A DNA stretch of 64,000 nt from an uncultured Flavobacteriales bacterium (GTDB lineage: Bacteria > Bacteroidota > Bacteroidia > Flavobacteriales_G > Salibacteraceae), in contig CALSRJ010000001.1 of the NCBI GenBank assembly GCA_943788725.1, forward strand, positions 618,861 through 682,860, read 5' to 3'. How positions within the stretch are numbered: position 1 is the first letter of the stretch; every line of letters starts with the position of its first letter. The translations under genes were made by a program, and so were the position numbers. The notes under the pieces were generated by a model, which was not told the origin of the DNA, made no database searches, and saw only the letters and a list, made by a program, of their open reading frames with translations. This document shows, one piece after another, positions 1-64,000 of the stretch.

Positions 1-755
1 TCCAGGATCAGTCCTACGGGACAGTGATCGCTGCCTTCCATATCGTTGAGGATTACAGCGTCCTTCAGCCGTCCTTTGAGCTGTTGGCTGGCCAAGAAAT
101 AATCGATCCGCCATCCAATGTTTCTGGCGCGCGCATTGGCCCGGAAACTCCACCAGCTGAACTTCTCTTCTTCCGGATAGAAATGACGAAACGTGTCGAT
201 GAAGCCAGCACCTAGTAGTGCATCCATACCGTCTATCTCTGTTTGGGTGTACCCAGGCGTCTTGTTGTAATTTGATTTATCGTTTTTGATGTCGATAGGT
301 CGGTGGGCAACGTTGAGGTCGCCACAGATAACGACCGGTTTAGCGGCTTCCAATCCTTGGATGTACGCCTTGAAATCAATGTCCCATTGAGCGCGGTAAT
401 CGAGTCGAGCCAGGCCATTTTGCGAATTGGGCGTATAGACCGTTACCAACCAAAAGTCATCGTATTCCGCCGCTAACACTCGGCCTTCTTTGTCGTGTTG
501 CGCTATGCCCATATCAGCCACCACCTGCTTGGGCTCAGCCTTACTCAAGATCGCGGTTCCCGAATATCCCTTCTTCTCTGCACTGTTGCTGTATATGTGG
601 TAGTCCATTCCGAAGAGGGTCTCCCTCACTTGCTCGTCTTGCGCCTTGGTCTCTTGCAGGCAAAGTACGTCAGGGCTCATTTCTTCTACCTTCTCAAAAA
701 ATCCTTTCCCTGCAGCAGCCCGCACCCCATTCACATTCCACGATAACAATTTCAT
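1..755 (-). CDS. xth: Exodeoxyribonuclease III, 3' end cut by window edge
   Basis: The minus-strand frame opens at ATG 755 and stays open to base 1, giving about 251 residues, nearly the family's full length (roughly 250-270). It begins MKLLSWNVNGVR, the usual exonuclease III start. It carries the LQETK metal-binding motif, GYSGTAI, GDLNVAH, and close to the edge SDHCPVG, which holds the catalytic Asp-His pair. The enzyme is a Mg-dependent AP endonuclease and 3'-5' exonuclease of base-excision repair in the cytoplasm. No frame break is seen. Only the last few residues and the stop lie outside the window. The adjacent plus-strand gene diverges, so this gene starts its own transcript near 755-800. 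Confidence 0.95.
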   Translation of the reverse strand, partial: MKLLSWNVNGVRAAAGKGFFEKVEEMSPDVLCLQETKAQDEQVRETLFGMDYHIYSNSAEKKGYSGTAILSKAEPKQVVADMGIAQHDKEGRVLAAEYDDFWLVTVYTPNSQNGLARLDYRAQWDIDFKAYIQGLEAAKPVVICGDLNVAHRPIDIKNDKSNYNKTPGYTQTEIDGMDALLGAGFIDTFRHFYPEEEKFSWWSFRANARARNIGWRIDYFLASQQLKGRLKDAVILNDMEGSDHCPVGLIL

Positions 756-866
756 GTCCTTCAATTTGGCGTAAATGTAGGATGTCTGCATGTCCTTGCC
801 AACTCATTGGCTTCCACAACCGTCAATTCAAATAGAATTCGGAGACTTGCACTACAAATGCGCATC

Positions 867-1730
867 ATGAAACTACCATTGACCCTACTCATCCTCTGCT
901 TGGCATCCATGACTTTTGGACAAAGTGTAGTGCACGAAGTAGGCATCGCCCAATCCAACGATGACGTTGAGCAAGAAGGCGATTTTGTATCACTGAACGA
1001 TCTCGAACTCGACCTAGGCTGGAATCAAGGTGAGGAAAGCAAGATTGGACTGATCTTTCGCAATGCGAACATCGATCCCGGAGCAAGCATCGATTCGGCA
1101 TACTTGCGCCTTATGCTTCAAAGCGCGCTAAGCGACTCCCTTACGGTGAGCATTCATCTGGAGTCGGAGCCCTTTCCATTAAAATACGCAGACACCATCG
1201 GCATTGATGAAGGGAGATCCTATGTCTCAACCATCGTGGAGTGGACCCTTGCCCCAGCAACAGCTGGAACCGTGGTAAAATCCCCAGATCTCAGTACACT
1301 GATCCAAGAAGGCATTGCTTTGCAAAACTGGGGACCAAGTTCAGGCCTCAATTTTCTTTTGACCCCCAACACGATCGACGATTCCGTGTATCTAGAAGCA
1401 GAGTTCTTTTCGTTCGATCAGAATGATCCAACGCGCCGCCCGCGCCTTTTCATCGAATTGGATGGAAGTTTCATCAACGGCATAGCCGCCTCTGCTCCAT
1501 CCTCAGCGAACGTTGTTGTCTTTCCCAATCCGAGTGCTGGACTTGTAACGATCAACGCTTCAAGCGCCATCAAATCGCTTACGTTGCGTGACACACAGGG
1601 GCGAGTGGTATACTTTCGACAGGGATTGCATTCCGTTCAGGAAAACCTGACCGTAGAAGCACCTGGCATCTATTTTCTGGAAGCAGTATCGGAAAACGGA
1701 AGAGAAGTAAAACGCCTGATCGTTCGGTAG
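867..1730 (+). CDS. Secreted protein with T9SS C-terminal sorting domain
   Basis: I place the start at ATG 867, because MKLPLTLLILCLASMTFG followed by Q is a clean signal peptide; ATGs at 807 and 858 would add a non-hydrophobic head. Residues ~20-200 form a beta-rich domain with a loose resemblance to DNRLRE-type cell-surface domains (tentative). The last ~75 residues are a type A T9SS sorting domain: VFPNPSAG, then a conserved GIYFLEAV strand and a final KRLIVR. Such proteins cross the inner membrane by Sec and the outer membrane by T9SS, then are released or anchored at the surface. The function of the main domain is unknown. The next gene is convergent and ends 2 bp away. Confidence 0.8.
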   Translation: MKLPLTLLILCLASMTFGQSVVHEVGIAQSNDDVEQEGDFVSLNDLELDLGWNQGEESKIGLIFRNANIDPGASIDSAYLRLMLQSALSDSLTVSIHLESEPFPLKYADTIGIDEGRSYVSTIVEWTLAPATAGTVVKSPDLSTLIQEGIALQNWGPSSGLNFLLTPNTIDDSVYLEAEFFSFDQNDPTRRPRLFIELDGSFINGIAASAPSSANVVVFPNPSAGLVTINASSAIKSLTLRDTQGRVVYFRQGLHSVQENLTVEAPGIYFLEAVSENGREVKRLIVR

Positions 1731-1732
1731 GC

Positions 1733-2728
1733 TTATTCGGAAACGGAAAGCCGCAATTGTTGGAACTTTGCGCCGTCTTTGATGGATAGCATGTACACAC
1801 CCGGCGACAAAGATGCTTCGCGCACATCAAAGCTGAAGAGCGGCGCAGAAATCCTATCGTACTGATACACCAACCTACCGTCCAACGAATAAACGCCGAG
1901 GGAAACTCGATCCGTTTGAGCATCCATGAAAAGGTTGACGTTACCGCTCGAAGGGTTTGGATATACCTGAGCCCGCTTCAATGGATCTGCGCTATCGGAA
2001 AAGTCCAGTTCAGTCATGCCGACGGAGCGCGTGTCGCCATTGTAGTCGGTTTGATCCAGACGAAACAAGGTGTTGGTGGGAAAAACCTCGTGAACAACCA
2101 CTTCGTAGGCCTGGATTACCGAAGAGTTTCCGGCGCCAGATTGCATGTAAATCTCATTCCAGGCAACACCATCATTTGAAGTGAAGAGGGTAAAGAAGTC
2201 GTTGTCGACCTCCGATGCCGTTTTCCACTTGAATACCGTCTGCCCTTCTGCGTAAGAAGCGTCGAAAGACATCAATTCTATGGGAAGTATATATCCACCG
2301 TAGGCAATAGGGCCAGTCAACGGATTGATACCACCAGCCGACCATACGGTGGAGCCACAAATACTTACCAAGGTTGAACTTCCTCCTCCAGATCCTACTT
2401 TCCGAACCACCCCCCCGCTTTGCACACTGAGCAAAGATCCACAGGGTAGATCTACCTTATTTCCATTGGTAAACGTCAGCGTACCATACACGTCAATAGC
2501 CATGGTTGATCCACAGGCGCTAAAATTATATTGAGCGGAAACGGTGATTTCATGGGAGGATGAAACCCGAATGGTATCACCACAAGCCGGCAACCGATTG
2601 GTTCCGTCGCACGACCACCGCGCAGCACTGTTCCAGTCCCCTGTACTCAGAGAAACACAAGTCTGGGCGTTCATTTCAAATGACAACGCCCCAAACAGAA
2701 CCACCAAGAAAGCACGCGTGAAATACAC
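1733..2728 (-). CDS. Secreted T9SS cargo protein, Cys-containing beta-rich N-terminus
   Basis: The 331-residue protein starts MYFTRAFLVVLFGALSF and is cleaved after a NAQ-type site. Residues ~22-130 look like a right-handed beta or G8-like region (DWNSAARWSCDG, then Gly/Ser-rich strands with paired Cys). A linker module (LPIELMSFDA, WKTASEVDNDFFTLF) follows; this module is very common just before the sorting domain in Bacteroidota surface proteins. The C-terminus (VYPNPSSGNV, LSPGVYMLSI) is a type A sorting domain. A -7 like box on the minus strand (2754-2747) lies 19 bp upstream of the start. The ligand or substrate is unknown. Confidence 0.8.
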   Translation of the reverse strand: MYFTRAFLVVLFGALSFEMNAQTCVSLSTGDWNSAARWSCDGTNRLPACGDTIRVSSSHEITVSAQYNFSACGSTMAIDVYGTLTFTNGNKVDLPCGSLLSVQSGGVVRKVGSGGGSSTLVSICGSTVWSAGGINPLTGPIAYGGYILPIELMSFDASYAEGQTVFKWKTASEVDNDFFTLFTSNDGVAWNEIYMQSGAGNSSVIQAYEVVVHEVFPTNTLFRLDQTDYNGDTRSVGMTELDFSDSADPLKRAQVYPNPSSGNVNLFMDAQTDRVSLGVYSLDGRLVYQYDRISAPLFSFDVREASLSPGVYMLSIKDGAKFQQLRLSVSE

Positions 2729-2746
2729 TTATCTTAATATTGCTGC

Positions 2747-2754
2747 AAAAGTAG
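2747..2754 (-). promoter_or_regulatory. Candidate Bacteroidota -7 promoter box
   Basis: On the minus strand the sequence reads TACTTTTG, a match to the phylum consensus TAnnTTTG, 19 bp before the ATG at 2728. No clear -33 TTTG was found at the expected spacing, so this is a single-element match. Confidence 0.4.
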
Positions 2755-2806
2755 AGGTTTGACTTTATTCACTTCCCTTGGTTTACGAACACCCTAACAT
2801 TAAGTT

Positions 2807-3370
2807 TTGTTCCCGACGTACTTTAAACTAGGTCTAACCCACATCCTAGATTTCCAGGGTGTTGACCACATGTTGTTCCTAGCGGTCCTCATCGCCGGAT
2901 TCAAATGGAATGAGTGGAAATTCATGCTGTGGACAATCACGGCCTTCACGCTCGGGCACTCACTCACCCTCGCCATCACTGTCTTAAACGGTCCTATCAT
3001 CGAATCGAAATGGGTGGAGTTTTTGATTCCGCTCACGATTTTCTCTGCGGCCCTCAGTAATTTGATTTGGAAACGACGGCAGGCAGGCGCAGCTGCTAGC
3101 ATCACCACCTTCTTCGGACTCATTCACGGGATGGGATTTGCTGGTTACTTGAGCGCCTTGCTTCCTGCTAAGAGCGAATTATGGCAGCCGTTGCTTTTTT
3201 TCAACCTAGGCGTAGAAGCCGGTCAACTGATCTTTGCATCCCTGCTGCTCGCACTTTTATTCATCACACGGTCCGCGTCAAAATCCGCTGTCCGAATCGC
3301 ACAAATTTCACTTTCTGTTGTTGGATTGGTGATATCCCTATTTTTAGCCATCACAAATTGGTTTTCTTAA
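2807..3370 (+). CDS. HupE/UreJ-family membrane protein
   Basis: This is a 187-residue polytopic membrane protein of the HupE/UreJ_2 type, with about six hydrophobic segments. It contains the family pattern GLTHILDFQGVDH near the N-terminus, FTLGHSLTLA around residue 50 and FGLIHGMGFAG around residue 105, whose His residues are proposed metal ligands. The start is TTG 2807: an in-frame stop lies at 2801, and the family signature begins only ~10 residues in, so a later ATG would delete it. HupE/UreJ proteins are linked to nickel or cobalt handling, but no hydrogenase or urease gene is nearby. The stop codon overlaps the start of the M1 peptidase (TAATG), so the two are translationally coupled. 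Confidence 0.85.
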   Translation: MFPTYFKLGLTHILDFQGVDHMLFLAVLIAGFKWNEWKFMLWTITAFTLGHSLTLAITVLNGPIIESKWVEFLIPLTIFSAALSNLIWKRRQAGAAASITTFFGLIHGMGFAGYLSALLPAKSELWQPLLFFNLGVEAGQLIFASLLLALLFITRSASKSAVRIAQISLSVVGLVISLFLAITNWFS

Positions 3371-5659
3371 TGAAACGTAGCTTCACCATCCTACTCGTCG
3401 CGTGTTCAGTTGTCACTTTTGGACAGAATAAATTCGCACAACTCGGCACAGATTTACCAACGCCTAACGTCTATAGAACAGCCTCAGGAGCTCCTGGTCA
3501 TGCTTACTATCAGCAAAAGGCCGATTACGAAATCGATGTTCGCATTGACGACAAAACCCAACGCATCGATGGCAAGGAAACCATTACCTACACCAACAAC
3601 TCGCCAGACGCGCTTTCTTATCTATGGATCCAGCTGGATCAAAACATGCGCGCCCAGGACTCGGATACGAAGAAGATCCGGCAAATGAACCTTGAAGAAG
3701 GAGCTAGCTACGATGACATCAAGGGCCTTCACAATGATTTCGACGGCGGATTCAAGCTGATGAAGGTGACCGACGCTGCGGGAAAAGACATTCCCTATAC
3801 AGTCGTAAAAACCATGATGCGGGTAGACATCCCAGCGCCCCTGAAAAGCGGCGAATCCTATTCTATGAAGATCGAATATTGGTACAACATCAACGACCGC
3901 ATGCAGATCGGCGGTCGCTCAGGATATGAGTATTTCGAAGACGAAGACAACTACCTCTACACCATCGCCCAGTTCTTCCCAAGGATGTGTGTGTACAACG
4001 AAGTAGAAGGATGGCAAAACAAGCAATTCCTCGGTCGTGGAGAGTTCACATTACCCTTTGGAGACTACAAGGTAAACATCACTGTACCAGATGATCACGT
4101 AGTTGGATCTACAGGAACACTTCAAAACGAAGAAAGACATCCTTACAGCGAAGCAAATGGAGCGCTTAAAGCAGGCGCGCACCGCCTCAAAACCGGTGAT
4201 GATCGTCAATCCTAAAGAAGCAGAAAAGGCAGAAAAAGGAAAGCCCAAAGGAGAAAAGACGTGGACCTTCCACGCCGAAAATGTCCGCGATTTCGCTTTC
4301 GCTTCCTCTCGAAAATTCATTTGGGATGCCATGGGTGTCGACATTGCCGGAAAGAACATTCTGTGCATGAGCTTCTATCCAAAAGAAGGGAATCCACTTT
4401 GGGAACAATACAGCACAGAAGTGGTAGCGCACACCATTCGCACCTACAGCAAGTTCACCATTCCATATCAGTACCCTGTAGCCATATCGGTACACACCAA
4501 TCGAATAGGCATGGAGTATCCAATGATTTGCTTCAACGGAGGACGCCCCGAAGAAGACGGAACCTACTCTGAAGGTACCAAGTACGGCATGTTAGGAGTG
4601 ATCATCCATGAAGTGGGACACAACTTCTTTCCCATGATCATCAACTCGGACGAACGCCAATGGACGTGGATGGATGAAGGCTTGAACACCTTTGTGCAGT
4701 ACCTCACCGAGGTGGAATGGGACCCCAACTATCCTTCTCGTCGCGGCAACCCTACCAAGATCGTCGACTACATGAAAGGAGATCCTGGAAACATCTCTCC
4801 GATCATGACCAACAGCGAGAGCATCTTCCAATTCGGCAACAACGCCTACGGAAAACCAGCTACTGCCTTGAACATTCTGCGCGAGACCATCTTGGGCCGT
4901 GAACTGTTCGATTTTGCCTTCAAGACTTACGCAGAGCGATGGGCCTACAAGCACCCGACGCCAGCAGATTTCTTCCGCACCATGGAGGACGCTTCCGGTG
5001 TTGACCTCGACTGGTTTTGGAGAGGCTGGTTCTACACTACAGATCCTGTTGACATCTCCATCGACGAGGTGGTACAGTACCACATTGATAGCAAAGATCC
5101 AGACAAAGAATTGGCGTTTGACCGCGCCCAAAACGAAGCGCAGCCCGCCTTTTTAGGAGAGCAAATAAACAGCAAAACCATTACTTCACCTGTAATAAAG
5201 CAAAAGCCTGAATTACAAGACTTTTACAACAATTGGGACCGATACGAACCCACCTCTTATGACCGCGATCAATACAAGAAAATGTTGGATGGATTGACGG
5301 ATGAAGAACGTGAAGTTTTGGGATACGACTGGAAGTACTACCAGATGAAATTCACGAACAAAGGAGGCCTTCCGATGCCTATCATTTTGGAGTTCATTTT
5401 CGAAGATGGATCGAAAGAGCGCCACTACATTCCAGCCGAGATTTGGAAGATGGATGACGTGCAAGTGAGCAAGGTTTTCTATTCGAAAAAAGAACTCAAA
5501 GAGGTCATCCTAGACCCCAACACCCAAACCGCAGATGTGGATCGCTCGGACAATTATTGGCCGGCAAAAACACCGCAAAGCAGGTTCGAGTTGTACAAGT
5601 ACCGAGGACGCTATTCCCGAGGCGATGCATTGAACCCGATGCAAAAGGCGAAGGAGTAG
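3370..5659 (+). CDS. M1-family metallopeptidase, secreted, one frame break
   Basis: A zinc aminopeptidase-like protein of about 762 residues after correction. It starts at ATG 3370 with signal peptide MKRSFTILLVACSVVTFG. The N-terminal beta-sandwich domain spans ~30-260. The catalytic domain holds HEVGH (~residue 413) and, downstream, WMDEGLNTF, giving the HExxH-(18)-E zinc site. The first part is read in one frame to about 4130 and the rest in the +1 frame; removing one base in the AACGAAGAAAGAC tract (4126-4138) restores a continuous M1 protein. This is probably a sequence indel rather than a biological frameshift. The protein is likely periplasmic or exported and processes peptides. Downstream lies a repeat-rich intergenic region. 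Confidence 0.85.
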
Positions 5660-5969
5660 CCGCCTTTGGCGGCGGGGATGGGAGATTGGTGATTGGTGAT
5701 TGGTGACTGGGGGTTGGTTGTGCTTTTCTGGCGACCAATTTCTATTAAAGCCCTTGTTCAGTTAACCAGAAAGGAGGCGTTGACGTGTACTACAACAAGC
5801 CCGAAGGGACTCCTGCGGGGCAACCTCAACTGCGAACTGCTGACTATTGACTATTGACTGCGCATTCAACCGGAACTCGAACTCCTCCTCTACCTGCTCT
5901 GATCACTATTCCCCACTCCTAGCTCCTAGCTCCTAGCTCCTAGCCCCTAGCTCCTAGCTTCTAACCCCA
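5659..5969. repeat. Composite heptad-repeat element with hairpin
   Basis: The 398-bp stretch between the M1 gene and lemA holds no gene. Directly after the stop codon a perfect hairpin GCCGCC-TTT-GGCGGC lies at 5659-5673. Three blocks of 7-bp period follow: GATTGGT x3 at 5684-5704 with a degenerate fourth copy; TGCGAAC, TGCTGAC, TATTGAC, TATTGAC at 5831-5858; and AGCTCCT-type heptamers (AGCTCCT x3, AGCCCCT, AGCTCCT, AGCTTCT) at 5921-5962. A second element of the same design lies near 10345-10465. The remaining sequence to 6000 shows nothing recognisable. Confidence 0.85.
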
Positions 5970-6004
5970 CAGCTCCTTCCCTGCCACTTTGTCCTAATCC
6001 GCGG

Positions 6005-6033
6005 TTTGGAACGATTTTGTTGCTCTACCTTGC
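6005..6033 (+). promoter_or_regulatory. Candidate promoter of the lemA-TPM operon
   Basis: TTTG at 6005-6008 is followed after 17 bp by TACCTTGC at 6026-6033, close to the Bacteroidota -33/-7 pair (TTTG, TAnnTTTG). The -7 box lacks one T of the consensus. It lies 25 bp before ATG 6058. Confidence 0.5.
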
Positions 6034-6057
6034 ACACAACAATTGAGTAACAAACAC

Positions 6058-6637
6058 ATGAAAACATTACGCATCCCTTTTTACCTCTCTATCCTAGCAG
6101 TCATCCTGTCATCTTGCGGGTACAACAACATGGTGGAGAAAGACGAGACCATCGGTCAGAAATGGGCCGACGTTCAAACCCAGTACCAACGCCGCTCTGA
6201 CCTGATCCCCAACTTGGTCAGCACCGTTAAAGGATACGCAGACTTTGAGCAAGCTACCCTCACAGGTGTAATCGAAGCGCGTTCCAAGGCTACGGGTGTC
6301 AACATCCAAGCGGATGACCTCACTCCAGAGAACATCGCCAAAGTTTCAAGCGGCGCAGTCGCAATTGAGCGGAGCCCTTTCTCGCCTCTTGGTTACCGTA
6401 GAGCGTTATCCTGAATTGAAGGCCAACCAGAACTTCCTCGAACTGCAGGCGCAGCTAGAAGGCACGGAAAACAGAATCTCTGTAGCGCGCCAAAAATTCA
6501 ACGAGGCGGTACAGGATTACAACTCCTACATCCGAAGCTTTCCACGCGTCATTTACGCGGGTTGGTTTGATTTTGAGAAGAAGGGCTATTTCGAGGCGGA
6601 CGCTGGAGCGGAGAACGCACCAAAAGTGGAGTTTTAA
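6058..6637 (+). CDS. lemA: LemA-family lipoprotein, one frame break
   Basis: The protein starts at ATG 6058 with a lipoprotein signal, LAVILSSC, so it is anchored by Cys. It carries LemA features: KWADVQTQYQRRSDLIPNLV early on and the conserved VERYPELKANQNF and YNSYIRSFP stretches later. The two halves lie in different frames. Removing one A from AAA at 6340-6342 changes IAKVSS into IAKFQAAQSQLSG and gives a 192-residue protein of normal family length. A homopolymer sequence error is the simplest explanation. Its stop overlaps the next ATG (TAATG, 6635-6639). LemA with TPM proteins is a recurrent operon, but the biochemical role of LemA is unresolved. Confidence 0.9.
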
Positions 6638-7080
6638 TGTTTGAAAAGCCCCCATTTACAAAGGACGAAGAGGCACGCATCTTAGCCGCTATAGCCGATG
6701 CGGAGAACAACACCTCCGGCGAGGTGCGCATCCACATCGAGCGCAAGTGTAAAAAGGATCCTTACGCAGAAGCGGTTGAGGTATTCGAGAAACTCGGCAT
6801 GACCAAGACCGAACAGCGCAATGGTGTTTTGATCCTGGTAGCGTTGGATGATCACAAGTTTGCCATCATTGGCGACGCAGGCATCAATGAAAAAGTACCC
6901 AAAGGCTTCTGGGACGAAACCAAGGAGCTGATGGTTGCACACTTCAAAGAAGGCCGCATCGTAGACGGCATCATCGAAGGCATCTCAGATGCCGGGCAAC
7001 AGCTCAAGCAGTACTTCCCTTATCAAAAGGACGATATAAACGAACTCAAGGACGACATCAGCTATGGGAAGGACAAGTAA
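6637..7080 (+). CDS. TPM-domain protein, cytoplasmic-type
   Basis: This 147-residue protein has a single TPM domain (TPM_phosphatase family) over most of its length and no signal peptide or membrane segment. Typical features are NNTSGEVRIHIE near residue 28, RNGVLILVA near 65 and FAIIGDAGINEKVP near 80. It is the middle gene of lemA-TPM-TPM. Its ATG overlaps the lemA stop, and its last 17 bp overlap the following gene, so the three are one transcription and translation unit. TPM domains in other bacteria and chloroplasts have been linked to phosphatase activity and photosystem repair; a specific role here cannot be read from the sequence. Confidence 0.88.
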   Translation: MFEKPPFTKDEEARILAAIADAENNTSGEVRIHIERKCKKDPYAEAVEVFEKLGMTKTEQRNGVLILVALDDHKFAIIGDAGINEKVPKGFWDETKELMVAHFKEGRIVDGIIEGISDAGQQLKQYFPYQKDDINELKDDISYGKDK

Positions 7081-7813
7081 CATTCTATTCACCGGCTTAT
7101 TGAGTCTGTTGTTGGCACTTCCTTCGTTGGCGAAGGAGGTTCCGCCTGCCCCAAAGCAACTGGTCAACGACTACGCAGGGGTCATGTCCGCTTCTGAAGT
7201 GCAGAACCTAGAAGCGAAACTCGTTGCTTACGACGAGCAGACCTCTACGCAAATCTCCATCGTTACGATTGCATCGCTGGACGGCGACGACCTGTTTGAC
7301 TACAGCCAGCGATTGGCAGAAGCCTGGGGCATTGGCGGTGGCGCGAACGACAACGGCGTACTTCTATTGATTGCAGTAGAAGAGCGCGGCATACGCATTC
7401 ACACAGGTCTAGGCACCGAAGGCGCCATTCCTGATGCGATTGCGAAGCGGATCATCGAGAACGAGATCAAGCCCCAATTCCGCGCGGGCGACTACTACGC
7501 TGGGTTGAACGCGGCTACGGAAGCCATGGTCAAAGCACTTGCGGGAGAATACAAGGCCGACCCCAAAGCGAAAGAGGGCGCTCCCTTACGCATCATTCCC
7601 CTCATCATCATGCTCTTGCTGTTCATCTTTTTCGTTCGCAGGAAGAAGTACACCGGCTACAGTCACTCCGGACGACGTCATTACGGCGGCGCATGGATCG
7701 GAGGTGGATTTGGCGGTGGAGGCGGCGGCGGCTTCGGCGGCGGCGGTGGTGGTGGATTCGGCGGTTTCGGCGGCGGCAGTTTTGGCGGCGGCGGCGCTAG
7801 TGGAGGTTGGTGA
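7064..7813 (+). CDS. TPM-domain membrane protein with Gly-rich tail
   Basis: A 249-residue exported TPM protein. It has a signal peptide (ILFTGLLSLLLALPSLA), then a TPM domain at ~30-150 (LVNDYAGVMS, DNGVLLLIAVEERGIRI, HTGLGTEGAIPD). A single membrane segment lies at ~179-193 (IIPLIIMLLLFIFFV). The ~50-residue C-terminal tail is almost entirely Gly and Phe. This is the standard YgcG-like layout, with the TPM domain in the periplasm and the Gly-rich tail probably facing the cytoplasm. It overlaps the preceding TPM gene by 17 bp. The tail DNA (7684-7810) is a GGC/GGT-rich low-complexity tract, where sequence errors would be easy to miss. Confidence 0.9.
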   Translation: MGRTSNILFTGLLSLLLALPSLAKEVPPAPKQLVNDYAGVMSASEVQNLEAKLVAYDEQTSTQISIVTIASLDGDDLFDYSQRLAEAWGIGGGANDNGVLLLIAVEERGIRIHTGLGTEGAIPDAIAKRIIENEIKPQFRAGDYYAGLNAATEAMVKALAGEYKADPKAKEGAPLRIIPLIIMLLLFIFFVRRKKYTGYSHSGRRHYGGAWIGGGFGGGGGGGFGGGGGGGFGGFGGGSFGGGGASGGW

Positions 7814-7830
7814 AGAAGTAAGTACGTTAC

Positions 7831-7885
7831 GAGGTACAAGGAATTAGGTACATGGCTGATTCACTTTTGAACGGCTCTGTACCTC
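7831..7885. repeat. Inverted repeat downstream of the TPM operon
   Basis: GAGGTACA at 7831-7838 is matched by TGTACCTC at 7878-7885, with a 39-bp loop containing a further AGGTACAT. The arms are short, there is no T-run, and no function is assigned. The rest of 7814-8051 shows nothing else clear. Confidence 0.35.
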
Positions 7886-8051
7886 ATTCCAAATTAAACA
7901 TCATTCTCCTCCTCTTCGCAGTAGTGAATTAATCACCTATATTAATGCGCCTAACTTGTTAAGGCTCATTTTCTATTTGATGAGCCTGCAATTAATAAGG
8001 CAGCCAACTGCCGCGAGACTATTTGCGTCTCTAAACTAATCTACGAATACT

Positions 8052-10334
8052 ATGAAGGTCATGCTACGCTTCTTGCTCATCTCAATCATGATGAGTTTCA
8101 CAGCCGTTCTTACTGCTCAACAGTCAATCAACATTACATCTGACAGTGCTATCCTACCCTCAGGGCCATGCCCTCTGCCTACCTACAGTCAAACAACCGT
8201 ATGGGGAAATGCATCCAACTTCAATCCAGCAGTTGACAGCATTCTCGTGACATTCTACTGGGGAGATGGGACACTCGACTCCGGCATGTCCCCCTTGTAC
8301 GGAACTGGACCAACGCATTATTGGAATCTTGGAATGACACACAACTATTTCGCTCCGGGAAGTTATGAAACCCGGGTGATAGCCCGCGCTCCTAATGGAA
8401 TGACAGACACACTGATCACCTCTAGTATAACGGTCACAAGCCATTGTGAGGTCATTGATGGGTTTGTATATGTCGATGAGAATGAAAACTGCGTTAAGGA
8501 TGCTGGAGAGCCAGTATCTGCTGCAAGAACGGTCTATATCAAGAACTCTTCAGATCAAACTATAGCAGTTACTACAACGGATGGTACCGGATACTTCAAA
8601 CTCACGGTGCCTACGAACCTCACTGACTTGACACTCGGGTGTTTCATTCATTCGGTATTCTCAGAAAGTGTCACCTGCCCTTCTCAAGGATACCACACCT
8701 TCAATTCAACGTCGTCCCAAAGTCTGAATTTAGCTCTCGGTGAACCTACCCCCGGTGTAGTGGCAAGAGTACATCATGTCGGAATGTGCGGAGTGGCTGC
8801 ACCTGGCGACACGGGTGTGATCTCCTTCAAAGCTTCGATCAAATTCAACACCTCTAACGACTATACAGATACACTCAGGGTCGAGTTAAGTGATCAGGTT
8901 AGCTATGTCGAAATGCTAAATGGCCCTGAGCCAGACGACATCATCGACAACACGGTCTATTGGTACAGAACCATTTCAGCTAATGCTGGCGGTATGGTGA
9001 TCGATGAACCACTATTTCGGTTCAGCACTAGAACCAATATCAACGCCGCATTACTCAGTGACGCTTTATTCACCATGGGTACCTCATTGCATCCACTAGA
9101 TATCAGAGCATCTGACAATTACGATATCGTTAGACTCAAGGTCGATGGTCCTTATGATCCAAATAACAAGGAGGTCTCTCCCGCGGGAGCAGGTCCCACA
9201 GGTTTAATTGATACGTCTACGGTGGAACTTACGTACACGGTGAACTTTCAAAACACAGGCACTGCACCTGCCAAGCATGTTTACATCCTAGACACACTAC
9301 CGTCAGAATTGGACCTTTCTAGCTTTGAGCTCGTCGGGGCAACACATGATGTTAAGGCATCACAAGGCGGGGACGGAGTGATTCGTTTTGACTTCCGAAA
9401 CATCAACCTTCCTGACAGCAACAGTAATGAACCCGAATCACATGGAAGTGTGGTCTTTAAAATGAACTTGGTAGAAGAGCTTCCGATTGGAACCCAGATC
9501 AAAAACCGCGTCGGGATCTACTTTGACTACAACGCACCAGTAATTACCAACTACGCAATCAGCACACTTTACGACGAACCATTTATACCAGACAGCTTGG
9601 TCATTTCTACCCAATCTTCTGACGTGGTGTGCCTTAACTCTGACAACGGTGAAGCCAGTGTCACTGTTATTTCTGGAAATCCTCCATATTCCTATGCTTG
9701 GAGCAATGGAGCAGCAACGAGAAAGATCGAAGACATCGCACCCGGCACCTATTCGATCACTGTAACAGACAATGAAGGGTTTGAGGTCAGCGAAGAGATC
9801 GTTGTGGATGAAAACCGTCAACACCCTGACCCTACGGTTGGCAAAGTTAGCGGTACGATGTCCGTTCAGGCATGGGAAAGCTACATCTACACGATGGACA
9901 ACGTAGCCAATAATTTTTTCGAATGGGATGCTTTGGGCGGTGAGGTGCTCGACGCAGCAAACAACCAAGCAGAGATCCTATGGTATGGCGGCCCGACCGG
10001 CACCATACTCGTAACGCAGATCAGCGAACACGGCTGCAAAGCTTCCCGTGATACCGAGGTTCCGATCCTCTTTGTGGGACAAGACGAGCTGGAAATATCC
10101 AGCTTGAGCATCTACCCCAACCCATCCTCCGAACGGATCTACCTCTCGGCGATTCCAGAAGGAAGCAAGGTATCGGTTAGCATCTACGACCTATCAGGCC
10201 GACAAGTAGCCATGCAAGGCATCCGCTCCATCGATCAGAGCATCTACATCGGCACACTCAGCGCCGGGCCTTATATGGTGCGCTTGACACAAGATGGTGA
10301 GTTGTTGGGGACCACGTTGATGGTGAAGGAGTGA
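8052..10334 (+). CDS. Large T9SS surface protein with PKD-like and SprB-type repeats
   Basis: A 760-residue exported protein (signal peptide ending LTAQQ). Domains in order: a PKD-like region at ~30-130 (FYWGDGT, HNYFAPGSYETRVIA); an SdrD-B-like module at ~135-190 (GFVYVDENENCVKDAGE); a long beta-sandwich region with YDPNNKEVSP, a mark of the DUF11-like conserved repeat of Bacteroidota surface proteins, at ~370-500; a SprB-type repeat at ~525-575 (GNPPYSYAWSNG, IAPGTYSITVTD); and a type A T9SS sorting domain at ~675-760 (IYPNPSSERIYL, LSAGPYMVRL). It is probably a cell-surface adhesin or gliding-related protein. No catalytic residues are apparent. A hairpin and heptad-repeat element follows directly. 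Confidence 0.85.
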   Translation: MKVMLRFLLISIMMSFTAVLTAQQSINITSDSAILPSGPCPLPTYSQTTVWGNASNFNPAVDSILVTFYWGDGTLDSGMSPLYGTGPTHYWNLGMTHNYFAPGSYETRVIARAPNGMTDTLITSSITVTSHCEVIDGFVYVDENENCVKDAGEPVSAARTVYIKNSSDQTIAVTTTDGTGYFKLTVPTNLTDLTLGCFIHSVFSESVTCPSQGYHTFNSTSSQSLNLALGEPTPGVVARVHHVGMCGVAAPGDTGVISFKASIKFNTSNDYTDTLRVELSDQVSYVEMLNGPEPDDIIDNTVYWYRTISANAGGMVIDEPLFRFSTRTNINAALLSDALFTMGTSLHPLDIRASDNYDIVRLKVDGPYDPNNKEVSPAGAGPTGLIDTSTVELTYTVNFQNTGTAPAKHVYILDTLPSELDLSSFELVGATHDVKASQGGDGVIRFDFRNINLPDSNSNEPESHGSVVFKMNLVEELPIGTQIKNRVGIYFDYNAPVITNYAISTLYDEPFIPDSLVISTQSSDVVCLNSDNGEASVTVISGNPPYSYAWSNGAATRKIEDIAPGTYSITVTDNEGFEVSEEIVVDENRQHPDPTVGKVSGTMSVQAWESYIYTMDNVANNFFEWDALGGEVLDAANNQAEILWYGGPTGTILVTQISEHGCKASRDTEVPILFVGQDELEISSLSIYPNPSSERIYLSAIPEGSKVSVSIYDLSGRQVAMQGIRSIDQSIYIGTLSAGPYMVRLTQDGELLGTTLMVKE

Positions 10335-10344
10335 TGTTGGCTGC

Positions 10345-10465
10345 CTGCCTTCGGCAGTTAAACTGGCTTCTGGCTTCTGGCTGCTAGCTATTGGCTATTG
10401 GCAAATAAGGCCTAGCAATTCGCAAACCCTAGCGCCTAGCTCCTAGCCCCTAGTTCCTACTTCCC
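10345..10465. repeat. Second composite heptad-repeat element
   Basis: A small hairpin CTGCC-TTC-GGCAG (10345-10357) lies just after the stop of the T9SS gene. From 10364 to about 10463 the DNA can be read as unbroken 7-mers: TGGCTTC x2, TGGCTGC, TAGCTAT, TGGCTAT, TGGCAAA, TAAGGCC, TAGCAAT, TCGCAAA, CCCTAGC, GCCTAGC, TCCTAGC, CCCTAGT, TCCTACT. The layout matches the element at 5659-5969 (hairpin, then heptads, with shared CCTAGCT units). It runs into the 3' end of the broken glycosyltransferase gene. Confidence 0.85.
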
Positions 10466-11339
10466 AAAACAGCCTCGCCAGTTTCCACAGATCAAACCAC
10501 AGCAGGTTCGGCTTCGGCCCTTTGAGGTTGCGCATGATCCGCGCTTCACTCATCGTGATCAAGCGACTGACGAGTCCCGAGCATACCCATCGACTTCTAG
10601 TCGGTGATAAGTGCGCACCAACTTGATGGAGTCGTCTACCTGTCCCCGCTCGATCAGCCTGGCTAGAGTTGGTCACTCCGTTTGCTGACTTCCGCAAGAA
10701 TTCGTCTACGGGCTCAATCCCAATGTGCTCCAGCGGGTTATCAATGTGCGTAACCGCAAAGCCATGGCGCTTCAACTCCATCGCGAAGAGGGTGTCTTCA
10801 TGCCCATAGCCCTTTCACAGCTCTCGTCCATTTTGATCTGTTGGTACACTTCCCTGCGCACCATAAAATTGTTGGTCATGAATGACTTGTAGGGCAGTTG
10901 CCGTCGCTGAGCGCACATCCACTTCTTCTTTTTGCTTTCCGCAATACCAATGGAAGAGCAGTGCGTGGTCTGTAGGCGCGTCTTTCGGGTAAACGCGGCC
11001 ACCGTACACCACGTCGTAAGCATGAATCTGAGCGTATTGCGCTAAATAATCATCACGCACTACCCTGCCGTCGCAATCCAGAAACAGGAGGTTGTCATAG
11101 CGCGCTTCGCGTTCCATTGCGTTCCGCACCTTGCTCCTTCCTAAGTTTTCCTCGGATTCAATGTAGCGCACCAATGCATTGTCAGCTAAGTGCTTGTGGA
11201 GTTCCTTGAAGGACGCATCGCTGGCATCGTCGAAACAGATGATCTCGCAATCTACTTCCAGGGCTGCAGCTTGCTTCGCCAAATCCGCCACAAAGGCGCG
11301 TACATCAAAATTGTAGATGGGAATGAGTACGCTTAGCAT
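10443..11339 (-). pseudogene. Family 2 glycosyltransferase, four frame breaks
   Basis: The start at 11339 gives MLSVLIPIYNFDVRAFV, a GT2 start; FDDASDAS, LFLDCDG (DxD-type site) and YGGRVYP follow. The frame then changes: extra base near 10905, missing base in a G-run near 10814, extra base near 10672, missing base in a G-run near 10578. Patching these restores MTNNFMVRREV, YGHEDTLFAMELKRHG, HIDNPLEHIGIEP and SEARIMRNLKGPKPN, so the protein would be full length (~300 residues). Two of the breaks are in G-runs, so sequence error is as likely as true decay. It begins just after the stop of the FtsE-like gene and is co-oriented, hence probably one operon. The acceptor is unknown; surface glycan synthesis is likely. 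Confidence 0.75.
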
Positions 11340-11341
11340 CC

Positions 11342-12051
11342 TCAGTCATTTTCCTGAAGCGGTGGCTTAGGCGCTGGTTCTGCCTTACTATCCAAGACCT
11401 TCCCGCCCTTCGCATCGCAGGGTGCGATTGCCATACGTATTCATCTGGGTATAATCATGCGTCGCCATCAAGATGGCCCTTCCTGATTTGCTGATGTCTG
11501 AAAGCAGCCGTCAGGATGTTATCAGAAGTCTCTGGATCCAAATTTCCGGTAGGCTCATCCGCCAAAATCAAGACCGGGTCATTGATCAGCGCCCGTGCAA
11601 TGGCAACGCGCTGCTGCTCTCCTCCGCTCAATTCGTACGCCATCTTGAAGCTTTTGGTGCTCAAGCCGACTTTCTCCAAGACCTCTTCAATGCGCGCCTT
11701 CATCTTGTTCTTGTCTTTCCAACCGGTGGCCTTCATCACAAAAATCAAGTTCTCAGCAACGGATCTATCGGTGAGTAACTGAAAGTCTTGGAAGACAATG
11801 CCGAGCTTTCTGCGCAAGAAAGGAATCTGCTTGCGCTTCAATTTCTTGAGGTCAAACTCCCCCACCTCGCCTTCGCCGTCCGTCAGCGGAAGCTCGCCGT
11901 AGAGCGTTTTGAGCAAACTACTCTTCCCCGTACCGGTCTTCCCGATGAGGTAGATGAACTCGCCTTTGTTGATGTCAAACGTTACATCCGACAGCACCAG
12001 GTGCTTGTCGATGTAAATGTTGCTGTTTCGGATCGATACGATTGCTTCCAT
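11342..12051 (-). CDS. ftsE: FtsE-like ABC ATPase, two frame breaks near the C-terminus
   Basis: The start at ATG 12051 ([15 protein letters not shown]) removes an unrelated 24-residue head. Walker A is GKTGTGKSS (~residue 35), the Q-loop VFQDFQLL, the ABC signature [10 protein letters not shown] and Walker [11 protein letters not shown]. The frame breaks at about 11511 (extra base), and the +1 frame continues [19 protein letters not shown] (H-loop). It breaks again at the GGGCGGG tract near 11416. With both corrected the protein is ~235 residues, as expected for FtsE. FtsE pairs with the membrane protein FtsX to activate peptidoglycan hydrolases at division; ftsX is not adjacent here, as is often the case in Bacteroidota, so the name is by similarity only. 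Confidence 0.75.
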
Positions 12052-12063
12052 AATGTCAGTAAA

Positions 12064-12071
12064 CAAATGTA
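12064..12071 (-). promoter_or_regulatory. Candidate -7 box for the FtsE-like gene
   Basis: The minus strand reads TACATTTG, an exact match to TAnnTTTG, 13 bp before ATG 12051. No convincing -33 element is seen. Confidence 0.45.
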
Positions 12072-12134
12072 AGATTGCATCGACGGGAAAAATCCCTCGT
12101 GCAACAGAGTTGCCGACAGGCAAAATGTGAAAAA

Positions 12135-12650
12135 GTGAAGCGGAAAATCGGACTCATAAGCGACACCCACAGCTACATGGACGAACGCATTGCGCACCAC
12201 TTAGGTATATGCGATGAAATTTGGCATGCCGGAGACGTAGGTGATCCAAGCGTACTGGATCGATTGGAGCAGATAGCTCCGGTAAAAGGGGTGTACGGAA
12301 ACATCGATGGAACCGACATTCGAAAGCGCTTACCAGAAGCGGAGGTGATGGACTTCGATGGACTTATTGTACTGATGATCCACATCGCCGGTCCGCTGGG
12401 CAGGTATTCTCCTCAAACCCGTTCACTGATCGAGAAGCACCGCCCGGACGTACTTATTTGTGGGCACTCACACATCCTCCGCGTAAAGCGCGACGATAAG
12501 ATGAATGTGATGTACATCAATCCAGGCGCCGCAGGTAGGCATGGCTTTCACAAGGTGCGCACGCTATGCCGCTTTGAGATCAACGACGGGAAGCTGGAAC
12601 AATTCGAAGCGGTTGAACTCGGCCCGCGATCATCGCAAGCGGTCCACTGA
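12135..12650 (+). CDS. YfcE/MJ0936-type metallophosphoesterase
   Basis: I choose GTG 12135 because it begins VKRKIGLISDTHSYM, which places the first metal motif (SDTH) at residue ~9 as in the family; the open frame upstream to 12075 reads as charged non-family sequence. Further motifs are HAGDVGD, GNIDG, ICGHSH and MYINPGAAG, which together give the two-metal site of calcineurin-like phosphoesterases. Members hydrolyse phosphodiesters of small substrates in the cytoplasm; the physiological substrate is not known. The 172-residue length is normal. It diverges from the FtsE-like gene, and its last 20 bp overlap the end of the convergent DUF4293 gene. Confidence 0.9.
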   Translation: MKRKIGLISDTHSYMDERIAHHLGICDEIWHAGDVGDPSVLDRLEQIAPVKGVYGNIDGTDIRKRLPEAEVMDFDGLIVLMIHIAGPLGRYSPQTRSLIEKHRPDVLICGHSHILRVKRDDKMNVMYINPGAAGRHGFHKVRTLCRFEINDGKLEQFEAVELGPRSSQAVH

Positions 12651-13065
12651 CCGCACCAAGTCATCGTCCTTCTTGATGGCTTTTTTGGCCATCCAAAGCA
12701 ACACCAAAGCAACGATAGGCAACGCTGGAGCAATGTCATAGGACAAATCCAGTCCTTCCGTCAGCACCAAAAGCTTCAATCTGCTGGTAGTGTAAAAATC
12801 CAAAAGCCACGAAGACGATCAACATGTCGAGCATCGCGACGTTCGCCAATTTCATTTGTGCCTGACGATTCTTGAATCGAGCCATCACTGCGATCGACGT
12901 AATTACCGAAAGCCCCACCAATACCTGCATCACAAGCGCATTGGTATCCGTCATAAACGAAACGGTCTCCCCATTTACTGTATACGTAACCCAATCAAAA
13001 GCCAAGGAACTTCCAACCGCAGCCAACGCGAAGAGGATATATAGAGTCTGTATTCTTTGAAGCAT
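12630..13065 (-). CDS. DUF4293 membrane protein, one frame break
   Basis: ATG 13065 (MLQRIQTLYILFALAAVG) begins a four-helix membrane protein typical of the Bacteroidota-specific DUF4293 family. The first frame covers three helices and reaches QQIEAFG near 12780. One base out of frame, the fourth segment appears (LTEGLDLSYDIAPALPIVALV, with a WMAKKAIKKDDDLV tail) and ends at TGA 12630. Dropping one base near GCTTTTGG (12770-12777) gives 144 residues, the normal family size. The function is unknown. It diverges from rho, an arrangement worth comparing in relatives. Its end overlaps the convergent phosphoesterase. Confidence 0.82.
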
Positions 13066-13260
13066 GATTAATTCTATTTGACTGCAAAAATTAGAAATAG
13101 CGTGCACCAAGACAGAAAAACTTTAATATTGCAGTGCGATTCCTCGCAAATCTCATATCCCAGCCTTTCTCGATTTCTTTTAGATTGAACTGACAAGGCT
13201 AGGGAACCTTTCAAAATTCATTTATAGCCATTGATCGCTTAGCATCAAGTTACTCACATC

Positions 13261-15057
13261 ATGTACGACATCATTGAATTGAACGAAAAACTGGTCGGAG
13301 ATCTCAAAGAGATCGCTAAAGGTCTTAACATCAGCAAGTATGAAAAGCTGAAAAAGCAAGACCTCATCTACCAGATCCTCGACGCTCAAGCACTCAATCC
13401 CAAAGCAGTTGCTGACGTCAAGAAGGCCGACAAGCCTTCAAACGAAACTCCATCTACGGAAGAGAGCCCAGAAAAGAAACCCGGAAGAGGCCGTCCAAGC
13501 GCTGCAAAAGCGAAAGACAAGCCAGCTTCAAATGGTCAGGACGCCAAAGCAGCGGATGATACATCTTCTGCCGAAGCAGCTAAAGACACAAAAGGTTCAG
13601 ACAATCCGGACAACGGAGATCGCAAGCCACGGGGCGAGCGATCCAACGACCGAGGTCGTGGAGACCGCAACGAACGTCGCGACACCCGTACCGAAGGCAA
13701 AGACGATAACAAGGACCAAAACAAAGATCAAGACCGACCAAAAGGCCGCGATGATCGCAACGAACGCAGTGACCGAGGTGACCGCAATGAGCGGAGCGAC
13801 CGAAGTGATCGAAATGAGCGCGGTGATCGGAACGACGGTCGTCGTGACAACCGACGTGACAACAACGGTGCTGAAGGCGCAGACGGTGACAAGCCACAAC
13901 GTCCACCACGCCGTGAAAAGAAAGAACCAGAATACGATTTCGATGAAATCGTAAGCGCTGAGGGTTGCTTGGAAATCATGAAGGAAGGATATGGATTCCT
14001 GCGCTCAGCAGATTACAGCTACCTCCCTTCTCCTGACGACGTGTACGTTTCACAATCGCAGATCAAACTCTTCGGTCTCCGCACCGGTGATACCATCCGC
14101 GGAACAATTCGTCCACCGAAAGAAGGTGAAAAGTACTATCCACTCATCCGCATTGAGAAGATCAACGGATTGGATCCTGCCGCAGTGCGTGACCGTGTGC
14201 CTTTCGATTATTTGAAGCCCCTCTTCCCAGAAGAGAAGTTCACATTGATCGGTCATCAAAAGCAGACCTTGTCTTCTCGTATCATTGACCTCTTCACACC
14301 GATCGGAAAAGGTCAGCGTGGTTTGATCGTGGCACAGCCGAAAACAGGTAAGACCGAAATTCTCAAGGAAGTGGCAAATGCAATTGCTACGAACCACCCT
14401 GAGGTATACCTCATGATCTTGCTGATCGACGAACGTCCTGAAGAAGTAACGGACATGGAGCGAAGCGTAAACGCCGAAGTTGTCGCCTCTACGTTTGACG
14501 AACCAGCCGACCGTCACGTAAAGGTTTCCAACTTGGTGCTCGAAAAGGCAAAGCGTTTGGTAGAGTGTGGTCATGACGTGGTGATCCTCTTGGATTCCAT
14601 TACACGACTTGCGCGTGCTTACAACACCGTTTCTCCAGCTTCTGGAAAAGTGTTGACGGGAGGTGTGGATGCGAATGCATTGCACAAGCCAAAGCGTTTC
14701 TTCGGTGCTGCACGAAACATCGAGCACGGTGGATCTTTAACCATCATCGCTACAGCGCTTACCGAGACTGGATCGAAGATGGACGAAGTAATCTTCGAAG
14801 AATTCAAAGGAACCGGTAACATGGAACTCCAATTGGATAGAAAGCTCAGCAACAGAAGGGTATTCCCAGCGATCGACCTGGTATCTTCCAGCACACGTCG
14901 CGACGATTTACTCGTGGACAAAGAGACCCTGCAGCGTTTATGGATTCTCCGAAAGCACCTTACCGATATGAATACGGTGGAGGCCATGGAGTTCCTGAAG
15001 CAGCAAATGGCGCATACCAAGTCGAACGAAGAGTTCTTGATCTCCATGAACTCCTAA
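13261..15057 (+). CDS. rho: Transcription termination factor Rho with long insertion
   Basis: A 598-residue hexameric RNA helicase that ends transcripts. The N-terminal Rho_N helix bundle (~1-45) is followed by a ~170-residue insertion (~50-220) made first of Lys/Glu/Ala/Pro and then of near-repeats of [12 protein letters not shown]. The RNA-binding cold-shock fold follows (~234-305; GYGFLRS). The ATPase core contains AQPKTGKTE (Walker A, ~358-366), [13 protein letters not shown] and [16 protein letters not shown] (Walker B), plus [21 protein letters not shown]. Such insertions are common in Bacteroidota Rho and can promote RNA binding or phase separation. The gene is followed by a strong intrinsic terminator. 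Its ~195-bp leader, shared with divergent DUF4293, shows no recognisable RNA element. Confidence 0.97.
13650..13860 (+). repeat. Low-complexity repeat tract inside rho
   Basis: Imperfect 9-15 bp units such as GACCGCAACGAGCGG and GATCGCAACGAACGC encode repeated (D/G/S)-R-(N/G)-E-R-(S/G/N) residues. The open frames on the other strand here are by-products of this composition. Confidence 0.8.
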
Positions 15058-15080
15058 GTTCCTCCAACTAAAAATTGAAC

Positions 15081-15125
15081 ATGGCTTGCCGTATCTTCAC
15101 CGCTGAAGATGGCAAGCCATTTTTC
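15081..15125 (+). terminator. Intrinsic terminator of rho
   Basis: ATGGCTTGCC (15081-15090) pairs with GGCAAGCCAT (15111-15120), and inside it ATCTTCA pairs with TGAAGAT around a short CCGC loop; TTTTC follows. The stem is long and nearly perfect, 24 bp after the rho stop codon. Confidence 0.9.
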
Positions 15126-15136
15126 TTTGCATTGAC

Positions 15137-15643
15137 ATGAAGCATCCGATTCAAAATACCGCTCTCATTGCTGCCTTTGTTTCCATCATCGGCAAGATGG
15201 TCTACCACATCTTCTTTCTAGCCAGCGAAGATTTCGACACCTACTCGCGGTTCTTCTATCTTTTATGCTTCCTCGCAGCACTCTTCATCGGCTTGCGCGC
15301 TTGGAAGATCCAACACCAAGGTTCTCCCTTCACTGACGATGTAAAATCCGGTCTCAAGATCGCGTCGATCTATGCCATTATCATCTCCGCATTTACGTAC
15401 GCATATTATGCCTTCATCAATCCTTCCTATTTTGAAACCAAGATTTCCGAAGCAGTCGTAGCAGCCGAAGAAGCAGGCCTCACAGAGAAGAACTTGGAGA
15501 ATGTGCAGAATACCACCTCCTTCATTTTCGACGCTTTTACGCACAGCACCTTGACCCTCTTCGGGTACATCACCATGGGTTTGTTCTATACCATCGTATT
15601 GGTATTGCTCTTTCGCTACCGACCGAAAGCCTTTGGGATCTAA
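15137..15643 (+). CDS. DUF4199-type membrane protein
   Basis: A 168-residue protein with four hydrophobic helices (about residues 8-28, 38-54, 72-92 and 135-158) and a charged loop between the third and fourth (EAVVAAEEAGLTEKNLENV). This matches the Bacteroidota DUF4199 layout, for which no function is known. It follows the rho terminator and so is probably transcribed separately. Its stop TAA (15641-15643) overlaps the stop of the convergent Mur ligase gene. Confidence 0.7.
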   Translation: MKHPIQNTALIAAFVSIIGKMVYHIFFLASEDFDTYSRFFYLLCFLAALFIGLRAWKIQHQGSPFTDDVKSGLKIASIYAIIISAFTYAYYAFINPSYFETKISEAVVAAEEAGLTEKNLENVQNTTSFIFDAFTHSTLTLFGYITMGLFYTIVLVLLFRYRPKAFGI

Positions 15644-16995
15644 GCCAATACTTGATCCGCAAATCGATCTACATCGATCCCTCCAAAATTTCCCGAACTC
15701 ATCATCAGCAAGTTACTGTTGGCGTAGTCTATCTCCAAAAGGCGGGATTGTAGGTCTTCAGAAACCGTGAATACCTCAAGATCGTCTCGTTGGAATGACG
15801 CGCGTACTTCGTCCTTGCTGATCGGATCCAAGCGCTTGTGTGCTATGGTTTCTTCCTTGAAGAAGACTATTGCCGTATCGGCAGCATCCATGGTGTGGGC
15901 ATACTCCAGCAAAAACTCTTTTGTCAGGCTTGAAAAGGTGTGCAACTCCATGCACGCCACTAAGTTTCGATCTGGCCACTGGTCCTTTACCGCCTTCGTG
16001 GTAGCGCTCAATTTGGAAGGGGAATGGGCGAAATCTTTGTAGACCACTGTTTGCTCGTTGCGACCAATTTCTTCCAATCGACGCGCAGCTCCTTTGAAAT
16101 CGGCAATCGCCTCAAAGAAGGAATCCTCTTCTACTCCCAGTGCTAAGCACACTTCCATAGCGCCCATGAGGTTTTGAAGGTTGTGCTCTCCAAATACATG
16201 GACCGCAATCTTTTCATCTCCACGTAGGATGTACGTCATGCCGTTCTCAACGACATAATCAGGCGTTTGGTAAGGTCGTTGATCTAGGTGCTGGCCGTAT
16301 TCGTGCACGGTCTCATCCAATTGCTCGTCGGCCACACAAAAGGCCAATACGCCGTTGTCCATCATCCGATCTAGAAATATCTCAAACTGCTCGAGGTAAT
16401 TTTCAAAGGTTGGAAACACATTGATGTGGTCCCAAGCAATGCCCGAAAGCAAGGCGATGTGAGGATCGTACAAGTGAAACTTAGGCCGGCGATCTATGGG
16501 TGAACTAAGGTATTCATCTCCTTCTAGGATAATCACGGGAGCATCAGAAAGGCGCACCATGGTATCGAAGCCTTCGATTTGTGCTCCAACTAAATAGTCA
16601 AAGTCTCGACCCAGCTTTTTCAACACGTGCAAAATCATGGATGTGATGGTGGTCTTGCCATGGCTACCACCGATGACCACTCGTTCCTTCTCTAATGATT
16701 GTTGGTATATAAATTCAGGGTATGAGGACACCATAAGGTCAAGCTCCTGCGCTTTGAGCAGCTCTGGATTATCCTCTCGCGCATGCATACCAAGTATGAT
16801 AGCGTCCAAGTCTTCACTGATCCGAGCGGGATCCCATCCCATGGTTTCAGGCAGCAGTCCATGATCGGCCAATCGAGATCGAGAAGGATCGAAGATCTGA
16901 TCATCAGACCCGGTTACGTGATGACCGTTGAGTTTGAGCGCTATGGCAAGGTTGTGCATCGCAGCGCCTCCAATGGCGATGAGGTGTATACGCAT
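15640..16995 (-). CDS. mpl: Mpl-type Mur ligase (peptidoglycan recycling)
   Basis: The 451-residue protein starts MRIHLIAIGGAAMHNLAIAL, the Mpl-specific variant of the Mur ligase nucleotide-binding start. The ATP loop is GGSHGKTT (~residue 109); the central domain shows EGDEYLSS and SGIAWDHINVFPT, and the C-terminal domain FAHSPSKL. Mpl joins UDP-MurNAc to L-Ala-gamma-D-Glu-meso-DAP recovered from old peptidoglycan, in the cytoplasm. Length and motifs are complete. It is a single gene, convergent with DUF4199 and divergent from the aldolase. MurC is the closest alternative, but the HNLAIAL start and SGSHGK-like loop context favour Mpl. Confidence 0.85.
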   Translation of the reverse strand: MRIHLIAIGGAAMHNLAIALKLNGHHVTGSDDQIFDPSRSRLADHGLLPETMGWDPARISEDLDAIILGMHAREDNPELLKAQELDLMVSSYPEFIYQQSLEKERVVIGGSHGKTTITSMILHVLKKLGRDFDYLVGAQIEGFDTMVRLSDAPVIILEGDEYLSSPIDRRPKFHLYDPHIALLSGIAWDHINVFPTFENYLEQFEIFLDRMMDNGVLAFCVADEQLDETVHEYGQHLDQRPYQTPDYVVENGMTYILRGDEKIAVHVFGEHNLQNLMGAMEVCLALGVEEDSFFEAIADFKGAARRLEEIGRNEQTVVYKDFAHSPSKLSATTKAVKDQWPDRNLVACMELHTFSSLTKEFLLEYAHTMDAADTAIVFFKEETIAHKRLDPISKDEVRASFQRDDLEVFTVSEDLQSRLLEIDYANSNLLMMSSGNFGGIDVDRFADQVLA

Positions 16996-17123
16996 GGTGT
17001 TTGCTTTGTATCAAAATTAAGCGGCGAAGATGTTGGACCACAGGATTGGTGACGAAGCTTTCAACAAGTCAATGGGAGCGATATCTAGCGGGTCCATCAG
17101 CTTTTTTTCCTGACTCCAAATCT

Positions 17124-17131
17124 TACCTTTG
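17124..17131 (+). promoter_or_regulatory. Candidate -7 box of the aldolase gene
   Basis: TACCTTTG matches TAnnTTTG exactly, 31 bp before ATG 17163. A T-rich stretch lies ~17 bp upstream, but there is no clear TTTG. Confidence 0.5.
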
Positions 17132-17162
17132 CCGGGTCACAAACACAAACCACTAGGACCCC

Positions 17163-18236
17163 ATGGCAGGAGTATTGAATGCGCAGGAAGCCCTGCGGCT
17201 CTTCGAAGTAGCAAAGGAGCATAAATACGCGTTTCCGGCAGTGAATGTCGTGAGCACACAAAGCGTGAACGCGGTGCTGGAATCAGCAAAAAAAGCCAAC
17301 GCACCTATCATCGTACAATTCAGCAACGGCGGCGCGAGCTACTACGCTGGTAAGGCGGTGAGCAACGAAGGTGAAAAGGCAGCCATCGCAGGAGCTATCT
17401 CCGGCGCGAAACACGTGCACATGATGGCAGAACTCTACGGAGTGGATGTCATTCTTCACACAGATCACGCGGCAAGAAAGCTCCTTCCTTGGATCGACGC
17501 ATTGATCGACGCTGGAGAGCAGCATTATAAGGAGACCGGCCGACCGCTTTTTACAAGCCACATGATCGATCTGAGTGAAGAGCCGATCAAAGAGAACCTG
17601 GCAACGTGCACAGAATATCACAAGCGCATGAGCGCCATCGACATGATCCTCGAGATTGAGTTGGGCGTGACGGGAGGTGAGGAAGACGGCGTTGACAATA
17701 CGGGCATCGACAGCTCGAAGCTCTATACCCAACCCGAAGAGGTGGCTTTTGCCTACGAATTGTTGTACGACATCAGTCCGAACTTCACCATTGCAGCGGC
17801 CTTTGGTAACGTGCACGGGGTGTACAAGCCTGGCAACGTGGAGTTGACACCTGTTATCCTCAAGAACAGCCAAGACTACGTCAAGGAGCGATTCAACATC
17901 AAACGGCACAACCCGGTAAACTTTGTCTTTCACGGTGGTTCGGGATCTTCCCATGAAGAGATCCGAGAGTCGTTGGGTTATGGCGTCATCAAGATGAACA
18001 TCGATACGGATACGCAGTGGGCATTTTGGGACGGAGTAAGGGCATATGAAGCTGAACACCGTGCATACCTCCAAGGACAGCTCGGGAATCCTGATGGAGC
18101 AGATAAGCCTAACAAGAAGTACTACGATCCGCGCAATTGGCTTCGCAAAGGCGAAGAGTCAGTGGTCAACCGTCTACTGGTTGCCTATGAAGACCTCAAT
18201 TCGATCAATGCCAATGATACTTGGTTAAAGGCTTAA
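17163..18236 (+). CDS. fbaA: Class II fructose-bisphosphate aldolase
   Basis: The 357-residue enzyme splits fructose 1,6-bisphosphate into dihydroxyacetone phosphate and glyceraldehyde 3-phosphate in glycolysis and gluconeogenesis. It has the zinc-binding ILHTDHAA (~residue 98), EIELGVTGGEEDGVD with the catalytic loop, GNVHGVYKPGNV and FHGGSGSS, and NIDTDTQWA near the substrate phosphate site. The long class IIA (FbaA) form is indicated by length and by the SNGGASYYAGK stretch. The start ATG 17163 has a good -7 box upstream. The MBL hydrolase begins 4 bp after the stop, so the two genes probably share a transcript. Confidence 0.97.
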   Translation: MAGVLNAQEALRLFEVAKEHKYAFPAVNVVSTQSVNAVLESAKKANAPIIVQFSNGGASYYAGKAVSNEGEKAAIAGAISGAKHVHMMAELYGVDVILHTDHAARKLLPWIDALIDAGEQHYKETGRPLFTSHMIDLSEEPIKENLATCTEYHKRMSAIDMILEIELGVTGGEEDGVDNTGIDSSKLYTQPEEVAFAYELLYDISPNFTIAAAFGNVHGVYKPGNVELTPVILKNSQDYVKERFNIKRHNPVNFVFHGGSGSSHEEIRESLGYGVIKMNIDTDTQWAFWDGVRAYEAEHRAYLQGQLGNPDGADKPNKKYYDPRNWLRKGEESVVNRLLVAYEDLNSINANDTWLKA

Positions 18237-18240
18237 TCCT

Positions 18241-19098
18241 ATGGCAATGAACCTGCATGTTGTAAACACTGGATACTTCAAGCTCGATGGAGGGGCGATG
18301 TTTGGTGTGGTTCCAAAATCCTTGTGGAGTAGAACCAACCTACCTGACGCAAACAACTTATGCACTTGGGCCATGCGATCTTTGCTCATCGAAGAGGGTG
18401 ATCGCTTGATGCTGGTGGATACTGGAATTGGCAACAAGCAGAGCGAAAAGTTTTTCAGCCATTATTACCTGCACGGAGACGACAGCTTGGATAGCAGCTT
18501 AAAAAAGCTCGGCTTTCACCGCGACGACATCACGGATGTTTTCTTGACGCATTTGCATTTCGATCATTGTGGCGGCGCCATCGAATACGATTCGAGCAAG
18601 GACGCCTTTCGGCCTGCCTTCAAGAACGCCCGCTTTTGGAGCAATAAAGACCATTGGAAGTGGGCTACAGAACCCAATCCTCGAGAAAAAGCTTCGTTCT
18701 TAAAAGAGAACATTCTACCCATCGAGGAAAGCGGAATGCTGAACTGGATCCACGTTGATGGCCATCGAAATACGAGCATTTACGATGGCATCGAAATCTT
18801 CTTCGCCGACGGTCATACTGACAAGCAGATGATTCCGATCATCGATTACAAAGGCAAGAAGGTCGCGTTCATGGCGGATTTACTTCCGAGTGTTGGGCAC
18901 ATTCCCCTCCCCTACGTTATGGGATATGATACCCGCCCGTTGTTAACCATGGCAGAGAAAAAAAGCTTTTTAGAAGAGGCAGCTGATAACGAGTACATCC
19001 TCTTCCTAGAACACGATTCTGTCAACGAATGCTGCACTGTGAAGCATACGGAAAAGGGCGTGCGGCTGAAGGAAACGATGAGCTTCTCAGCGATTTAA
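18241..19098 (+). CDS. MBL-fold metallo-hydrolase
   Basis: A 285-residue metallo-beta-lactamase-fold enzyme without a signal peptide. The dinuclear metal motif is LTHLHFDHCGG (HxHxDH), with DGHTDKQM giving the next His, and FMADLLPS and LEHDS giving later ligands. The N-terminal ILVDTG-like strand reads LMLVDTGIGNK. This pattern resembles the YtnP/AHL-lactonase-like group, but substrate cannot be told from these motifs; no LuxI/LuxR-like gene is nearby. It starts 4 bp after the aldolase. The end lies 11 bp from a convergent small lipoprotein gene. Confidence 0.88.
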   Translation: MAMNLHVVNTGYFKLDGGAMFGVVPKSLWSRTNLPDANNLCTWAMRSLLIEEGDRLMLVDTGIGNKQSEKFFSHYYLHGDDSLDSSLKKLGFHRDDITDVFLTHLHFDHCGGAIEYDSSKDAFRPAFKNARFWSNKDHWKWATEPNPREKASFLKENILPIEESGMLNWIHVDGHRNTSIYDGIEIFFADGHTDKQMIPIIDYKGKKVAFMADLLPSVGHIPLPYVMGYDTRPLLTMAEKKSFLEEAADNEYILFLEHDSVNECCTVKHTEKGVRLKETMSFSAI

Positions 19099-19109
19099 GC
19101 TCACTCCTA

Positions 19110-19397
19110 TCAATTGGAGTTATCAGCGCTAAGCACGCAGTTCACGGTAAATTGATCGGCTACCACTCCTCCCGGTATTAGGATAGATGATGCACCTTCA
19201 TAAGCCTCGCATTCCGTATCCGCCAACTCCTCTTTGGTTGAGGCAATAGAAAGGGTGGTATCATAATCCAGTGAAATACCCGCAGTATCTGGGCCGTCGA
19301 CAGTACAGTTGCAGACATATTCCTTCTCATCGCAAGAAACAAGGCAGACCGCAACCACAAATGCAACAGCTCCAATCAATCGATACGTATTCTTCAT
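19110..19397 (-). CDS. Small lipoprotein, unknown function
   Basis: A 95-residue protein with a lipoprotein signal peptide (FVVAVCLVSC, lipidation Cys at ~22) followed by an acidic, Cys-containing region (YVCNCTVDG, DTECEAY, FTVNCVL). The four downstream Cys could form disulfides in the periplasm. I do not recognise a family. It begins right after comEC in position but has the same orientation, with comEC ending at 19417 just upstream of its start, so the pair may be co-transcribed (20-bp gap). Confidence 0.7.
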   Translation of the reverse strand: MKNTYRLIGAVAFVVAVCLVSCDEKEYVCNCTVDGPDTAGISLDYDTTLSIASTKEELADTECEAYEGASSILIPGGVVADQFTVNCVLSADNSN

Positions 19398-19416
19398 GGA
19401 ACAAATAAAGCGAAAT

Positions 19417-21501
19417 TCAATCGTTCAGTCGCAATGCTAGGATCAAAGCCCCTTCGCTCAGGTCGTGTACAGGTATGCCCTCGTTTTGCGCCCGCCCCTT
19501 CCAGAATGAGCGGGCCGGGGGGTCCAATGTAGCCGATAGGACCAATTGATTGGGAGATGCCAACGCCAATACCTCATCGGGAGATTGCGCCGTACGTGCC
19601 TTAATCCACAGTACATCTACCTCCATCGAATCCATTATGCGGGTAGACTGATCTAATCCCAAAACCCAGCACTCCGCAGCCCGAATACAGCCTGCTCCAT
19701 CATCAACCATAAAATCCACCTCCGCACCCCAAGTGTACAAATGGGGCCCAATGTCGAACTGAAAGGCAGGATCCTTTGGGCGCAAGACCGAGTCAGAAAT
19801 GCAAACCAACCGGCGTCCGCGCACCCAGGCCATAGCATCGTATTTCGCTGAACTGTAGAATACGATCTGCTGGCCTTGTCGGCGATCAATCTCCTCTCGC
19901 ACCCCAAGCGCCTGTAGTCCAATCAAGCTGATCAGGGAAAAAATCAACAAATAGTAGTATTTTATGAGCAGAAAGGAAACCGATAAGAATAGGAAGAGGT
20001 AAAGCATCACTACCTCTGGAACGGATAGGTCAAATCCTTCGGTTGATGCAAAAGGCAGTGAAGCAATCCATTCCGTAGCGTCATTCAACAACCGCAATAA
20101 GAGGTTGAGGCCCCAAGTGATCGGTTCAGCCAAAGGTTTGAACCAACTGACAGCCAGCAATGCAATTCCAGCAGGAAGGATGACCGACGCCGCAGGAATG
20201 ACCAATAGGTTGGTCAGCAAGAAGTAGTTCGGGAATTGATGAAAGTAGTACAGCGCGATGGGGGCGGTCGCGAGTTGTGCAGCGATGGATACGGACATCA
20301 AGGACCACGTCCACTGCAGTATCGCACGCTTCGGGCGCCACCAGCCGTTGATCTTGGGCTGCAACAACACTATGCCTGTTACGGCGAGGTAGGACAATTG
20401 AAAGCCGACGTCAACCAATAAGAACGGATCGACGCACAACAGAAAGAAAGCACTCGCTACAAGAGTATTGAGCACGTGTCCTTTGCGATTCAATTGCTCT
20501 CGGCACGCGAGAAAGGTGAACATGGTCGCAGACCGAGACACCGAAGCCGAGAGGCCGGTGAGGGCGGCATATCCCCACAAGACGAGTACAGATATAACTG
20601 CCACCCAAGCGGCACCGCCATTTAAGCGCAGCAAGGGTTTGAGGGCAAAAGAAAGGAGCAGGTAAACGATTCCAACATGCAAGCCACTCACGGCCAGCAC
20701 GTGCATAGCTCCTGCCTTCGCAAAGGCATCGACTTGTGAACGATCCAGGTCTTGTTTTGACCCGAGCAGCAAGGCCGAGAGGACCGCGTGTTCCTTTTCG
20801 CCCATTCCAAGCATGCTGAGTCTGTGAACGGCCTGCTGCTGCCAGCCGCGTATCTGCCGAAACCAACCTCCCCCCATCCTGATCCGCTTCCAATCTGAAG
20901 ATCGCGCATAGATCTGATGATGCACTTGCTTCATTCGCATGTATGCACGGTAATCAAATCCTCCAGGATTCTTAGGTCCCTCCATCTCGACACACCTCGC
21001 GTGGATCATCAGCTCATCTCCAATGTGCAGCGCGCGAGCTGCACTGTCCTTTTGCAAGTAGACCAGCACTTTGCCTTGAGTAGGTGTCCATTCACCTTGG
21101 TTGATTGCCGCATCTACGCGGGCAATAAACTTCATGGTTCTCTCTTTTTCTTGGGGCAACTCATCCACCCCTACTTTTAGGAAGGTTGCGTCGGATGCGC
21201 TCAGGCAGTTTTCAAAATGCGCTTCAAAAAGTCGTTCGACGCGAGTACAAGTCAACCCGTAGCCGATGGAGACAAAGGCAAGCATGAGGATGGTTCCAGA
21301 TGCAATGGGTTGGAGACGAAGTAAAAGGGCCAGTGACAACGCTACTGCAGTGCCGATGCTGATCCAAAGGGCGAGCTCTGATGGAAATAAGCTGGCGAGA
21401 GCTATTCCGATGACAGTAGGCGACAACAGCCGAATGAGTGGAACCTTCTCCCAAACGTATTTGATTTGATTTCTCAAGCCGTGAACATGCAAGGCAAGCA
21501 T
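19417..21501 (-). CDS. comEC: ComEC/Rec2-family DNA uptake channel protein
   Basis: A 694-residue polytopic protein. The N-terminal segment has helices then the DUF4131-like soluble domain, including the hallmark GPKNPGGFDYRAYM at ~residue 183. The Competence membrane domain spans ~240-500 (AGAMHVLAVSGLHVGIVY, ALTGLSASVSRSATMF). It transports single-stranded DNA across the inner membrane during natural transformation. The final ~150 residues do not carry the HxHxDH metallo-beta-lactamase motif of long ComEC proteins. They form a divergent soluble domain (QQIVFYSSAKYDAMAW), as is common in this phylum. No other competence gene is adjacent. Confidence 0.92.
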   Translation of the reverse strand: MLALHVHGLRNQIKYVWEKVPLIRLLSPTVIGIALASLFPSELALWISIGTAVALSLALLLRLQPIASGTILMLAFVSIGYGLTCTRVERLFEAHFENCLSASDATFLKVGVDELPQEKERTMKFIARVDAAINQGEWTPTQGKVLVYLQKDSAARALHIGDELMIHARCVEMEGPKNPGGFDYRAYMRMKQVHHQIYARSSDWKRIRMGGGWFRQIRGWQQQAVHRLSMLGMGEKEHAVLSALLLGSKQDLDRSQVDAFAKAGAMHVLAVSGLHVGIVYLLLSFALKPLLRLNGGAAWVAVISVLVLWGYAALTGLSASVSRSATMFTFLACREQLNRKGHVLNTLVASAFFLLCVDPFLLVDVGFQLSYLAVTGIVLLQPKINGWWRPKRAILQWTWSLMSVSIAAQLATAPIALYYFHQFPNYFLLTNLLVIPAASVILPAGIALLAVSWFKPLAEPITWGLNLLLRLLNDATEWIASLPFASTEGFDLSVPEVVMLYLFLFLSVSFLLIKYYYLLIFSLISLIGLQALGVREEIDRRQGQQIVFYSSAKYDAMAWVRGRRLVCISDSVLRPKDPAFQFDIGPHLYTWGAEVDFMVDDGAGCIRAAECWVLGLDQSTRIMDSMEVDVLWIKARTAQSPDEVLALASPNQLVLSATLDPPARSFWKGRAQNEGIPVHDLSEGALILALRLND

Positions 21502-21637
21502 TTTCGGCGAAAGGTTGGAAAGAGGTTGGTAGAACCGATGTCACATCTTCATCAAGTACATACGTCTAAAAATGAATTCTGAAAATCTAACCGAGTAACG
21601 AGCTGCTTCTTGCGGTTTTCGGTTGTTAGGTTGCCGC

Positions 21638-22450
21638 CTAGTTACAGTCAGCTGCGGTAATTTCAAGGGAAGGCCAATGGACAGGAGCATCCACCACAAT
21701 ATCTGTGGCAAGTAATTGTGCATTGGGAAACTGCTGCTGCAGATCAGCCCAGATCAACACCTTCCATTTAAAAACCGGATATTCCCGAAGCGGTGCTCCT
21801 TGCATTGGACCTGCTAATGCATCATCGGCAAAGGGCCACCACAAGCTCTCTGTTTCGCGGTCCCACAAGACAAAGGCCTGCACTCCATCCATTACCTGAT
21901 CTTCGTAATAGGTGTAGCCACTGAGCGCAAACGTTAGCTCTTCACCACAATAGGTGCGCGAATAGACGATTGGCAATTCTGCCAACACGCAATAGGCAAC
22001 CAAGATTGGGTCGCCATTCAACGTATCATTCACAACCTCGTGCTTGACCATCAATTCCAAAGAATAGGCTTTGGACTTTCCTCCACCGTATACAACTATA
22101 AATGCATCCTCGGTGTCATATCGAAAAGCATCCTGCTCCATAGAGGTATACCTTGGTTCGTAAACAGCAGAGAAATGCTCACGACAAAAACAAAAACCCA
22201 AGTTACAAGCCTCTAACTCCCATCCGGAAACGTCAAAGTGCTGGGAATCAGCATCTCCTCCACTCAGACGCAATGTTCCATCTGAATCCTTGAACAGGAT
22301 GTCTTCAAATTGAGTGGAGTCACAGGAAGCATCTAATTCGGGTGAGGTGAGCTCGTGCAATGACCCTTGCTTAGAAGATACTGACTCCTTTTTGCACGCT
22401 CCGAAAAAGCATAGCATTCCAGCCGATAGGATGAGCAATCGCAGGTTCAT
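21638..22450 (-). CDS. Lipoprotein, unknown function
   Basis: This 270-residue protein has a lipoprotein signal ending FFGAC with Cys at ~19, then KKESVSSK. The rest is an acidic, soluble, beta-rich domain with several Cys (ELDASCDSTQFED, LEACNLGFCFCREHF, AYCVLAELP, RTYCGEELTF). I do not recognise a domain family. It would sit in the periplasm or on the outer membrane. The gene follows the membrane protein at 22480 in the same direction (29-bp gap), so they may be co-transcribed. The 136 bp between it and comEC show nothing notable. Confidence 0.65.
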   Translation of the reverse strand: MNLRLLILSAGMLCFFGACKKESVSSKQGSLHELTSPELDASCDSTQFEDILFKDSDGTLRLSGGDADSQHFDVSGWELEACNLGFCFCREHFSAVYEPRYTSMEQDAFRYDTEDAFIVVYGGGKSKAYSLELMVKHEVVNDTLNGDPILVAYCVLAELPIVYSRTYCGEELTFALSGYTYYEDQVMDGVQAFVLWDRETESLWWPFADDALAGPMQGAPLREYPVFKWKVLIWADLQQQFPNAQLLATDIVVDAPVHWPSLEITAADCN

Positions 22451-22479
22451 ACTTAGATGAAGATCACAGCTTTGATTCC

Positions 22480-23850
22480 TTACGGTTTAGAAGTGGCAGC
22501 GCGAAAACCACTCCACCGAATAGCCATCAGCAACGCCAACAACTGAACAGTAGGCAAGAGTCTCACCTGGAGGCGCTCATACACATTGGCCAGCACTCCC
22601 GTGATGGCTGCGTTGAAGAGGTAGGCAGAAAGAAAAACGATGAGCAGTATTGCCAATTCGGTACTGAGTTGACGTTTCAAAACCGCCCAAGTGATCATAC
22701 CGATACTGAGGAAAAGGCTGAGGTAATTGATCCAGCGAAAGAAGTCTAAAGGTAGCGCGTCTCCCTTGTTCTGCACGCTGGTGAGGTATTCATTCAATTC
22801 TTGCTTGAAGTGACTCTTCATCGGCCAGTACGGGGGTGTGCCTTCTCCGTATGCGTATTGCAAGCCACTCCCGATTTCTATTTGAAACATCTGTTTGACC
22901 GTCGCTTTTACCGAGGCGAAAATCAGCCATTTGACGTACCTAGGTTGGGTGAGAAAATCATGGACAATCGGGGCATACTCCGCATTGGCTCCTGCCCACC
23001 CTTTTGGATGCTGTTGCACCGGCCCTTCTGGATCCCAGAGGTAACCATAGGTCTCGCGTGGAAGATGGTCCTTGATTTCGCAGAGGTTTGTTTCCAAGTC
23101 CTCGCACTGTTCATCCAAGTAGAACTTGAGGATCCCCATCTCGCCGAGGTTTGCGGTAATAAAGGCATTGGAAGCAAGACTCAATCGAAAACCCAACCCG
23201 TGTGCTGCATTAAAGGAACAGGTAAGCATAAAGGCGGTAACCAAAGGCAGTGTAGCCGTTACCCATTGCGCCTTAGAGAAATGGAAGCGTTCCCACTTTC
23301 CAATCCACCCCACAGCGAACACCGTCATCAGAATGAGCAATAAAAGGGGAATATGACTCAAGTGGGTAAGCAGGGCTGCCGTGAGCACCAGGCCGTATCC
23401 GATGCCTCGTGCGATACTGATGCGCTCGCTGATCAGAACTAGACCAAGGGACAAGACCAAAATCAAGCTCCAAACGTCGGGCATCAACTGAGAAGCATAC
23501 CATGGCATGGCCGAAGCAAAGCTCAGGAGCAAGACAGAGAGCAAATGCTCCCATTTTACATCAGGTCTTTTAAGCACGGCTTGAAGCAGCTTGTAAAGCA
23601 AGTAAGTCAGCACGATGCCCTGAAGCAAGATGAGCGGCCAATTGGAAACCATCCACCCCGTCCACTTAATCAACAAAGGATAGCCAAATGCCCGGTGAAA
23701 GCTAGGTTCTAGGTTCACCGCCATTTCCATGTAGGCGCCGCTGTCAAAATACATCAACGGATATCGATTATAAAGAGCAGGGGCAATGACGACCAGTGAC
23801 GTGATCAAAAAATAGAAAGCACGAAGGAGAATCGGAACGATGCGCTTCAT
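22480..23850 (-). CDS. Polytopic membrane protein, possible GT-C glycosyltransferase
   Basis: A 456-residue protein with roughly ten hydrophobic segments. The first periplasmic loop after helix 1 has YFDSGAYMEMA, resembling the acidic catalytic loop of GT-C fold transferases, with RAFGYPLLIKW following. A large periplasmic loop lies at ~215-310 (DEQCEDLETNLCEI, YAPIVHDFL). GT-C enzymes move sugars from polyprenyl-phosphate carriers in the periplasm; this assignment is by topology and loop pattern only. Its start lies 4 bp after the end of the DinB gene in the same direction, so the order DinB, GT-C-like, lipoprotein may be one operon. Confidence 0.6.
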   Translation of the reverse strand: MKRIVPILLRAFYFLITSLVVIAPALYNRYPLMYFDSGAYMEMAVNLEPSFHRAFGYPLLIKWTGWMVSNWPLILLQGIVLTYLLYKLLQAVLKRPDVKWEHLLSVLLLSFASAMPWYASQLMPDVWSLILVLSLGLVLISERISIARGIGYGLVLTAALLTHLSHIPLLLLILMTVFAVGWIGKWERFHFSKAQWVTATLPLVTAFMLTCSFNAAHGLGFRLSLASNAFITANLGEMGILKFYLDEQCEDLETNLCEIKDHLPRETYGYLWDPEGPVQQHPKGWAGANAEYAPIVHDFLTQPRYVKWLIFASVKATVKQMFQIEIGSGLQYAYGEGTPPYWPMKSHFKQELNEYLTSVQNKGDALPLDFFRWINYLSLFLSIGMITWAVLKRQLSTELAILLIVFLSAYLFNAAITGVLANVYERLQVRLLPTVQLLALLMAIRWSGFRAATSKP

Positions 23851-23854
23851 GGGA

Positions 23855-24376
23855 TCACTTTTGGAGGTAACGTTCTCGGATCACACCAGTATGGTGCAGC
23901 GTGTGACCAGCATTGATATAAAACAAGGCGCTGACTTGAATGCGGTTCCCGCTTGCGATGCCAACGCGTTCCAACTGTGCATCTGAAAAGGTTTGGTAGA
24001 GTAAAATCGTGCTGGCACGGACTGCATTGAAGAACGCCATCAAATCCGAGCCTGAAAGCTTTCTTTCATCCGCTGTTGCGGCATAAGCGTTTTCATCAAA
24101 GCCTGCCAAGTGCTGTGAGGTTTCTTCCCGACCGATGCGGAGTGCGCGGTAATTGAAAATCATTTCTGTATCGATCAAATGCTGAACGACCTGTCGAACA
24201 GACCACTTTCCTGGGGCGTACCAGTGTTCCAGCTGCTCCTCTGTCATGGGAGAAATCAGCGCGTTGAGTTCCTCGCCTGAGCGCTTCAGCTCTGCCTGCA
24301 GATCATCGGATTGCAAATGTCCCAAGTAAGTATCAAAATAGGCTGATCGCGTAAGTGCATCGAGTGCTGATAGCAT
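23855..24376 (-). CDS. DinB-superfamily protein
   Basis: The 173-residue protein has the four-helix DinB/YfiT-like fold. Candidate metal-binding His residues are in VVQHLIDTE (~residue 66) and INAGHTLHHTGVI (~160), the usual three-His arrangement. WSVRQVVQHL and the closing HTGVIRERYL are typical. Family members include thiol-dependent transferases, but most are uncharacterised. The start ATG 24376 lies downstream of a strong terminator (24409-24432), so it has its own promoter. The GT-C-like gene follows after 4 bp. Confidence 0.85.
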   Translation of the reverse strand: MLSALDALTRSAYFDTYLGHLQSDDLQAELKRSGEELNALISPMTEEQLEHWYAPGKWSVRQVVQHLIDTEMIFNYRALRIGREETSQHLAGFDENAYAATADERKLSGSDLMAFFNAVRASTILLYQTFSDAQLERVGIASGNRIQVSALFYINAGHTLHHTGVIRERYLQK

Positions 24377-24408
24377 GGGCCAAGGGTTTTTACGAAGATG
24401 TGAAAAAT

Positions 24409-24432
24409 AAAAAGCGGCCTAAGCCGCTTTTT
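24409..24432 (-). terminator. Intrinsic terminator after the MuiA-like gene
   Basis: AAAAAGCGGC-CTAA-GCCGCTTTTT is a perfect 10-bp stem with a 4-base loop and is U-rich in both directions. It lies 83 bp beyond the stop of the minus-strand gene ending at 24515 and just upstream of the DinB start. Confidence 0.9.
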
Positions 24433-24514
24433 CCCCTTAAACTTTCTTTCGAATAGTTTACCACTAACAAGGACTGTTTACGCGAGTGGTTTCAAAAGGT
24501 TTCAAAAAATTTAC

Positions 24515-26110
24515 TCAAAGGTTGATTTTTTTATCGGAGGGGTACTTTACGTCGTACTTAAACTGCAGCGTTTCGGTAGAACTTCCGAGTACAATCTTGG
24601 TCCAGCGCAGCTTTCCGGTGGCAGCGTCGCGCTTCGCATTGCCAACTTCTTGCACGGTAATTTCAATGTCTTTATCAGAAGATATAGGCACTTGATCTTC
24701 AATCACGAGTTGGATCTTGGTTGACTTGGTATTTCGCACCGTTATCATGATCCCCAACGATTGCTTGGTGCTATTCCCCATCTTTTTAGTAGCACTGAAT
24801 TCCTTTATCTTCTCTCGCTTGATCACAATGCTCTGATCCCTACCGAGGGATAGGTCTAAGGTATCCTGCAATGCCGACGGATCTATAAAGGTCTGTCCTA
24901 CGTAGGTATTGCTCAAGAAGAGGTTCGCCTGTCCAGGCAAAAGGTCGTACTGTTCAAAACCCGCGACTCGTGCTATGAGAAAAGCAGTGGGATCCATCTT
25001 CGGTGCTGCGTAGTATTCATATTTCGCTGGTACCGTGAATACGTCGATGTTGATCACCTGCGGCTTTCCATTGGACGGAACGTTATGCTTGGTGTTGATT
25101 TTAAACTGGGTAACCGCATCATTCGCTGGATATTCAACGGTGTATGAATCATCTCTCTTTCCTTGGGACATGGCGGATGGCATGGCCACTTCGTCGGCTT
25201 GCACTTCCATTGTATTACTGTACAATCTTGCCTCTCTCAGTAAAACGGGATCCTCCATGAAATACAAACGCCAAGGATGAATCTCTGGCTTGGTTCCGCT
25301 GAGGTTTGGATTGGCATTGGTAAGGGTGAGGATTACATCGCTCCAATCAATGCCCGTATTTTGGTACACCTTTGCGTTATAGGAAACTTGCAATGGGCGA
25401 TCCACTTCAGACACATTCACATTGTAAGCGGGGGTCCATCCTGCATTGCGCACCATGTAACTAAGGATGAAATTCGCGTTGGCATTGGCGGGTACCTGTA
25501 CCTCTACCAATATTTCGCCCGTTGAGCGATTCAGTCTTGAGTTGTGTTCATTGAGCTGAGCCTTTATCCGTTGAATACTCTTTTTCAATCCTTCCTGTTT
25601 CGACTGTAGTTCCATCTCTTTCAACATGACATCCGACAATCGATCCCGATAAAAATCGGACAGATCCTCCAAGTCCTCGATCACAAATTCCGAATGCTCC
25701 CAACCCACCTTTTGGTTGGTCAAGATCATCTTTCGTTCCTCGTCATATACTCCGAGCATGTTTTGATTGAACTGCTGATCGAATTCGTATGTTGCCAGAC
25801 TATCTTCCAGCTGTCGTACGGCCTTTGGTTTATCGCTTTGTTTGAGATGGTTCACTCCGGACGAAACGCTCAATACCGAAATGGAACCTCCCGCTGAAAC
25901 GCCGATGCTCGCAGGGTCAAGTTCTGAGGCCAATCCCGTAAACGTCAGCATCTGCCTTCCTGTAGAAAGAAATTTACTAGCTGTGCGCTCAATCTGAGCT
26001 CCTCTAGGATATACGGTAACCGAGGTAACGTTTGACGAAATCTCAACCCCTACCTGGCCGTGCAGGATCGTACTAGAAAGAAGCGCAATTAAAAGAAGTG
26101 ACTTGTGCAT
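24515..26110 (-). CDS. MuiA-like protein (DUF4140/DUF4139), exported
   Basis: A 531-residue exported protein (signal MHKSLLLIALLSSTILHG). The DUF4140-type N-terminal domain (~20-110) contains TSVTVYPRGAQIER and FTGLASELDPASI. A coiled-coil segment follows (~115-205, LQSKQEGLKKSIQRIKAQL), then the DUF4139 beta domain to the C-terminus (SYMVRNAGWTPAYNV, TGIDWSDVILTLTNANP). The family is annotated as mucoidy inhibitor A-like, but its role in Bacteroidota is not established. The gene lies 9 bp downstream of the YugP-like peptidase in the same direction, so the two are probably co-transcribed, and a strong terminator follows. Confidence 0.88.
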   Translation of the reverse strand: MHKSLLLIALLSSTILHGQVGVEISSNVTSVTVYPRGAQIERTASKFLSTGRQMLTFTGLASELDPASIGVSAGGSISVLSVSSGVNHLKQSDKPKAVRQLEDSLATYEFDQQFNQNMLGVYDEERKMILTNQKVGWEHSEFVIEDLEDLSDFYRDRLSDVMLKEMELQSKQEGLKKSIQRIKAQLNEHNSRLNRSTGEILVEVQVPANANANFILSYMVRNAGWTPAYNVNVSEVDRPLQVSYNAKVYQNTGIDWSDVILTLTNANPNLSGTKPEIHPWRLYFMEDPVLLREARLYSNTMEVQADEVAMPSAMSQGKRDDSYTVEYPANDAVTQFKINTKHNVPSNGKPQVINIDVFTVPAKYEYYAAPKMDPTAFLIARVAGFEQYDLLPGQANLFLSNTYVGQTFIDPSALQDTLDLSLGRDQSIVIKREKIKEFSATKKMGNSTKQSLGIMITVRNTKSTKIQLVIEDQVPISSDKDIEITVQEVGNAKRDAATGKLRWTKIVLGSSTETLQFKYDVKYPSDKKINL

Positions 26111-26119
26111 TTCGAATGG

Positions 26120-26803
26120 TTAGTCGCGGCTTCCTCCGAAGGCCATGATGAAGTATAGCAGCTGAGTGATGGCCGCTAAGGTAGCTACAACGTATGTACT
26201 CGCTGCCCACTGCAAAGCATTCTTCGCCTTTGCGTGTTCTTCGCCTTGGGTCACTTTGCTCATATTAAGCCACTGCAAGGCCCTCGCTGAAGCGTCGAAT
26301 TCAACGGGCAAAGTGATTAAACTGAAGAGGGTGATCACGGCTTGAGCAACAATGACCAGCATGAACATCTGAGGCATCAGGCCGAATACTGCCCCACCCA
26401 GAATGGCGACGATGAAGATCACGTTCATCAATTTGGAGCTCAAGTTCACCATGGGCACCATGGCAGAACGGAACGAAAGCATTGCATAGGCAGTAGCGTG
26501 TTGCACTGCATGTCCAGTCTCGTGTGCGGCAACGGCAGCAGCTGCTACGTTCCTGCCATGAAAGACTGCCCTGCTGAGGTTAATCGTCTTCGTTTTGGGA
26601 TTGTAGTGATCGGTAAGCTCGCCTTCTACAGATAATACTTTGACATCGTGAATGTTGTAGTCACGCAACATCTTTTCCGCGATTTCTGCACCTGATAAAC
26701 CGCTTGACGTCGGAACCTCTGTGTATGCACGAAAACGATTCTTCAAACGACTGCTAACAGACCAGCTAAGGATACCGAAGCCTATTAATATGATCCAATA
26801 CAT
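26120..26803 (-). CDS. YugP-type zinc metallopeptidase, membrane-bound
   Basis: The 227-residue protein has one N-terminal helix (MYWIILIGFGILSW), a zinc site AVAAHETGHAVQHA (~residue 93, HExxH), and two to three hydrophobic segments after it (VPMVNLSSKLMNVIFIVAI, LVIVAQAVITLFSL). LPVEFDASARAL is the conserved downstream motif carrying the further acidic ligand. This is the neutral zinc peptidase 2 (YugP) family, of unknown substrate. It starts at 26803 and is followed after 9 bp by the MuiA-like gene. Confidence 0.92.
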   Translation of the reverse strand: MYWIILIGFGILSWSVSSRLKNRFRAYTEVPTSSGLSGAEIAEKMLRDYNIHDVKVLSVEGELTDHYNPKTKTINLSRAVFHGRNVAAAAVAAHETGHAVQHATAYAMLSFRSAMVPMVNLSSKLMNVIFIVAILGGAVFGLMPQMFMLVIVAQAVITLFSLITLPVEFDASARALQWLNMSKVTQGEEHAKAKNALQWAASTYVVATLAAITQLLYFIMAFGGSRD

Positions 26804-26869
26804 GTTTTAAAATTTGATAGAAGAAGCACAAGGTACATGCCGATTTGCATCATCCGCAATGTTGGCATG

Positions 26870-26900
26870 AAAAAAGCCCCTCCAAAAGGAGAGGCTTTCA
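26870..26900 (-). terminator. Intrinsic terminator after the Omp28-like gene
   Basis: AAAGCCCCTCC-AAAA-GGAGAGGCTTT forms an 11-bp stem with one mismatch, and poly-A on the plus strand gives the U-run for minus-strand transcription. It lies ~22 bp past the stop at 26922. Confidence 0.85.
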
Positions 26901-26921
26901 TAATGTCATGTTTTCAAGCCC

Positions 26922-27998
26922 TTACTTGACTATCACTCGGTCAAAGTGATCGCCTTTGTCAGTCTTGAGCTGAACCATATATACACCCGCTGGCATCTCT
27001 GTAACGTCGATGTTGATCAAGTCACGCGATGTATAGTTGGTATGAAGTACTTCCTTACCCAACAAATCCGTAAAAATGACCTCGACATCAGCAGACTCAG
27101 ATAGCTTGATGTTCAAGCGATCTTTTGCTGGATTTGGATACATCTCAAACGCGATGTTTTCTACTTCATCTACTCCAATTGCCCAAGTACTAGGTGGGTA
27201 GTAGACAGGAGCATCAGTACCGTAACCAATGGTCAACTCGCCTTCTTGCCAAGTCTTCTGACCATTGATGTAAAGCAAATCTTCTGGATCTTCAGGATTC
27301 TCCATCCAAAGCGTGCTCATGATGTGAAGATCTTCCCAATTCCACTCGGCCTCGACTTCAATGAAATACTTTTTGGTAATCTCATCGCCAGAAGCTGCCG
27401 ATCCAACCAAAATGTAATTGGTCGAATCTTTCAAAGGAGAAAATCCCTTGCGCACGACCATGTGATGAGGCACATCATCATCGTGTCCGCTTTGTTCTTC
27501 TACCACGTGATCCTCTACCATGAAAACGTCCAGAACAAAAGAGCCATCCATGTTCTCAAAGAACTTGGTCTTCACTTCGATGACAATGGTGTCGGCATTC
27601 ACCCATTCGATAGCGTAGGCAGGAACTGCCACAATAGGAGCCGAAATGAAGGTGTCGACAATCGCAGTAGCGGAAGCTACTGCCGTACCTTGATCAAGGC
27701 CGTTTCCAGCGAAATTTGGTGTGCCTGAGTAACCGATTTCATCGGCTAACTTTTCTGCCTCTTCGTTGTAAAGCTTACTCGACGAAGGAGCATACATTGA
27801 AACCACGATGTGGTCTTCACTGTGCGTTTCAATCAAGCCTTCCATTGCTTCCCATCCCCATGTTCCACAAGGATTACACCACGTAGCGGTAATTTTGGTG
27901 ACCATTCCAATGTTCTCTTCAGGAACCATCCATTCGCTTTGAGCGATGATGTTGCCCATGAAAAAGGTGGAAAGTACTAGCGCGTAGATTTTTTTCAT
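26922..27998 (-). CDS. Secreted Omp28/thioredoxin-like T9SS protein with CxxC
   Basis: The 358-residue protein has signal peptide MKKIYALVLSTFFMGNIIA, then a thioredoxin-like domain (~25-130) with TATWCNPCGTWGWEA; its Cys-Asn-Pro-Cys is the redox-active type of motif. A beta domain follows (~140-270; DGSFVLDVFMVEDHVV), as in Omp28-related proteins. It ends in a T9SS type A domain (MYPNPAKDRLNIKL, MPAGVYMVQL, FDRVIVK). It probably acts at the cell surface in thiol oxidation or as a binding protein. A -7 box (minus 28053-28046) lies 48 bp upstream. It is related to the next gene upstream, which lacks CxxC. Confidence 0.85.
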   Translation of the reverse strand: MKKIYALVLSTFFMGNIIAQSEWMVPEENIGMVTKITATWCNPCGTWGWEAMEGLIETHSEDHIVVSMYAPSSSKLYNEEAEKLADEIGYSGTPNFAGNGLDQGTAVASATAIVDTFISAPIVAVPAYAIEWVNADTIVIEVKTKFFENMDGSFVLDVFMVEDHVVEEQSGHDDDVPHHMVVRKGFSPLKDSTNYILVGSAASGDEITKKYFIEVEAEWNWEDLHIMSTLWMENPEDPEDLLYINGQKTWQEGELTIGYGTDAPVYYPPSTWAIGVDEVENIAFEMYPNPAKDRLNIKLSESADVEVIFTDLLGKEVLHTNYTSRDLINIDVTEMPAGVYMVQLKTDKGDHFDRVIVK

Positions 27999-28045
27999 AT
28001 CACTTGTTTAGTGTCCGTTTTGAGATGCTTTTCATCCAAGTTTAA

Positions 28046-28053
28046 CAAATATA
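28046..28053 (-). promoter_or_regulatory. Candidate -7 box of the CxxC Omp28-like gene
   Basis: The minus strand reads TATATTTG, an exact TAnnTTTG match, 48 bp upstream of ATG 27998. No clear -33 element is seen. Confidence 0.45.
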
Positions 28054-28147
28054 GAAATACTTAGGTTCGTTCTGTAGCCACAGAACTTCAGATATTAACA
28101 ATCAAGGAATTAAAGCGATACACGATTGAACTCTCAAAACCATCAAT

Positions 28148-29341
28148 CTATTGCTTAATGAGTCGACCGAAGCGTTCAAAATCTGTTCCTTTCACATGGA
28201 CGATGTATAAACCTGGCAATAACCCACTACCTGAAATAGCCGCTTTTTGGGTGCCTGTAGACAGTTCTTGGGTGTATATATGCTTCGCCAAACGCCCGTC
28301 CATCGAGTACACGTCCACCGACACCTTTTGAGATGTTGGAACGGTAAATTCCAATACTCCTAACGCATCCATTGGATTGGGGTAAAACTTCAACTCGGAT
28401 TCGATTTGAACCTCCTCAACTGCTGTTGGCCAGTAGTTTGGATTGTTTACACTGTTGGGATTGTCTGCATTATCGGGATGGTTCGGGTCCGATTCATCTG
28501 AAGAATCATACTCGGTAAACTGGTCTGCTTTCGCTGCGTTGATCACATTGTTTTCGGTGACGCTGGTTTGGCCACCCCAATTGGCAACAAATCCAACGAC
28601 GCGCAACTCAGAGATATTGACTCCGCTCGGGACATTAAACGTGAATGCACGGGTAAATCGCGCTCCGTTACCAATCTCATTTGGAATGATATTCTCAACG
28701 CCACTGGCTCCTCCAGGATTACCGAATGCCAAGTCCATGTGGGTAAAATTATAGGCCGTGTCATTGGTATCAGGAAGTACAGCGCAACCGGCCGTATTCG
28801 TATCGACCAACTGATCGGCCTGTAAACCATCCCTGAGGATGTAACAGAAGAACCTGTAGTCGGCCAACTCAATCACTTCTTTCTTGAAATCAATCTGAAC
28901 ACGTGCATAAATCTCTTTGGTGGCAGGATCATACAACACCTCTGGCATAGTAACTAAACCTATGGAGGTGCGGTTCAAGCGAGCGGCAATGGTGTCAGCC
29001 CAGTTCTCGATGGTAACACTGATCATGTTGGTGCCGTTGTAGCTCACCCGGTCTATTAAACCACGGGCAAATGCATTGACGCCTAGCGCATCCGACCAAT
29101 TGTTAGACACATCATTGTACAAGGGGTCTCCTCCGTTGATTACATTGTCTGTGTGGTAAGAGATCACTGCAACATCATCTGGATACATCGCCTTGATGGA
29201 TTCCTTCTCACACACCACCGAAGATGTGTTGATGTCCCAGGTAGACTCCGTCACTTCAAGCAGCACCGTGCGGGGCGCCTGAGCGAATGCTGCCGTAGAC
29301 AAAAGGATGAATGCCGCTAAGAATGTGCTTAAATGTCTCAT
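28148..29341 (-). CDS. Omp28-like T9SS protein without CxxC
   Basis: I place the start at ATG 29341, giving MRHLSTFLAAFILLSTAAFAQ, a proper signal peptide; the open frame to 29419 adds a basic head that is unlikely. Residues ~20-170 match the thioredoxin-like part of Omp28-related proteins (TVLLEVTEST, DDVAVISYHTD, DPLYNDVSNNW), but the CxxC site is replaced by TWDINTSSVVCEKES, leaving one Cys. A beta domain follows, then a linker rich in Asn and Pro (~300-320), and a type A sorting domain (FYPNPMDALGVL, LLPGLYIVHV). It is probably a surface binding protein. It diverges from surE; no sure promoter was found. Confidence 0.8.
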   Translation of the reverse strand: MRHLSTFLAAFILLSTAAFAQAPRTVLLEVTESTWDINTSSVVCEKESIKAMYPDDVAVISYHTDNVINGGDPLYNDVSNNWSDALGVNAFARGLIDRVSYNGTNMISVTIENWADTIAARLNRTSIGLVTMPEVLYDPATKEIYARVQIDFKKEVIELADYRFFCYILRDGLQADQLVDTNTAGCAVLPDTNDTAYNFTHMDLAFGNPGGASGVENIIPNEIGNGARFTRAFTFNVPSGVNISELRVVGFVANWGGQTSVTENNVINAAKADQFTEYDSSDESDPNHPDNADNPNSVNNPNYWPTAVEEVQIESELKFYPNPMDALGVLEFTVPTSQKVSVDVYSMDGRLAKHIYTQELSTGTQKAAISGSGLLPGLYIVHVKGTDFERFGRLIKQ

Positions 29342-29428
29342 GTTGCGTTTACTAGAATTTGGTCGTGAATTTAATACATTTTCAACACCGCGTTTTCTAG
29401 ATTCGCAACCAAACCTCAAAAGCTGGAT

Positions 29429-30196
29429 ATGTCTAAACGACCATTGATCTTAGTTACAAACGATGATGGATACCATGCTCCCGGTATCAAAGCCTTGACC
29501 GAGGTGGCCTTGGAATTCGGCGACGTGATCAAAATTGCTCCAGATAAACCACAAAGCGGCATGGGGCATGCCATCACGATTAATTCTACCCTGCGCATGG
29601 AGAAAATGCCGGTAGATGGTGCATATCAAGGTTACCAATGCACAGGCACTCCCGTGGATTGCGTTAAAATCGCCTTGGATGTAATCCTAGACAGGGCACC
29701 AGACCTGATTGTTTCTGGCATCAACCACGGCTCAAATGCTAGCATCAACGTCATCTATTCTGGTACCATGAGTGCGGCACTTGAAGGATACATTGAGGGC
29801 GTACCTTCCATAGGTTTTTCTTTAATGGACCACAGTTTAGAAGCCGATTTCGAGGCAGCGAAGCATTACGTGAGAGAAATGATCGCATTGGTGTTGTCTA
29901 AAGACAAAATGAACTTCTGCCTAAACGTCAACATTCCAAGACTACCCCTGGAGATGATCAAGGGCATTCGATTTTGCCGGCAGGCCCATGCCAAATGGGT
30001 AGAAGAGTTCGATCAACGGCAAGATCCATCAGGAAAAGATTATTATTGGCTGACTGGCCATTTCCAACCGTATGAAGAACACGCAGAAGACACTGACCTC
30101 CACGCTCTCCAGAATGGGTACGTCTCTGTGGTTCCAGTATCTTACGACCTTACCCATCATGACATCTTGAGCAAAATCAAAGCATGGAAGGCCTGA
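29429..30196 (+). CDS. surE: 5'/3'-nucleotidase SurE
   Basis: The 255-residue enzyme removes phosphate from nucleoside 5'- and 3'-monophosphates and short polyphosphate. SurE motifs are complete: LVTNDDGYHAPG with the metal-binding Asp pair, PDKPQSGMGHAIT, TPVDCVK and VSGINHGSNAS with the metal-binding Asn. Its ATG 29429 is only 88 bp from the divergent Omp28-like start. The last 13 bp overlap the following small membrane protein, which in turn overlaps lpxB, so surE leads a compact three-gene operon. Confidence 0.96.
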   Translation: MSKRPLILVTNDDGYHAPGIKALTEVALEFGDVIKIAPDKPQSGMGHAITINSTLRMEKMPVDGAYQGYQCTGTPVDCVKIALDVILDRAPDLIVSGINHGSNASINVIYSGTMSAALEGYIEGVPSIGFSLMDHSLEADFEAAKHYVREMIALVLSKDKMNFCLNVNIPRLPLEMIKGIRFCRQAHAKWVEEFDQRQDPSGKDYYWLTGHFQPYEEHAEDTDLHALQNGYVSVVPVSYDLTHHDILSKIKAWKA

Positions 30197-30489
30197 ACGT
30201 TAAATTGGATCGCATGTGGATAGGACTTTTGTTAGGGTTGATCGGTCCTGTTTTTGGGTTTCTAGTATTCTACCTTCTTACCTCAACCCATATGCCGCTG
30301 GAAAATTTCATTCGCTTCATCAAGAATTCTTCCAGCACGCACAGCGCCATCATTTCGGTTAGCCTCATTTTCAATCTCGTGTTCTTTTTTATTGGAACAC
30401 GATTTAATATGCTTCGCCTTGCTCAAGGTGTGATTGGAGGAACTTTGCTGTACGCACCCTTCATCATCTATTTCAAATATGTCTCATAG
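30184..30489 (+). CDS. Small three-helix membrane protein
   Basis: A 101-residue protein with three hydrophobic helices (about 11-31, 54-72 and 79-97). I do not recognise a named family. It overlaps surE by 13 bp and lpxB by 11 bp. A protein in this position between surE and lpxB recurs in Bacteroidota, which argues that it is real and perhaps tied to lipid A or envelope synthesis; that link is inference from position alone. Confidence 0.7.
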   Translation: MEGLNVKLDRMWIGLLLGLIGPVFGFLVFYLLTSTHMPLENFIRFIKNSSSTHSAIISVSLIFNLVFFFIGTRFNMLRLAQGVIGGTLLYAPFIIYFKYVS

Positions 30490-31592
30490 GATTTTCATCA
30501 TTACTGGTGAACCCAGTGGAGATTTGCACGGAAGCAATCTCGTCAAGGAACTGCTGGGGCAAGACCCAGACTTGACGATTGCTTGTTGGGGTGGTGACCG
30601 CATGAGCTCTGCCGGAGCCGAAGTGCTAAAACACATCGATGAACTCGCCTTCATGGGTTTTGTTGAAGTTGCGGCCAATTTAAGGACCATCCTTAAAAAT
30701 TTCGACCTCTGCGTTGAGCACATCCAAGCATTTCAGCCCGACTTGGTGGTACTGATGGACTATCCTGGATTCAACCTCCGCATGGCAAAGCGGGTCAAAA
30801 AAAATGGGCATTCCTGTCGCTTACTACATCTCTCCTCAAATTTGGGCGTGGAAAGAATCCAGGGTAGAGAAGGTAAAGCGGTATGTCGATCACGTTTTCG
30901 TTATCCTACCCTTTGAAAAAGCCTTTTATGAAAAACACGGCGTTCCTGCTGAATTCGTGGGCCATCCCCTGCTCGACGAGATCAAACACATCGAAGTGGA
31001 CGCCCCCTTGTTTCGCAAGCAACACGGCTTGAGCGACCGACCGATCATTGCACTCCTGCCCGGAAGTCGCAAACAAGAAATCAGCCTATTACTAGATCCG
31101 AGCGCGCAGATTATAGCATCCTTTCCATCCCATCAATTCGTGGTATCGAAAGTTGCATGGCAACCCGAAACACTCTACCACAGTCTTCCTGATGATGTTG
31201 TCTTATTAGAAGGCAGCACCTACGATTTACTTGCGCTTTCTGAAGCCGCCATTGTCACTTCCGGTACGGCGACATTAGAAACTGCGTTGATTGGAACGCC
31301 ACAAGTAGTCGTATATAAGGCTAACCCTATCAGTGTGATCATCGCACGCTGGTTGGTGAAAGTCAAGTTCATCAGCTTGGTCAACCTCATCATGGACCAA
31401 GAAGTTGTCAAAGAACTCATCCAAGCTGAGGTAAACTCCACCAACCTCATCCGCGAGTTGAGCAATGTAATTGAGGGGGGTAAACGCCGCGAAGCCGTGC
31501 TCTCTTCCTATGCCCTGCTTAAGGAAAAGCTCGGACAGAAAGGTGCCTCCCGCTTTGTCGCAAACCGATTGTTGAAAATCATTGCCGGCTGA
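30479..31592 (+). CDS. lpxB: Lipid-A-disaccharide synthase, one frame break at A8
   Basis: LpxB joins UDP-2,3-diacylglucosamine and lipid X into the lipid A disaccharide at the inner membrane. The start ATG 30479 begins MSHRIFIITGEPSGDLHG. WGGDRM and YPGFNLRMAK follow in the first frame. In the next frame the protein continues MGIPVAYYISPQIWAWKESR, VGHPLLDE, LLPGSRKQEI and TSGTATLE. The junction is a run of eight A (30797-30804); with seven A the frame is continuous, giving 370 residues, normal length. A homopolymer error is most likely, although a run of eight A could also allow transcriptional slippage. It is the third gene of the surE operon. Confidence 0.9.
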
Positions 31593-31630
31593 CGCCTTTG
31601 CCAAATTGGGAGCCGGTATTTTTGTCCAGT

Positions 31631-32791
31631 ATGCGAGGATTTCTCATTGTACTTCTTGTAGCTTGTGGCTTGGGGGCTTCAGCGTCCGATAAAGTGCTCA
31701 ACATTGGGCTGTTTTGGAACAATGAACCCAGCGAAGTAACGGTTCAAACGAGCCTTGGCAACTACTCCATCTATGGCAATGGCAAGCTGATCCTCGACCT
31801 CAAAGAGAGCACCATTGTTCGCATCCTCAACCAGGATGGGTTGATCCAGGTACGGACCATTACGCAAGACCTCGGCACGTTTTACAATGTAGAAATCAAG
31901 CGCACGGTTTGGGGAAGCAGCTTAAAAATTCAACCCAAAGGCGATAAAGAGCTGCACGAATACAACGACAATTTCATTTTCAAACCCTTCCAAGGCAAGC
32001 TGCGCATCGTGAATGAAGTGTACATCGAGCATTACGTCGCGGGTGTGATCGAGGGAGAAGCGGGCATCAAAGAGCCCAAAGAATACTACAAAGTGCAGGC
32101 TGTGATTTGCCGCACCTATGCACTGAACAACAGAAGAAGACACGAAGCCGAAGGGTTTCAGCTTTGCGACAAAGTGCATTGCCAAGTGTACCATCGCCGG
32201 AGCATGAACAATCCAGACATCGTCAAAGGCACCCAAGAGACCATTGGGATCGTGATTGTCGACAGTGATATTAACCTGGTGACGGCAGCCTTCCATAGCA
32301 ATTGTGGGGGCTACACCTGCAACAGTGAGGACGTCTGGAGCGGCTACCTGAATTACTTAAGGGCGCGCGAAGACGAACATTGTCTACAAGAAAATCATTC
32401 CTATTGGCGCACAGCATTGACGAAAGACAAGTGGTTGAATTACTTGAGCGTAACGCATGGCTATCCTGTGTATGAGCCTGCCGCGCGAGACATCGCTTTG
32501 GAGTATTGTCCAGATGAACGGCAGCACTACTTGAACCCTTCAGGATTTCGTGTTCCCTTCAAACGTATTCGATATGATTTGGGACTTCAAAGTGCATTTT
32601 TCTCCGTCGACACGGTTCAAGATTCCGTCATTCTAGAAGGGCATGGATACGGCCACGGCGTTGGCTTATGCCAAGAAGGAGCCATGAATATGGCGAAGAG
32701 CGGACAACCCTATGATGACATCCTACACTATTATTATCGTGAGGTACACTTGGTGAACTTGAGCGTCATCGATTTTTTCCGAGCAAATTGA
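31631..32791 (+). CDS. SpoIID/LytB-domain protein, exported
   Basis: The start ATG 31631 gives MRGFLIVLLVACGLGASAS, a signal peptide; the frame open from 31598 would bury it. The SpoIID domain covers most of the ~386 residues: YIEHYVAGVIEGEAG (~135), VICRTYALNN, ADSNCGG-like FHSNCGGYTCNSEDVW and, near the end, HGYGHGVGLCQEGAMNMA. SpoIID-type proteins cleave glycan strands that have lost their stem peptides (lytic transglycosylase). In this Gram-negative background it would act in the periplasm on peptidoglycan, fitting the nearby mpl and DUF2723 envelope genes. It begins 38 bp after lpxB. Confidence 0.9.
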   Translation: MRGFLIVLLVACGLGASASDKVLNIGLFWNNEPSEVTVQTSLGNYSIYGNGKLILDLKESTIVRILNQDGLIQVRTITQDLGTFYNVEIKRTVWGSSLKIQPKGDKELHEYNDNFIFKPFQGKLRIVNEVYIEHYVAGVIEGEAGIKEPKEYYKVQAVICRTYALNNRRRHEAEGFQLCDKVHCQVYHRRSMNNPDIVKGTQETIGIVIVDSDINLVTAAFHSNCGGYTCNSEDVWSGYLNYLRAREDEHCLQENHSYWRTALTKDKWLNYLSVTHGYPVYEPAARDIALEYCPDERQHYLNPSGFRVPFKRIRYDLGLQSAFFSVDTVQDSVILEGHGYGHGVGLCQEGAMNMAKSGQPYDDILHYYYREVHLVNLSVIDFFRAN

Positions 32792-32951
32792 TTGAATAGT
32801 ATGCGGCCGAATACGAACAAGCCTATCTATGGTTGCCAGAATCAAAGGTTTATGAATTTCTATGATTTACTAACCTCTCTTAGCGCATCCTTATTGGTCA
32901 GAGTTCTAAATTCGCGCCTTTCCTTCATGAACAATTGAGAACGACCTTAGC

Positions 32952-35900
32952 ATGAATTACAAGAAGTGGAACAACCTTCTCGGCTGGCTGGTCTTTGCCA
33001 TCGCTGCATTTACCTATATCAGTACCGTTGAACCCACCGCCAGTTTTTGGGACTGTGGTGAATACATAGCAACTTCATATCGCCTCGAGGTAGGTCACCC
33101 ACCGGGCGCACCTACATTTCTTCTCGTAGGTCGACTCTTCTCCATGTTTGCTGCTCCTGAGAATGTAGCCTACATGGTGAACCTCATCTCGGCCCTGTCG
33201 AGTGCGTTCACGATTCTATTTCTTTTTTGGACCATCACCGCATTGGCCAAGAAACTCTTCACCCTTAAGACAGGGGAAGACGAGCTTTCTAAAGGCGACA
33301 TGGTAGGTACGCTCGGCGCGGCCATTATCGGCAGTCTGGCTTATACCTGGTCGGATACTTTTTGGTTCTCCGCCACGGAGGGTGAAGTTTACGCTCTATC
33401 CTCTCTGATGACCGCTATTTCCTTTTGGGCCATCCTTAAATGGGAATCGAAAGCCCACGAGCCGAAGGCAGACAGATGGATCATTCTCATTGCATACTTG
33501 ATTGGACTCTCGATCGGAATCCACCTGTTGAACTTGCTTGCCATCCCAGCGATAGCCTACGTGATCTACTTTAAAAAATTCAAGCCAAACCTGAAAGGAA
33601 TGCTCATCGCAGGAGCCCTGGGCGTCGTAACCTTGGGAGGCATCCAAAGCGTGGTTATTCCTGGCATTGTGGATTGGGCCGCTGGATTTGAGTTTGTCAT
33701 GGTCAATAGATTCGGACTTCCATTTCACTTAGGTTCAGTCATCTTTATGATCCTGTTGCTCGGCGCGATTGTTTACGGAATCGCCTATACCATCAAGACA
33801 CACCGTCCCGTATGGAATACAGCCCTGCTCTCACTCTTGGTCATCATGATCGGTTATTCCTCGTTTGTATTGATCCTCATTCGGTCGAATGCCAATACAC
33901 CTATCGATGAAAACAATCCTGAAAACTTGGTAAACCTGCTTTCCTACCTCAATCGAGAGCAATACGGAGATTTCCCATTGGCATATGGCCAGTACTTTAA
34001 TTCTCCGCTAGACCGAGAAACACCTTATTTGGATGGCACTCCAGTCTACTATCCAAACCAGGAAACGGGCAAGTATGAAATTTCTGACGATCGAAAAAAC
34101 TCCAAACCCAACTACGCGAGCGAATTCAAAGGGGTTTTCCCACGTATGTGGAGCCCGAAAAAGAACCACGTCAGGGCGTATAAGGAATGGTCAGATTTCA
34201 AAGGGAAACCGATCAAGTTCAGAGATGCTCGCGGTCAGACGACCACCATCCGAAAACCGACATTTGGAGAGAACATCTCTTACTTCATGAAGTATCAAGT
34301 AGGATGGATGTATTTCCGATATTTCATGTGGAACTTCTCGGGTAGACAGAACGACACCCAAGGCCACGGCAATTTCATGGATGGCAACTGGATGACCGGT
34401 GTGGGCTTCATTGACGAGGCGCATGTCGGAAACCAAGCCGAACTCCCCTCCTACCTCGAGGGACAAAAAGCACGTAATTTTTACCTCGCTATTCCGCTGA
34501 TACTAGGGTTGCTGGGAATGATCTTCCACTTCCGAAGCGATTCACAGACGGCTTGGGTAGTGCTGCTCTTATTCTTCTTTACCGGTCTGGCAATTGTACT
34601 CTACCTCAACCAGTATCCTTTCCAACCACGGGAGCGAGATTATGCCTACGCAGGATCCTTCTACGCCTTTGCAATTTGGATTGGGTTCGGGGTGCTAGCG
34701 CTGTACGATGCAGCGCGCAACCTGACGGTCAAAGATCTAGGAATGACGATTGCCTATACGGCAGGAGGCTCAATTGGTTTGATCCTGGTAGGAACGCTCT
34801 TCGGAGGCAACACATCCTTTGCATACTTGATGTTCTACATCGCCATCGTGAGCTCCGTTTTGTTGGCGGTCATGTATGGAATAGGTCAAGTGATCAAGGA
34901 TCAGAAGCTCCAGGCGGGACTTGCCACCGTGCTCTGCTTATCCGGTCCCATCTTGATGGCGAAGGAAGGATGGGACGACCATGACCGATCCAACCGATAC
35001 ACTGCGCGAGCGATCGCCAAGAACTACTTGGACTCGTGTGAGAAGGATGCCATATTGTTCACGAACGGAGACAACGACACCTTCCCGTTGTGGTATTTGC
35101 AGGAGGTAGAGGGATATAGGACAGACGTACGTATTGTGAACCTCACCCTTGCGAGTACGGAATGGTTCATCGACATGATCAGAAGACAGGCCTACGAAGG
35201 AAAGCCCATTCAGCTGAGTATGGAGAAGGACGATTACCGCCAAGGAACGCGTGACTATGTCCCGATCGTGGAGCGCAAGAAGTCTGACGCACACATCAAT
35301 GTATCAGACCTTGTATCCTTTGTGCTCGACGAGCAGAACCAGGAAATGTTTGGCCAAGGTCAAAAAATGAACTACTTCCCTACCCGGAATTTCAGGGTGC
35401 CGGTGGATTCCGCAACCGTTGTGAGTAATGGTACCGTGGGTCCGGAGTACGCCAACCGAGTGGTAGATGCCATTGAATGGGAAGTGGGTGGACAGTACGT
35501 CCTGAAGAGTGAATTGGTGATGCTCGACATCCTCGCCAACAACAATTGGGAACGTCCGATCTATTACGCCAACACCATGCCTAAGAGCAGCTACTTCGGC
35601 TTAGAAGAGTATATGCAACACGAAGGCTTCACCTATCGACTGGTTCCTTACAAGGTGAAAGATGACCGCAATCAATTCGGTTACTTCGGAGAGGTGAAAA
35701 CCGACATCATGTACACGAATATGATGGAAGAATTTGCTTTTGGAAACATGGAAGACCCAGGCGTATTCTTGGATGAGAACAACCTGAGATTCGTGACCAA
35801 TCTGCGCTTGAATTTCTCCCGTCTTGCAGATGCGTTAGTCAAGGAAGGCGACAATGAGCGCGCTGAAGCTGTCTTGGATAAGTGCATGGCCATGACCGTT

Positions 35901-36227
35901 ACCGTGAACACTCCCAAAGATGTGACGCTCATACAGGTGACCGAGTCGTACTTCCAAGTTGGCAACAACGAGAAAGGCATGGGGCTGGCCAAAATGCTTG
36001 GCGACAACTACATGGAGCACTTGCGCTACTACGCTTCATTGGATCGGAAGTACACCACTTCCGTGAACCGTGAAGTGAATCAAGCCTTTGCTGTAATTCA
36101 GCAACTTAAAAACCTGAGTAAGCGCTATAAAGTCACCGAAATGGACGAGTATATCGACCCGTTGGTGCAAGAAGCTGAAACGTACTATCAAACGCTGGTT
36201 GGAACGACACAGCAGCAACGTCAGTAA
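32952..36227 (+). CDS. DUF2723 membrane glycosyltransferase-like protein
   Basis: A 1091-residue protein. The N-terminal half has about 12 membrane helices. The first periplasmic loop holds ASFWDCGEYIATSYRLEVGH, the Asp-bearing DUF2723 signature that resembles the catalytic loop of protein O-mannosyltransferases. NQYPFQPRERDYAYAGSFYAFA follows between later helices. The C-terminal ~420 residues are soluble (FTNGDNDTFPLWYLQE, RPIYYANTMPKSSYFG) and end in helical TPR-like repeats. DUF2723 proteins have been tied to protein O-glycosylation in Bacteroidota, where the secreted proteome is widely glycosylated; which sugar is moved is not shown. A strong terminator follows. Confidence 0.88.
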   Translation: MNYKKWNNLLGWLVFAIAAFTYISTVEPTASFWDCGEYIATSYRLEVGHPPGAPTFLLVGRLFSMFAAPENVAYMVNLISALSSAFTILFLFWTITALAKKLFTLKTGEDELSKGDMVGTLGAAIIGSLAYTWSDTFWFSATEGEVYALSSLMTAISFWAILKWESKAHEPKADRWIILIAYLIGLSIGIHLLNLLAIPAIAYVIYFKKFKPNLKGMLIAGALGVVTLGGIQSVVIPGIVDWAAGFEFVMVNRFGLPFHLGSVIFMILLLGAIVYGIAYTIKTHRPVWNTALLSLLVIMIGYSSFVLILIRSNANTPIDENNPENLVNLLSYLNREQYGDFPLAYGQYFNSPLDRETPYLDGTPVYYPNQETGKYEISDDRKNSKPNYASEFKGVFPRMWSPKKNHVRAYKEWSDFKGKPIKFRDARGQTTTIRKPTFGENISYFMKYQVGWMYFRYFMWNFSGRQNDTQGHGNFMDGNWMTGVGFIDEAHVGNQAELPSYLEGQKARNFYLAIPLILGLLGMIFHFRSDSQTAWVVLLLFFFTGLAIVLYLNQYPFQPRERDYAYAGSFYAFAIWIGFGVLALYDAARNLTVKDLGMTIAYTAGGSIGLILVGTLFGGNTSFAYLMFYIAIVSSVLLAVMYGIGQVIKDQKLQAGLATVLCLSGPILMAKEGWDDHDRSNRYTARAIAKNYLDSCEKDAILFTNGDNDTFPLWYLQEVEGYRTDVRIVNLTLASTEWFIDMIRRQAYEGKPIQLSMEKDDYRQGTRDYVPIVERKKSDAHINVSDLVSFVLDEQNQEMFGQGQKMNYFPTRNFRVPVDSATVVSNGTVGPEYANRVVDAIEWEVGGQYVLKSELVMLDILANNNWERPIYYANTMPKSSYFGLEEYMQHEGFTYRLVPYKVKDDRNQFGYFGEVKTDIMYTNMMEEFAFGNMEDPGVFLDENNLRFVTNLRLNFSRLADALVKEGDNERAEAVLDKCMAMTVTVNTPKDVTLIQVTESYFQVGNNEKGMGLAKMLGDNYMEHLRYYASLDRKYTTSVNREVNQAFAVIQQLKNLSKRYKVTEMDEYIDPLVQEAETYYQTLVGTTQQQRQ

Positions 36228-36245
36228 GCACATCGCAATGATTTC

Positions 36246-36277
36246 AAAAAAAGGGCCGGATTACCGGCCCTTTTTTT
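36246..36277 (+). terminator. Intrinsic terminator after the DUF2723 gene
   Basis: AAAAAAAGGGCCGG-ATTA-CCGGCCCTTTTTTT forms a perfect stem of 12 or more pairs and is symmetric, so it can also end minus-strand transcripts. It lies 19 bp past the stop codon. The sequence 36280-36462 shows no gene or clear element. Confidence 0.95.
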
Positions 36278-36462
36278 GGCGTCATCTCGAAACCCTTTCG
36301 ATTAAAACCTCGTACGGACTATATATTCTGAAGTGAAAAATTACTTTTGAAGAGCAACATACCCTATTGTTAAATCATTAGAAAAATGAGCTTGACAATA
36401 GCTTTTTTTCCACTTGGTGTAGGCCTTGGGGTAAGTTTCATAACTGACCTAAAAGCTAACCT

Positions 36463-37899
36463 ATGTCTCGGTTGTCGGTCTTGAGTGAATTTGTGCGCGG
36501 ACAGATCTACTACAACCTTCCTGGAGACTATAAAGAAGGCATACTGGTATATGCGTTTGATGAGGATGGAAACACCGTAGACTCTACCTACACCGATGGA
36601 AAAGGAAACTTCACATTCAAGCGCCTCTCTCAATCCGAGAATTTCTCGATTCGAGTGATGGACGAGGACGATGAAGGATTGAAAGTAGCCCTGTTCAACT
36701 ATGATGGCTCGTTTAAAGGCCTGCTCTTCTTGGATGAAAACATGTCGTTCCAATATTCCAAGATCATCCTCGAAGCAGCATCAGAACTTGAAGGAGAGTA
36801 TGCCAAGGATCAAAGCCAGGGCCTATTGCGAGGTCAGATCTATCAAAAACTACCCGGAGACTATCACGAAGGATTAACCGTGTATGCATTTGATGCAGAT
36901 GGAAACCTCATCGACGTTGCTGAAGTAGATGAGGAGGGCAATTTTGAATTCACCAAACTGACCAAAGAACAAGACTACCTGTTCAAATTCTCTGAAGAAG
37001 ACACCGAATTCAACATTTCCTTGTTGGGCGCCGACGGAAAGGAATTCGACAAAGCCTACGCCACAGATGGGGAATGGAAGTACAGCAAGCTTCAATTAGA
37101 CCAATACAAACTGCGTGCACTAGCAGCAAAAGACGACGGCACAGGGAGCAATGCGATGGACGACTACTTGAAGTCCACACGGAAACCACTTCCTATGGTT
37201 GGAGAGAATACCATGTCGTACGGATTTAGAAGTGCAGAAATTTCTGAAGCAGATCAAGCTCACCTCGATGCGCTGGTGCAGGTATACGAGGACAACCCCC
37301 AAGCGGTCATATCCATCCAATCTTACAGCGACCCTGCGGAAAGTACCGGAAATGGCTCCTACAGCGCACTTCGCTCCGCCGCAATTGCTCAATACCTGCA
37401 TAGCAAAGGAGTTCCAGTCACAAACATGCAAGTCGCGAATTGGGAAGCACAAAAACAAATAGTAGATTGTTCGGTGCAGCCTTGCTCAGACGAAGAACGC
37501 AGCATGAATCGAAGGGCAAACGTCGAAATCCTCGCTCCCGAATTGATTCAACCAGCTCCAGATTTTGTTTTTGAGTACAATTTCAATCAATGGCGATTGG
37601 ATCAAAATGCAGAAAATGTCGCTTTCCATTTGCTAAAAACACTCAAGGAAAATAGCGGTTCAGAAGTGCGTATCGAAGGATTTACAGACACCTGGGGCTC
37701 GTTCTCGAGCAACGATCGTATTTCAGAATTAAGGGCCAAAAACCTACAAAACCTTCTGATTTCCAAAGGCGTAGACGAAAGCAAAATCACCATGGAAAGC
37801 CATGGGGAGATCATACCGACTGGAGATTGCATTCTCTTTTATCCATGTCCAGTGAGTGCCAGAACACAGAACCACAGGGTTGAAGTCAGGCTCAAGTGA
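36463..37899 (+). CDS. OmpA-family protein without signal peptide, tandem domains
   Basis: A 478-residue protein starting MSRLSVLSEFVRGQIYYNL, with no signal sequence. In-frame stops lie just upstream (36445 and 36454), so no longer frame exists. Two ~115-residue repeats (~11-105 and ~125-220) share GQIY-LPGDY-EG-VYAFD-DGN-D and GNF-F-KL. Two OmpA-like domains follow: one at ~250-355 with IQSYSDP and NRRANVEIL, one at ~365-478 with IEGFTDTWGS and NHRVEVRL. OmpA domains bind peptidoglycan in the periplasm, which requires export, so a lost 5' part is suspected. The repeats match a segment of the PD40/OmpA protein at 45213, suggesting it is the tail of such a protein. Confidence 0.75.
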   Translation: MSRLSVLSEFVRGQIYYNLPGDYKEGILVYAFDEDGNTVDSTYTDGKGNFTFKRLSQSENFSIRVMDEDDEGLKVALFNYDGSFKGLLFLDENMSFQYSKIILEAASELEGEYAKDQSQGLLRGQIYQKLPGDYHEGLTVYAFDADGNLIDVAEVDEEGNFEFTKLTKEQDYLFKFSEEDTEFNISLLGADGKEFDKAYATDGEWKYSKLQLDQYKLRALAAKDDGTGSNAMDDYLKSTRKPLPMVGENTMSYGFRSAEISEADQAHLDALVQVYEDNPQAVISIQSYSDPAESTGNGSYSALRSAAIAQYLHSKGVPVTNMQVANWEAQKQIVDCSVQPCSDEERSMNRRANVEILAPELIQPAPDFVFEYNFNQWRLDQNAENVAFHLLKTLKENSGSEVRIEGFTDTWGSFSSNDRISELRAKNLQNLLISKGVDESKITMESHGEIIPTGDCILFYPCPVSARTQNHRVEVRLK

Positions 37900-37989
37900 T
37901 TTGCCTTAGCGCAGAAACTTTTCATAGTCTACTTAAAATATTCATAAATTGGCGCCTCGACAACGTGTTAGGACGGTTGCTTTAACGCC

Positions 37990-37997
37990 TACCTTTG
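37990..37997 (+). promoter_or_regulatory. Candidate -7 box of the DUF4154-TPR-SpoIIE operon
   Basis: TACCTTTG matches TAnnTTTG exactly, 13 bp before GTG 38011. A TTG lies at 37977 but too close for a standard -33 box. Confidence 0.5.
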
Positions 37998-38010
37998 CAC
38001 CGACTCTATT

Positions 38011-38544
38011 GTGAAGAAGTTATTCCTGCTGATATCGATCGTATTTGGATTGACATTGATGTCTTATGGACAGACGTCGATGAACACGATGAACACGCGT
38101 GCGAAATTCAAATCGATGTACATCCTGAACTTTACGAAGTACACGGAATGGCCAGCGGCGTATAAGCAAGGTGATTTTGTGATAGGCGTTGTCAATGACG
38201 ACGACCTCGCAAAGAACTTGGAAGCCATTTCCAAGACCAAAAAAATCAATAGCCAGAACCTCATTGTAAAGCGTTTCGCGAGTGCGGACCAAGTGACCAA
38301 GTGTCACCTGATCTATATCGCTGGTAAATCTGCTGGCGAAGTAGAACCCTACGCTGAGAAATCACGACAATTCAATTGCCTCATTGTAACCGAAGGAAAT
38401 GGAATGATCAACGGCATTGCCGCGATCAATTTCGTTGTGGTAGGGGCACAATTAAAATATGAAATGAATAAGGCCCTGTTCAAATCGCAGGACCTTATCG
38501 TTAGTAACACGTTAGAAAATTTAGCAACGAAAGTGATTAATTAA
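38011..38544 (+). CDS. DUF4154 (YfiR-like) periplasmic protein
   Basis: A 177-residue exported protein starting at GTG 38011 with signal peptide MKKLFLLISIVFGLTLMSYG. It matches DUF4154/YfiR: KSMYILNFTKYTEWPA near residue 35, FVIGVVNDDDLAKNL, CHLIYIAGKS, LIVTEGNGMINGIAAINFV and KALFKSQDLIVSN at the end. In Pseudomonas, YfiR is a periplasmic inhibitor of the cyclase YfiN. Here it heads a three-gene operon with a TPR protein (4-bp gap) and a membrane SpoIIE phosphatase, with no cyclase in view, so it may sense an envelope signal for the phosphatase. That role is inference. Confidence 0.88.
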   Translation: MKKLFLLISIVFGLTLMSYGQTSMNTMNTRAKFKSMYILNFTKYTEWPAAYKQGDFVIGVVNDDDLAKNLEAISKTKKINSQNLIVKRFASADQVTKCHLIYIAGKSAGEVEPYAEKSRQFNCLIVTEGNGMINGIAAINFVVVGAQLKYEMNKALFKSQDLIVSNTLENLATKVIN

Positions 38545-38548
38545 CCAA

Positions 38549-39451
38549 ATGAAACGACTCGTAATCATAGCGGTTGTCTTGTTCATGATGATACCAGGAG
38601 GGCTAAGGGCTCAGCTCGATCCGGTGTCTTTAGCGCTGCGTGCGTATCAGAACAAAGACTTACCCAAAGCAAGGGAGCTCATTGAAATTGCCGTAGGCGA
38701 TGACAATTTTAATGGAATCACCAAGACTTGGTATTTCCGTGGTTATATCTACAAAGACCTTTTCAAGGAGTCGAAGGACGTCAAGATCAAAAAGGAATCT
38801 TTTGGATACCGCGAAGATGCAATCGAGTCATATATGAAAGCCGTCGCTCTCGAGCCCCAAGGAGAGTTAGTTGAAGACTGCTTTAATTCATTGAAATATT
38901 TGTCATCGACGTTGTACAATGATGCAGCGTTCGCTCTCGACTCTAACAACTTCACGACTGCCCAGGAGTTGTTTGATCGCTATAAGGAGATCATCGCCAT
39001 GACAAATCCTGATATGGATATGACGCCGCGTACGATAGAGTTTAACCTCTACAAAGCGTCTAAATACTCACAGCTCTTCGACAATCCTCGAGAAGGATAC
39101 GACAAAGAAGAAATGGGACAACAGGTTATCGCTGTCTATAAAAAAGTGCTTAACCTGGATAGCAACAACATCAGTGCGAACTACAACATGGCTATTCACT
39201 TCTATAACCAAGGAGTAAATATCATCGAGAACATGGATTATGAGCAAGACTTTGAAACGCTTTTTATGATCCAAGCGCAGGTGATGGACCTATTTGGCGC
39301 GGCGCTGCCATACATGAAGAAAGCTTATAAACTCAATCCTTACAGAAAGGAAACGCTGGTAGGACTTTCCGGTATCTACTATGGTCTCAATGATATTGAG
39401 ACTTCGGAGAGGTATCAGCAAGAGTTGAAGAAGTTGGACAGCAACCAATAA
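38549..39451 (+). CDS. Exported TPR protein
   Basis: A 300-residue protein with signal peptide MKRLVIIAVVLFMMIPGGLRAQ and helical repeats of the TPR type throughout: ALRAYQNKDLPKARELI (~28), WYFRGYIYKDL, AIESYMKAVALEPQG (~90), NYNMAIHFYNQG and AALPYMKKAYKLNP (~250). It would act in the periplasm as a protein-binding scaffold. It sits between the DUF4154 gene (4-bp gap) and the SpoIIE phosphatase (adjacent), which suggests it links the periplasmic sensor to the membrane phosphatase. Confidence 0.85.
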   Translation: MKRLVIIAVVLFMMIPGGLRAQLDPVSLALRAYQNKDLPKARELIEIAVGDDNFNGITKTWYFRGYIYKDLFKESKDVKIKKESFGYREDAIESYMKAVALEPQGELVEDCFNSLKYLSSTLYNDAAFALDSNNFTTAQELFDRYKEIIAMTNPDMDMTPRTIEFNLYKASKYSQLFDNPREGYDKEEMGQQVIAVYKKVLNLDSNNISANYNMAIHFYNQGVNIIENMDYEQDFETLFMIQAQVMDLFGAALPYMKKAYKLNPYRKETLVGLSGIYYGLNDIETSERYQQELKKLDSNQ

Positions 39452-39463
39452 GTGCAGATCAAT

Positions 39464-41257
39464 ATGTTCTCACATTTCAGTATTGGACGGAAGATCAGTT
39501 TAGGCTTTGCGGTAGTGATCCTCTCTACGATTGTGGCATTCTATATTACGAACCGAACGTTCGTCAATAGCCAGAAAATCAACGAGGAGATTACCAATAA
39601 CCATACTCCTTCCATCGCGAAACTTGAAGAGCTCAAGTTGATGATCGTACGATCAAAAATGCTCATCAATAACTGGGTATACCTGTCAAGTCCTCCCGAA
39701 AATGAAGACAAGGTGGCACTTAATCGTCTCACCATTTCAGAGTACCCTAAGCTCAAGATCGATATTGAAACGCTTGCCAAACAATGGCAAGACAGCACGA
39801 AGGCCAGTCTGGCGCCTCTCTTCGAAAACATTGAAATGCTTTGGTCAAACCATGATATCGTGAAGCAAACGCTCAGCGGTATGGAGTCGTACAATGACCC
39901 TTTCAATCAGTTCACGGCTAATTCGATGGTAGAAGATGGAGGAGACATCTACCTTTTGACGGATGATATTTTGACCATGCTCAACGTACTCATCGATCAG
40001 AAAAAGAATACCACTGAAATCATTACAGCAGAGATGATTGACTCCTTTCAAGGAGTACGCATGCTGATTAAAAACCTAGGAATCGGCCTCACGATAGCGG
40101 GCGTCATCATTGCATTCTTGACCACAAGAACGATCGTTTCGCCGGTTCGTAAGCTCCGATTAATCCTGTTAGATCTATCCAAGGGTATCTTCCCGAAAAG
40201 CTGGATCAACACCAGAGGTGATGAGATCGGTGAAATGGCGAATGCACTGGAAACCGTTGTAGCTGGACTTCAAAGCACGAAAGACTTCGCGATTGCCGTG
40301 GGTTCTGGTGGATACAATACAGAGTACACTCCCCTCTCCGACCAGGATGAACTAGGGCAATCACTCTTGGTGATGCGCAAGAACCTCAAGGAGTACAGCG
40401 AGGACATGGAAGAAAAAGTACGCGAAAGAACAGCCGAGGTCGTACGTCAAAAAGAAGAAATCGAGAAGCAGAGCGAGCAGATCGCCGAACTTTACGAGCA
40501 GGTAAAAGACAGTATCCTCTACGCCAAGCGCATCCAAGAGGCCATCTTGCCCTCTCGAGAAGAAATCAATGCTTCGTTGCAAAATAGCATGGTTCTTTTC
40601 CGACCAAAAGACATCGTGAGTGGCGACTTTTATTGGTTTACGGAGAAGCCAGACCGCGTTATCATCGCTGCTGCTGACTGCACTGGGCACGGAGTACCCG
40701 GAGCCCTCATGTCGATGATCGGATCCTCGTTGCTCAACGAGATCGTGAATGAAAAAGGGATCACGCAGCCCAACGAAATTTTGCTTGCGCTCAAGCATGG
40801 CGTCATCAAGGCGCTGAATAAGCACCCATCTTCCGACCAGACGAAGGATGGTATGGACATCGGTATTTGCTCCATTCCTAAGAAAGGGAATAAAATCGAT
40901 TTCGCAGGTGCCAACAATCCATTATGGATGGTCCGCGACGGCGAAATCATCGACTTCCGTGGCGACCGTCAACCGGTTGGTATTTACGGTGACAACCTCG
41001 ACACACCTTACACTAATCACACCATAGACATTCAGGATGGCGATAGCGTGTATATCTTCTCCGATGGCTACGCGGATCAGTTCGGCGGACCTAGAGGCAA
41101 GAAATTCAAGTACAGCCAATTCAAAAAGCTGTTGGTGCAGATCAACAATGAAACGATGGAGAGCCAGCGTGACACTTTGAATACCCGCATCGAAGAATGG
41201 ATGGGAGATCAGGAAGAGCAGATCGACGACATCCTTGTCGTAGGCATCCGCTTCTAG
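39464..41257 (+). CDS. Membrane PP2C-type phosphatase: sensor, HAMP, SpoIIE domain
   Basis: A ~597-residue protein; I choose ATG 39464 (MFSHFSIGRKISLGF) over GTG 39452, which directly follows the TPR stop. Helix 1 (~11-30) and helix 2 (~200-222) enclose a four-helix-bundle sensor in the periplasm. A HAMP region follows (~223-275; IVSPVRKLRLILLDL), then a coiled coil (~310-355, VRERTAEVVRQKEEIEKQ), then the SpoIIE/PP2C domain to the end. Metal-site motifs are VSGDFYWF, AAADCTGHGVPGALMS, FAGANNPLW and IFSDGYADQFGG. SpoIIE-type phosphatases usually act on anti-sigma-factor antagonists; none is encoded in this window. Confidence 0.92.
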   Translation: MFSHFSIGRKISLGFAVVILSTIVAFYITNRTFVNSQKINEEITNNHTPSIAKLEELKLMIVRSKMLINNWVYLSSPPENEDKVALNRLTISEYPKLKIDIETLAKQWQDSTKASLAPLFENIEMLWSNHDIVKQTLSGMESYNDPFNQFTANSMVEDGGDIYLLTDDILTMLNVLIDQKKNTTEIITAEMIDSFQGVRMLIKNLGIGLTIAGVIIAFLTTRTIVSPVRKLRLILLDLSKGIFPKSWINTRGDEIGEMANALETVVAGLQSTKDFAIAVGSGGYNTEYTPLSDQDELGQSLLVMRKNLKEYSEDMEEKVRERTAEVVRQKEEIEKQSEQIAELYEQVKDSILYAKRIQEAILPSREEINASLQNSMVLFRPKDIVSGDFYWFTEKPDRVIIAAADCTGHGVPGALMSMIGSSLLNEIVNEKGITQPNEILLALKHGVIKALNKHPSSDQTKDGMDIGICSIPKKGNKIDFAGANNPLWMVRDGEIIDFRGDRQPVGIYGDNLDTPYTNHTIDIQDGDSVYIFSDGYADQFGGPRGKKFKYSQFKKLLVQINNETMESQRDTLNTRIEEWMGDQEEQIDDILVVGIRF

Positions 41258-41280
41258 TTAGCCGTTATTCAGCCAATTAT

Positions 41281-43692
41281 TTACAGTTCGATGATCAGTC
41301 CGATCGAAGGCAATAGCGTGCCTGAGAAGTTGGATACTTCCTTCATTAGGTAGCGAGAATGATCATTCGGGTCGTCCAAAGCAATTCCATTGTCATCGCG
41401 CTCTACCGTAATGAACGGAGCCAGCGGCGCCTGATAGTTGTATGCGTTCTGAACATCCATGTATACATTCAATGACCATTTGTTGAAGTAGAATCGCTTG
41501 TCCAGGCGAACATCCAATTGGTGAACCGCCCCGTTGCGCTCCGCGTTCAGTTGGTCGTAGTCAAACAAGCCTACGCCACGCACATCCCAAGTAGATCGTA
41601 CAGATGAAAGTTCCGTGTCAAACGGAGTGTAGGGCGCCCCTCCTAAGTACCTGAAGCGCACACCTACTTCCCAATCACCTTTGAATTTCTTCCCCCCTGT
41701 CAAGGTTAGTATATTCCCATTGTCCCATGCAGATGGCAGAAAGGTGCCATTCTTGTCTTGAAACTCGCTCACGACCCATGTATAGGCCACAATTCCATAG
41801 AACCCCTTAAACAACTTCTGTTGGGCTAAGAATTCAACCCCATAGGCCCGTCCATCTGAAGAAGAAGTAACGGGTTCATTTCCAATCACGCCAAAATCAC
41901 TGCCAAGGTTGGCCAATGAAATGCTGTCGCGTAAAAGGAATGGATAGTTCGAATACGCCTTATAAAATCCCTCTATCGTAATCTTCGTGTTCGTTCCAGG
42001 CAGGTATTCCAATCCCAAAACCGCATGATCGCAGCCTATGTAGGTGACGCCGCTACCCTTATTTACAAGCCTGTCCTCGCTGTCGCGGTAGCCCAGTACC
42101 GTATAAGGAGGTAATTGATAGAATCGTCCCAGGCTCGCATTGACACTCCAACGTGGCGCCAATGTATAAGAAGCAGCCAGTCGAGGTGAAAGCTGATCAA
42201 GTGGATTCAACATCTCCTCATCGAAATCGCTGAAATCCGTTCTCAATCCCAAGGAAAGTTTCAGTCGCTCATTATACAACCCCTTAGAAAGCTGAGAGAA
42301 TACCGAGTATTTGTTGAGGTTGAGTCTTGAGTCGAAATCGATGATCAAGTCTTGACCATCGGTAGTAACGATTTTATTATACGTAGCATTGGTATACAAG
42401 GCGCTCTCATAGCCCACACCTACATTCCATTTCCATCCTTTGTCTCTCCAGGTATGCTCCAAACGCAGTTTGTTCTCAATCTCTTGGCTCTGGTAGTCCA
42501 GTATTTTGTTCGCCTCCACTGACGCATCGTTGTCTTGGTACTTGATGGCAGTATTGTTTAGATGGTTGCGACTTACAACCACCTGTTGAAAGCTCTTATC
42601 CCCAAAGTGCTTGTAGCTTGCGCCGAGGGTGTAATTCCACTGTTCATTGGAGGCAATGTTTCCGAGGATATACCGGTTTCGCTCAAGCGTCTCGGCATCC
42701 TCTACTCCGTCGTTGGCGCCTTGGTTCAGTTCAAATTGATCCAATGCACCTAGGCCGATGAAGGATATCTCATTCTTAGCGTTGATCTGCGTTTTAACCT
42801 TGAACTGACTGTCGTTATAAATAGGCAGGAAAGGCAGTTTTAAGACACTAAACAGAAACTGCAAATACGAGCGTCGAACAGAGAAAATATAGGTGGTCTT
42901 TTTACCCAAAGGACCATCGAGGGTCAAGCCATAGTCCGAGCTACCCACCGTAAAGTTCGCCTTGATACCCTCCGGGTTTCCATCTTTTTGAGAGAAATCA
43001 AATACAGAGCTTAACGCATTGCCTCGATTAGCTGGGAAAGCTCCCGAATAAAATTCCACCTCATTGATGAAATTCACATTGATAAGTCCTACTGGACCGC
43101 CAGAAGCCCCTTGCGTAGCAAAGTGGTTGATATTGGGCACTTCCACGCCATCCAAATAAAATCGATTTTCATTCGGAGCACCTCCACGGATGATAATGTC
43201 ATTTCGAAATGAAGGTGAGGAAGCTACACCAGGCAAGGATTGGATTACCCGACTGATGTCACGGTTACCTCCCGGATTCCTTTCAATCTCTGAAACACCG
43301 ATGGTGCGCATTGAAACAGGCGCCTCTTCCTTCTTGCTAAAGGGGGATGCCACGATTTCAACCGCGTCAAGCAGCTGGGCATCCTCCGACATCTCAATGT
43401 TCACATAAACAGGACGGTTATTAAACGTCTGAATCTCATAGACTGTCGACTTACTGAATCCGAGAGAAGAAGCCTCAAGGTTGTAGAGTTTTGGCTCCAA
43501 ACCCGTGATCTCATAATTGCCATCGAGGTCAGTCGAAGCTCCAAGCGTAGTTCCTTGAATGACAACATTCGCAAATGGAATTGGATCGTTATTGATCGGA
43601 TTAAAGACCTTGCCTTTGATGACTCCGTTTTGTGCGAAAGCACTGAGAGCAAAAGAAAGTACAAGTGAAATGGTGGTGATGGTCGTTCTCAT
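41281..43692 (-). CDS. TonB-dependent outer-membrane receptor
   Basis: A ~803-residue receptor. ATG 43692 gives MRTTITTISLVLSFALSAFA, a signal peptide; the open frame to 43788 adds a basic head. Domains: carboxypeptidase-regulatory-like beta domain ~24-105 (GVIKGKVFNPINNDPIPFANV), plug ~120-230 (VIQSLPGVASSPSF, IIRGGAPNENRFYLDGVEVPN), then a 22-strand barrel ending FSGTLLPSIGLIIEL. It imports a ligand across the outer membrane using TonB energy. There is no SusD partner next to it, so it is probably not a classic glycan utilisation pair. It converges with the SpoIIE phosphatase gene. Confidence 0.92.
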   Translation of the reverse strand: MRTTITTISLVLSFALSAFAQNGVIKGKVFNPINNDPIPFANVVIQGTTLGASTDLDGNYEITGLEPKLYNLEASSLGFSKSTVYEIQTFNNRPVYVNIEMSEDAQLLDAVEIVASPFSKKEEAPVSMRTIGVSEIERNPGGNRDISRVIQSLPGVASSPSFRNDIIIRGGAPNENRFYLDGVEVPNINHFATQGASGGPVGLINVNFINEVEFYSGAFPANRGNALSSVFDFSQKDGNPEGIKANFTVGSSDYGLTLDGPLGKKTTYIFSVRRSYLQFLFSVLKLPFLPIYNDSQFKVKTQINAKNEISFIGLGALDQFELNQGANDGVEDAETLERNRYILGNIASNEQWNYTLGASYKHFGDKSFQQVVVSRNHLNNTAIKYQDNDASVEANKILDYQSQEIENKLRLEHTWRDKGWKWNVGVGYESALYTNATYNKIVTTDGQDLIIDFDSRLNLNKYSVFSQLSKGLYNERLKLSLGLRTDFSDFDEEMLNPLDQLSPRLAASYTLAPRWSVNASLGRFYQLPPYTVLGYRDSEDRLVNKGSGVTYIGCDHAVLGLEYLPGTNTKITIEGFYKAYSNYPFLLRDSISLANLGSDFGVIGNEPVTSSSDGRAYGVEFLAQQKLFKGFYGIVAYTWVVSEFQDKNGTFLPSAWDNGNILTLTGGKKFKGDWEVGVRFRYLGGAPYTPFDTELSSVRSTWDVRGVGLFDYDQLNAERNGAVHQLDVRLDKRFYFNKWSLNVYMDVQNAYNYQAPLAPFITVERDDNGIALDDPNDHSRYLMKEVSNFSGTLLPSIGLIIEL

Positions 43693-43740
43693 ACGAGGCA
43701 AAGGAACAACGATTCGCTTGTTTTGTTCACGCAATTCTGC

Positions 43741-43771
43741 TTTTTGCCTTGCTGAGTTTAATGTAAGTTTG
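43741..43771 (+). promoter_or_regulatory. Promoter of the E2 acyltransferase gene
   Basis: TTTTTG at 43741-43746 and TAAGTTTG at 43764-43771 are separated by 17 bp, fitting the Bacteroidota -33/-7 promoter well. The -7 box is 20 bp before ATG 43792. Confidence 0.65.
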
Positions 43772-43791
43772 CAGCCCGAAAAATTCACGAC

Positions 43792-45132
43792 ATGGCGCAG
43801 ATAGAAGTGATCCTACCCAAGATGGGTGAAAGTGTTGCAGAAGCGACAATCACCACATGGTTGAAGAGCGAAGGTGACACCGTTGAGGCAGAAGAGGCGA
43901 TCGTCGAGATTGCCACCGATAAGGTAGACAGCGAAGTTCCTTCTCCGTCTGAAGGCACAATCCTGAAGATTTTGGTACAAGAAGGTGAAGTGGCTAAGGT
44001 AGGTCAACCAATTGCCATCATAGGAGGTGCTGGAGACTCTCCAGCACCAAGCGTTCCGGCAGCTGATACCACCAACACGCCAGCAACTGCTCCAACACCT
44101 GCAGCCGTTGAAACCATAGAAGCGAACATGACGCAAGCCACAGCAACTGCTGCTACGGCACCCGCAGATTTCGCAAACAGCGATCGATTCTACAGTCCGC
44201 TTGTCAAAAGCATTGCAAAGACGGAAGGCATAGCTGTGGAAGAATTGGATCAACTTTCTGGATCAGGAAAAGATGGTCGTGTTACCAAGAAAGACATTTT
44301 AAGCTACGTTGAAGGCCGCCAGAATGGTTCCGGTCCTGTGGCCGCCCCAGCCCAAGTCGCAACGTCACAACCGGCTCCGGTTGCCACTCCAGCTGCATCA
44401 GCTCCTGCCACGTCCGTGTCTGGCGATGTGGAGGTGATCGAAATGGATCGCATGCGCAAGCTGATCGCTGACCACATGGTCAGATCCAAGCAAACATCTG
44501 CGCACGTTACCAGTTTCGTTGAAGCCGACGTGACCAACCTCGTGAATTGGAGGAATAAGCACAAGAAAGCATTCGAGCAACGCGAAGGAGAGAAACTCAC
44601 CTTCACTCCTATTTTCCTTGACGCTATCGTGCGCGCGATCAAGGACTTTCCGATGATCAATATTTCGGTAGAAGGCGATAAGATCATTCGCAAGAAGAAC
44701 ATTAACATAGGCATGGCAGCAGCCCTACCGAGCGGAAACCTGATCGTTCCTGTAATCAAAAACGCAGATCGCTTGAACCTCCTCGGAATCACAAAAGCGG
44801 TCAATGACTTGGCCAAGCGTGCACGTGAGAATAAATTAATGCCTGACGAAATCAATGGCGGCACCTACACGGTGTCGAACGTGGGTACCTTCGGAAACGT
44901 TTTCGGAACGCCCATCATCAACCAGCCGCAAGTGGCAATCATGGCCGTAGGCGCTATTACTAAAAAGCCTGCCGTAATTGAGACTCCCGCTGGTGACACG
45001 ATTGGTATTCGGCAGTTTATGTTCCTTTCCCACTCCTATGATCATCGCGTTGTAGATGGTGCCTTGGGTGGAATGTTCGTGCGTCGGGTTGCCGACTACC
45101 TCGAGCAGTGGGATATGGACCGAGAGATTTGA
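43792..45132 (+). CDS. Lipoylated E2 acyltransferase of a 2-oxo acid dehydrogenase
   Basis: A 446-residue E2 subunit. The lipoyl domain (~1-78) has EIATDKVDSE with lipoylated Lys ~44. An Ala/Thr/Pro linker (~80-125), the E3-binding domain (~130-168; SPLVKSIAKTEGI, SGKDGRVTKKDIL), a second Ala/Pro linker and the catalytic domain (~210-446) follow. The catalytic His-Asp pair is in SYDHRVVDGALGG. It passes acyl groups to CoA in a branched-chain or pyruvate-type complex; the TSAHVTSFVEADVTN stretch favours the branched-chain (BkdB-like) or general acyltransferase group. No E1 or E3 gene is adjacent, which is common in this phylum. Confidence 0.92.
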   Translation: MAQIEVILPKMGESVAEATITTWLKSEGDTVEAEEAIVEIATDKVDSEVPSPSEGTILKILVQEGEVAKVGQPIAIIGGAGDSPAPSVPAADTTNTPATAPTPAAVETIEANMTQATATAATAPADFANSDRFYSPLVKSIAKTEGIAVEELDQLSGSGKDGRVTKKDILSYVEGRQNGSGPVAAPAQVATSQPAPVATPAASAPATSVSGDVEVIEMDRMRKLIADHMVRSKQTSAHVTSFVEADVTNLVNWRNKHKKAFEQREGEKLTFTPIFLDAIVRAIKDFPMINISVEGDKIIRKKNINIGMAAALPSGNLIVPVIKNADRLNLLGITKAVNDLAKRARENKLMPDEINGGTYTVSNVGTFGNVFGTPIINQPQVAIMAVGAITKKPAVIETPAGDTIGIRQFMFLSHSYDHRVVDGALGGMFVRRVADYLEQWDMDREI

Positions 45133-45188
45133 ACCGAAGGCTCTTCATTAAGTCTTGACAAGCTCCTGATAGGGAGGTCTCGTCCACG

Positions 45189-45196
45189 TAATTTTG
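45189..45196 (+). promoter_or_regulatory. Candidate -7 box of the first PD40/OmpA gene
   Basis: TAATTTTG matches TAnnTTTG, 16 bp before ATG 45213. This supports the internal start, since the upstream ATG at 45201 would lie only 4 bp from the box. No -33 at correct spacing was found. Confidence 0.45.
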
Positions 45197-45212
45197 GCCC
45201 ATGACCTCTACT

Positions 45213-47657
45213 ATGAGAAAACTGTACCTACTCGGCGCTGGACTGTTCCTTGCCAGCACACTTCAAGCACAGACCTTCAAACAAGAATTCACAGAAGCCA
45301 ACATTCTCAACGATGATGGCCTGTACTCACTTGCCATTCGCATTTACGAACGCATGTTGAAGGACGACCCCAACAATGCGAATTTGCATTACAAGGCTGG
45401 GCGAGCGCACCTCTCTATGGGGGTAAACAAAGCGAAGGCCCTTCCCCATTTAATCGATGCGGTGGCGGGTATCGAAAATTTCTACGACCCCTTTGACCCT
45501 TCGATTGAAAGCGCTCCCGTGGAGGCCTTGTATTATTTGGCCCACACCTACCACCTTCTGTATGCATTGGATAGTGCAGATAAGTACTTTGACGTATTTC
45601 TTTCCCGTGCAAGTAAACGTCATTACCTCAAGCCTGAAGCCATGCGTGCCAAAGAAATGGTAGCCAATTCGCGAGAGCTCATTCAAGACACACTCAACGT
45701 ACGCATTGTCAATCTAGGCAAACCCATCAATACACAGTATTCAGAATACTCTCCTATCATCGGATTCGATGAGAATTCAATCTTCTTCACCTCACGAAGA
45801 AGGCGTGAGGACGACTCTAACTTAGGCGACATTGATGTCACTACCGGCCTGCACTACGAAGACATTTACGCCTCTTTTAAAAACTTGAACGGGCAATGGA
45901 TGGAACCCGAATTGATCAACATCAACACCTCAGATCGACGCAGCTCTGTGGTGAGTATGAGTACCAATGGAGCCATGCTCTACATCTATAAATCAGAGGA
46001 AGACGACGGAAACATCTACTTGAGCGAATTTGAAATCGGAACGGGATGGTCTGAGCCTACGCTCATTGGATCCGACGTAAATAGTGAGGCCAACGAGTTT
46101 TACGCCAACATTGCCTACCATGAAAACATCCTTTACTTCACTTCCGATCGGAAGGGAGGAATTGGTGGCAAGGATATTTACTACGTTCGGCGACTACCTG
46201 ATGGTACTTGGGGTGAAGCAAAGAATATCGGCAAACCGGTCAACACTCCTTACGATGAAGACGTGCCCTACTTCCATCCAGATGACCGTACCATGTTTTT
46301 TGCATCCAACGGTCATAAATCGATGGGCGGATATGATATCTTCTATGCTCAATTGGGTGAAGACAGCCTTTGGGAAGAACCTGTCAATATTGGCTATCCT
46401 ATCAATTCAACCGATGACGATCACAGTTACATCGCCTCTCCTGACGGAGAGCGTGGATATTACGCTAGTAAGAGCCATGGCTCCATCGGCATGACCGACA
46501 TCTACTTGGTAGAATACATGTCAGAAGAAGATCAGCCAGATCTAGACCTGAGTGCATTCGCAGTGCTCAAAGGATGGGTCATCACGGAGGACGAATACAT
46601 CCCGGAAGATTTCAAGGTGGTGATGCGCGACAAAGACACCAAAAAATTCATTGGTGAAGCCAAACCTGTGATCAAGAACGGCAGTTTCGTGTTCATCGTT
46701 CGCTCAGATGCAGCGTATGAAATAGAATACTCACTCGGAAATGAAATACTCTTCAATGAAGACATCGTAGTAGAACCCGGCACTAAGTACCAAGAATTCA
46801 ACCGAGAGATCTTTCTGTTCAAGAAACAAGGCAAGTACAGGATCATTGCCATCGATGATGAGATACTAGGCAAAGTGGTGAAGTGGAAAATCGCTTTAAA
46901 CGACTCAGAAAAGCTGCTGCCAGTAAATTCAAAGGTGTATTACATGGATGAGGAAGGATCCGTCATCGACAGCTCATACGTTAGTAAGGATGGATTCTTC
47001 GCGTTTAAACAGCTCGCAGCGGGGATGAATTACATCCTCAAGCCAGCGGTAGATGGAATGGACGCTAGTCAATTGAGGATTGACCTAATAGATGAACGCC
47101 ATCAAATGGCGAAAATCGAATTGGTCAACGAAGAGAAACTTTTCATCCAAAAGGACTTACCTCTAGCGTACGTCGAAGACAGAGGTGAGATGGAAAAACC
47201 ATTAGGAAACATCAACGCAGGTGAAAGCATCGCTGAAGATCAGGGTGAGCATTCTTCTGAGGTCACTGCTCCCAAGCAGAAAAGCGAGGAAGAATACAAG
47301 ATCACCTTCGACTATAACTCGACCAGCTCCAATGGCTTCGAAAGCTTGGTTAACCGCGTATATAATCGTATGCAAAAAGAAATAGAAGAAAAAGGAAGCA
47401 CTTCGATCAACTTAGTCGCCAGCTCATCTACCGTTCCAACTTCGATTGATGGTGGCAACTACGAACTGAGTGCGCAAAGGCTTCTTTCTGGCAAAGACGC
47501 ACTATTCGAGGCATTAGAGGCGAAAGGCCTAGATATGAACAAGATATCGACAAATTCAGAGAAATCCATTGTTTCCGGCCCCGACTACTTTACTGATTCT
47601 GGACTTAGTAAATCGGTATTCGTTGAATATCAATACTTTAAGGTGTTGTTCAATTAA
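45213..47657 (+). CDS. TPR-PD40-CRD-OmpA-like envelope protein (diverged OmpA end)
   Basis: A ~814-residue exported protein; ATG 45213 gives MRKLYLLGAGLFLASTLQAQ. Order: TPR-like helices (~20-160; LYSLAIRIYERMLKDDPNN), PD40/beta-propeller repeats (~175-440; IFFTSRRRRE, ILYFTSDRKGGIGG, MFFASNGHKSMGGYDIFYA), two carboxypeptidase-regulatory-like modules (~450-640), and a C-terminal OmpA-like fold (~690-814; YKITFDYNSTSS, YELSAQRLL) that lacks the usual TDxxG and NRR peptidoglycan-binding residues. The module VYYMDEEGSVIDS matches repeats of the protein at 36463. The order resembles PorE-type periplasmic anchors of T9SS, but this identity is tentative. A full paralogue follows directly. Confidence 0.85.
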   Translation: MRKLYLLGAGLFLASTLQAQTFKQEFTEANILNDDGLYSLAIRIYERMLKDDPNNANLHYKAGRAHLSMGVNKAKALPHLIDAVAGIENFYDPFDPSIESAPVEALYYLAHTYHLLYALDSADKYFDVFLSRASKRHYLKPEAMRAKEMVANSRELIQDTLNVRIVNLGKPINTQYSEYSPIIGFDENSIFFTSRRRREDDSNLGDIDVTTGLHYEDIYASFKNLNGQWMEPELININTSDRRSSVVSMSTNGAMLYIYKSEEDDGNIYLSEFEIGTGWSEPTLIGSDVNSEANEFYANIAYHENILYFTSDRKGGIGGKDIYYVRRLPDGTWGEAKNIGKPVNTPYDEDVPYFHPDDRTMFFASNGHKSMGGYDIFYAQLGEDSLWEEPVNIGYPINSTDDDHSYIASPDGERGYYASKSHGSIGMTDIYLVEYMSEEDQPDLDLSAFAVLKGWVITEDEYIPEDFKVVMRDKDTKKFIGEAKPVIKNGSFVFIVRSDAAYEIEYSLGNEILFNEDIVVEPGTKYQEFNREIFLFKKQGKYRIIAIDDEILGKVVKWKIALNDSEKLLPVNSKVYYMDEEGSVIDSSYVSKDGFFAFKQLAAGMNYILKPAVDGMDASQLRIDLIDERHQMAKIELVNEEKLFIQKDLPLAYVEDRGEMEKPLGNINAGESIAEDQGEHSSEVTAPKQKSEEEYKITFDYNSTSSNGFESLVNRVYNRMQKEIEEKGSTSINLVASSSTVPTSIDGGNYELSAQRLLSGKDALFEALEAKGLDMNKISTNSEKSIVSGPDYFTDSGLSKSVFVEYQYFKVLFN

Positions 47658-47692
47658 CAGAATTCTGTTTATAACAACAATTCCAACGAAAA

Positions 47693-47720
47693 TTGCTGGC
47701 ATGATAAGGGGGTAGATTTG
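47693..47720 (+). promoter_or_regulatory. Promoter of the second PD40/OmpA gene
   Basis: TTG at 47693-47695 and TAGATTTG at 47713-47720 are 17 bp apart, fitting the Bacteroidota -33/-7 promoter. The box lies 27 bp before ATG 47748. Confidence 0.6.
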
Positions 47721-47747
47721 TGTAAAGGCGATCAAACCTCAATATTC

Positions 47748-50747
47748 ATGCGGTATTCAGAAAGAATAACACACTCATCAGCACCAGGGAAGGTGTTTTT
47801 CCTCCTCGTTTTCTTCTCCCTGCTTTTGGCCATTACGGCGTTTGGCCAGACGCGTCAAGAGAACAAAATGCGCATCAGAGCTGTAAAGGCCATTCAGGCA
47901 GGAAAGTTCCAGGAGGCGCAAACCATCTATTACGACTTGCTGAAACTGCAGCCGAACAACCCAGACTATAACTACGAGATGGGTCTGGCCATATTCGAAG
48001 AGGGCGTGCAACGAGGAAAAGCCGCTCCTTATTTCGATAAAGCAATTAGCAATACAGCAAAGGATAGCTTACCCGAACTCTTCCTTTTTGCGGGTAAGGC
48101 GGAGCAATTTGCAGGGAATTTCGACATCGCCATCGAGCACTTTCAGACTTACATGAGGATGAAGGAAATGGAAGACATCAGTCCAGATATGTTGGACGAG
48201 GATGTGCTTCGATATATTGAGATGTGCGAGAATGGAAAGGTGCAATTCGAGAACAACATGGACTATGTCCGCATCGAGAACCTTGGAAAGATGATCAATA
48301 GTGAATACCCTGACTATTCACCAGTGGTTTCAAACGATGAGACTGTCATCTTATTTACCTCCCGTCGCGATAATACAACCGGTGAAGATCAAGACTCAGA
48401 CGACAAATACTACGAAGACATCTACTACTCGCTCAACGTCAACGGAACTTGGACGCCCGCCACGAACTACGACTCTACTAGCCGTATCATGAATTCAGAA
48501 ATCAACACCGATGATCATGATGCAGCGATCACGTACGCGGCGGACGAAACGCAGCTCTACATCTATCGCGAAGAAGACGTGTGGGTAAGTAAGCTAGAAG
48601 ATGGTGTGTGGACCATGCCGATTCGAGACGAAGGGCGCATCAACTCAGCCAAAGGCTTCGAACCATCCGTTTTCATTACGGACGACCAGCGTACGATGTT
48701 CGTGGTCAGTGAGATTGGCACCGGCTATGGAGGCCGTGATATTTACGTTACAAAGAAGAATGCCAACGGCACATGGCGTCAGCTGGAAACACTAGGAAGA
48801 ACTGTGAATACAAAGTTCGACGAGGACGCTCCCTTTCTCACCGCTGATGGCAATACACTCTATTTTGCTTCTAATGGTCACAACTCCATGGGCGATTACG
48901 ACATTTTTAAAACGGTTGTGCAAGAAGATGGCAGCTGGGGAACACCTGAGAACCTCGGCCCTCCAATCAACACTCCTGGGCACGACCGCTACTTTGTAAC
49001 CACCGACGATGGTGCCATCGGTTACTACGCTTCGGATCGCGATGGAGGATATGGGGAAACAGACATCTACCGCATCATCCTGGATTGTAAAGCCGTATCG
49101 GCTACCATCATCCGCGGGGTCGTGTACAGTGAAGACAAGGCCTCCCCGATTGGAGCTACGATCTCGATTTTTGATGCTTCTTCCGGTAAATTCATCAACA
49201 ACTACATTGCAGATTCTACGGACGGTAAATATGAGATGCGTCTTAAGACGGAGACCACGTATAAGTTTAGGATTGCCGCCGACGGATATTTGGCGCATTC
49301 AGGAGAGTTCACTGTGCCTAAGCAGTGCGACTACTTCTCTCTTTTTCAGGAGATAAAGATCGACAACATGGAAGATAGCCTGGGAAGGGTCTATGCTCAA
49401 AGGGCGTACATCAATAACGCCTTCTTCAACATCGATCAGAAGATGGAAGAAGATTTCGCGGACATGGAAATGGAAGATATGGAGGAAGACCAAAAAGACT
49501 CATTAAGAAGCGTTGTTGCCGCAAATCACAATCCTGTCGAACTCACCAACTACATCAAATTGATCGATATTCTTGACCCCAACGGTACACGCCTAGGAGG
49601 TGAGATATTAGGCGAGAAATCAGCGGCCATGATCCAGACGCGAGATGAAATCAAGACAAAGTTCAATAATTCGGTAGTAAAGGCCGACCAATACTATTAC
49701 AGTGACAACATTCCAGAGGCTAGAGCTAATTACAACCTAGCCAACGTGATTGATGATAAAGAAAGCTATCCGAAACAACAACTTGCGATCATTGAGGATA
49801 AAATGGTAGATGAAGGAATGGAAGCCTTTTTAGCTACCGTTGAAGAAGTAGAACAATCAGACATCATCTTGAATGAAAGTCTTGAGATTGCTGACAATAG
49901 TTCTATGATCATTCCCGTAGACGCACCCCTCACCGAAACAGCTGCGGTTATTGAGCCTGTAGTTGAGGAAGTCACTGAAATTGTGGAACAGCCTGCAGCA
50001 GAAGAAGCAGCCGAAATTGTGGAACAGCCTGCCGAACTGAACATCGAACAACCCGCAGAGCAGCCCACTGTTGAAGTAGAAGTTTCCACTCCTATCGAAG
50101 AAACAACTCCAGAAGAAATCGCCACCGCTACTCCTGCCGAAACGCCGGTAGAAGCAACACCGGTTACGCCTGAAGAAACTCCAGCAGAGCCTCAGACCGT
50201 AGAGGAAATTGCTGCTGTCGAAGAGAAAGCTGTCGAATCACCTATCGCTCCGGCAGCAGCAAAAACTCCGGAAGTAATTGAAACTCCCGAAGAAATTGTC
50301 ACGGCAGAAGCTCCTATCTCCACTCCCGAGAAAGTCACCCCTACCCCTGCAAAGGAAGAAACCATTGTATTCAGAAACATTCTCTTCGATTTTGATCGTT
50401 CCTTCCTGCGAGATGAAAGTGTACGTGAACTCAACAAAGTGACTTCGTACATGTCAAACAAGACCGAAGTTGAGCTACGGATAGATGGACATGCCGACTG
50501 GATGGGAAGCGAAGAATACAACTTGGCATTGTCCGAAAAACGTGCAAAAACAGCTTACGATTACCTGCTCGAACAAGGGATTGGTGATGCACGTCTTACG
50601 TATCAATTCTTTGGCGAATCTGTGCCTATTGCGCCTAACACGAAAGCCGATGGAAGTGATAACCCTGATGGACGTCAACTCAACCGCCGCTGCGAGTTTA
50701 AGCTGAACAGTCAAGGAACCGCTCAGAATTTAGTAATGAAGTTCTAA
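47748..50747 (+). CDS. TPR-PD40-CRD-OmpA envelope protein
   Basis: A ~999-residue exported protein. ATG 47748 begins MRYSERITHS, then a hydrophobic VFFLLVFFSLLLAITAFG. Order: TPR region (~35-150; AGKFQEAQTIYYDLLKLQPNN), PD40 propeller repeats (~180-440; ILFTSRRDNT, MFVVSEIGTGYGGRDIYV, LYFASNGHNSMGDYDIF), a carboxypeptidase-regulatory domain (~460-540), a ~130-residue linker of Glu, Pro, Ala, Thr and Val, and an OmpA domain (~885-985; LFDFDRSFL, IDGHADWMGS, NRRCEFKL) with peptidoglycan-binding residues intact. The long linker could span the periplasm. It is a tandem paralogue of the gene at 45213. Confidence 0.9.
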   Translation: MRYSERITHSSAPGKVFFLLVFFSLLLAITAFGQTRQENKMRIRAVKAIQAGKFQEAQTIYYDLLKLQPNNPDYNYEMGLAIFEEGVQRGKAAPYFDKAISNTAKDSLPELFLFAGKAEQFAGNFDIAIEHFQTYMRMKEMEDISPDMLDEDVLRYIEMCENGKVQFENNMDYVRIENLGKMINSEYPDYSPVVSNDETVILFTSRRDNTTGEDQDSDDKYYEDIYYSLNVNGTWTPATNYDSTSRIMNSEINTDDHDAAITYAADETQLYIYREEDVWVSKLEDGVWTMPIRDEGRINSAKGFEPSVFITDDQRTMFVVSEIGTGYGGRDIYVTKKNANGTWRQLETLGRTVNTKFDEDAPFLTADGNTLYFASNGHNSMGDYDIFKTVVQEDGSWGTPENLGPPINTPGHDRYFVTTDDGAIGYYASDRDGGYGETDIYRIILDCKAVSATIIRGVVYSEDKASPIGATISIFDASSGKFINNYIADSTDGKYEMRLKTETTYKFRIAADGYLAHSGEFTVPKQCDYFSLFQEIKIDNMEDSLGRVYAQRAYINNAFFNIDQKMEEDFADMEMEDMEEDQKDSLRSVVAANHNPVELTNYIKLIDILDPNGTRLGGEILGEKSAAMIQTRDEIKTKFNNSVVKADQYYYSDNIPEARANYNLANVIDDKESYPKQQLAIIEDKMVDEGMEAFLATVEEVEQSDIILNESLEIADNSSMIIPVDAPLTETAAVIEPVVEEVTEIVEQPAAEEAAEIVEQPAELNIEQPAEQPTVEVEVSTPIEETTPEEIATATPAETPVEATPVTPEETPAEPQTVEEIAAVEEKAVESPIAPAAAKTPEVIETPEEIVTAEAPISTPEKVTPTPAKEETIVFRNILFDFDRSFLRDESVRELNKVTSYMSNKTEVELRIDGHADWMGSEEYNLALSEKRAKTAYDYLLEQGIGDARLTYQFFGESVPIAPNTKADGSDNPDGRQLNRRCEFKLNSQGTAQNLVMKF

Positions 50748-50764
50748 CTTCCATCTAGCGCCCG

Positions 50765-50772
50765 TACCTTTG
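50765..50772 (+). promoter_or_regulatory. Candidate -7 box of the exonuclease gene
   Basis: TACCTTTG matches TAnnTTTG, only 5 bp before ATG 50778, which would give a very short or leaderless transcript. Confidence 0.4.
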
Positions 50773-50777
50773 GTCGC

Positions 50778-51572
50778 ATGACATCTCTAAAATTAGAACG
50801 CCCGCTTGCTTTCATCGATTTAGAAACCACCGGAATCTCCGTTGGCTCTGATCGTATCGTTGAAATAGCCATCATCAAACTCAATCCTGACGGCAGCAAG
50901 ACAGATCGACTTCATCGTGTAAATCCAGAAATGCCGATCAGCGAAGAATCGACACAGATACACGGCATCTCGAATGAGGATTTGAAAGACGAACCTACGT
51001 TCAAGGATTTAGCACCAGCGCTCTACAAGTATCTCTTCGAATGTGATCTCGCGGGATACAACAGCAACAAATTTGACATTCCGATGCTCGTAGAAGAATT
51101 CTTTCGAGCGGGCATTGAATTCGATTTTCAAAACCGACGCATGATCGACGTGCAGAACATCTTTCACAAGATGGAACAACGCACCCTCGTCGCCGCATAT
51201 CGATTCTATCTAGATAAGGAACTGACAGACGCCCACAGTGCAATGGCAGATACGTTAGCCACGTATGAAATCCTCGAGGCCCAGCTCAAGCGCTACGATG
51301 ACACGTTGCAGCCCGACGCTGAATTTCTGGAGAAGTTTTCTAAGTATCACAATGCCGCAGACATCATGGGCAGAATCGTATACGATGAACAAGGCCGAGA
51401 GTGCATCAACTTCGGGAAATTCAAGGGAAAACTCGTAGAAGACATCTACACGAAAGAGCCCGGTTACTATGGCTGGTTAATGCAAGGCGACTTCCCCCTA
51501 TCCACCAAAAAGGTATTCCGGGACATCATGGACCGTTGGAAACAAAAAAAGCAGACCTCCAAAGACGCGTGA
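50778..51572 (+). CDS. DnaQ-type 3'-5' exonuclease with FGKFKGK tail
   Basis: A 264-residue DEDDh exonuclease. ExoI is FIDLETTGI (~13), the second region TQIHGISNEDL, ExoII AGYNSNKFDIPML (~95), and ExoIII DAHSAMADTLAT (~153) with the catalytic His. The C-terminal ~60 residues (INFGKFKGKLVEDI, PGYYGWLMQGDFP) resemble a DUF3820-like module found on some phage and bacterial exonucleases. It would remove nucleotides from DNA or RNA 3' ends in proofreading, repair or RNA processing. It is not the polymerase III epsilon subunit itself, since the tail differs. The FAH gene begins 3 bp after its stop, so they are one operon. Confidence 0.9.
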   Translation: MTSLKLERPLAFIDLETTGISVGSDRIVEIAIIKLNPDGSKTDRLHRVNPEMPISEESTQIHGISNEDLKDEPTFKDLAPALYKYLFECDLAGYNSNKFDIPMLVEEFFRAGIEFDFQNRRMIDVQNIFHKMEQRTLVAAYRFYLDKELTDAHSAMADTLATYEILEAQLKRYDDTLQPDAEFLEKFSKYHNAADIMGRIVYDEQGRECINFGKFKGKLVEDIYTKEPGYYGWLMQGDFPLSTKKVFRDIMDRWKQKKQTSKDA

Positions 51573-51575
51573 TCG

Positions 51576-52187
51576 ATGAAAATCATTTGTGTAGGACGTA
51601 ACTATGTAGATCACGCAAAGGAGCTGAACAATCAAGTTCCAACAGAACCCGTGATTTTCCTCAAGCCCGAGACTGCATTGCTCCAAAAGCGCCATCCTTT
51701 TTTCATCCCCACCTTTTCGAGAGACGTACACCACGAATTAGAATTAGTGGTGCGCATCGATCGTTTGGGCAAGAGCATTGAGGAGCGGTTTGCGCATCGA
51801 TACTACCGTGAGGTAAGTGTTGGTATAGACTTCACCGCTCGAGACGTGCAGGCGGCTTTAAAATCCAAAGGTTTGCCGTGGGAAAAAGCCAAAGCATTTG
51901 ACGGAAGTGCCCCTGTTGGAAGTTTCGTGCCTTTGAAAGAACTGGGGGATGTGCAAGCCTTAGACATCCACCTCACCAAAAATGGAGATACCGTGCAGTC
52001 GGTCAACACCTCTGAAATGATCTTCTCCGTGAACCACGTGATCAGCCATGTTTCTCAATTCATGACTTTAAAGATGGGCGACCTGATTTTTACTGGTACT
52101 CCCGCGGGAGTTGGGCCGGTTGCAGAAAATGACGTGCTGGAATGCTTCTTGGGTGAGCGACCTTTATTGAAAGTAAAAGTGAAGTAA
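51576..52187 (+). CDS. Fumarylacetoacetate hydrolase-family protein
   Basis: A 203-residue single-domain FAH-fold enzyme. Motifs: VGRNYVDHAKEL at the start, FLKPETAL, HHELELVVRI with metal-binding Glu residues (~52-56), VGIDFTARDVQ, AFDGSAPVG and IFTGTPAGVGPV at the active-site loop. This short form groups with YcgM-like acylpyruvate hydrolases and oxaloacetate decarboxylases; the exact substrate is not shown by the sequence. It begins 3 bp after the exonuclease, an operon pairing that need not be functional. Confidence 0.92.
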   Translation: MKIICVGRNYVDHAKELNNQVPTEPVIFLKPETALLQKRHPFFIPTFSRDVHHELELVVRIDRLGKSIEERFAHRYYREVSVGIDFTARDVQAALKSKGLPWEKAKAFDGSAPVGSFVPLKELGDVQALDIHLTKNGDTVQSVNTSEMIFSVNHVISHVSQFMTLKMGDLIFTGTPAGVGPVAENDVLECFLGERPLLKVKVK

Positions 52188-52245
52188 CTGAGTTACGGCT
52201 AGAACTGAAATAAGTCTGAGAATTCATTTCAGAAAAAACACAAAA

Positions 52246-52899
52246 TCAATCCTTCAATTTATTGAACACAAGCAGAATACTACCCATATGGATCGAATGC
52301 CCGCCCTCATAGCGGAGTAACTTAGGTACGATTCCTTTCATCTTCATCCAAGCCATTTTTTCATGAATGGTTGCGTCGGAAGCAAACGGATCATCGTCGC
52401 CAAAAATGGCGAAACAGGGCACTTTACGCAACCGCTCACCCTGACCTTCAAAGTCGAAGTCGTTCGGAAACACGGTTGAATGCAAAATCAATGAGGAAAT
52501 CGGAACCTCAGTTGAAGCCATCCATCGGCAGGCTGTGGGACCGCCCTGACTAAAGCCAAGGATGTGCAAAGGCACCTTTCCTAGCTCCATGGATTGATAT
52601 AACTGGGAGAGGTAAGCGATGTAGTCATCGATGTCAGATAACCTATCCTCCTTTGTCATCCAGCTCGCTCCTACCCGTCCAGAATAGCCTTCTATGTAAA
52701 ACCGATGCAGTCCCTCAGGAGCAATCACTCTGATTCCCAGTTCTGTCAAGGCTCTGAGTTGCTCGATGAAGAATTTTCCCAGTTGGCGATAACCGTGTAA
52801 AGCCAGCAAATCCGCTTGATGCTTCCCTCTTGGTTCTAGCGTATAAAAGCGGGCCGTTTTCTGAACCTTCAGGGTGTGCTCACGGGCTTTATTTCCCAT
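52246..52899 (-). CDS. Alpha/beta-hydrolase (phospholipase/carboxylesterase type)
   Basis: A ~217-residue hydrolase. I choose ATG 52899 (MGNKAREHTLKVQK); the longer open frame to 53046 is the antisense-free overlap with the thioesterase and is not family sequence. The nucleophile elbow is LGFSQGG (~115), with DDDPFASD and EGGHSIHM supplying the Asp and His of the triad. It resembles the YpfH/carboxylesterase group that cleaves short esters in the cytoplasm. The start overlaps the end of the thioesterase gene by 11 bp, so it is translated in the same operon (ChaN, thioesterase, hydrolase). Confidence 0.85.
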   Translation of the reverse strand: MGNKAREHTLKVQKTARFYTLEPRGKHQADLLALHGYRQLGKFFIEQLRALTELGIRVIAPEGLHRFYIEGYSGRVGASWMTKEDRLSDIDDYIAYLSQLYQSMELGKVPLHILGFSQGGPTACRWMASTEVPISSLILHSTVFPNDFDFEGQGERLRKVPCFAIFGDDDPFASDATIHEKMAWMKMKGIVPKLLRYEGGHSIHMGSILLVFNKLKD

Positions 52900-53290
52900 G
52901 TGCCAAATGCGAATAACGCTCCTTGACGCGCTCAGAAATGGGTATGGCATCGCCTTGTTCGTCGATCCGCACAAAGGTGAAATTCGTGGTGCAGACCACC
53001 GTCTCTTCTCCACTGTAAACATTGTGCTTTCTAGCCTCCACCTCAAGGGTCAGGGAAGAACTGCCCATTCGTATCACTTGGCCATAGATCTTCAAATGAA
53101 ATCCAATCTTAACCGGCCGTTTGAAGATTACCTCGTCGATCTTGAGGGTGACCATGTTCGGAGAATGGCAAACTTCGTAGGCCATAGTCGCTGCAGCCTC
53201 ATCAAGCCAAGAAAGCATGATGCCACCAAATAGGTTTCCATGGATTCCCAAGTCCTTCTCCATACAGAGTCGCTGTGAGATCAATTGCAT
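52889..53290 (-). CDS. Hot-dog-fold acyl-CoA thioesterase
   Basis: A 133-residue protein; ATG 53290 gives MQLISQRLCMEKDLGIHGNL, and the open frame to 53374 belongs to the preceding gene's end. The signature HGNLFGGIMLSWLDEAAA (~17-34) is the YciA/Acot hot-dog thioesterase motif with the catalytic Asp; VTLKIDEVIFKRPVKIG follows. It would hydrolyse acyl-CoA thioesters in the cytoplasm. The stop of chaN lies immediately upstream (53292) and the hydrolase gene overlaps its end. Confidence 0.9.
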   Translation of the reverse strand: MQLISQRLCMEKDLGIHGNLFGGIMLSWLDEAAATMAYEVCHSPNMVTLKIDEVIFKRPVKIGFHLKIYGQVIRMGSSSLTLEVEARKHNVYSGEETVVCTTNFTFVRIDEQGDAIPISERVKERYSHLAHGK

Positions 53291-53291
53291 G

Positions 53292-54161
53292 TCAATGCGT
53301 TTTAGTAAGTGAAGAAGGCGTGACCAGGATGATGTCTCCAAGCTCGGACCAGTCCTCCTGAAAGTCAAGATCATCAGCCTCTACAGCCGCAATCACTAAT
53401 ACTTTCAACGCAGGCTTCGCAGCCAGCAAATACCCTACAATCCCTGCTCTGTACTGCGAATGAAAAGATCCATTAAAGTGGAGAAAAACGCCTTCCGAGT
53501 TTAGGTTGTTCAATATGTTGCTCGCCATACAGTGATCTTTGAGCGCCTGTGCCTCTACCAAGAGATCCATGTTCATGCCGTGTGAATGCCCTCCCATCAT
53601 TTCCTTCATCTCTTCGTAGCCACGATCACCAGCGGTAACCTCAAAAGGAAGACTGGGTAAAATAGCGGATGCCCCAGCCAGCTCTATCAATGCCGCTTGG
53701 CCTTCTCGTGAAGCCAGCGAAGCATAACGTCGCGGGACGTTGGTCGCAATAAAAGGGATACCTTGTTCCTTGGCCAATTCTACTAGCGGCGCATAATCCG
53801 TAGTATAATTAGGCCAAAGCTTTGCTTCTTTCTTCAAGTGGTCCAGCTTGATCCGATCTGCGAGGTATTCATCCAGCACAAGTTGATCATCCATTTCAAA
53901 CATCTCCGCACCTACTGAAACATCGCCTTTTTCACTGAGTGCTAGCATCAACTCCAATTGAAGCCAATGGTCAATCGGGTTGTTGTGCAGTTCTCCAAAA
54001 AGCACAACATCCTGATCTGCTGAGCGACTCAGTACTTCTTTAAAATCCATTTGCTTGCCTTTAACATCATAGATCCTATAGGCTGGCATATCCTTTTGTC
54101 CGGATGCCGAATGGTAAGCGACGCTTAACATAAGGGCCAAAAGTAGAGGCGTGAATTTCAT
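53292..54161 (-). CDS. ChaN-family haem-binding-like protein, exported
   Basis: A 289-residue exported protein (signal MKFTPLLLALMLSVAYHSASG). ChaN features: VLFGELHNNPIDHWLQLE (~52), VGAEMFEMDDQ, LWPNYTTDYAPLVE, IPFIATNVPRRYA and FNGSFHSQYRAGIV near the C-terminus. ChaN proteins are periplasmic or lipid-anchored and can bind haem; they share a fold with EreA/TIKI-type enzymes. No lipobox Cys is visible here, so it is probably a soluble periplasmic protein. It leads the three-gene operon with the thioesterase and hydrolase. Confidence 0.88.
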   Translation of the reverse strand: MKFTPLLLALMLSVAYHSASGQKDMPAYRIYDVKGKQMDFKEVLSRSADQDVVLFGELHNNPIDHWLQLELMLALSEKGDVSVGAEMFEMDDQLVLDEYLADRIKLDHLKKEAKLWPNYTTDYAPLVELAKEQGIPFIATNVPRRYASLASREGQAALIELAGASAILPSLPFEVTAGDRGYEEMKEMMGGHSHGMNMDLLVEAQALKDHCMASNILNNLNSEGVFLHFNGSFHSQYRAGIVGYLLAAKPALKVLVIAAVEADDLDFQEDWSELGDIILVTPSSLTKTH

Positions 54162-54221
54162 TTTTACAATGTTATGTTAATGTTAAGTGAATGTTACTTG
54201 TATTTTACCTAGATTAGCGTT

Positions 54222-54635
54222 GTGTTTAAAAAAGGCATACTTACAACGCTCATCTTTATGCTTGGGTTCAGTTTATTACTGAGCGCAAAGATTGTATATG
54301 TGGAATACTTTCCGAACGGAAACGTGAAAATTGAAGTCATCAAACTCAAGAAAGGCATTCATCAGATCAACCAGTATTACGCATGCGGAACCTTGATGGA
54401 AACTGGATTCTCCAAGAATGGAAAATCTCAAGGACGCTGGCTTCACTACAGCCCTGAGGGCGATGTGACGGCATCAGCGTACTTCCACGACAATGTGAAA
54501 ATTGGATCTTGGAATTACTTCAATCAATGGAGCAATCGTTCGTATCAAGTACGCTACGATCAAGGACGAGCCATTAGCTACAAAGAGTTTGACCACAGTG
54601 GAACTCTGATTGCTTCTGGCACTAGCGCTCCTTAA
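54222..54635 (+). CDS. Exported MORN-like (YwqK-type) repeat protein
   Basis: A 137-residue protein from GTG 54222 with a hydrophobic N-terminus (ILTTLIFMLGFSLLLSA). The body has short Tyr/Gly-rich MORN-like repeats, as in YwqK-type proteins: VYVEYFPNGNVKIEV, METGFSKNGKSQGRWLHYSPEGD, ASAYFHDNVKIGSWNYFN and YKEFDHSGTLIASG. Such repeats form beta-sheet surfaces for protein or lipid contact; the function is unknown. It is the only plus-strand gene between chaN and AIM24. It ends overlapping by 4 bp the convergent AIM24 gene. Confidence 0.75.
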   Translation: MFKKGILTTLIFMLGFSLLLSAKIVYVEYFPNGNVKIEVIKLKKGIHQINQYYACGTLMETGFSKNGKSQGRWLHYSPEGDVTASAYFHDNVKIGSWNYFNQWSNRSYQVRYDQGRAISYKEFDHSGTLIASGTSAP

Positions 54636-55432
54636 AAATTATCTCCGTCGAGCAAATCTCCTAGACCACCCAACACACTTCCTTCACCTTTCCGCTTACC
54701 CCTCATTTTCGGCGCAGAACTGATGATTCGATCTGCCAGTCTCGAGAACGGAAGGGACTGAATCCACACTTTTCCTGGACCTTTCAACGATCCAAAAAAC
54801 AACCCTTCCCCACCGAAAATTGTATTGCGAATGCCTCCTACGAACTGTATGTCATAGTCGACGTCCTTCGTAAACGCAACGATGCACCCTGTATCCACTT
54901 TAAGAACCTCTCCTGGAGCAAGTGTCCGCTCTATGATCGTTCCACCCGCATGCACGAACGCCAATCCGTCCCCTTCAATTTTTTGCATGATGAATCCCTC
55001 CCCACCAAAAAGGCCAACTCCAATACGCTTCTGGAATTCGATCCCGATGGTGGTGCCTTTTGCTGCACAGAGAAAGGCATCCTTTTGGCAAACCACCTTT
55101 CCTCCTAATTCTGAAACGTCCAGTGGAATCACTTTTCCAGGATAGGGTGCTGCGAACGAAACATGACGTTTGCCGGAGCCGTCGTTTGTGTAAGCGGTCA
55201 TGAAAAGACTTTCGCCCGTCAAAACCCGCTTTCCGGCCGAGAATAGTTTTCCGACAACGCCCTGACCTTCCTGCGCACCGTCACCAAAAATGGTTGCCAT
55301 GCGCACGCCGTCGTCCATCATCATTAAACTTCCAGCCTCAGCAATAACAGATTCTTGAGGATCCAATTCAATCTCGACGCACTGCATTTCTTCGCCGATA
55401 ATCTTAAAATCAATCTCGTGTGTATTTCTCAT
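54632..55432 (-). CDS. AIM24/TIGR00266-family protein
   Basis: A ~266-residue cytoplasmic protein from ATG 55432 (MRNTHEIDFKIIGEEM); the open frame to 55450 adds six residues. It follows the TIGR00266/AIM24 pattern: VIAEAGSLMMMDDGVRM (~34), GLFGGEGFIMQKIEGDGLAF (~135), VDTGCIVAFTKDVDYDIQFVGG (~170) and GGEGLFFGSLKGPGKVWIQSLPF near the end. The family forms a beta-stranded trimeric fold of unknown function, also found in mitochondria. It converges with the MORN-like gene, overlapping its stop. Confidence 0.92.
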   Translation of the reverse strand: MRNTHEIDFKIIGEEMQCVEIELDPQESVIAEAGSLMMMDDGVRMATIFGDGAQEGQGVVGKLFSAGKRVLTGESLFMTAYTNDGSGKRHVSFAAPYPGKVIPLDVSELGGKVVCQKDAFLCAAKGTTIGIEFQKRIGVGLFGGEGFIMQKIEGDGLAFVHAGGTIIERTLAPGEVLKVDTGCIVAFTKDVDYDIQFVGGIRNTIFGGEGLFFGSLKGPGKVWIQSLPFSRLADRIISSAPKMRGKRKGEGSVLGGLGDLLDGDNF

Positions 55433-55544
55433 CTTTTCTCTTTGCTTCAAAATTGAAATAAAGAGCGCTTTTGAGCACGCAATTGTGATTAAAAAGAGAG
55501 AGGTAAGATGACCGGGAAAATATCAGGATAAACTGGGATCGCTT

Positions 55545-56646
55545 CTAGGGGATAAATACTTTTTGACTGATATGATCCCTGCCATTGAACATCCGAACCA
55601 AGTGGACTCCAGAGGGTACATTCAAATTGATGGAATTGAAATCCACCACTCCTGCGCCTTGAATCAAAGATCCATCCAGCGCATAAATTTCTATGTCAGA
55701 AGGCTTAAATGTAAGGTCAGATACAGGAATCAATGTTCCATTGATATTGAGCGCGATAGTGTTAGGATTACTCTTTAATGTGCGATCGACATATACAGAT
55801 TCAAAGGTTTCCTGCGCGCCATTCAAGTCAACTTGATTCAGTCTGTAATAGGACACTCCTTGCAAAGGCATGTTATCCATGTACGCATACTCAGTCTGAT
55901 GGTTCTTTTCAGAAGCGCCGGCTTCAATCATCCCAATTTCACGATAGACCCCATCTGCCGAAGCACGTTCAATAATGAAATGTGAACTATTCTTCTCGGT
56001 AGCGGTAGCCCAAGTCAAACCAACATGATCTTCCATCAAGTCTGCATTGAAATAAAGCAGTTCTATGGGAAGTACAAAAGCCGAATACCAAACTGTCATG
56101 CGGATATGATCGATCTCCGACAGGGTACTGAACCCCTCCCCCAGAACGCTGGACAGAGATCGCAAATCCGTAATCAGGATCATTTATTTCATATGGAACC
56201 CACGTCCTTCCCCATGTATCCGAACTGCTCCCATAAGATAAATAGGTGTCCGTTGCGGTCCACGCGGCAGTTTTGGCCCGGTCAACCGTAAGAATATTTC
56301 CAGAAGCCCCAACCATACGCACGATATTATCCTTCGATAATCCATTGCCATCACTCCGCTCAACATCCACTTGAATTCCATCGGTATTCACACCCAATGG
56401 AATGGAGAAATTGAATCCATCGACGACTAAAAAATTACTGTAACTACCGTTGGTGGATAGGTTAGCGGTCAAACTAACTCGCTCATCGTCCGAGACATAA
56501 ATACTGTCCAAATTTTGCCAAGACGCAAGTGAACCACCAACAACGGACACATATGCGTTCGAAGGGCTGAAAGGACCTTGAGAAAACTGTGCAAAACAGT
56601 GAGCTGAGCTCAACAACACCATAGCTATGACAAAAAACCCTCTCAT
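55545..56646 (-). CDS. Secreted T9SS-type protein, one frame break
   Basis: ATG 56646 gives MRGFFVIAMVLLSSAHCFAQ, a signal peptide. The first frame (to ~56135) holds a beta-sandwich domain (~20-170; VSVVGGSLASWQN, DGIQVDVERSDGNG). At the G-run tract 56132-56141 (GGGGGAGGGG) the reading shifts by +1, and the next frame continues FSTLSEIDHIRMTVWYSA, LPIELLYFNADL (the linker module before sorting domains), RASADGVYREIG, and a tail (IYALDGSLIQGAG, VPSGVHLVRMF) that is a short sorting-domain-like end. With one base removed it is ~366 residues. It is related in its second half to the protein at 1733-2728. Confidence 0.78.
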
Positions 56647-56680
56647 ACTATCCAAAAGTACGTCATTTCAGACGTTTGGG

Positions 56681-57178
56681 TTACAATGAAGCAATGGCAG
56701 CTTCGTAATCAGGCTCCTGACCTATACTCGGTACTTGCTCGGTGTACAGCACATTTCCAGCACCATCGATCACTACAACCGCTCGACTGAACAATCCAGC
56801 CAATCGTCCTTCTTGCATCGTTACTCCGTAGTTTTCAGAGAACGAGGTGGTTTTGAATTCTGATCCGTTTACTACGTTCTCAAGTCCTTCTGCAGCACAA
56901 AATCGTTTCTGAGCAAAGGGCAGGTCCTTGCTCACATTGAGTACGACTGTATTTTCCAAGCTGGAAGCTTCTTGGTTAAACCGCCTTGCACTGGCAGCGC
57001 AGGTTCCAGTGTCGATGCTGGGAAAAATATTTAACACCAATCGCTTTCCTGTAAAATCTGAAAGATGCATGTCTGCTAGGTCTGTCCCCGTCAAAACGAA
57101 TGAAGGGGCTTTTGTGCCTACCGCTGGTAGATTTCCAGCTGTTTTAATCTGATGATCTCCTAAGTTGATGGTCGCCAT
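56681..57178 (-). CDS. tpx: Thiol peroxidase Tpx
   Basis: A 165-residue atypical 2-Cys peroxiredoxin that reduces hydrogen peroxide and alkyl peroxides using thioredoxin. The peroxidatic Cys is in SIDTGTCAAS (~60) and the resolving Cys in KRFCAAEG (~93), the Tpx spacing. NIFPSIDTGTC and the closing PDYEAAIASL are typical. It starts at ATG 57178 with a -7 box on the minus strand at 57210-57203. It diverges from the VPS10-type gene. It is probably cytoplasmic, since there is no signal peptide. Confidence 0.96.
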   Translation of the reverse strand: MATINLGDHQIKTAGNLPAVGTKAPSFVLTGTDLADMHLSDFTGKRLVLNIFPSIDTGTCAASARRFNQEASSLENTVVLNVSKDLPFAQKRFCAAEGLENVVNGSEFKTTSFSENYGVTMQEGRLAGLFSRAVVVIDGAGNVLYTEQVPSIGQEPDYEAAIASL

Positions 57179-57202
57179 GTTATACTCTTAATTTTAGGGT
57201 TT

Positions 57203-57210
57203 CAAAGTTA
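57203..57210 (-). promoter_or_regulatory. Candidate -7 box of tpx
   Basis: The minus strand reads TAACTTTG, an exact TAnnTTTG match, 24 bp before ATG 57178. No -33 element was identified. Confidence 0.5.
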
Positions 57211-57317
57211 GGCATGGAACAACGGATACACGAATCTGTTCGAACCCAATACCAACTTTGATGAACACATCCACAACTGTTGGTCAACATACCTCGACAG
57301 AGGTATACGGCCTCTCT

Positions 57318-57325
57318 TATATTTG
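57318..57325 (+). promoter_or_regulatory. Candidate -7 box of the VPS10-type gene
   Basis: TATATTTG matches TAnnTTTG exactly and lies 22 bp before ATG 57348. It lies inside the longer open frame that begins at 57258, which supports the internal start. Confidence 0.5.
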
Positions 57326-57347
57326 CGAGACCTACAAAACCTATAGC

Positions 57348-60300
57348 ATGAAAAGATTACTCATTCTCCTCTTCGCTGCAAGCATGGCCAGCGGACTATC
57401 AGCCCAATCCAAAAAAGACACGGACGATAAGAAAAAGGAAGCGTCGCTCAGCGGAATGTCCTTCCGCTCTCTGGGACCAGCCCTTGTATCCGGTAGGGTA
57501 ATCGACCTCGCCGTAAACCCTGAGGACAATGACCAATTCTACGTCGCTGCCGCCTCCGGAGGGGTGTGGAAGACCGTAAACCACGGCACCACCTTTGAGC
57601 CCATCTTCGATGGCCAGGGATCGTACTCGATCGGCTCTATAACCATCGACCCAATCAATGCGCACACGGTTTGGGTAGGCTCAGGAGAAAACAACAACCA
57701 GCGCAGCGTTGCCTACGGAGACGGAATCTATCGCTCCCTGGATGACGGGAAGTCGTGGGAAAACATGGGATTGAAAAATTCCGAGCACATCGCCAAGATC
57801 ATTGTGCATCCTGCACATTCAGACGTAATCTACGTTGCAGCTTACGGTCCACTTTGGTCTTCAGGAGGCGACCGAGGGATCTACAAAAGTGCCGATGGTG
57901 GGAAAACCTGGGAACGCATCCTTCACGTCAGCGACAACACTGGTTTTTCTGACCTGTGGATGGATCCGCGTGACCCTAAGGTTATGTACGCATCAGCGCA
58001 TCAGCGGCGCCGACACGTCTTTACCTACCTAAGCGGTGGTCCAGAATCTGCCGTGTATAAAACCACGGATGGCGGGGCCAATTGGAGAAAAATCATGAAG
58101 GGTCTTCCCAAAGGAGACCTCGGAAGAATTGCCCTGGCTATTTCGCCTGCCAACCCCGACGTGGTGTACGCCATGGTAGAAGGATTCGACAAAGAGCATG
58201 GAGGGTTTTACCGTTCTGAGAATCTAGGAGAGAGTTGGAACAAGCAAGGCGACTATTTCACCAGCGGCAATTACTACGTAGAATTGGTACCCGATCCTTC
58301 CGATGCAGACAAAGTCTATTCTATGGACACCTGGCTTCATCACACCGAAGACGGTGGGAAGACTTTCAAGCAAACCGGAGAAGAAAGCAAGCACGTCGAT
58401 AATCATGCCATGTGGGTGGATCCAGCCTCGACGGACCATTGGCTGGTAGGATGCGACGGAGGCCTTTACGAAACTTGGGACGGAGCGAAATCGTGGAAGT
58501 ATTTCGCCAACCTGAACCTCACGCAGTTCTATCGTGTAGCCGTTGACTATGACACTCCATTTTACAACGTCTACGGGGGAACCCAAGACAACAACACACT
58601 TGGAGGGCCATCACGAACGACCAATGTACATGGCATCAGCAATTTCGACTGGCAAGTCACCCGCGGTGGCGACGGCTTCGAGCCAGCGGTGGATCCGGAA
58701 GATGCAAATGTGGTTTACAGCCAAGCCCAATACGGCTGGCTCGTTCGCTTCAACAGAAAGACAGGTGAACGCGTGAACATAAAGCCCGTAGAACGCAAAG
58801 GCGAAGCCGCGTATCGATGGAATTGGGACGCGCCGCTCCTCATCAGCCCACACAACCACAAGCGACTCTACTTCGCTGCCAATAAGGTGTTCAGAAGCGA
58901 CGACCGCGGAAACAGTTGGGAAGTAATCTCAGACGACCTTTCGCAGCAAATCGACCGAAACACGTTGAAAGTAATGGGCACCACTTGGGGCCCCGACGCA
59001 GTGGCAATCCACCAGAGCACATCGATTTACGGGAATTTGGTGGCGATGGACGAATCGCCAGTTCAAGAGGGATTGCTCTACGTCGGTTCGGACGATGGCA
59101 TCATCCATCGCACAGAAGACAACGGCGCTTCTTGGACCAAGCTCACTTCGTTTATGGGAGTGCCAACGGGAACGTATGTCAATGAAATCATGTGCGATCT
59201 ACACGACGCGAACACGGTGTATGTCGCCTTCAACAACCATAAGAATGGGGACTTTAAGCCCTACATACTGAAGAGTACAGACAAGGGAAAGACCTGGACG
59301 TCCATTGTTGATGACCTCCCTGAGCGAGGTTCCGTATATACCTTAGGGCAAGACCACGAAGTGAAGGACTTACTGTTTGCAGGCACCGAATTCGGAGTCT
59401 TCTTTTCAAGAGACGCCGGTAAGAAATGGGTGAAGATGGGAGGCGGTCTTCCGACGATAGGCATTCGCGACATTGAAATTCAACGCCGTGAAAACGACCT
59501 TGTGCTCGCTTCGTTTGGACGTGGATTTTACGTTTTGGATGACTACTCCACCCTGCGCACAATTCAGGATACAACAGGAAAAGAAGCACACATCTTCCCC
59601 ATCAAGGATGCCCTTTCGTTCATCGAAAGCAATCCATTGGGAACCAAAGGAAAAGCATCTCAGGGTGAGTCTTTCTACACTACGCCTAATCCTCCAGTGG
59701 GAGCGGTGATCCGATACCATCTGGGAAGCAAGGCCATGACAAAGACAGATGTCCGTCGGGCTGCCGAAAAGAAAGCACGCAAAGAGGATAAAGATGTTAC
59801 TTACCCTTCCATGGATGCCTTGCTGGCCGAAGACTTGGAAGAAAAACCATACTTGATCTTTGAGATCGCAGACGCCTCCGGAGAGGTCGTTTCCCGATAC
59901 AAAGAGGAGAAGTTTAGCAAGGGAATAAACCAGAGTGTATGGGATTTTCGCATGGAAGCGACAAGCCCTGTGGTTTTAAAAGAAGGAGACGGCGGACGAT
60001 ATGGATCGCCCGATTATGGACCGCTTGCCCTGCCCGGGTCATACACAGCAACCATTCATCTGGTGCACGATGGGGTCGTCACCAAGCTTGCCGGACCGGA
60101 ATCTTTCAAGGTCAAAGCATTGCATCAAGACCAAATCGAGCCTGCAGACAGGGATGCTTTGTTGACGTTCATTGATGAAGTAAACACAGCAAGAAAAGAA
60201 ATGCGTGCCACGGCTGAAGAAGTGAAAGGAGTAAAGGAGCAATTGGCATTCATGCAGGAGGCCATCATGAAGACTCCGAATGCAGACCCATCCTGGATCC

Positions 60301-60596
60301 AAGAAATCGATCAGCTGCGCAAACAAGTCATCACAATCGAATACGACCTATGGGGTGACCGAAGTCGAAGCAAACGAGAGATGGAAGCCTATCCAGGCTG
60401 CATCGATCGCGTCGAGGGGATTGCCTATAACATCAAGGCACATACAGAAGCTCCAACGCAGAGCGAAAAGCGGAGTTTAGAAGCGGCGAAAGACGAGTTC
60501 AAAACCATTCAAACAAGGGTTTCATCTACAGAAAAAGCAGCTGATGTTCTATTGAATAAGCTGGACGCGGCAGGAGCGCCTTATATCAAGCACTGA
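57348..60596 (+). CDS. VPS10/BNR-repeat beta-propeller protein, exported
   Basis: A ~1082-residue exported protein; ATG 57348 gives MKRLLILLFAASMASGLSAQ. It has sortilin/VPS10-type BNR repeats (ADGGKTWERI, DDGKSWENMG, TTDGGANWRKI, EDGGKTFKQTG, TEDNGASWTKL, STDKGKTWTSI, SRDAGKKWVKM), a long propeller of ~740 residues. A beta domain (~790-940) and an Ala/Glu/Lys-rich helical end (~950-1082; AEEVKGVKEQLAFMQEAI) follow. Such proteins are often annotated as glycosyl hydrolases, but no catalytic residues are evident. There is no T9SS sorting domain, so it is probably periplasmic or released by another route. It ends 7 bp from the convergent SDR gene. Confidence 0.88.
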   Translation: MKRLLILLFAASMASGLSAQSKKDTDDKKKEASLSGMSFRSLGPALVSGRVIDLAVNPEDNDQFYVAAASGGVWKTVNHGTTFEPIFDGQGSYSIGSITIDPINAHTVWVGSGENNNQRSVAYGDGIYRSLDDGKSWENMGLKNSEHIAKIIVHPAHSDVIYVAAYGPLWSSGGDRGIYKSADGGKTWERILHVSDNTGFSDLWMDPRDPKVMYASAHQRRRHVFTYLSGGPESAVYKTTDGGANWRKIMKGLPKGDLGRIALAISPANPDVVYAMVEGFDKEHGGFYRSENLGESWNKQGDYFTSGNYYVELVPDPSDADKVYSMDTWLHHTEDGGKTFKQTGEESKHVDNHAMWVDPASTDHWLVGCDGGLYETWDGAKSWKYFANLNLTQFYRVAVDYDTPFYNVYGGTQDNNTLGGPSRTTNVHGISNFDWQVTRGGDGFEPAVDPEDANVVYSQAQYGWLVRFNRKTGERVNIKPVERKGEAAYRWNWDAPLLISPHNHKRLYFAANKVFRSDDRGNSWEVISDDLSQQIDRNTLKVMGTTWGPDAVAIHQSTSIYGNLVAMDESPVQEGLLYVGSDDGIIHRTEDNGASWTKLTSFMGVPTGTYVNEIMCDLHDANTVYVAFNNHKNGDFKPYILKSTDKGKTWTSIVDDLPERGSVYTLGQDHEVKDLLFAGTEFGVFFSRDAGKKWVKMGGGLPTIGIRDIEIQRRENDLVLASFGRGFYVLDDYSTLRTIQDTTGKEAHIFPIKDALSFIESNPLGTKGKASQGESFYTTPNPPVGAVIRYHLGSKAMTKTDVRRAAEKKARKEDKDVTYPSMDALLAEDLEEKPYLIFEIADASGEVVSRYKEEKFSKGINQSVWDFRMEATSPVVLKEGDGGRYGSPDYGPLALPGSYTATIHLVHDGVVTKLAGPESFKVKALHQDQIEPADRDALLTFIDEVNTARKEMRATAEEVKGVKEQLAFMQEAIMKTPNADPSWIQEIDQLRKQVITIEYDLWGDRSRSKREMEAYPGCIDRVEGIAYNIKAHTEAPTQSEKRSLEAAKDEFKTIQTRVSSTEKAADVLLNKLDAAGAPYIKH

Positions 60597-60603
60597 TACC
60601 ATC

Positions 60604-61296
60604 TTACCACGGGATCTCCTTCTTGTCCATAAAGAAGGAGCCCGTTTTCGCTTGATCTGCAGTTACGGCTAGCCAAACCGGAGTCTCTGCACCTTTCTCA
60701 ACATCTCGGGCGGCAGAAGGACCGCCCATATCGGTCCTGACCCACCCAGGGTGGACAGCGTTCACCGATATTTGCTTGGATGACAATTCATGTGCAAGTT
60801 GACGCGTGATACCGTTCAAGGCCGTTTTAGAAGCGCAGTAGGCGGGAGACCACCCGCCGACGGAGTCCGTCATGGAGCCCCCTTGGCTTGATATATTAAT
60901 GATTCGTCCAGGACGATTGAGTAGAGGAATAAAAGCGCGTGCAACCAACAGCGGGCCTAACACATTCGTCCGAAAAGTCTGATCAAACACATCACTGGGG
61001 TCAAGTGACAATTGCTTGTCCTGGTCTAGCAGCACGGCTGCATTGTTGATGAGTACATCCAACTCTCCAAAGATCGAAAGGAACACTTCCGAAGCGTGTG
61101 TAATACTCCCCGGCACGTTCACGTCCATTTCAATGTAATCTACGTCTATATTCTTTTCGAGCAAGCGCTTCCGAGCTGCTTCCAAGCGGTCCTTCGATCG
61201 CCCTCCTAGAACAACTCGATGCCCTAGCAATGCGAGCTTCCGAGCCATTTCAAAGCCGATACCCTTGTTCGCCCCCGTAATAAAAATCGTTTTCAT
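60604..61296 (-). CDS. SDR-family oxidoreductase
   Basis: A 230-residue short-chain dehydrogenase. The NAD(P)-binding loop is ITGANKGIGFE (TGxxxGIG), the VLINNAAVL motif is the NNAG-like element, ISSQGGSM holds the Ser, and YCASKTAL holds the catalytic Tyr-Lys. HPGWVRTDMGG near 185 is the usual loop after the active site. The GGRSKDR stretch after strand 2 suggests NADPH preference. The carbonyl substrate is not predictable. It converges with the VPS10-type gene. Confidence 0.93.
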   Translation of the reverse strand: MKTIFITGANKGIGFEMARKLALLGHRVVLGGRSKDRLEAARKRLLEKNIDVDYIEMDVNVPGSITHASEVFLSIFGELDVLINNAAVLLDQDKQLSLDPSDVFDQTFRTNVLGPLLVARAFIPLLNRPGRIINISSQGGSMTDSVGGWSPAYCASKTALNGITRQLAHELSSKQISVNAVHPGWVRTDMGGPSAARDVEKGAETPVWLAVTADQAKTGSFFMDKKEIPW

Positions 61297-61444
61297 GGCA
61301 TCAAGGTAAGCAAGGATTCAAATTGTTGGATGTATGAAGACAAATCAAAAGGCTTGATTAATTTCGCCGCTGCATTGTATGCTCTTCTTGCCAAAGCAAT
61401 GCCCCAGTCCAGTCTTCTGGTACCGTTCTTTGCAAAGACGATTT

Positions 61445-61528
61445 GCCCAAGTGTTGAAATTGGTAGACAAGCTAGATTCAGGTTCTAGTGTCCATTAGGA
61501 CGTGCTGGTTCGAGTCCAGTCTTGGGCA
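61445..61528 (+). tRNA. tRNA-Leu, anticodon CAG
   Basis: The acceptor arms GCCCAAG (61445-61451) and CTTGGGC (61521-61527) pair fully. The anticodon stem CTAGA/TCTAG encloses loop TTCAGGT with anticodon CAG. A long variable arm (TGTCCATTAGGACG) marks a class II tRNA, and GGTTCGAGTCC is the T loop. The 3' end continues A-C-C-G, so CCA is not fully encoded. Antisense to this gene a reading frame produces DSNQH-type peptides, which are not genes. Confidence 0.92.
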
Positions 61529-61567
61529 CCGAAGGTGAACAAGAAGCGCTGCGATAGCAGGGCTTTT
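61512..61567. repeat. Direct repeat, copy 1: tRNA-Leu 3' end and its terminator
   Basis: 56 bp from the T-arm of tRNA-Leu through the hairpin AGCGCTGC-GATA-GCAGGGCT into a run of nine T. It is repeated exactly at 61624-61679. Here the repeat ends within the poly-T of an intrinsic terminator for the tRNA transcript. Confidence 0.9.
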
Positions 61568-61573
61568 TTTTTG
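61546..61573 (+). terminator. Terminator after tRNA-Leu
   Basis: AGCGCTGC-GATA-GCAGGGCT followed by TTTTTTTTT. The stem has one mismatch. The same hairpin occurs in the second repeat copy, followed by TTTTATATC. Confidence 0.75.
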
Positions 61574-61623
61574 GCCCCTGGTCAAAAATAACGGGGCGAG
61601 AAGTTTACCCCGCATCCGGCAGG

Positions 61624-61679
61624 GAGTCCAGTCTTGGGCACCGAAGGTGAACAAGAAGCGCTGCGATAGCAGGGCTTTT
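61624..61679. repeat. Direct repeat, copy 2: duplicated tRNA-Leu 3' end
   Basis: An exact 56-bp copy of 61512-61567, with the tRNA T-arm half, acceptor strand, ACC and the downstream hairpin, 112 bp further on. The 56 bp between the copies contains CGGGG...CCCCG arms (61592-61612). A second partial tRNA 3' end like this is the usual mark of an integration site or a tandem duplication. Confidence 0.9.
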
Positions 61680-61692
61680 ATATCTCTTTTGC

Positions 61693-62892
61693 TCAGCGCA
61701 TCCAAGGAGCATCAGCGTAGGCTTCGTCGCGAGAAGCGGCTTCCCTGTTCTTCATGATGTAATGGTCTCGGTCTCGCCGCCTACTTCTGTATCCCAACAA
61801 ATGAAATACCTGCTTGGCGAAGAAGCGCGCAACCTTGCGATCAACGATCAAGGCTTCTCGAGACGCAGAAGCCCAATGTACACCTGGAAGCCAAGTGAGC
61901 AATCGATCCGCATTGCTATTCCGAAGCAGCGCAGACAACTTCAAAAAAATAGACGGGATGCTGCGAATGGCAAAAAAGCCTTCTGATCCTTGCGATTGAT
62001 ACAAAGGCATAAACACCCGGGCATTTCGATCAGCATATATCGGCTTCCCTTCACTTGTAGCCAACTGCTGGCCCAAGCTGATGCGTTGGAAATTCACATA
62101 GCCGGGGTACATTTCAAAATGCTCCCCTTCTGAAATGCGGTAGCGATAAAATATCTCGAAAAAATTGGCGACGCCATTGGATGCATCTTCGAGAAATTGC
62201 GCATCCTCTATCACGGGAAACACCTCCTCATCCAGCACTCCACAAAGATGAAGAGAAAGACGAGCAAATGCTAGGTGACGCGCGGTCGCGTCAGGGTCAT
62301 CATGCTGCCCCGCCTCAAACCCAAAGGCGACGTAGCCTAACTCATTGATATAGCTCAACAATGGCCCGTCAAGGTATTCTTCAATTCCCAATATGATGGG
62401 CAGAGGATACTGCCGGGTGAAACGTCTGTTCAGAAGGCTGTCATTGACCACAACGAACGGAATCGTGGCGCTGGAGGTAGTGTGTAAATCCATGAAATAG
62501 AATGGACCTGTATCAGCAGTCAAAATTTCATCGATGGCCTGCAAAAGTTCAACTTGCTCGGATTCGTCTCGTACCTGTGGGACAAATTTTCCTTGTCTAA
62601 TCTCCTCTACCCTTTCCACTGACCAAATGCGATTCAGGTCAGTGTCGAGGTATCTATCCGAAGACCGGAGCGCTCCTATGTTCCCCGTCAGGCCGTGCAC
62701 AGAACCTTTCATTGACGACCTGAGCGGTTCAATCGCCCGAAACAAGTGTTGCATGGCATGCACTCCGGAAGGCTCATTGCCGTGCAGCCCTGCTATAAAA
62801 ATGATCGAGGGTCCGTCATGATCGCCATGGACAGAGAAGAGTTTCCTTTGATGATCGGTCGTTGATTCCACTAAACTATCCTCTATTACCAT
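61693..62892 (-). CDS. AstE/aspartoacylase-like M14-type hydrolase
   Basis: A ~399-residue zinc hydrolase. I choose ATG 62892 (MVIEDSLVESTTD), though the frame opens at 62916. The zinc site is IFIAGLHGNEPSGVHAM (HxxE, ~39-42) with DLHTTSSATIPFVV (~147) giving the third ligand, and FGFEAGQHDD holds the catalytic Glu. GNIGALRSSDRYLDTDLNR is a typical M14-type Arg-containing loop. The family cleaves amide bonds to N-succinyl-Glu, N-acetyl-Asp or related carboxylates. The C-terminal ~110 residues end in a basic tail. Its start overlaps the end of the GCS2-CBS gene, so the two are co-translated. Confidence 0.85.
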   Translation of the reverse strand: MVIEDSLVESTTDHQRKLFSVHGDHDGPSIIFIAGLHGNEPSGVHAMQHLFRAIEPLRSSMKGSVHGLTGNIGALRSSDRYLDTDLNRIWSVERVEEIRQGKFVPQVRDESEQVELLQAIDEILTADTGPFYFMDLHTTSSATIPFVVVNDSLLNRRFTRQYPLPIILGIEEYLDGPLLSYINELGYVAFGFEAGQHDDPDATARHLAFARLSLHLCGVLDEEVFPVIEDAQFLEDASNGVANFFEIFYRYRISEGEHFEMYPGYVNFQRISLGQQLATSEGKPIYADRNARVFMPLYQSQGSEGFFAIRSIPSIFLKLSALLRNSNADRLLTWLPGVHWASASREALIVDRKVARFFAKQVFHLLGYRSRRRDRDHYIMKNREAASRDEAYADAPWMR

Positions 62893-64000
62893 CTCTATCA
62901 AAGGCTTGCACATCATCGATGGTAACGATTCCGATCAAGTGGTGATCGTGAACAACGGGTAGACTACCAATCTCAAACTTTTTCATTACGCGTATGGCTT
63001 CTTGGATTTCCGTATCAGGATTCGCGGTGATCACGCTGCGTATCATCACGTCCTTCACCAACGCATCATCGACTTTCCCACCTCTAAGCCTGAAGCGATC
63101 CAGATGGGTTGAAGTTAGAATTCCCACCAACTTGGCTTTATCGTCCTCGACGGGGATATGGTGAATCTGGTTCCAGTCCATCACGTTGATGGCGAGCTCC
63201 GCAGAGTCATTCTCATGCACCGTAAAAAGGTCAGTACTCATAACGTGTTCTACCGTGTGGGCGGCCTCATGGGTTTCTAGACGGACATCAATTGCCGGCC
63301 AGTCTGAAATCGGTGATCCAGAACGTTGGTAATGATGAATCGCTTTGGTCAAAGCCAAGAGTGCGTCGTCTCGCTTCAAGTCCCTTCGCAAGGCTCGATA
63401 GTTTTGAATGATCCATTGCGCGCCTGTCTTCCCAATGGCACGGCGTTCAATGATACTGAGGTAGCGGTCGATGTCTATGGTATCAATACCGGCTTTAACA
63501 AGGCCTTCACGAGCGATGGGCAGAAGGTGTTTGATGATCAATTCTCGAACCGATATCTGCTCTCCCATCCAGCGCATTACACTTTCTTTTCCAGTGCGTG
63601 AAGCTTTGATGAAATTAGACTTAGCATCTTTAAACTCCATAACCGAAGCGATATCGTCACAGTTTTTAGGTCTTCCCTTCATCAATCCGACCCAAAAAGC
63701 AAAATTGGCGACCTCATCCATGGTGGTTGGTCCAGCCGGGATATATCGGTTTTCAATGCGCAAATGAGGTCTACCTTCTGTCACGCCATAGCAAGGACGA
63801 TTCCAGCGATATACGGTACTATTATGCAAGCTAAGCGCCTGTAATTTTGGTATGTTTCCCACTTCGAGATCTTGGAGTGAATCGCGCTCGATATCGCACG
63901 ACATGATCACCCTGAATTTGCCAATAGAGTTTTTAAAAATGTCGACGACGCTGCCTTCTTCCCATGCATTGCCAAAATTGACCCTCGGAATTTGATCCTT
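62876..64000 (-). CDS. GCS2-like ligase fused to two CBS domains, 5' end cut
   Basis: The frame is open to the right window edge: codons 63911-64000 read VNFGNAWEEGSVVDIFK before the GTG at 63910, so the start lies outside. The visible part opens with glutamate-cysteine ligase type 2 sequence: ALSLHNSTVYRWNRPCYGV, HLRIENRYIPAGPTTM (Glu as metal ligand) and FWVGLMKGRPKN. Helical sequence follows, then two CBS domains at the C-terminus (VEHVMSTDLFTVHENDSAE, IHHIPVEDDK and VKDVMIRSVITA, GSLPVVHDHHLIGIVTIDD). CBS pairs sense adenosine nucleotides, so the ligase may be energy-regulated. It overlaps the AstE-like gene. Confidence 0.85.
   Translation of the reverse strand, partial: KDQIPRVNFGNAWEEGSVVDIFKNSIGKFRVIMSCDIERDSLQDLEVGNIPKLQALSLHNSTVYRWNRPCYGVTEGRPHLRIENRYIPAGPTTMDEVANFAFWVGLMKGRPKNCDDIASVMEFKDAKSNFIKASRTGKESVMRWMGEQISVRELIIKHLLPIAREGLVKAGIDTIDIDRYLSIIERRAIGKTGAQWIIQNYRALRRDLKRDDALLALTKAIHHYQRSGSPISDWPAIDVRLETHEAAHTVEHVMSTDLFTVHENDSAELAINVMDWNQIHHIPVEDDKAKLVGILTSTHLDRFRLRGGKVDDALVKDVMIRSVITANPDTEIQEAIRVMKKFEIGSLPVVHDHHLIGIVTIDDVQAFDRDGNRG

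Follow-up and report, generated by a model that had tools for sequence, protein, structure and literature searches.

Three adjacent genes of the window (the whole 64,000-nucleotide stretch of DNA analysed here) form a conserved operon encoding a protein with the YfiR fold, a TPR protein and a membrane phosphatase. We consider it fairly likely that this operon is an envelope sensor, in which the YfiR-fold and TPR proteins control a SiaA-type phosphatase that acts on SiaC.

Organization of the locus

Three ORFs were confirmed on the + strand at 38011-38544, 38549-39451 and 39452-41257. The GTG start of the DUF4154 gene is common to close orthologues. The third ORF opens at a GTG at 39452 (601-aa reading); because its orthologues begin with MFSHF, the start was placed at ATG 39464, which probably gives a protein of 597 aa. 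The genes are thus tightly packed, at the place and on the strand given in the preliminary description, but its near-zero second gap is probably one of 12 bases. The gene downstream (41281-43788, TonB-receptor type) is convergent and the three genes therefore constitute a closed unit. The features are as follows.

37990..37997, + strand: TACCTTTG, candidate promoter element (read from the sequence)
38011..38544, + strand: DUF4154 (YfiR-fold) protein, predicted to be secreted, 177 aa, GTG start (PF13689, model fold)
38549..39451, + strand: TPR protein, predicted to be secreted, 300 aa (PF13181/PF13414, conserved family alignment)
39464..41257, + strand: SiaA-type membrane phosphatase, 597 aa, probable start (PF00672, PF07228, NF038263 below cut-off, orthologue start)
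39494..40138, + strand: predicted TM1 (aa 11-29), periplasmic four-helix-bundle sensor (aa 30-197) and TM2 (aa 198-225) (hydropathy, model)
40121..40273, + strand: HAMP domain (PF00672, E=2.4e-6, residues 224-274 of the 601-aa reading)
40571..41254, + strand: PP2C/SpoIIE phosphatase domain (PF07228, 6k4e match)

The octamer upstream of the first gene resembles TAnnTTTG, the -7 promoter element of Bacteroidota; a -33 element is not clearly recognizable at this site. An OmpA-domain gene lies directly upstream of the operon in much of the family and is absent in some genus-mates. In the window, the OmpA-domain ORF (36463-37899) corresponds to residues 867-1341 of a 1341-aa relative (87.6% identity; L125 8234-12259, in a close relative), has no signal-like N-terminus and looks like a 5'-truncated remnant. 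This gene was considered as an analogue of YfiB and rejected, the window copy being truncated and the gene missing or different in other families.

The two predicted periplasmic proteins

The first protein matched PF13689, the YfiR/HmsC family, with E=1.6e-26 and 93.5 bits, above the curated cut-off of 24.9. A search of PDB sequences with the DUF4154 alignment did not return YfiR, even at E 10, and folds were therefore compared. With the DUF4154 model (pLDDT 89.7), the top 15 PDB matches of Foldseek were all YfiR (E 1.9e-7); VIA aligned the model to YfiR with Z 16.6 and an rmsd of 2.8 over 145 residues, and the best match other than YfiR reached Z 12.9. As modelled, the DUF4154 protein has the YfiR fold. 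A hydrophobic N-terminal segment was present in 75 of 78 relatives, as judged by hydropathy, and the protein is predicted to be secreted to the periplasm. The second protein matched the TPR families PF13181/PF13414 in Pfam and carries a signal-like N-terminal helix; by hydropathy, 78 of its 80 relatives have a hydrophobic N-terminal segment and no internal TM. The preliminary description of a periplasmic YfiR-like protein and a periplasmic TPR protein agrees with these predictions.

The membrane phosphatase

Hydropathy placed two membrane regions around ~170 extracytoplasmic residues in the third protein, which matched HAMP (PF00672, E=2.4e-6) and SpoIIE (PF07228, E=3.7e-18) in Pfam. In the model of the whole protein (pLDDT 79, pTM 0.44) the sensor is all-helical, with helices at 7-73, 81-105, 116-136 and 161-239. 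The best non-catalytic matches were bundles of the chemoreceptor type, for example the MCP2201 LBD (VIA Z 16.4, rmsd 1.9, 130 residues), a modest score since helical bundles readily reach such values. As VIA covered only the matches of Foldseek itself, and the sensor was modelled within the whole phosphatase rather than alone, its closest fold is no more than indicative; the prediction is a four-helix bundle rather than a PAS domain.

Among the aligned relatives, the acidic residues of the metal site and the DCTGHGVPGA motif show little or no variation. The PP2C half matched the SiaA-PP2C structure 6k4e with E=2e-59 in hmmsearch (2e-5 for the next structure) and with VIA Z 29.2, rmsd 2.2 over 240 residues (next Z 21.3). 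The SiaA model NF038263 gave E=3e-69 and 234 bits, below its curated full-length cut-off of 700 bits; the alignment covers only the end of HAMP, the coiled coil and PP2C, and the sensor half stays outside it, which explains the missed cut-off. By sequence and model, the catalytic half is a SiaA-type PP2C with intact metal residues. The helical sensor, HAMP and SpoIIE domain with intact metal motifs of the earlier reading were thus all recovered.

Conservation of the operon and gene fusions

DUF4154 is present in 21 of the 41 genomes of the order. Within the genus, the three-gene operon is present wherever the locus could be read; it also occurs in two further genera of the family and in additional families of the order, and L078 shows it at one locus of a different family of the class. 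When the genome collection was searched with the TPR alignment, 93 relatives were obtained, of which 80, all titled as Bacteroidota groups, were kept; 75 of these 80 have DUF4154 as the gene immediately before and the phosphatase as the gene immediately after the TPR gene, all on one strand, so that the order is not a trait of a single strain. All 30 short loci from the class sample were complete as far as they reach, and 39 of 40 further loci carried the three genes together: 37 by a strict rule, plus L306 and L308, counted despite an overlap of the DUF4154 and TPR frames larger than this rule permits. Gaps between the genes of orthologous operons range from -16 to +28 bases, and order and tight spacing hold where identity to the window drops to 25-38%. 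With the three genes together in 75/80 and 39/40 loci, a chance arrangement is excluded.

DUF4154 and SpoIIE are also fused in a single frame in five genomes of the order (L136, L137, L154, L155, L161). Where a copy has a clear signal-like segment, hydropathy indicates a layout of signal, DUF4154, long linker, one TM and SpoIIE. These fusions tie a YfiR-type input, predicted to be periplasmic, physically to a phosphatase output and, together with the conserved operon, support the wiring of a YfiR-like input to a phosphatase put forward in the preliminary description.

Elsewhere in the phylum, the usual neighbours or fusion partners of DUF4154 are HAMP histidine kinases. L072 and L141 were rejected as DUF4154-phosphatase pairs, as they contain no SpoIIE (Pfam HAMP/GAF or GAF/PAS) and only the sensor/HAMP half matches. 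Their DUF4154 neighbours (L072 6568-9081, L141 6544-8707) share the sensor half of the phosphatase and end in GAF/PAS or GAF (L141 with HAMP); by sequence, they may be further outputs for the same DUF4154 input.

SiaC as candidate substrate of the phosphatase

In P. aeruginosa, experiments have shown that the phosphorylation of SiaC at T68 depends on SiaA and SiaB and that unphosphorylated SiaC acts on a partner (PMC7647112, PMC8457831). In the genome of the window, siaB and siaC lie side by side on contig C3 (L011 8179-8754 and 8787-9167), separate from the phosphatase operon and with no phosphatase gene alongside. The SiaC protein aligns end to end with that of P. aeruginosa (E=4e-18) and keeps the NTSS motif with the phospho-T68, as do nearly all SiaC proteins of the order. 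SiaB adjoins SiaC at all 30 loci of the order, with no phosphatase of the SiaA kind within 1.5 kb, and the operon and the siaBC pair therefore look like complementary halves.

Co-occurrence was assessed in 396 genomes of the class, a TPR protein being assigned to the operon type at E at or below about 1e-36, a cut-off set here. Such a protein was found in 109 genomes from 23 families, the operon being verified gene by gene in part of these. SiaC was present in all 109, compared to 84 of the 287 genomes without the operon-type TPR, which leaves 203 with neither (Fisher 2e-44, from hand-compiled lists and with a statistic that ignores relatedness). Furthermore, siaB, siaC, DUF4154, TPR and phosphatase genes stand in one row at three soil MAG loci, all of one lineage (L261, L263 and L264, the last with an assembly gap inside siaC). 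The preliminary description had left the target open; on these grounds of SiaA likeness, siaBC pair, co-occurrence and one-lineage clustering the STAS-like protein SiaC, rather than a classical anti-sigma antagonist, is now the most likely substrate. Two further SpoIIE proteins encoded in this genome match the SiaA model with 179 and 191 bits, against 234 for the operon phosphatase; SiaC may therefore have further phosphatases or integrate several inputs.

A search of the genome for STAS or HATPase_c partners, as advised in the preliminary description, returned two STAS proteins and one strong HATPase_c_2 kinase match. As these exist, a classical switch has to be weighed, in which either STAS protein would be dephosphorylated by the phosphatase, so releasing a sigma factor held by the HATPase_c_2 kinase, the typical role of SpoIIE phosphatases. 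This is improbable, however, given the specific similarity of the phosphatase to SiaA over RsbU and SpoIIE, the perfect co-occurrence of the operon-type TPR with SiaC (counted for SiaC alone) and the linkage to siaBC in one lineage. Quite improbable is a periplasmic role of the DUF4154-TPR pair of its own, for example in outer-membrane assembly, with mere co-expression of an unrelated phosphatase: TPR and OmpA-type genes are common parts of envelope assembly and an OmpA-domain gene is directly upstream in much of the family, but the DUF4154-SpoIIE fusions and an order kept over many families would be difficult to account for if the genes were not functionally linked.

Several other genes were recorded in the course of these searches. 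A second SiaC copy of the genome (L003, G000:C1:263048-263356) contains an in-frame TAG and its remaining ORF matches only part of the profile; it may be decaying. ORFs of a 134-aa type upstream of DUF4154 in some families were considered as SiaC and ruled out by phmmer. At L013 7650-8747, a gene with two tandem DUF6272 (SiaB-type kinase) domains lies away from any SiaC. A 1106-aa TPR-GAF-PAS-SpoIIE protein (L150 164-3871) adjoins a DUF4154 pair and is directly followed by a SiaC gene; its position suggests another phosphatase type linked to SiaC. An exopolysaccharide-type sugar transferase (L011 9318-10733) is convergent with the siaB-siaC pair, a possible link of the pair to surface polysaccharide. 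Transposase-like gene pairs are repeated at L013 38-1365 and at L015 2236-3563 and 10728-12055, one pair standing on each side of a SpoIIE gene (L015 8464-10392).

Proposed control of the phosphatase

In the proposed mechanism, the YfiR-fold and TPR proteins would be secreted to the periplasm, where both would act on the four-helix domain of the two-TM HAMP phosphatase, DUF4154 perhaps by direct contact with the sensor. HAMP and the coiled coil would relay the signal to PP2C, and this domain would remove the phosphate put by the SiaB kinase on the conserved threonine of SiaC; unphosphorylated SiaC would then bind a downstream target. A search found no GGDEF domain in the genome; the output is therefore probably not c-di-GMP, nor the SiaC target a diguanylate cyclase. 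With a single DUF4154 protein, the genome likewise holds no DUF4154-cyclase pair.

The sign of control is a first guess made by analogy: DUF4154 would inhibit the phosphatase, inhibition being preferred to activation solely on account of the repressor-type fold. Of the YfiR-style inhibitor logic in the preliminary description, the fold and the pairing with a phosphatase are supported, with inhibition and an adaptor role of the TPR protein as putative parts; since the predicted sensor is four-helical and that of YfiN is PAS-type, the YfiR-YfiN contact cannot simply be carried over. Mutual information between DUF4154 or TPR and the sensor, taken against cytoplasmic columns, showed no enrichment at a Neff of about 40.

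A binding-protein-like fold is known to dock on a helical sensor bundle in the case of TorT on TorS. By comparison, DUF4154 could carry an activating ligand, dock on the helical sensor and switch the phosphatase on when ligand-bound. In VIA, the DUF4154 model has matches among substrate-binding proteins as well (3lkv, Z 12.9; 3lft, Z 12.0), and the sensor bundle resembles a ligand-binding chemoreceptor domain, but the nearest fold is YfiR, a repressor, and the strand at its proposed YfiN-binding site is mostly kept. In YfiR, F162-E163-x-N165 is part of the proposed YfiN-binding patch; the counterpart by motif in the window is Y150-E151-x-N153 and, among 91 relatives, 85 have F/Y, 87 have E and 74 have N at these positions. 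An activating ligand carrier is rather unlikely, and control by a YfiR-type inhibitor is retained as the working model.

Relation to known systems

As in YfiBNR of Pseudomonas aeruginosa, the gene of a YfiR-fold protein, here predicted to be secreted, lies next to that of a HAMP protein with two TMs. The operon differs in its SpoIIE/PP2C output, with neither CHASE8 nor GGDEF in the partner, in a predicted four-helix sensor in place of the PAS/CHASE8 domain of YfiN, in the TPR gene between DUF4154 and the membrane protein, and in having no intact gene at the locus for a YfiB-like OmpA-type lipoprotein. The genome resembles SiaABCD of P. aeruginosa in having a PP2C phosphatase with two TMs and HAMP whose catalytic half is a close match to that of SiaA, together with SiaB and a SiaC that carries the T68 motif; in contrast, the phosphatase operon is split from siaBC, DUF4154 and TPR proteins, predicted to be periplasmic, are added, and neither SiaD nor any GGDEF protein was detected in the genome. 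The OMP receptor-DUF4154-CHASE8/HAMP histidine kinase clusters of the phylum also place DUF4154 beside a HAMP membrane signalling protein, but their output is a histidine kinase, no TPR gene stands between, and the sensor is CHASE8 in the one kinase scanned (L062).

Malone et al. presented Yfi as a modular input that feeds GGDEF, GGDEF-EAL, HPT, histidine kinase or MCP outputs (PMC3375315), and the varied outputs beside DUF4154 in the phylum fit this view; PP2C and SpoIIE are not mentioned in that paper. A literature search, whose scope excluded subscription papers and preprints, found no paper on DUF4154 with SpoIIE, or on YfiR with Bacteroidetes and SpoIIE or phosphatase. Within the same scope, a single paper names DUF4154 and two mention YfiR together with SiaA in passing, so that a Yfi-Sia link seems undescribed.

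Combined, these results lead us to lean, with some reserve, towards a widespread and undescribed envelope pathway of Bacteroidia, in which a YfiR-type regulator and a TPR protein would control a SiaA-SiaB-SiaC switch with an output other than c-di-GMP. SiaA responds to membrane perturbation (PMC12834913). In a bacterium without a detectable GGDEF protein, the pathway would offer a testable function for the SiaB-SiaC pair and a candidate route for envelope-stress or surface sensing. The module would join the Yfi input and the Sia output, which have been studied separately in Pseudomonas, in an arrangement that recurs across Bacteroidia.
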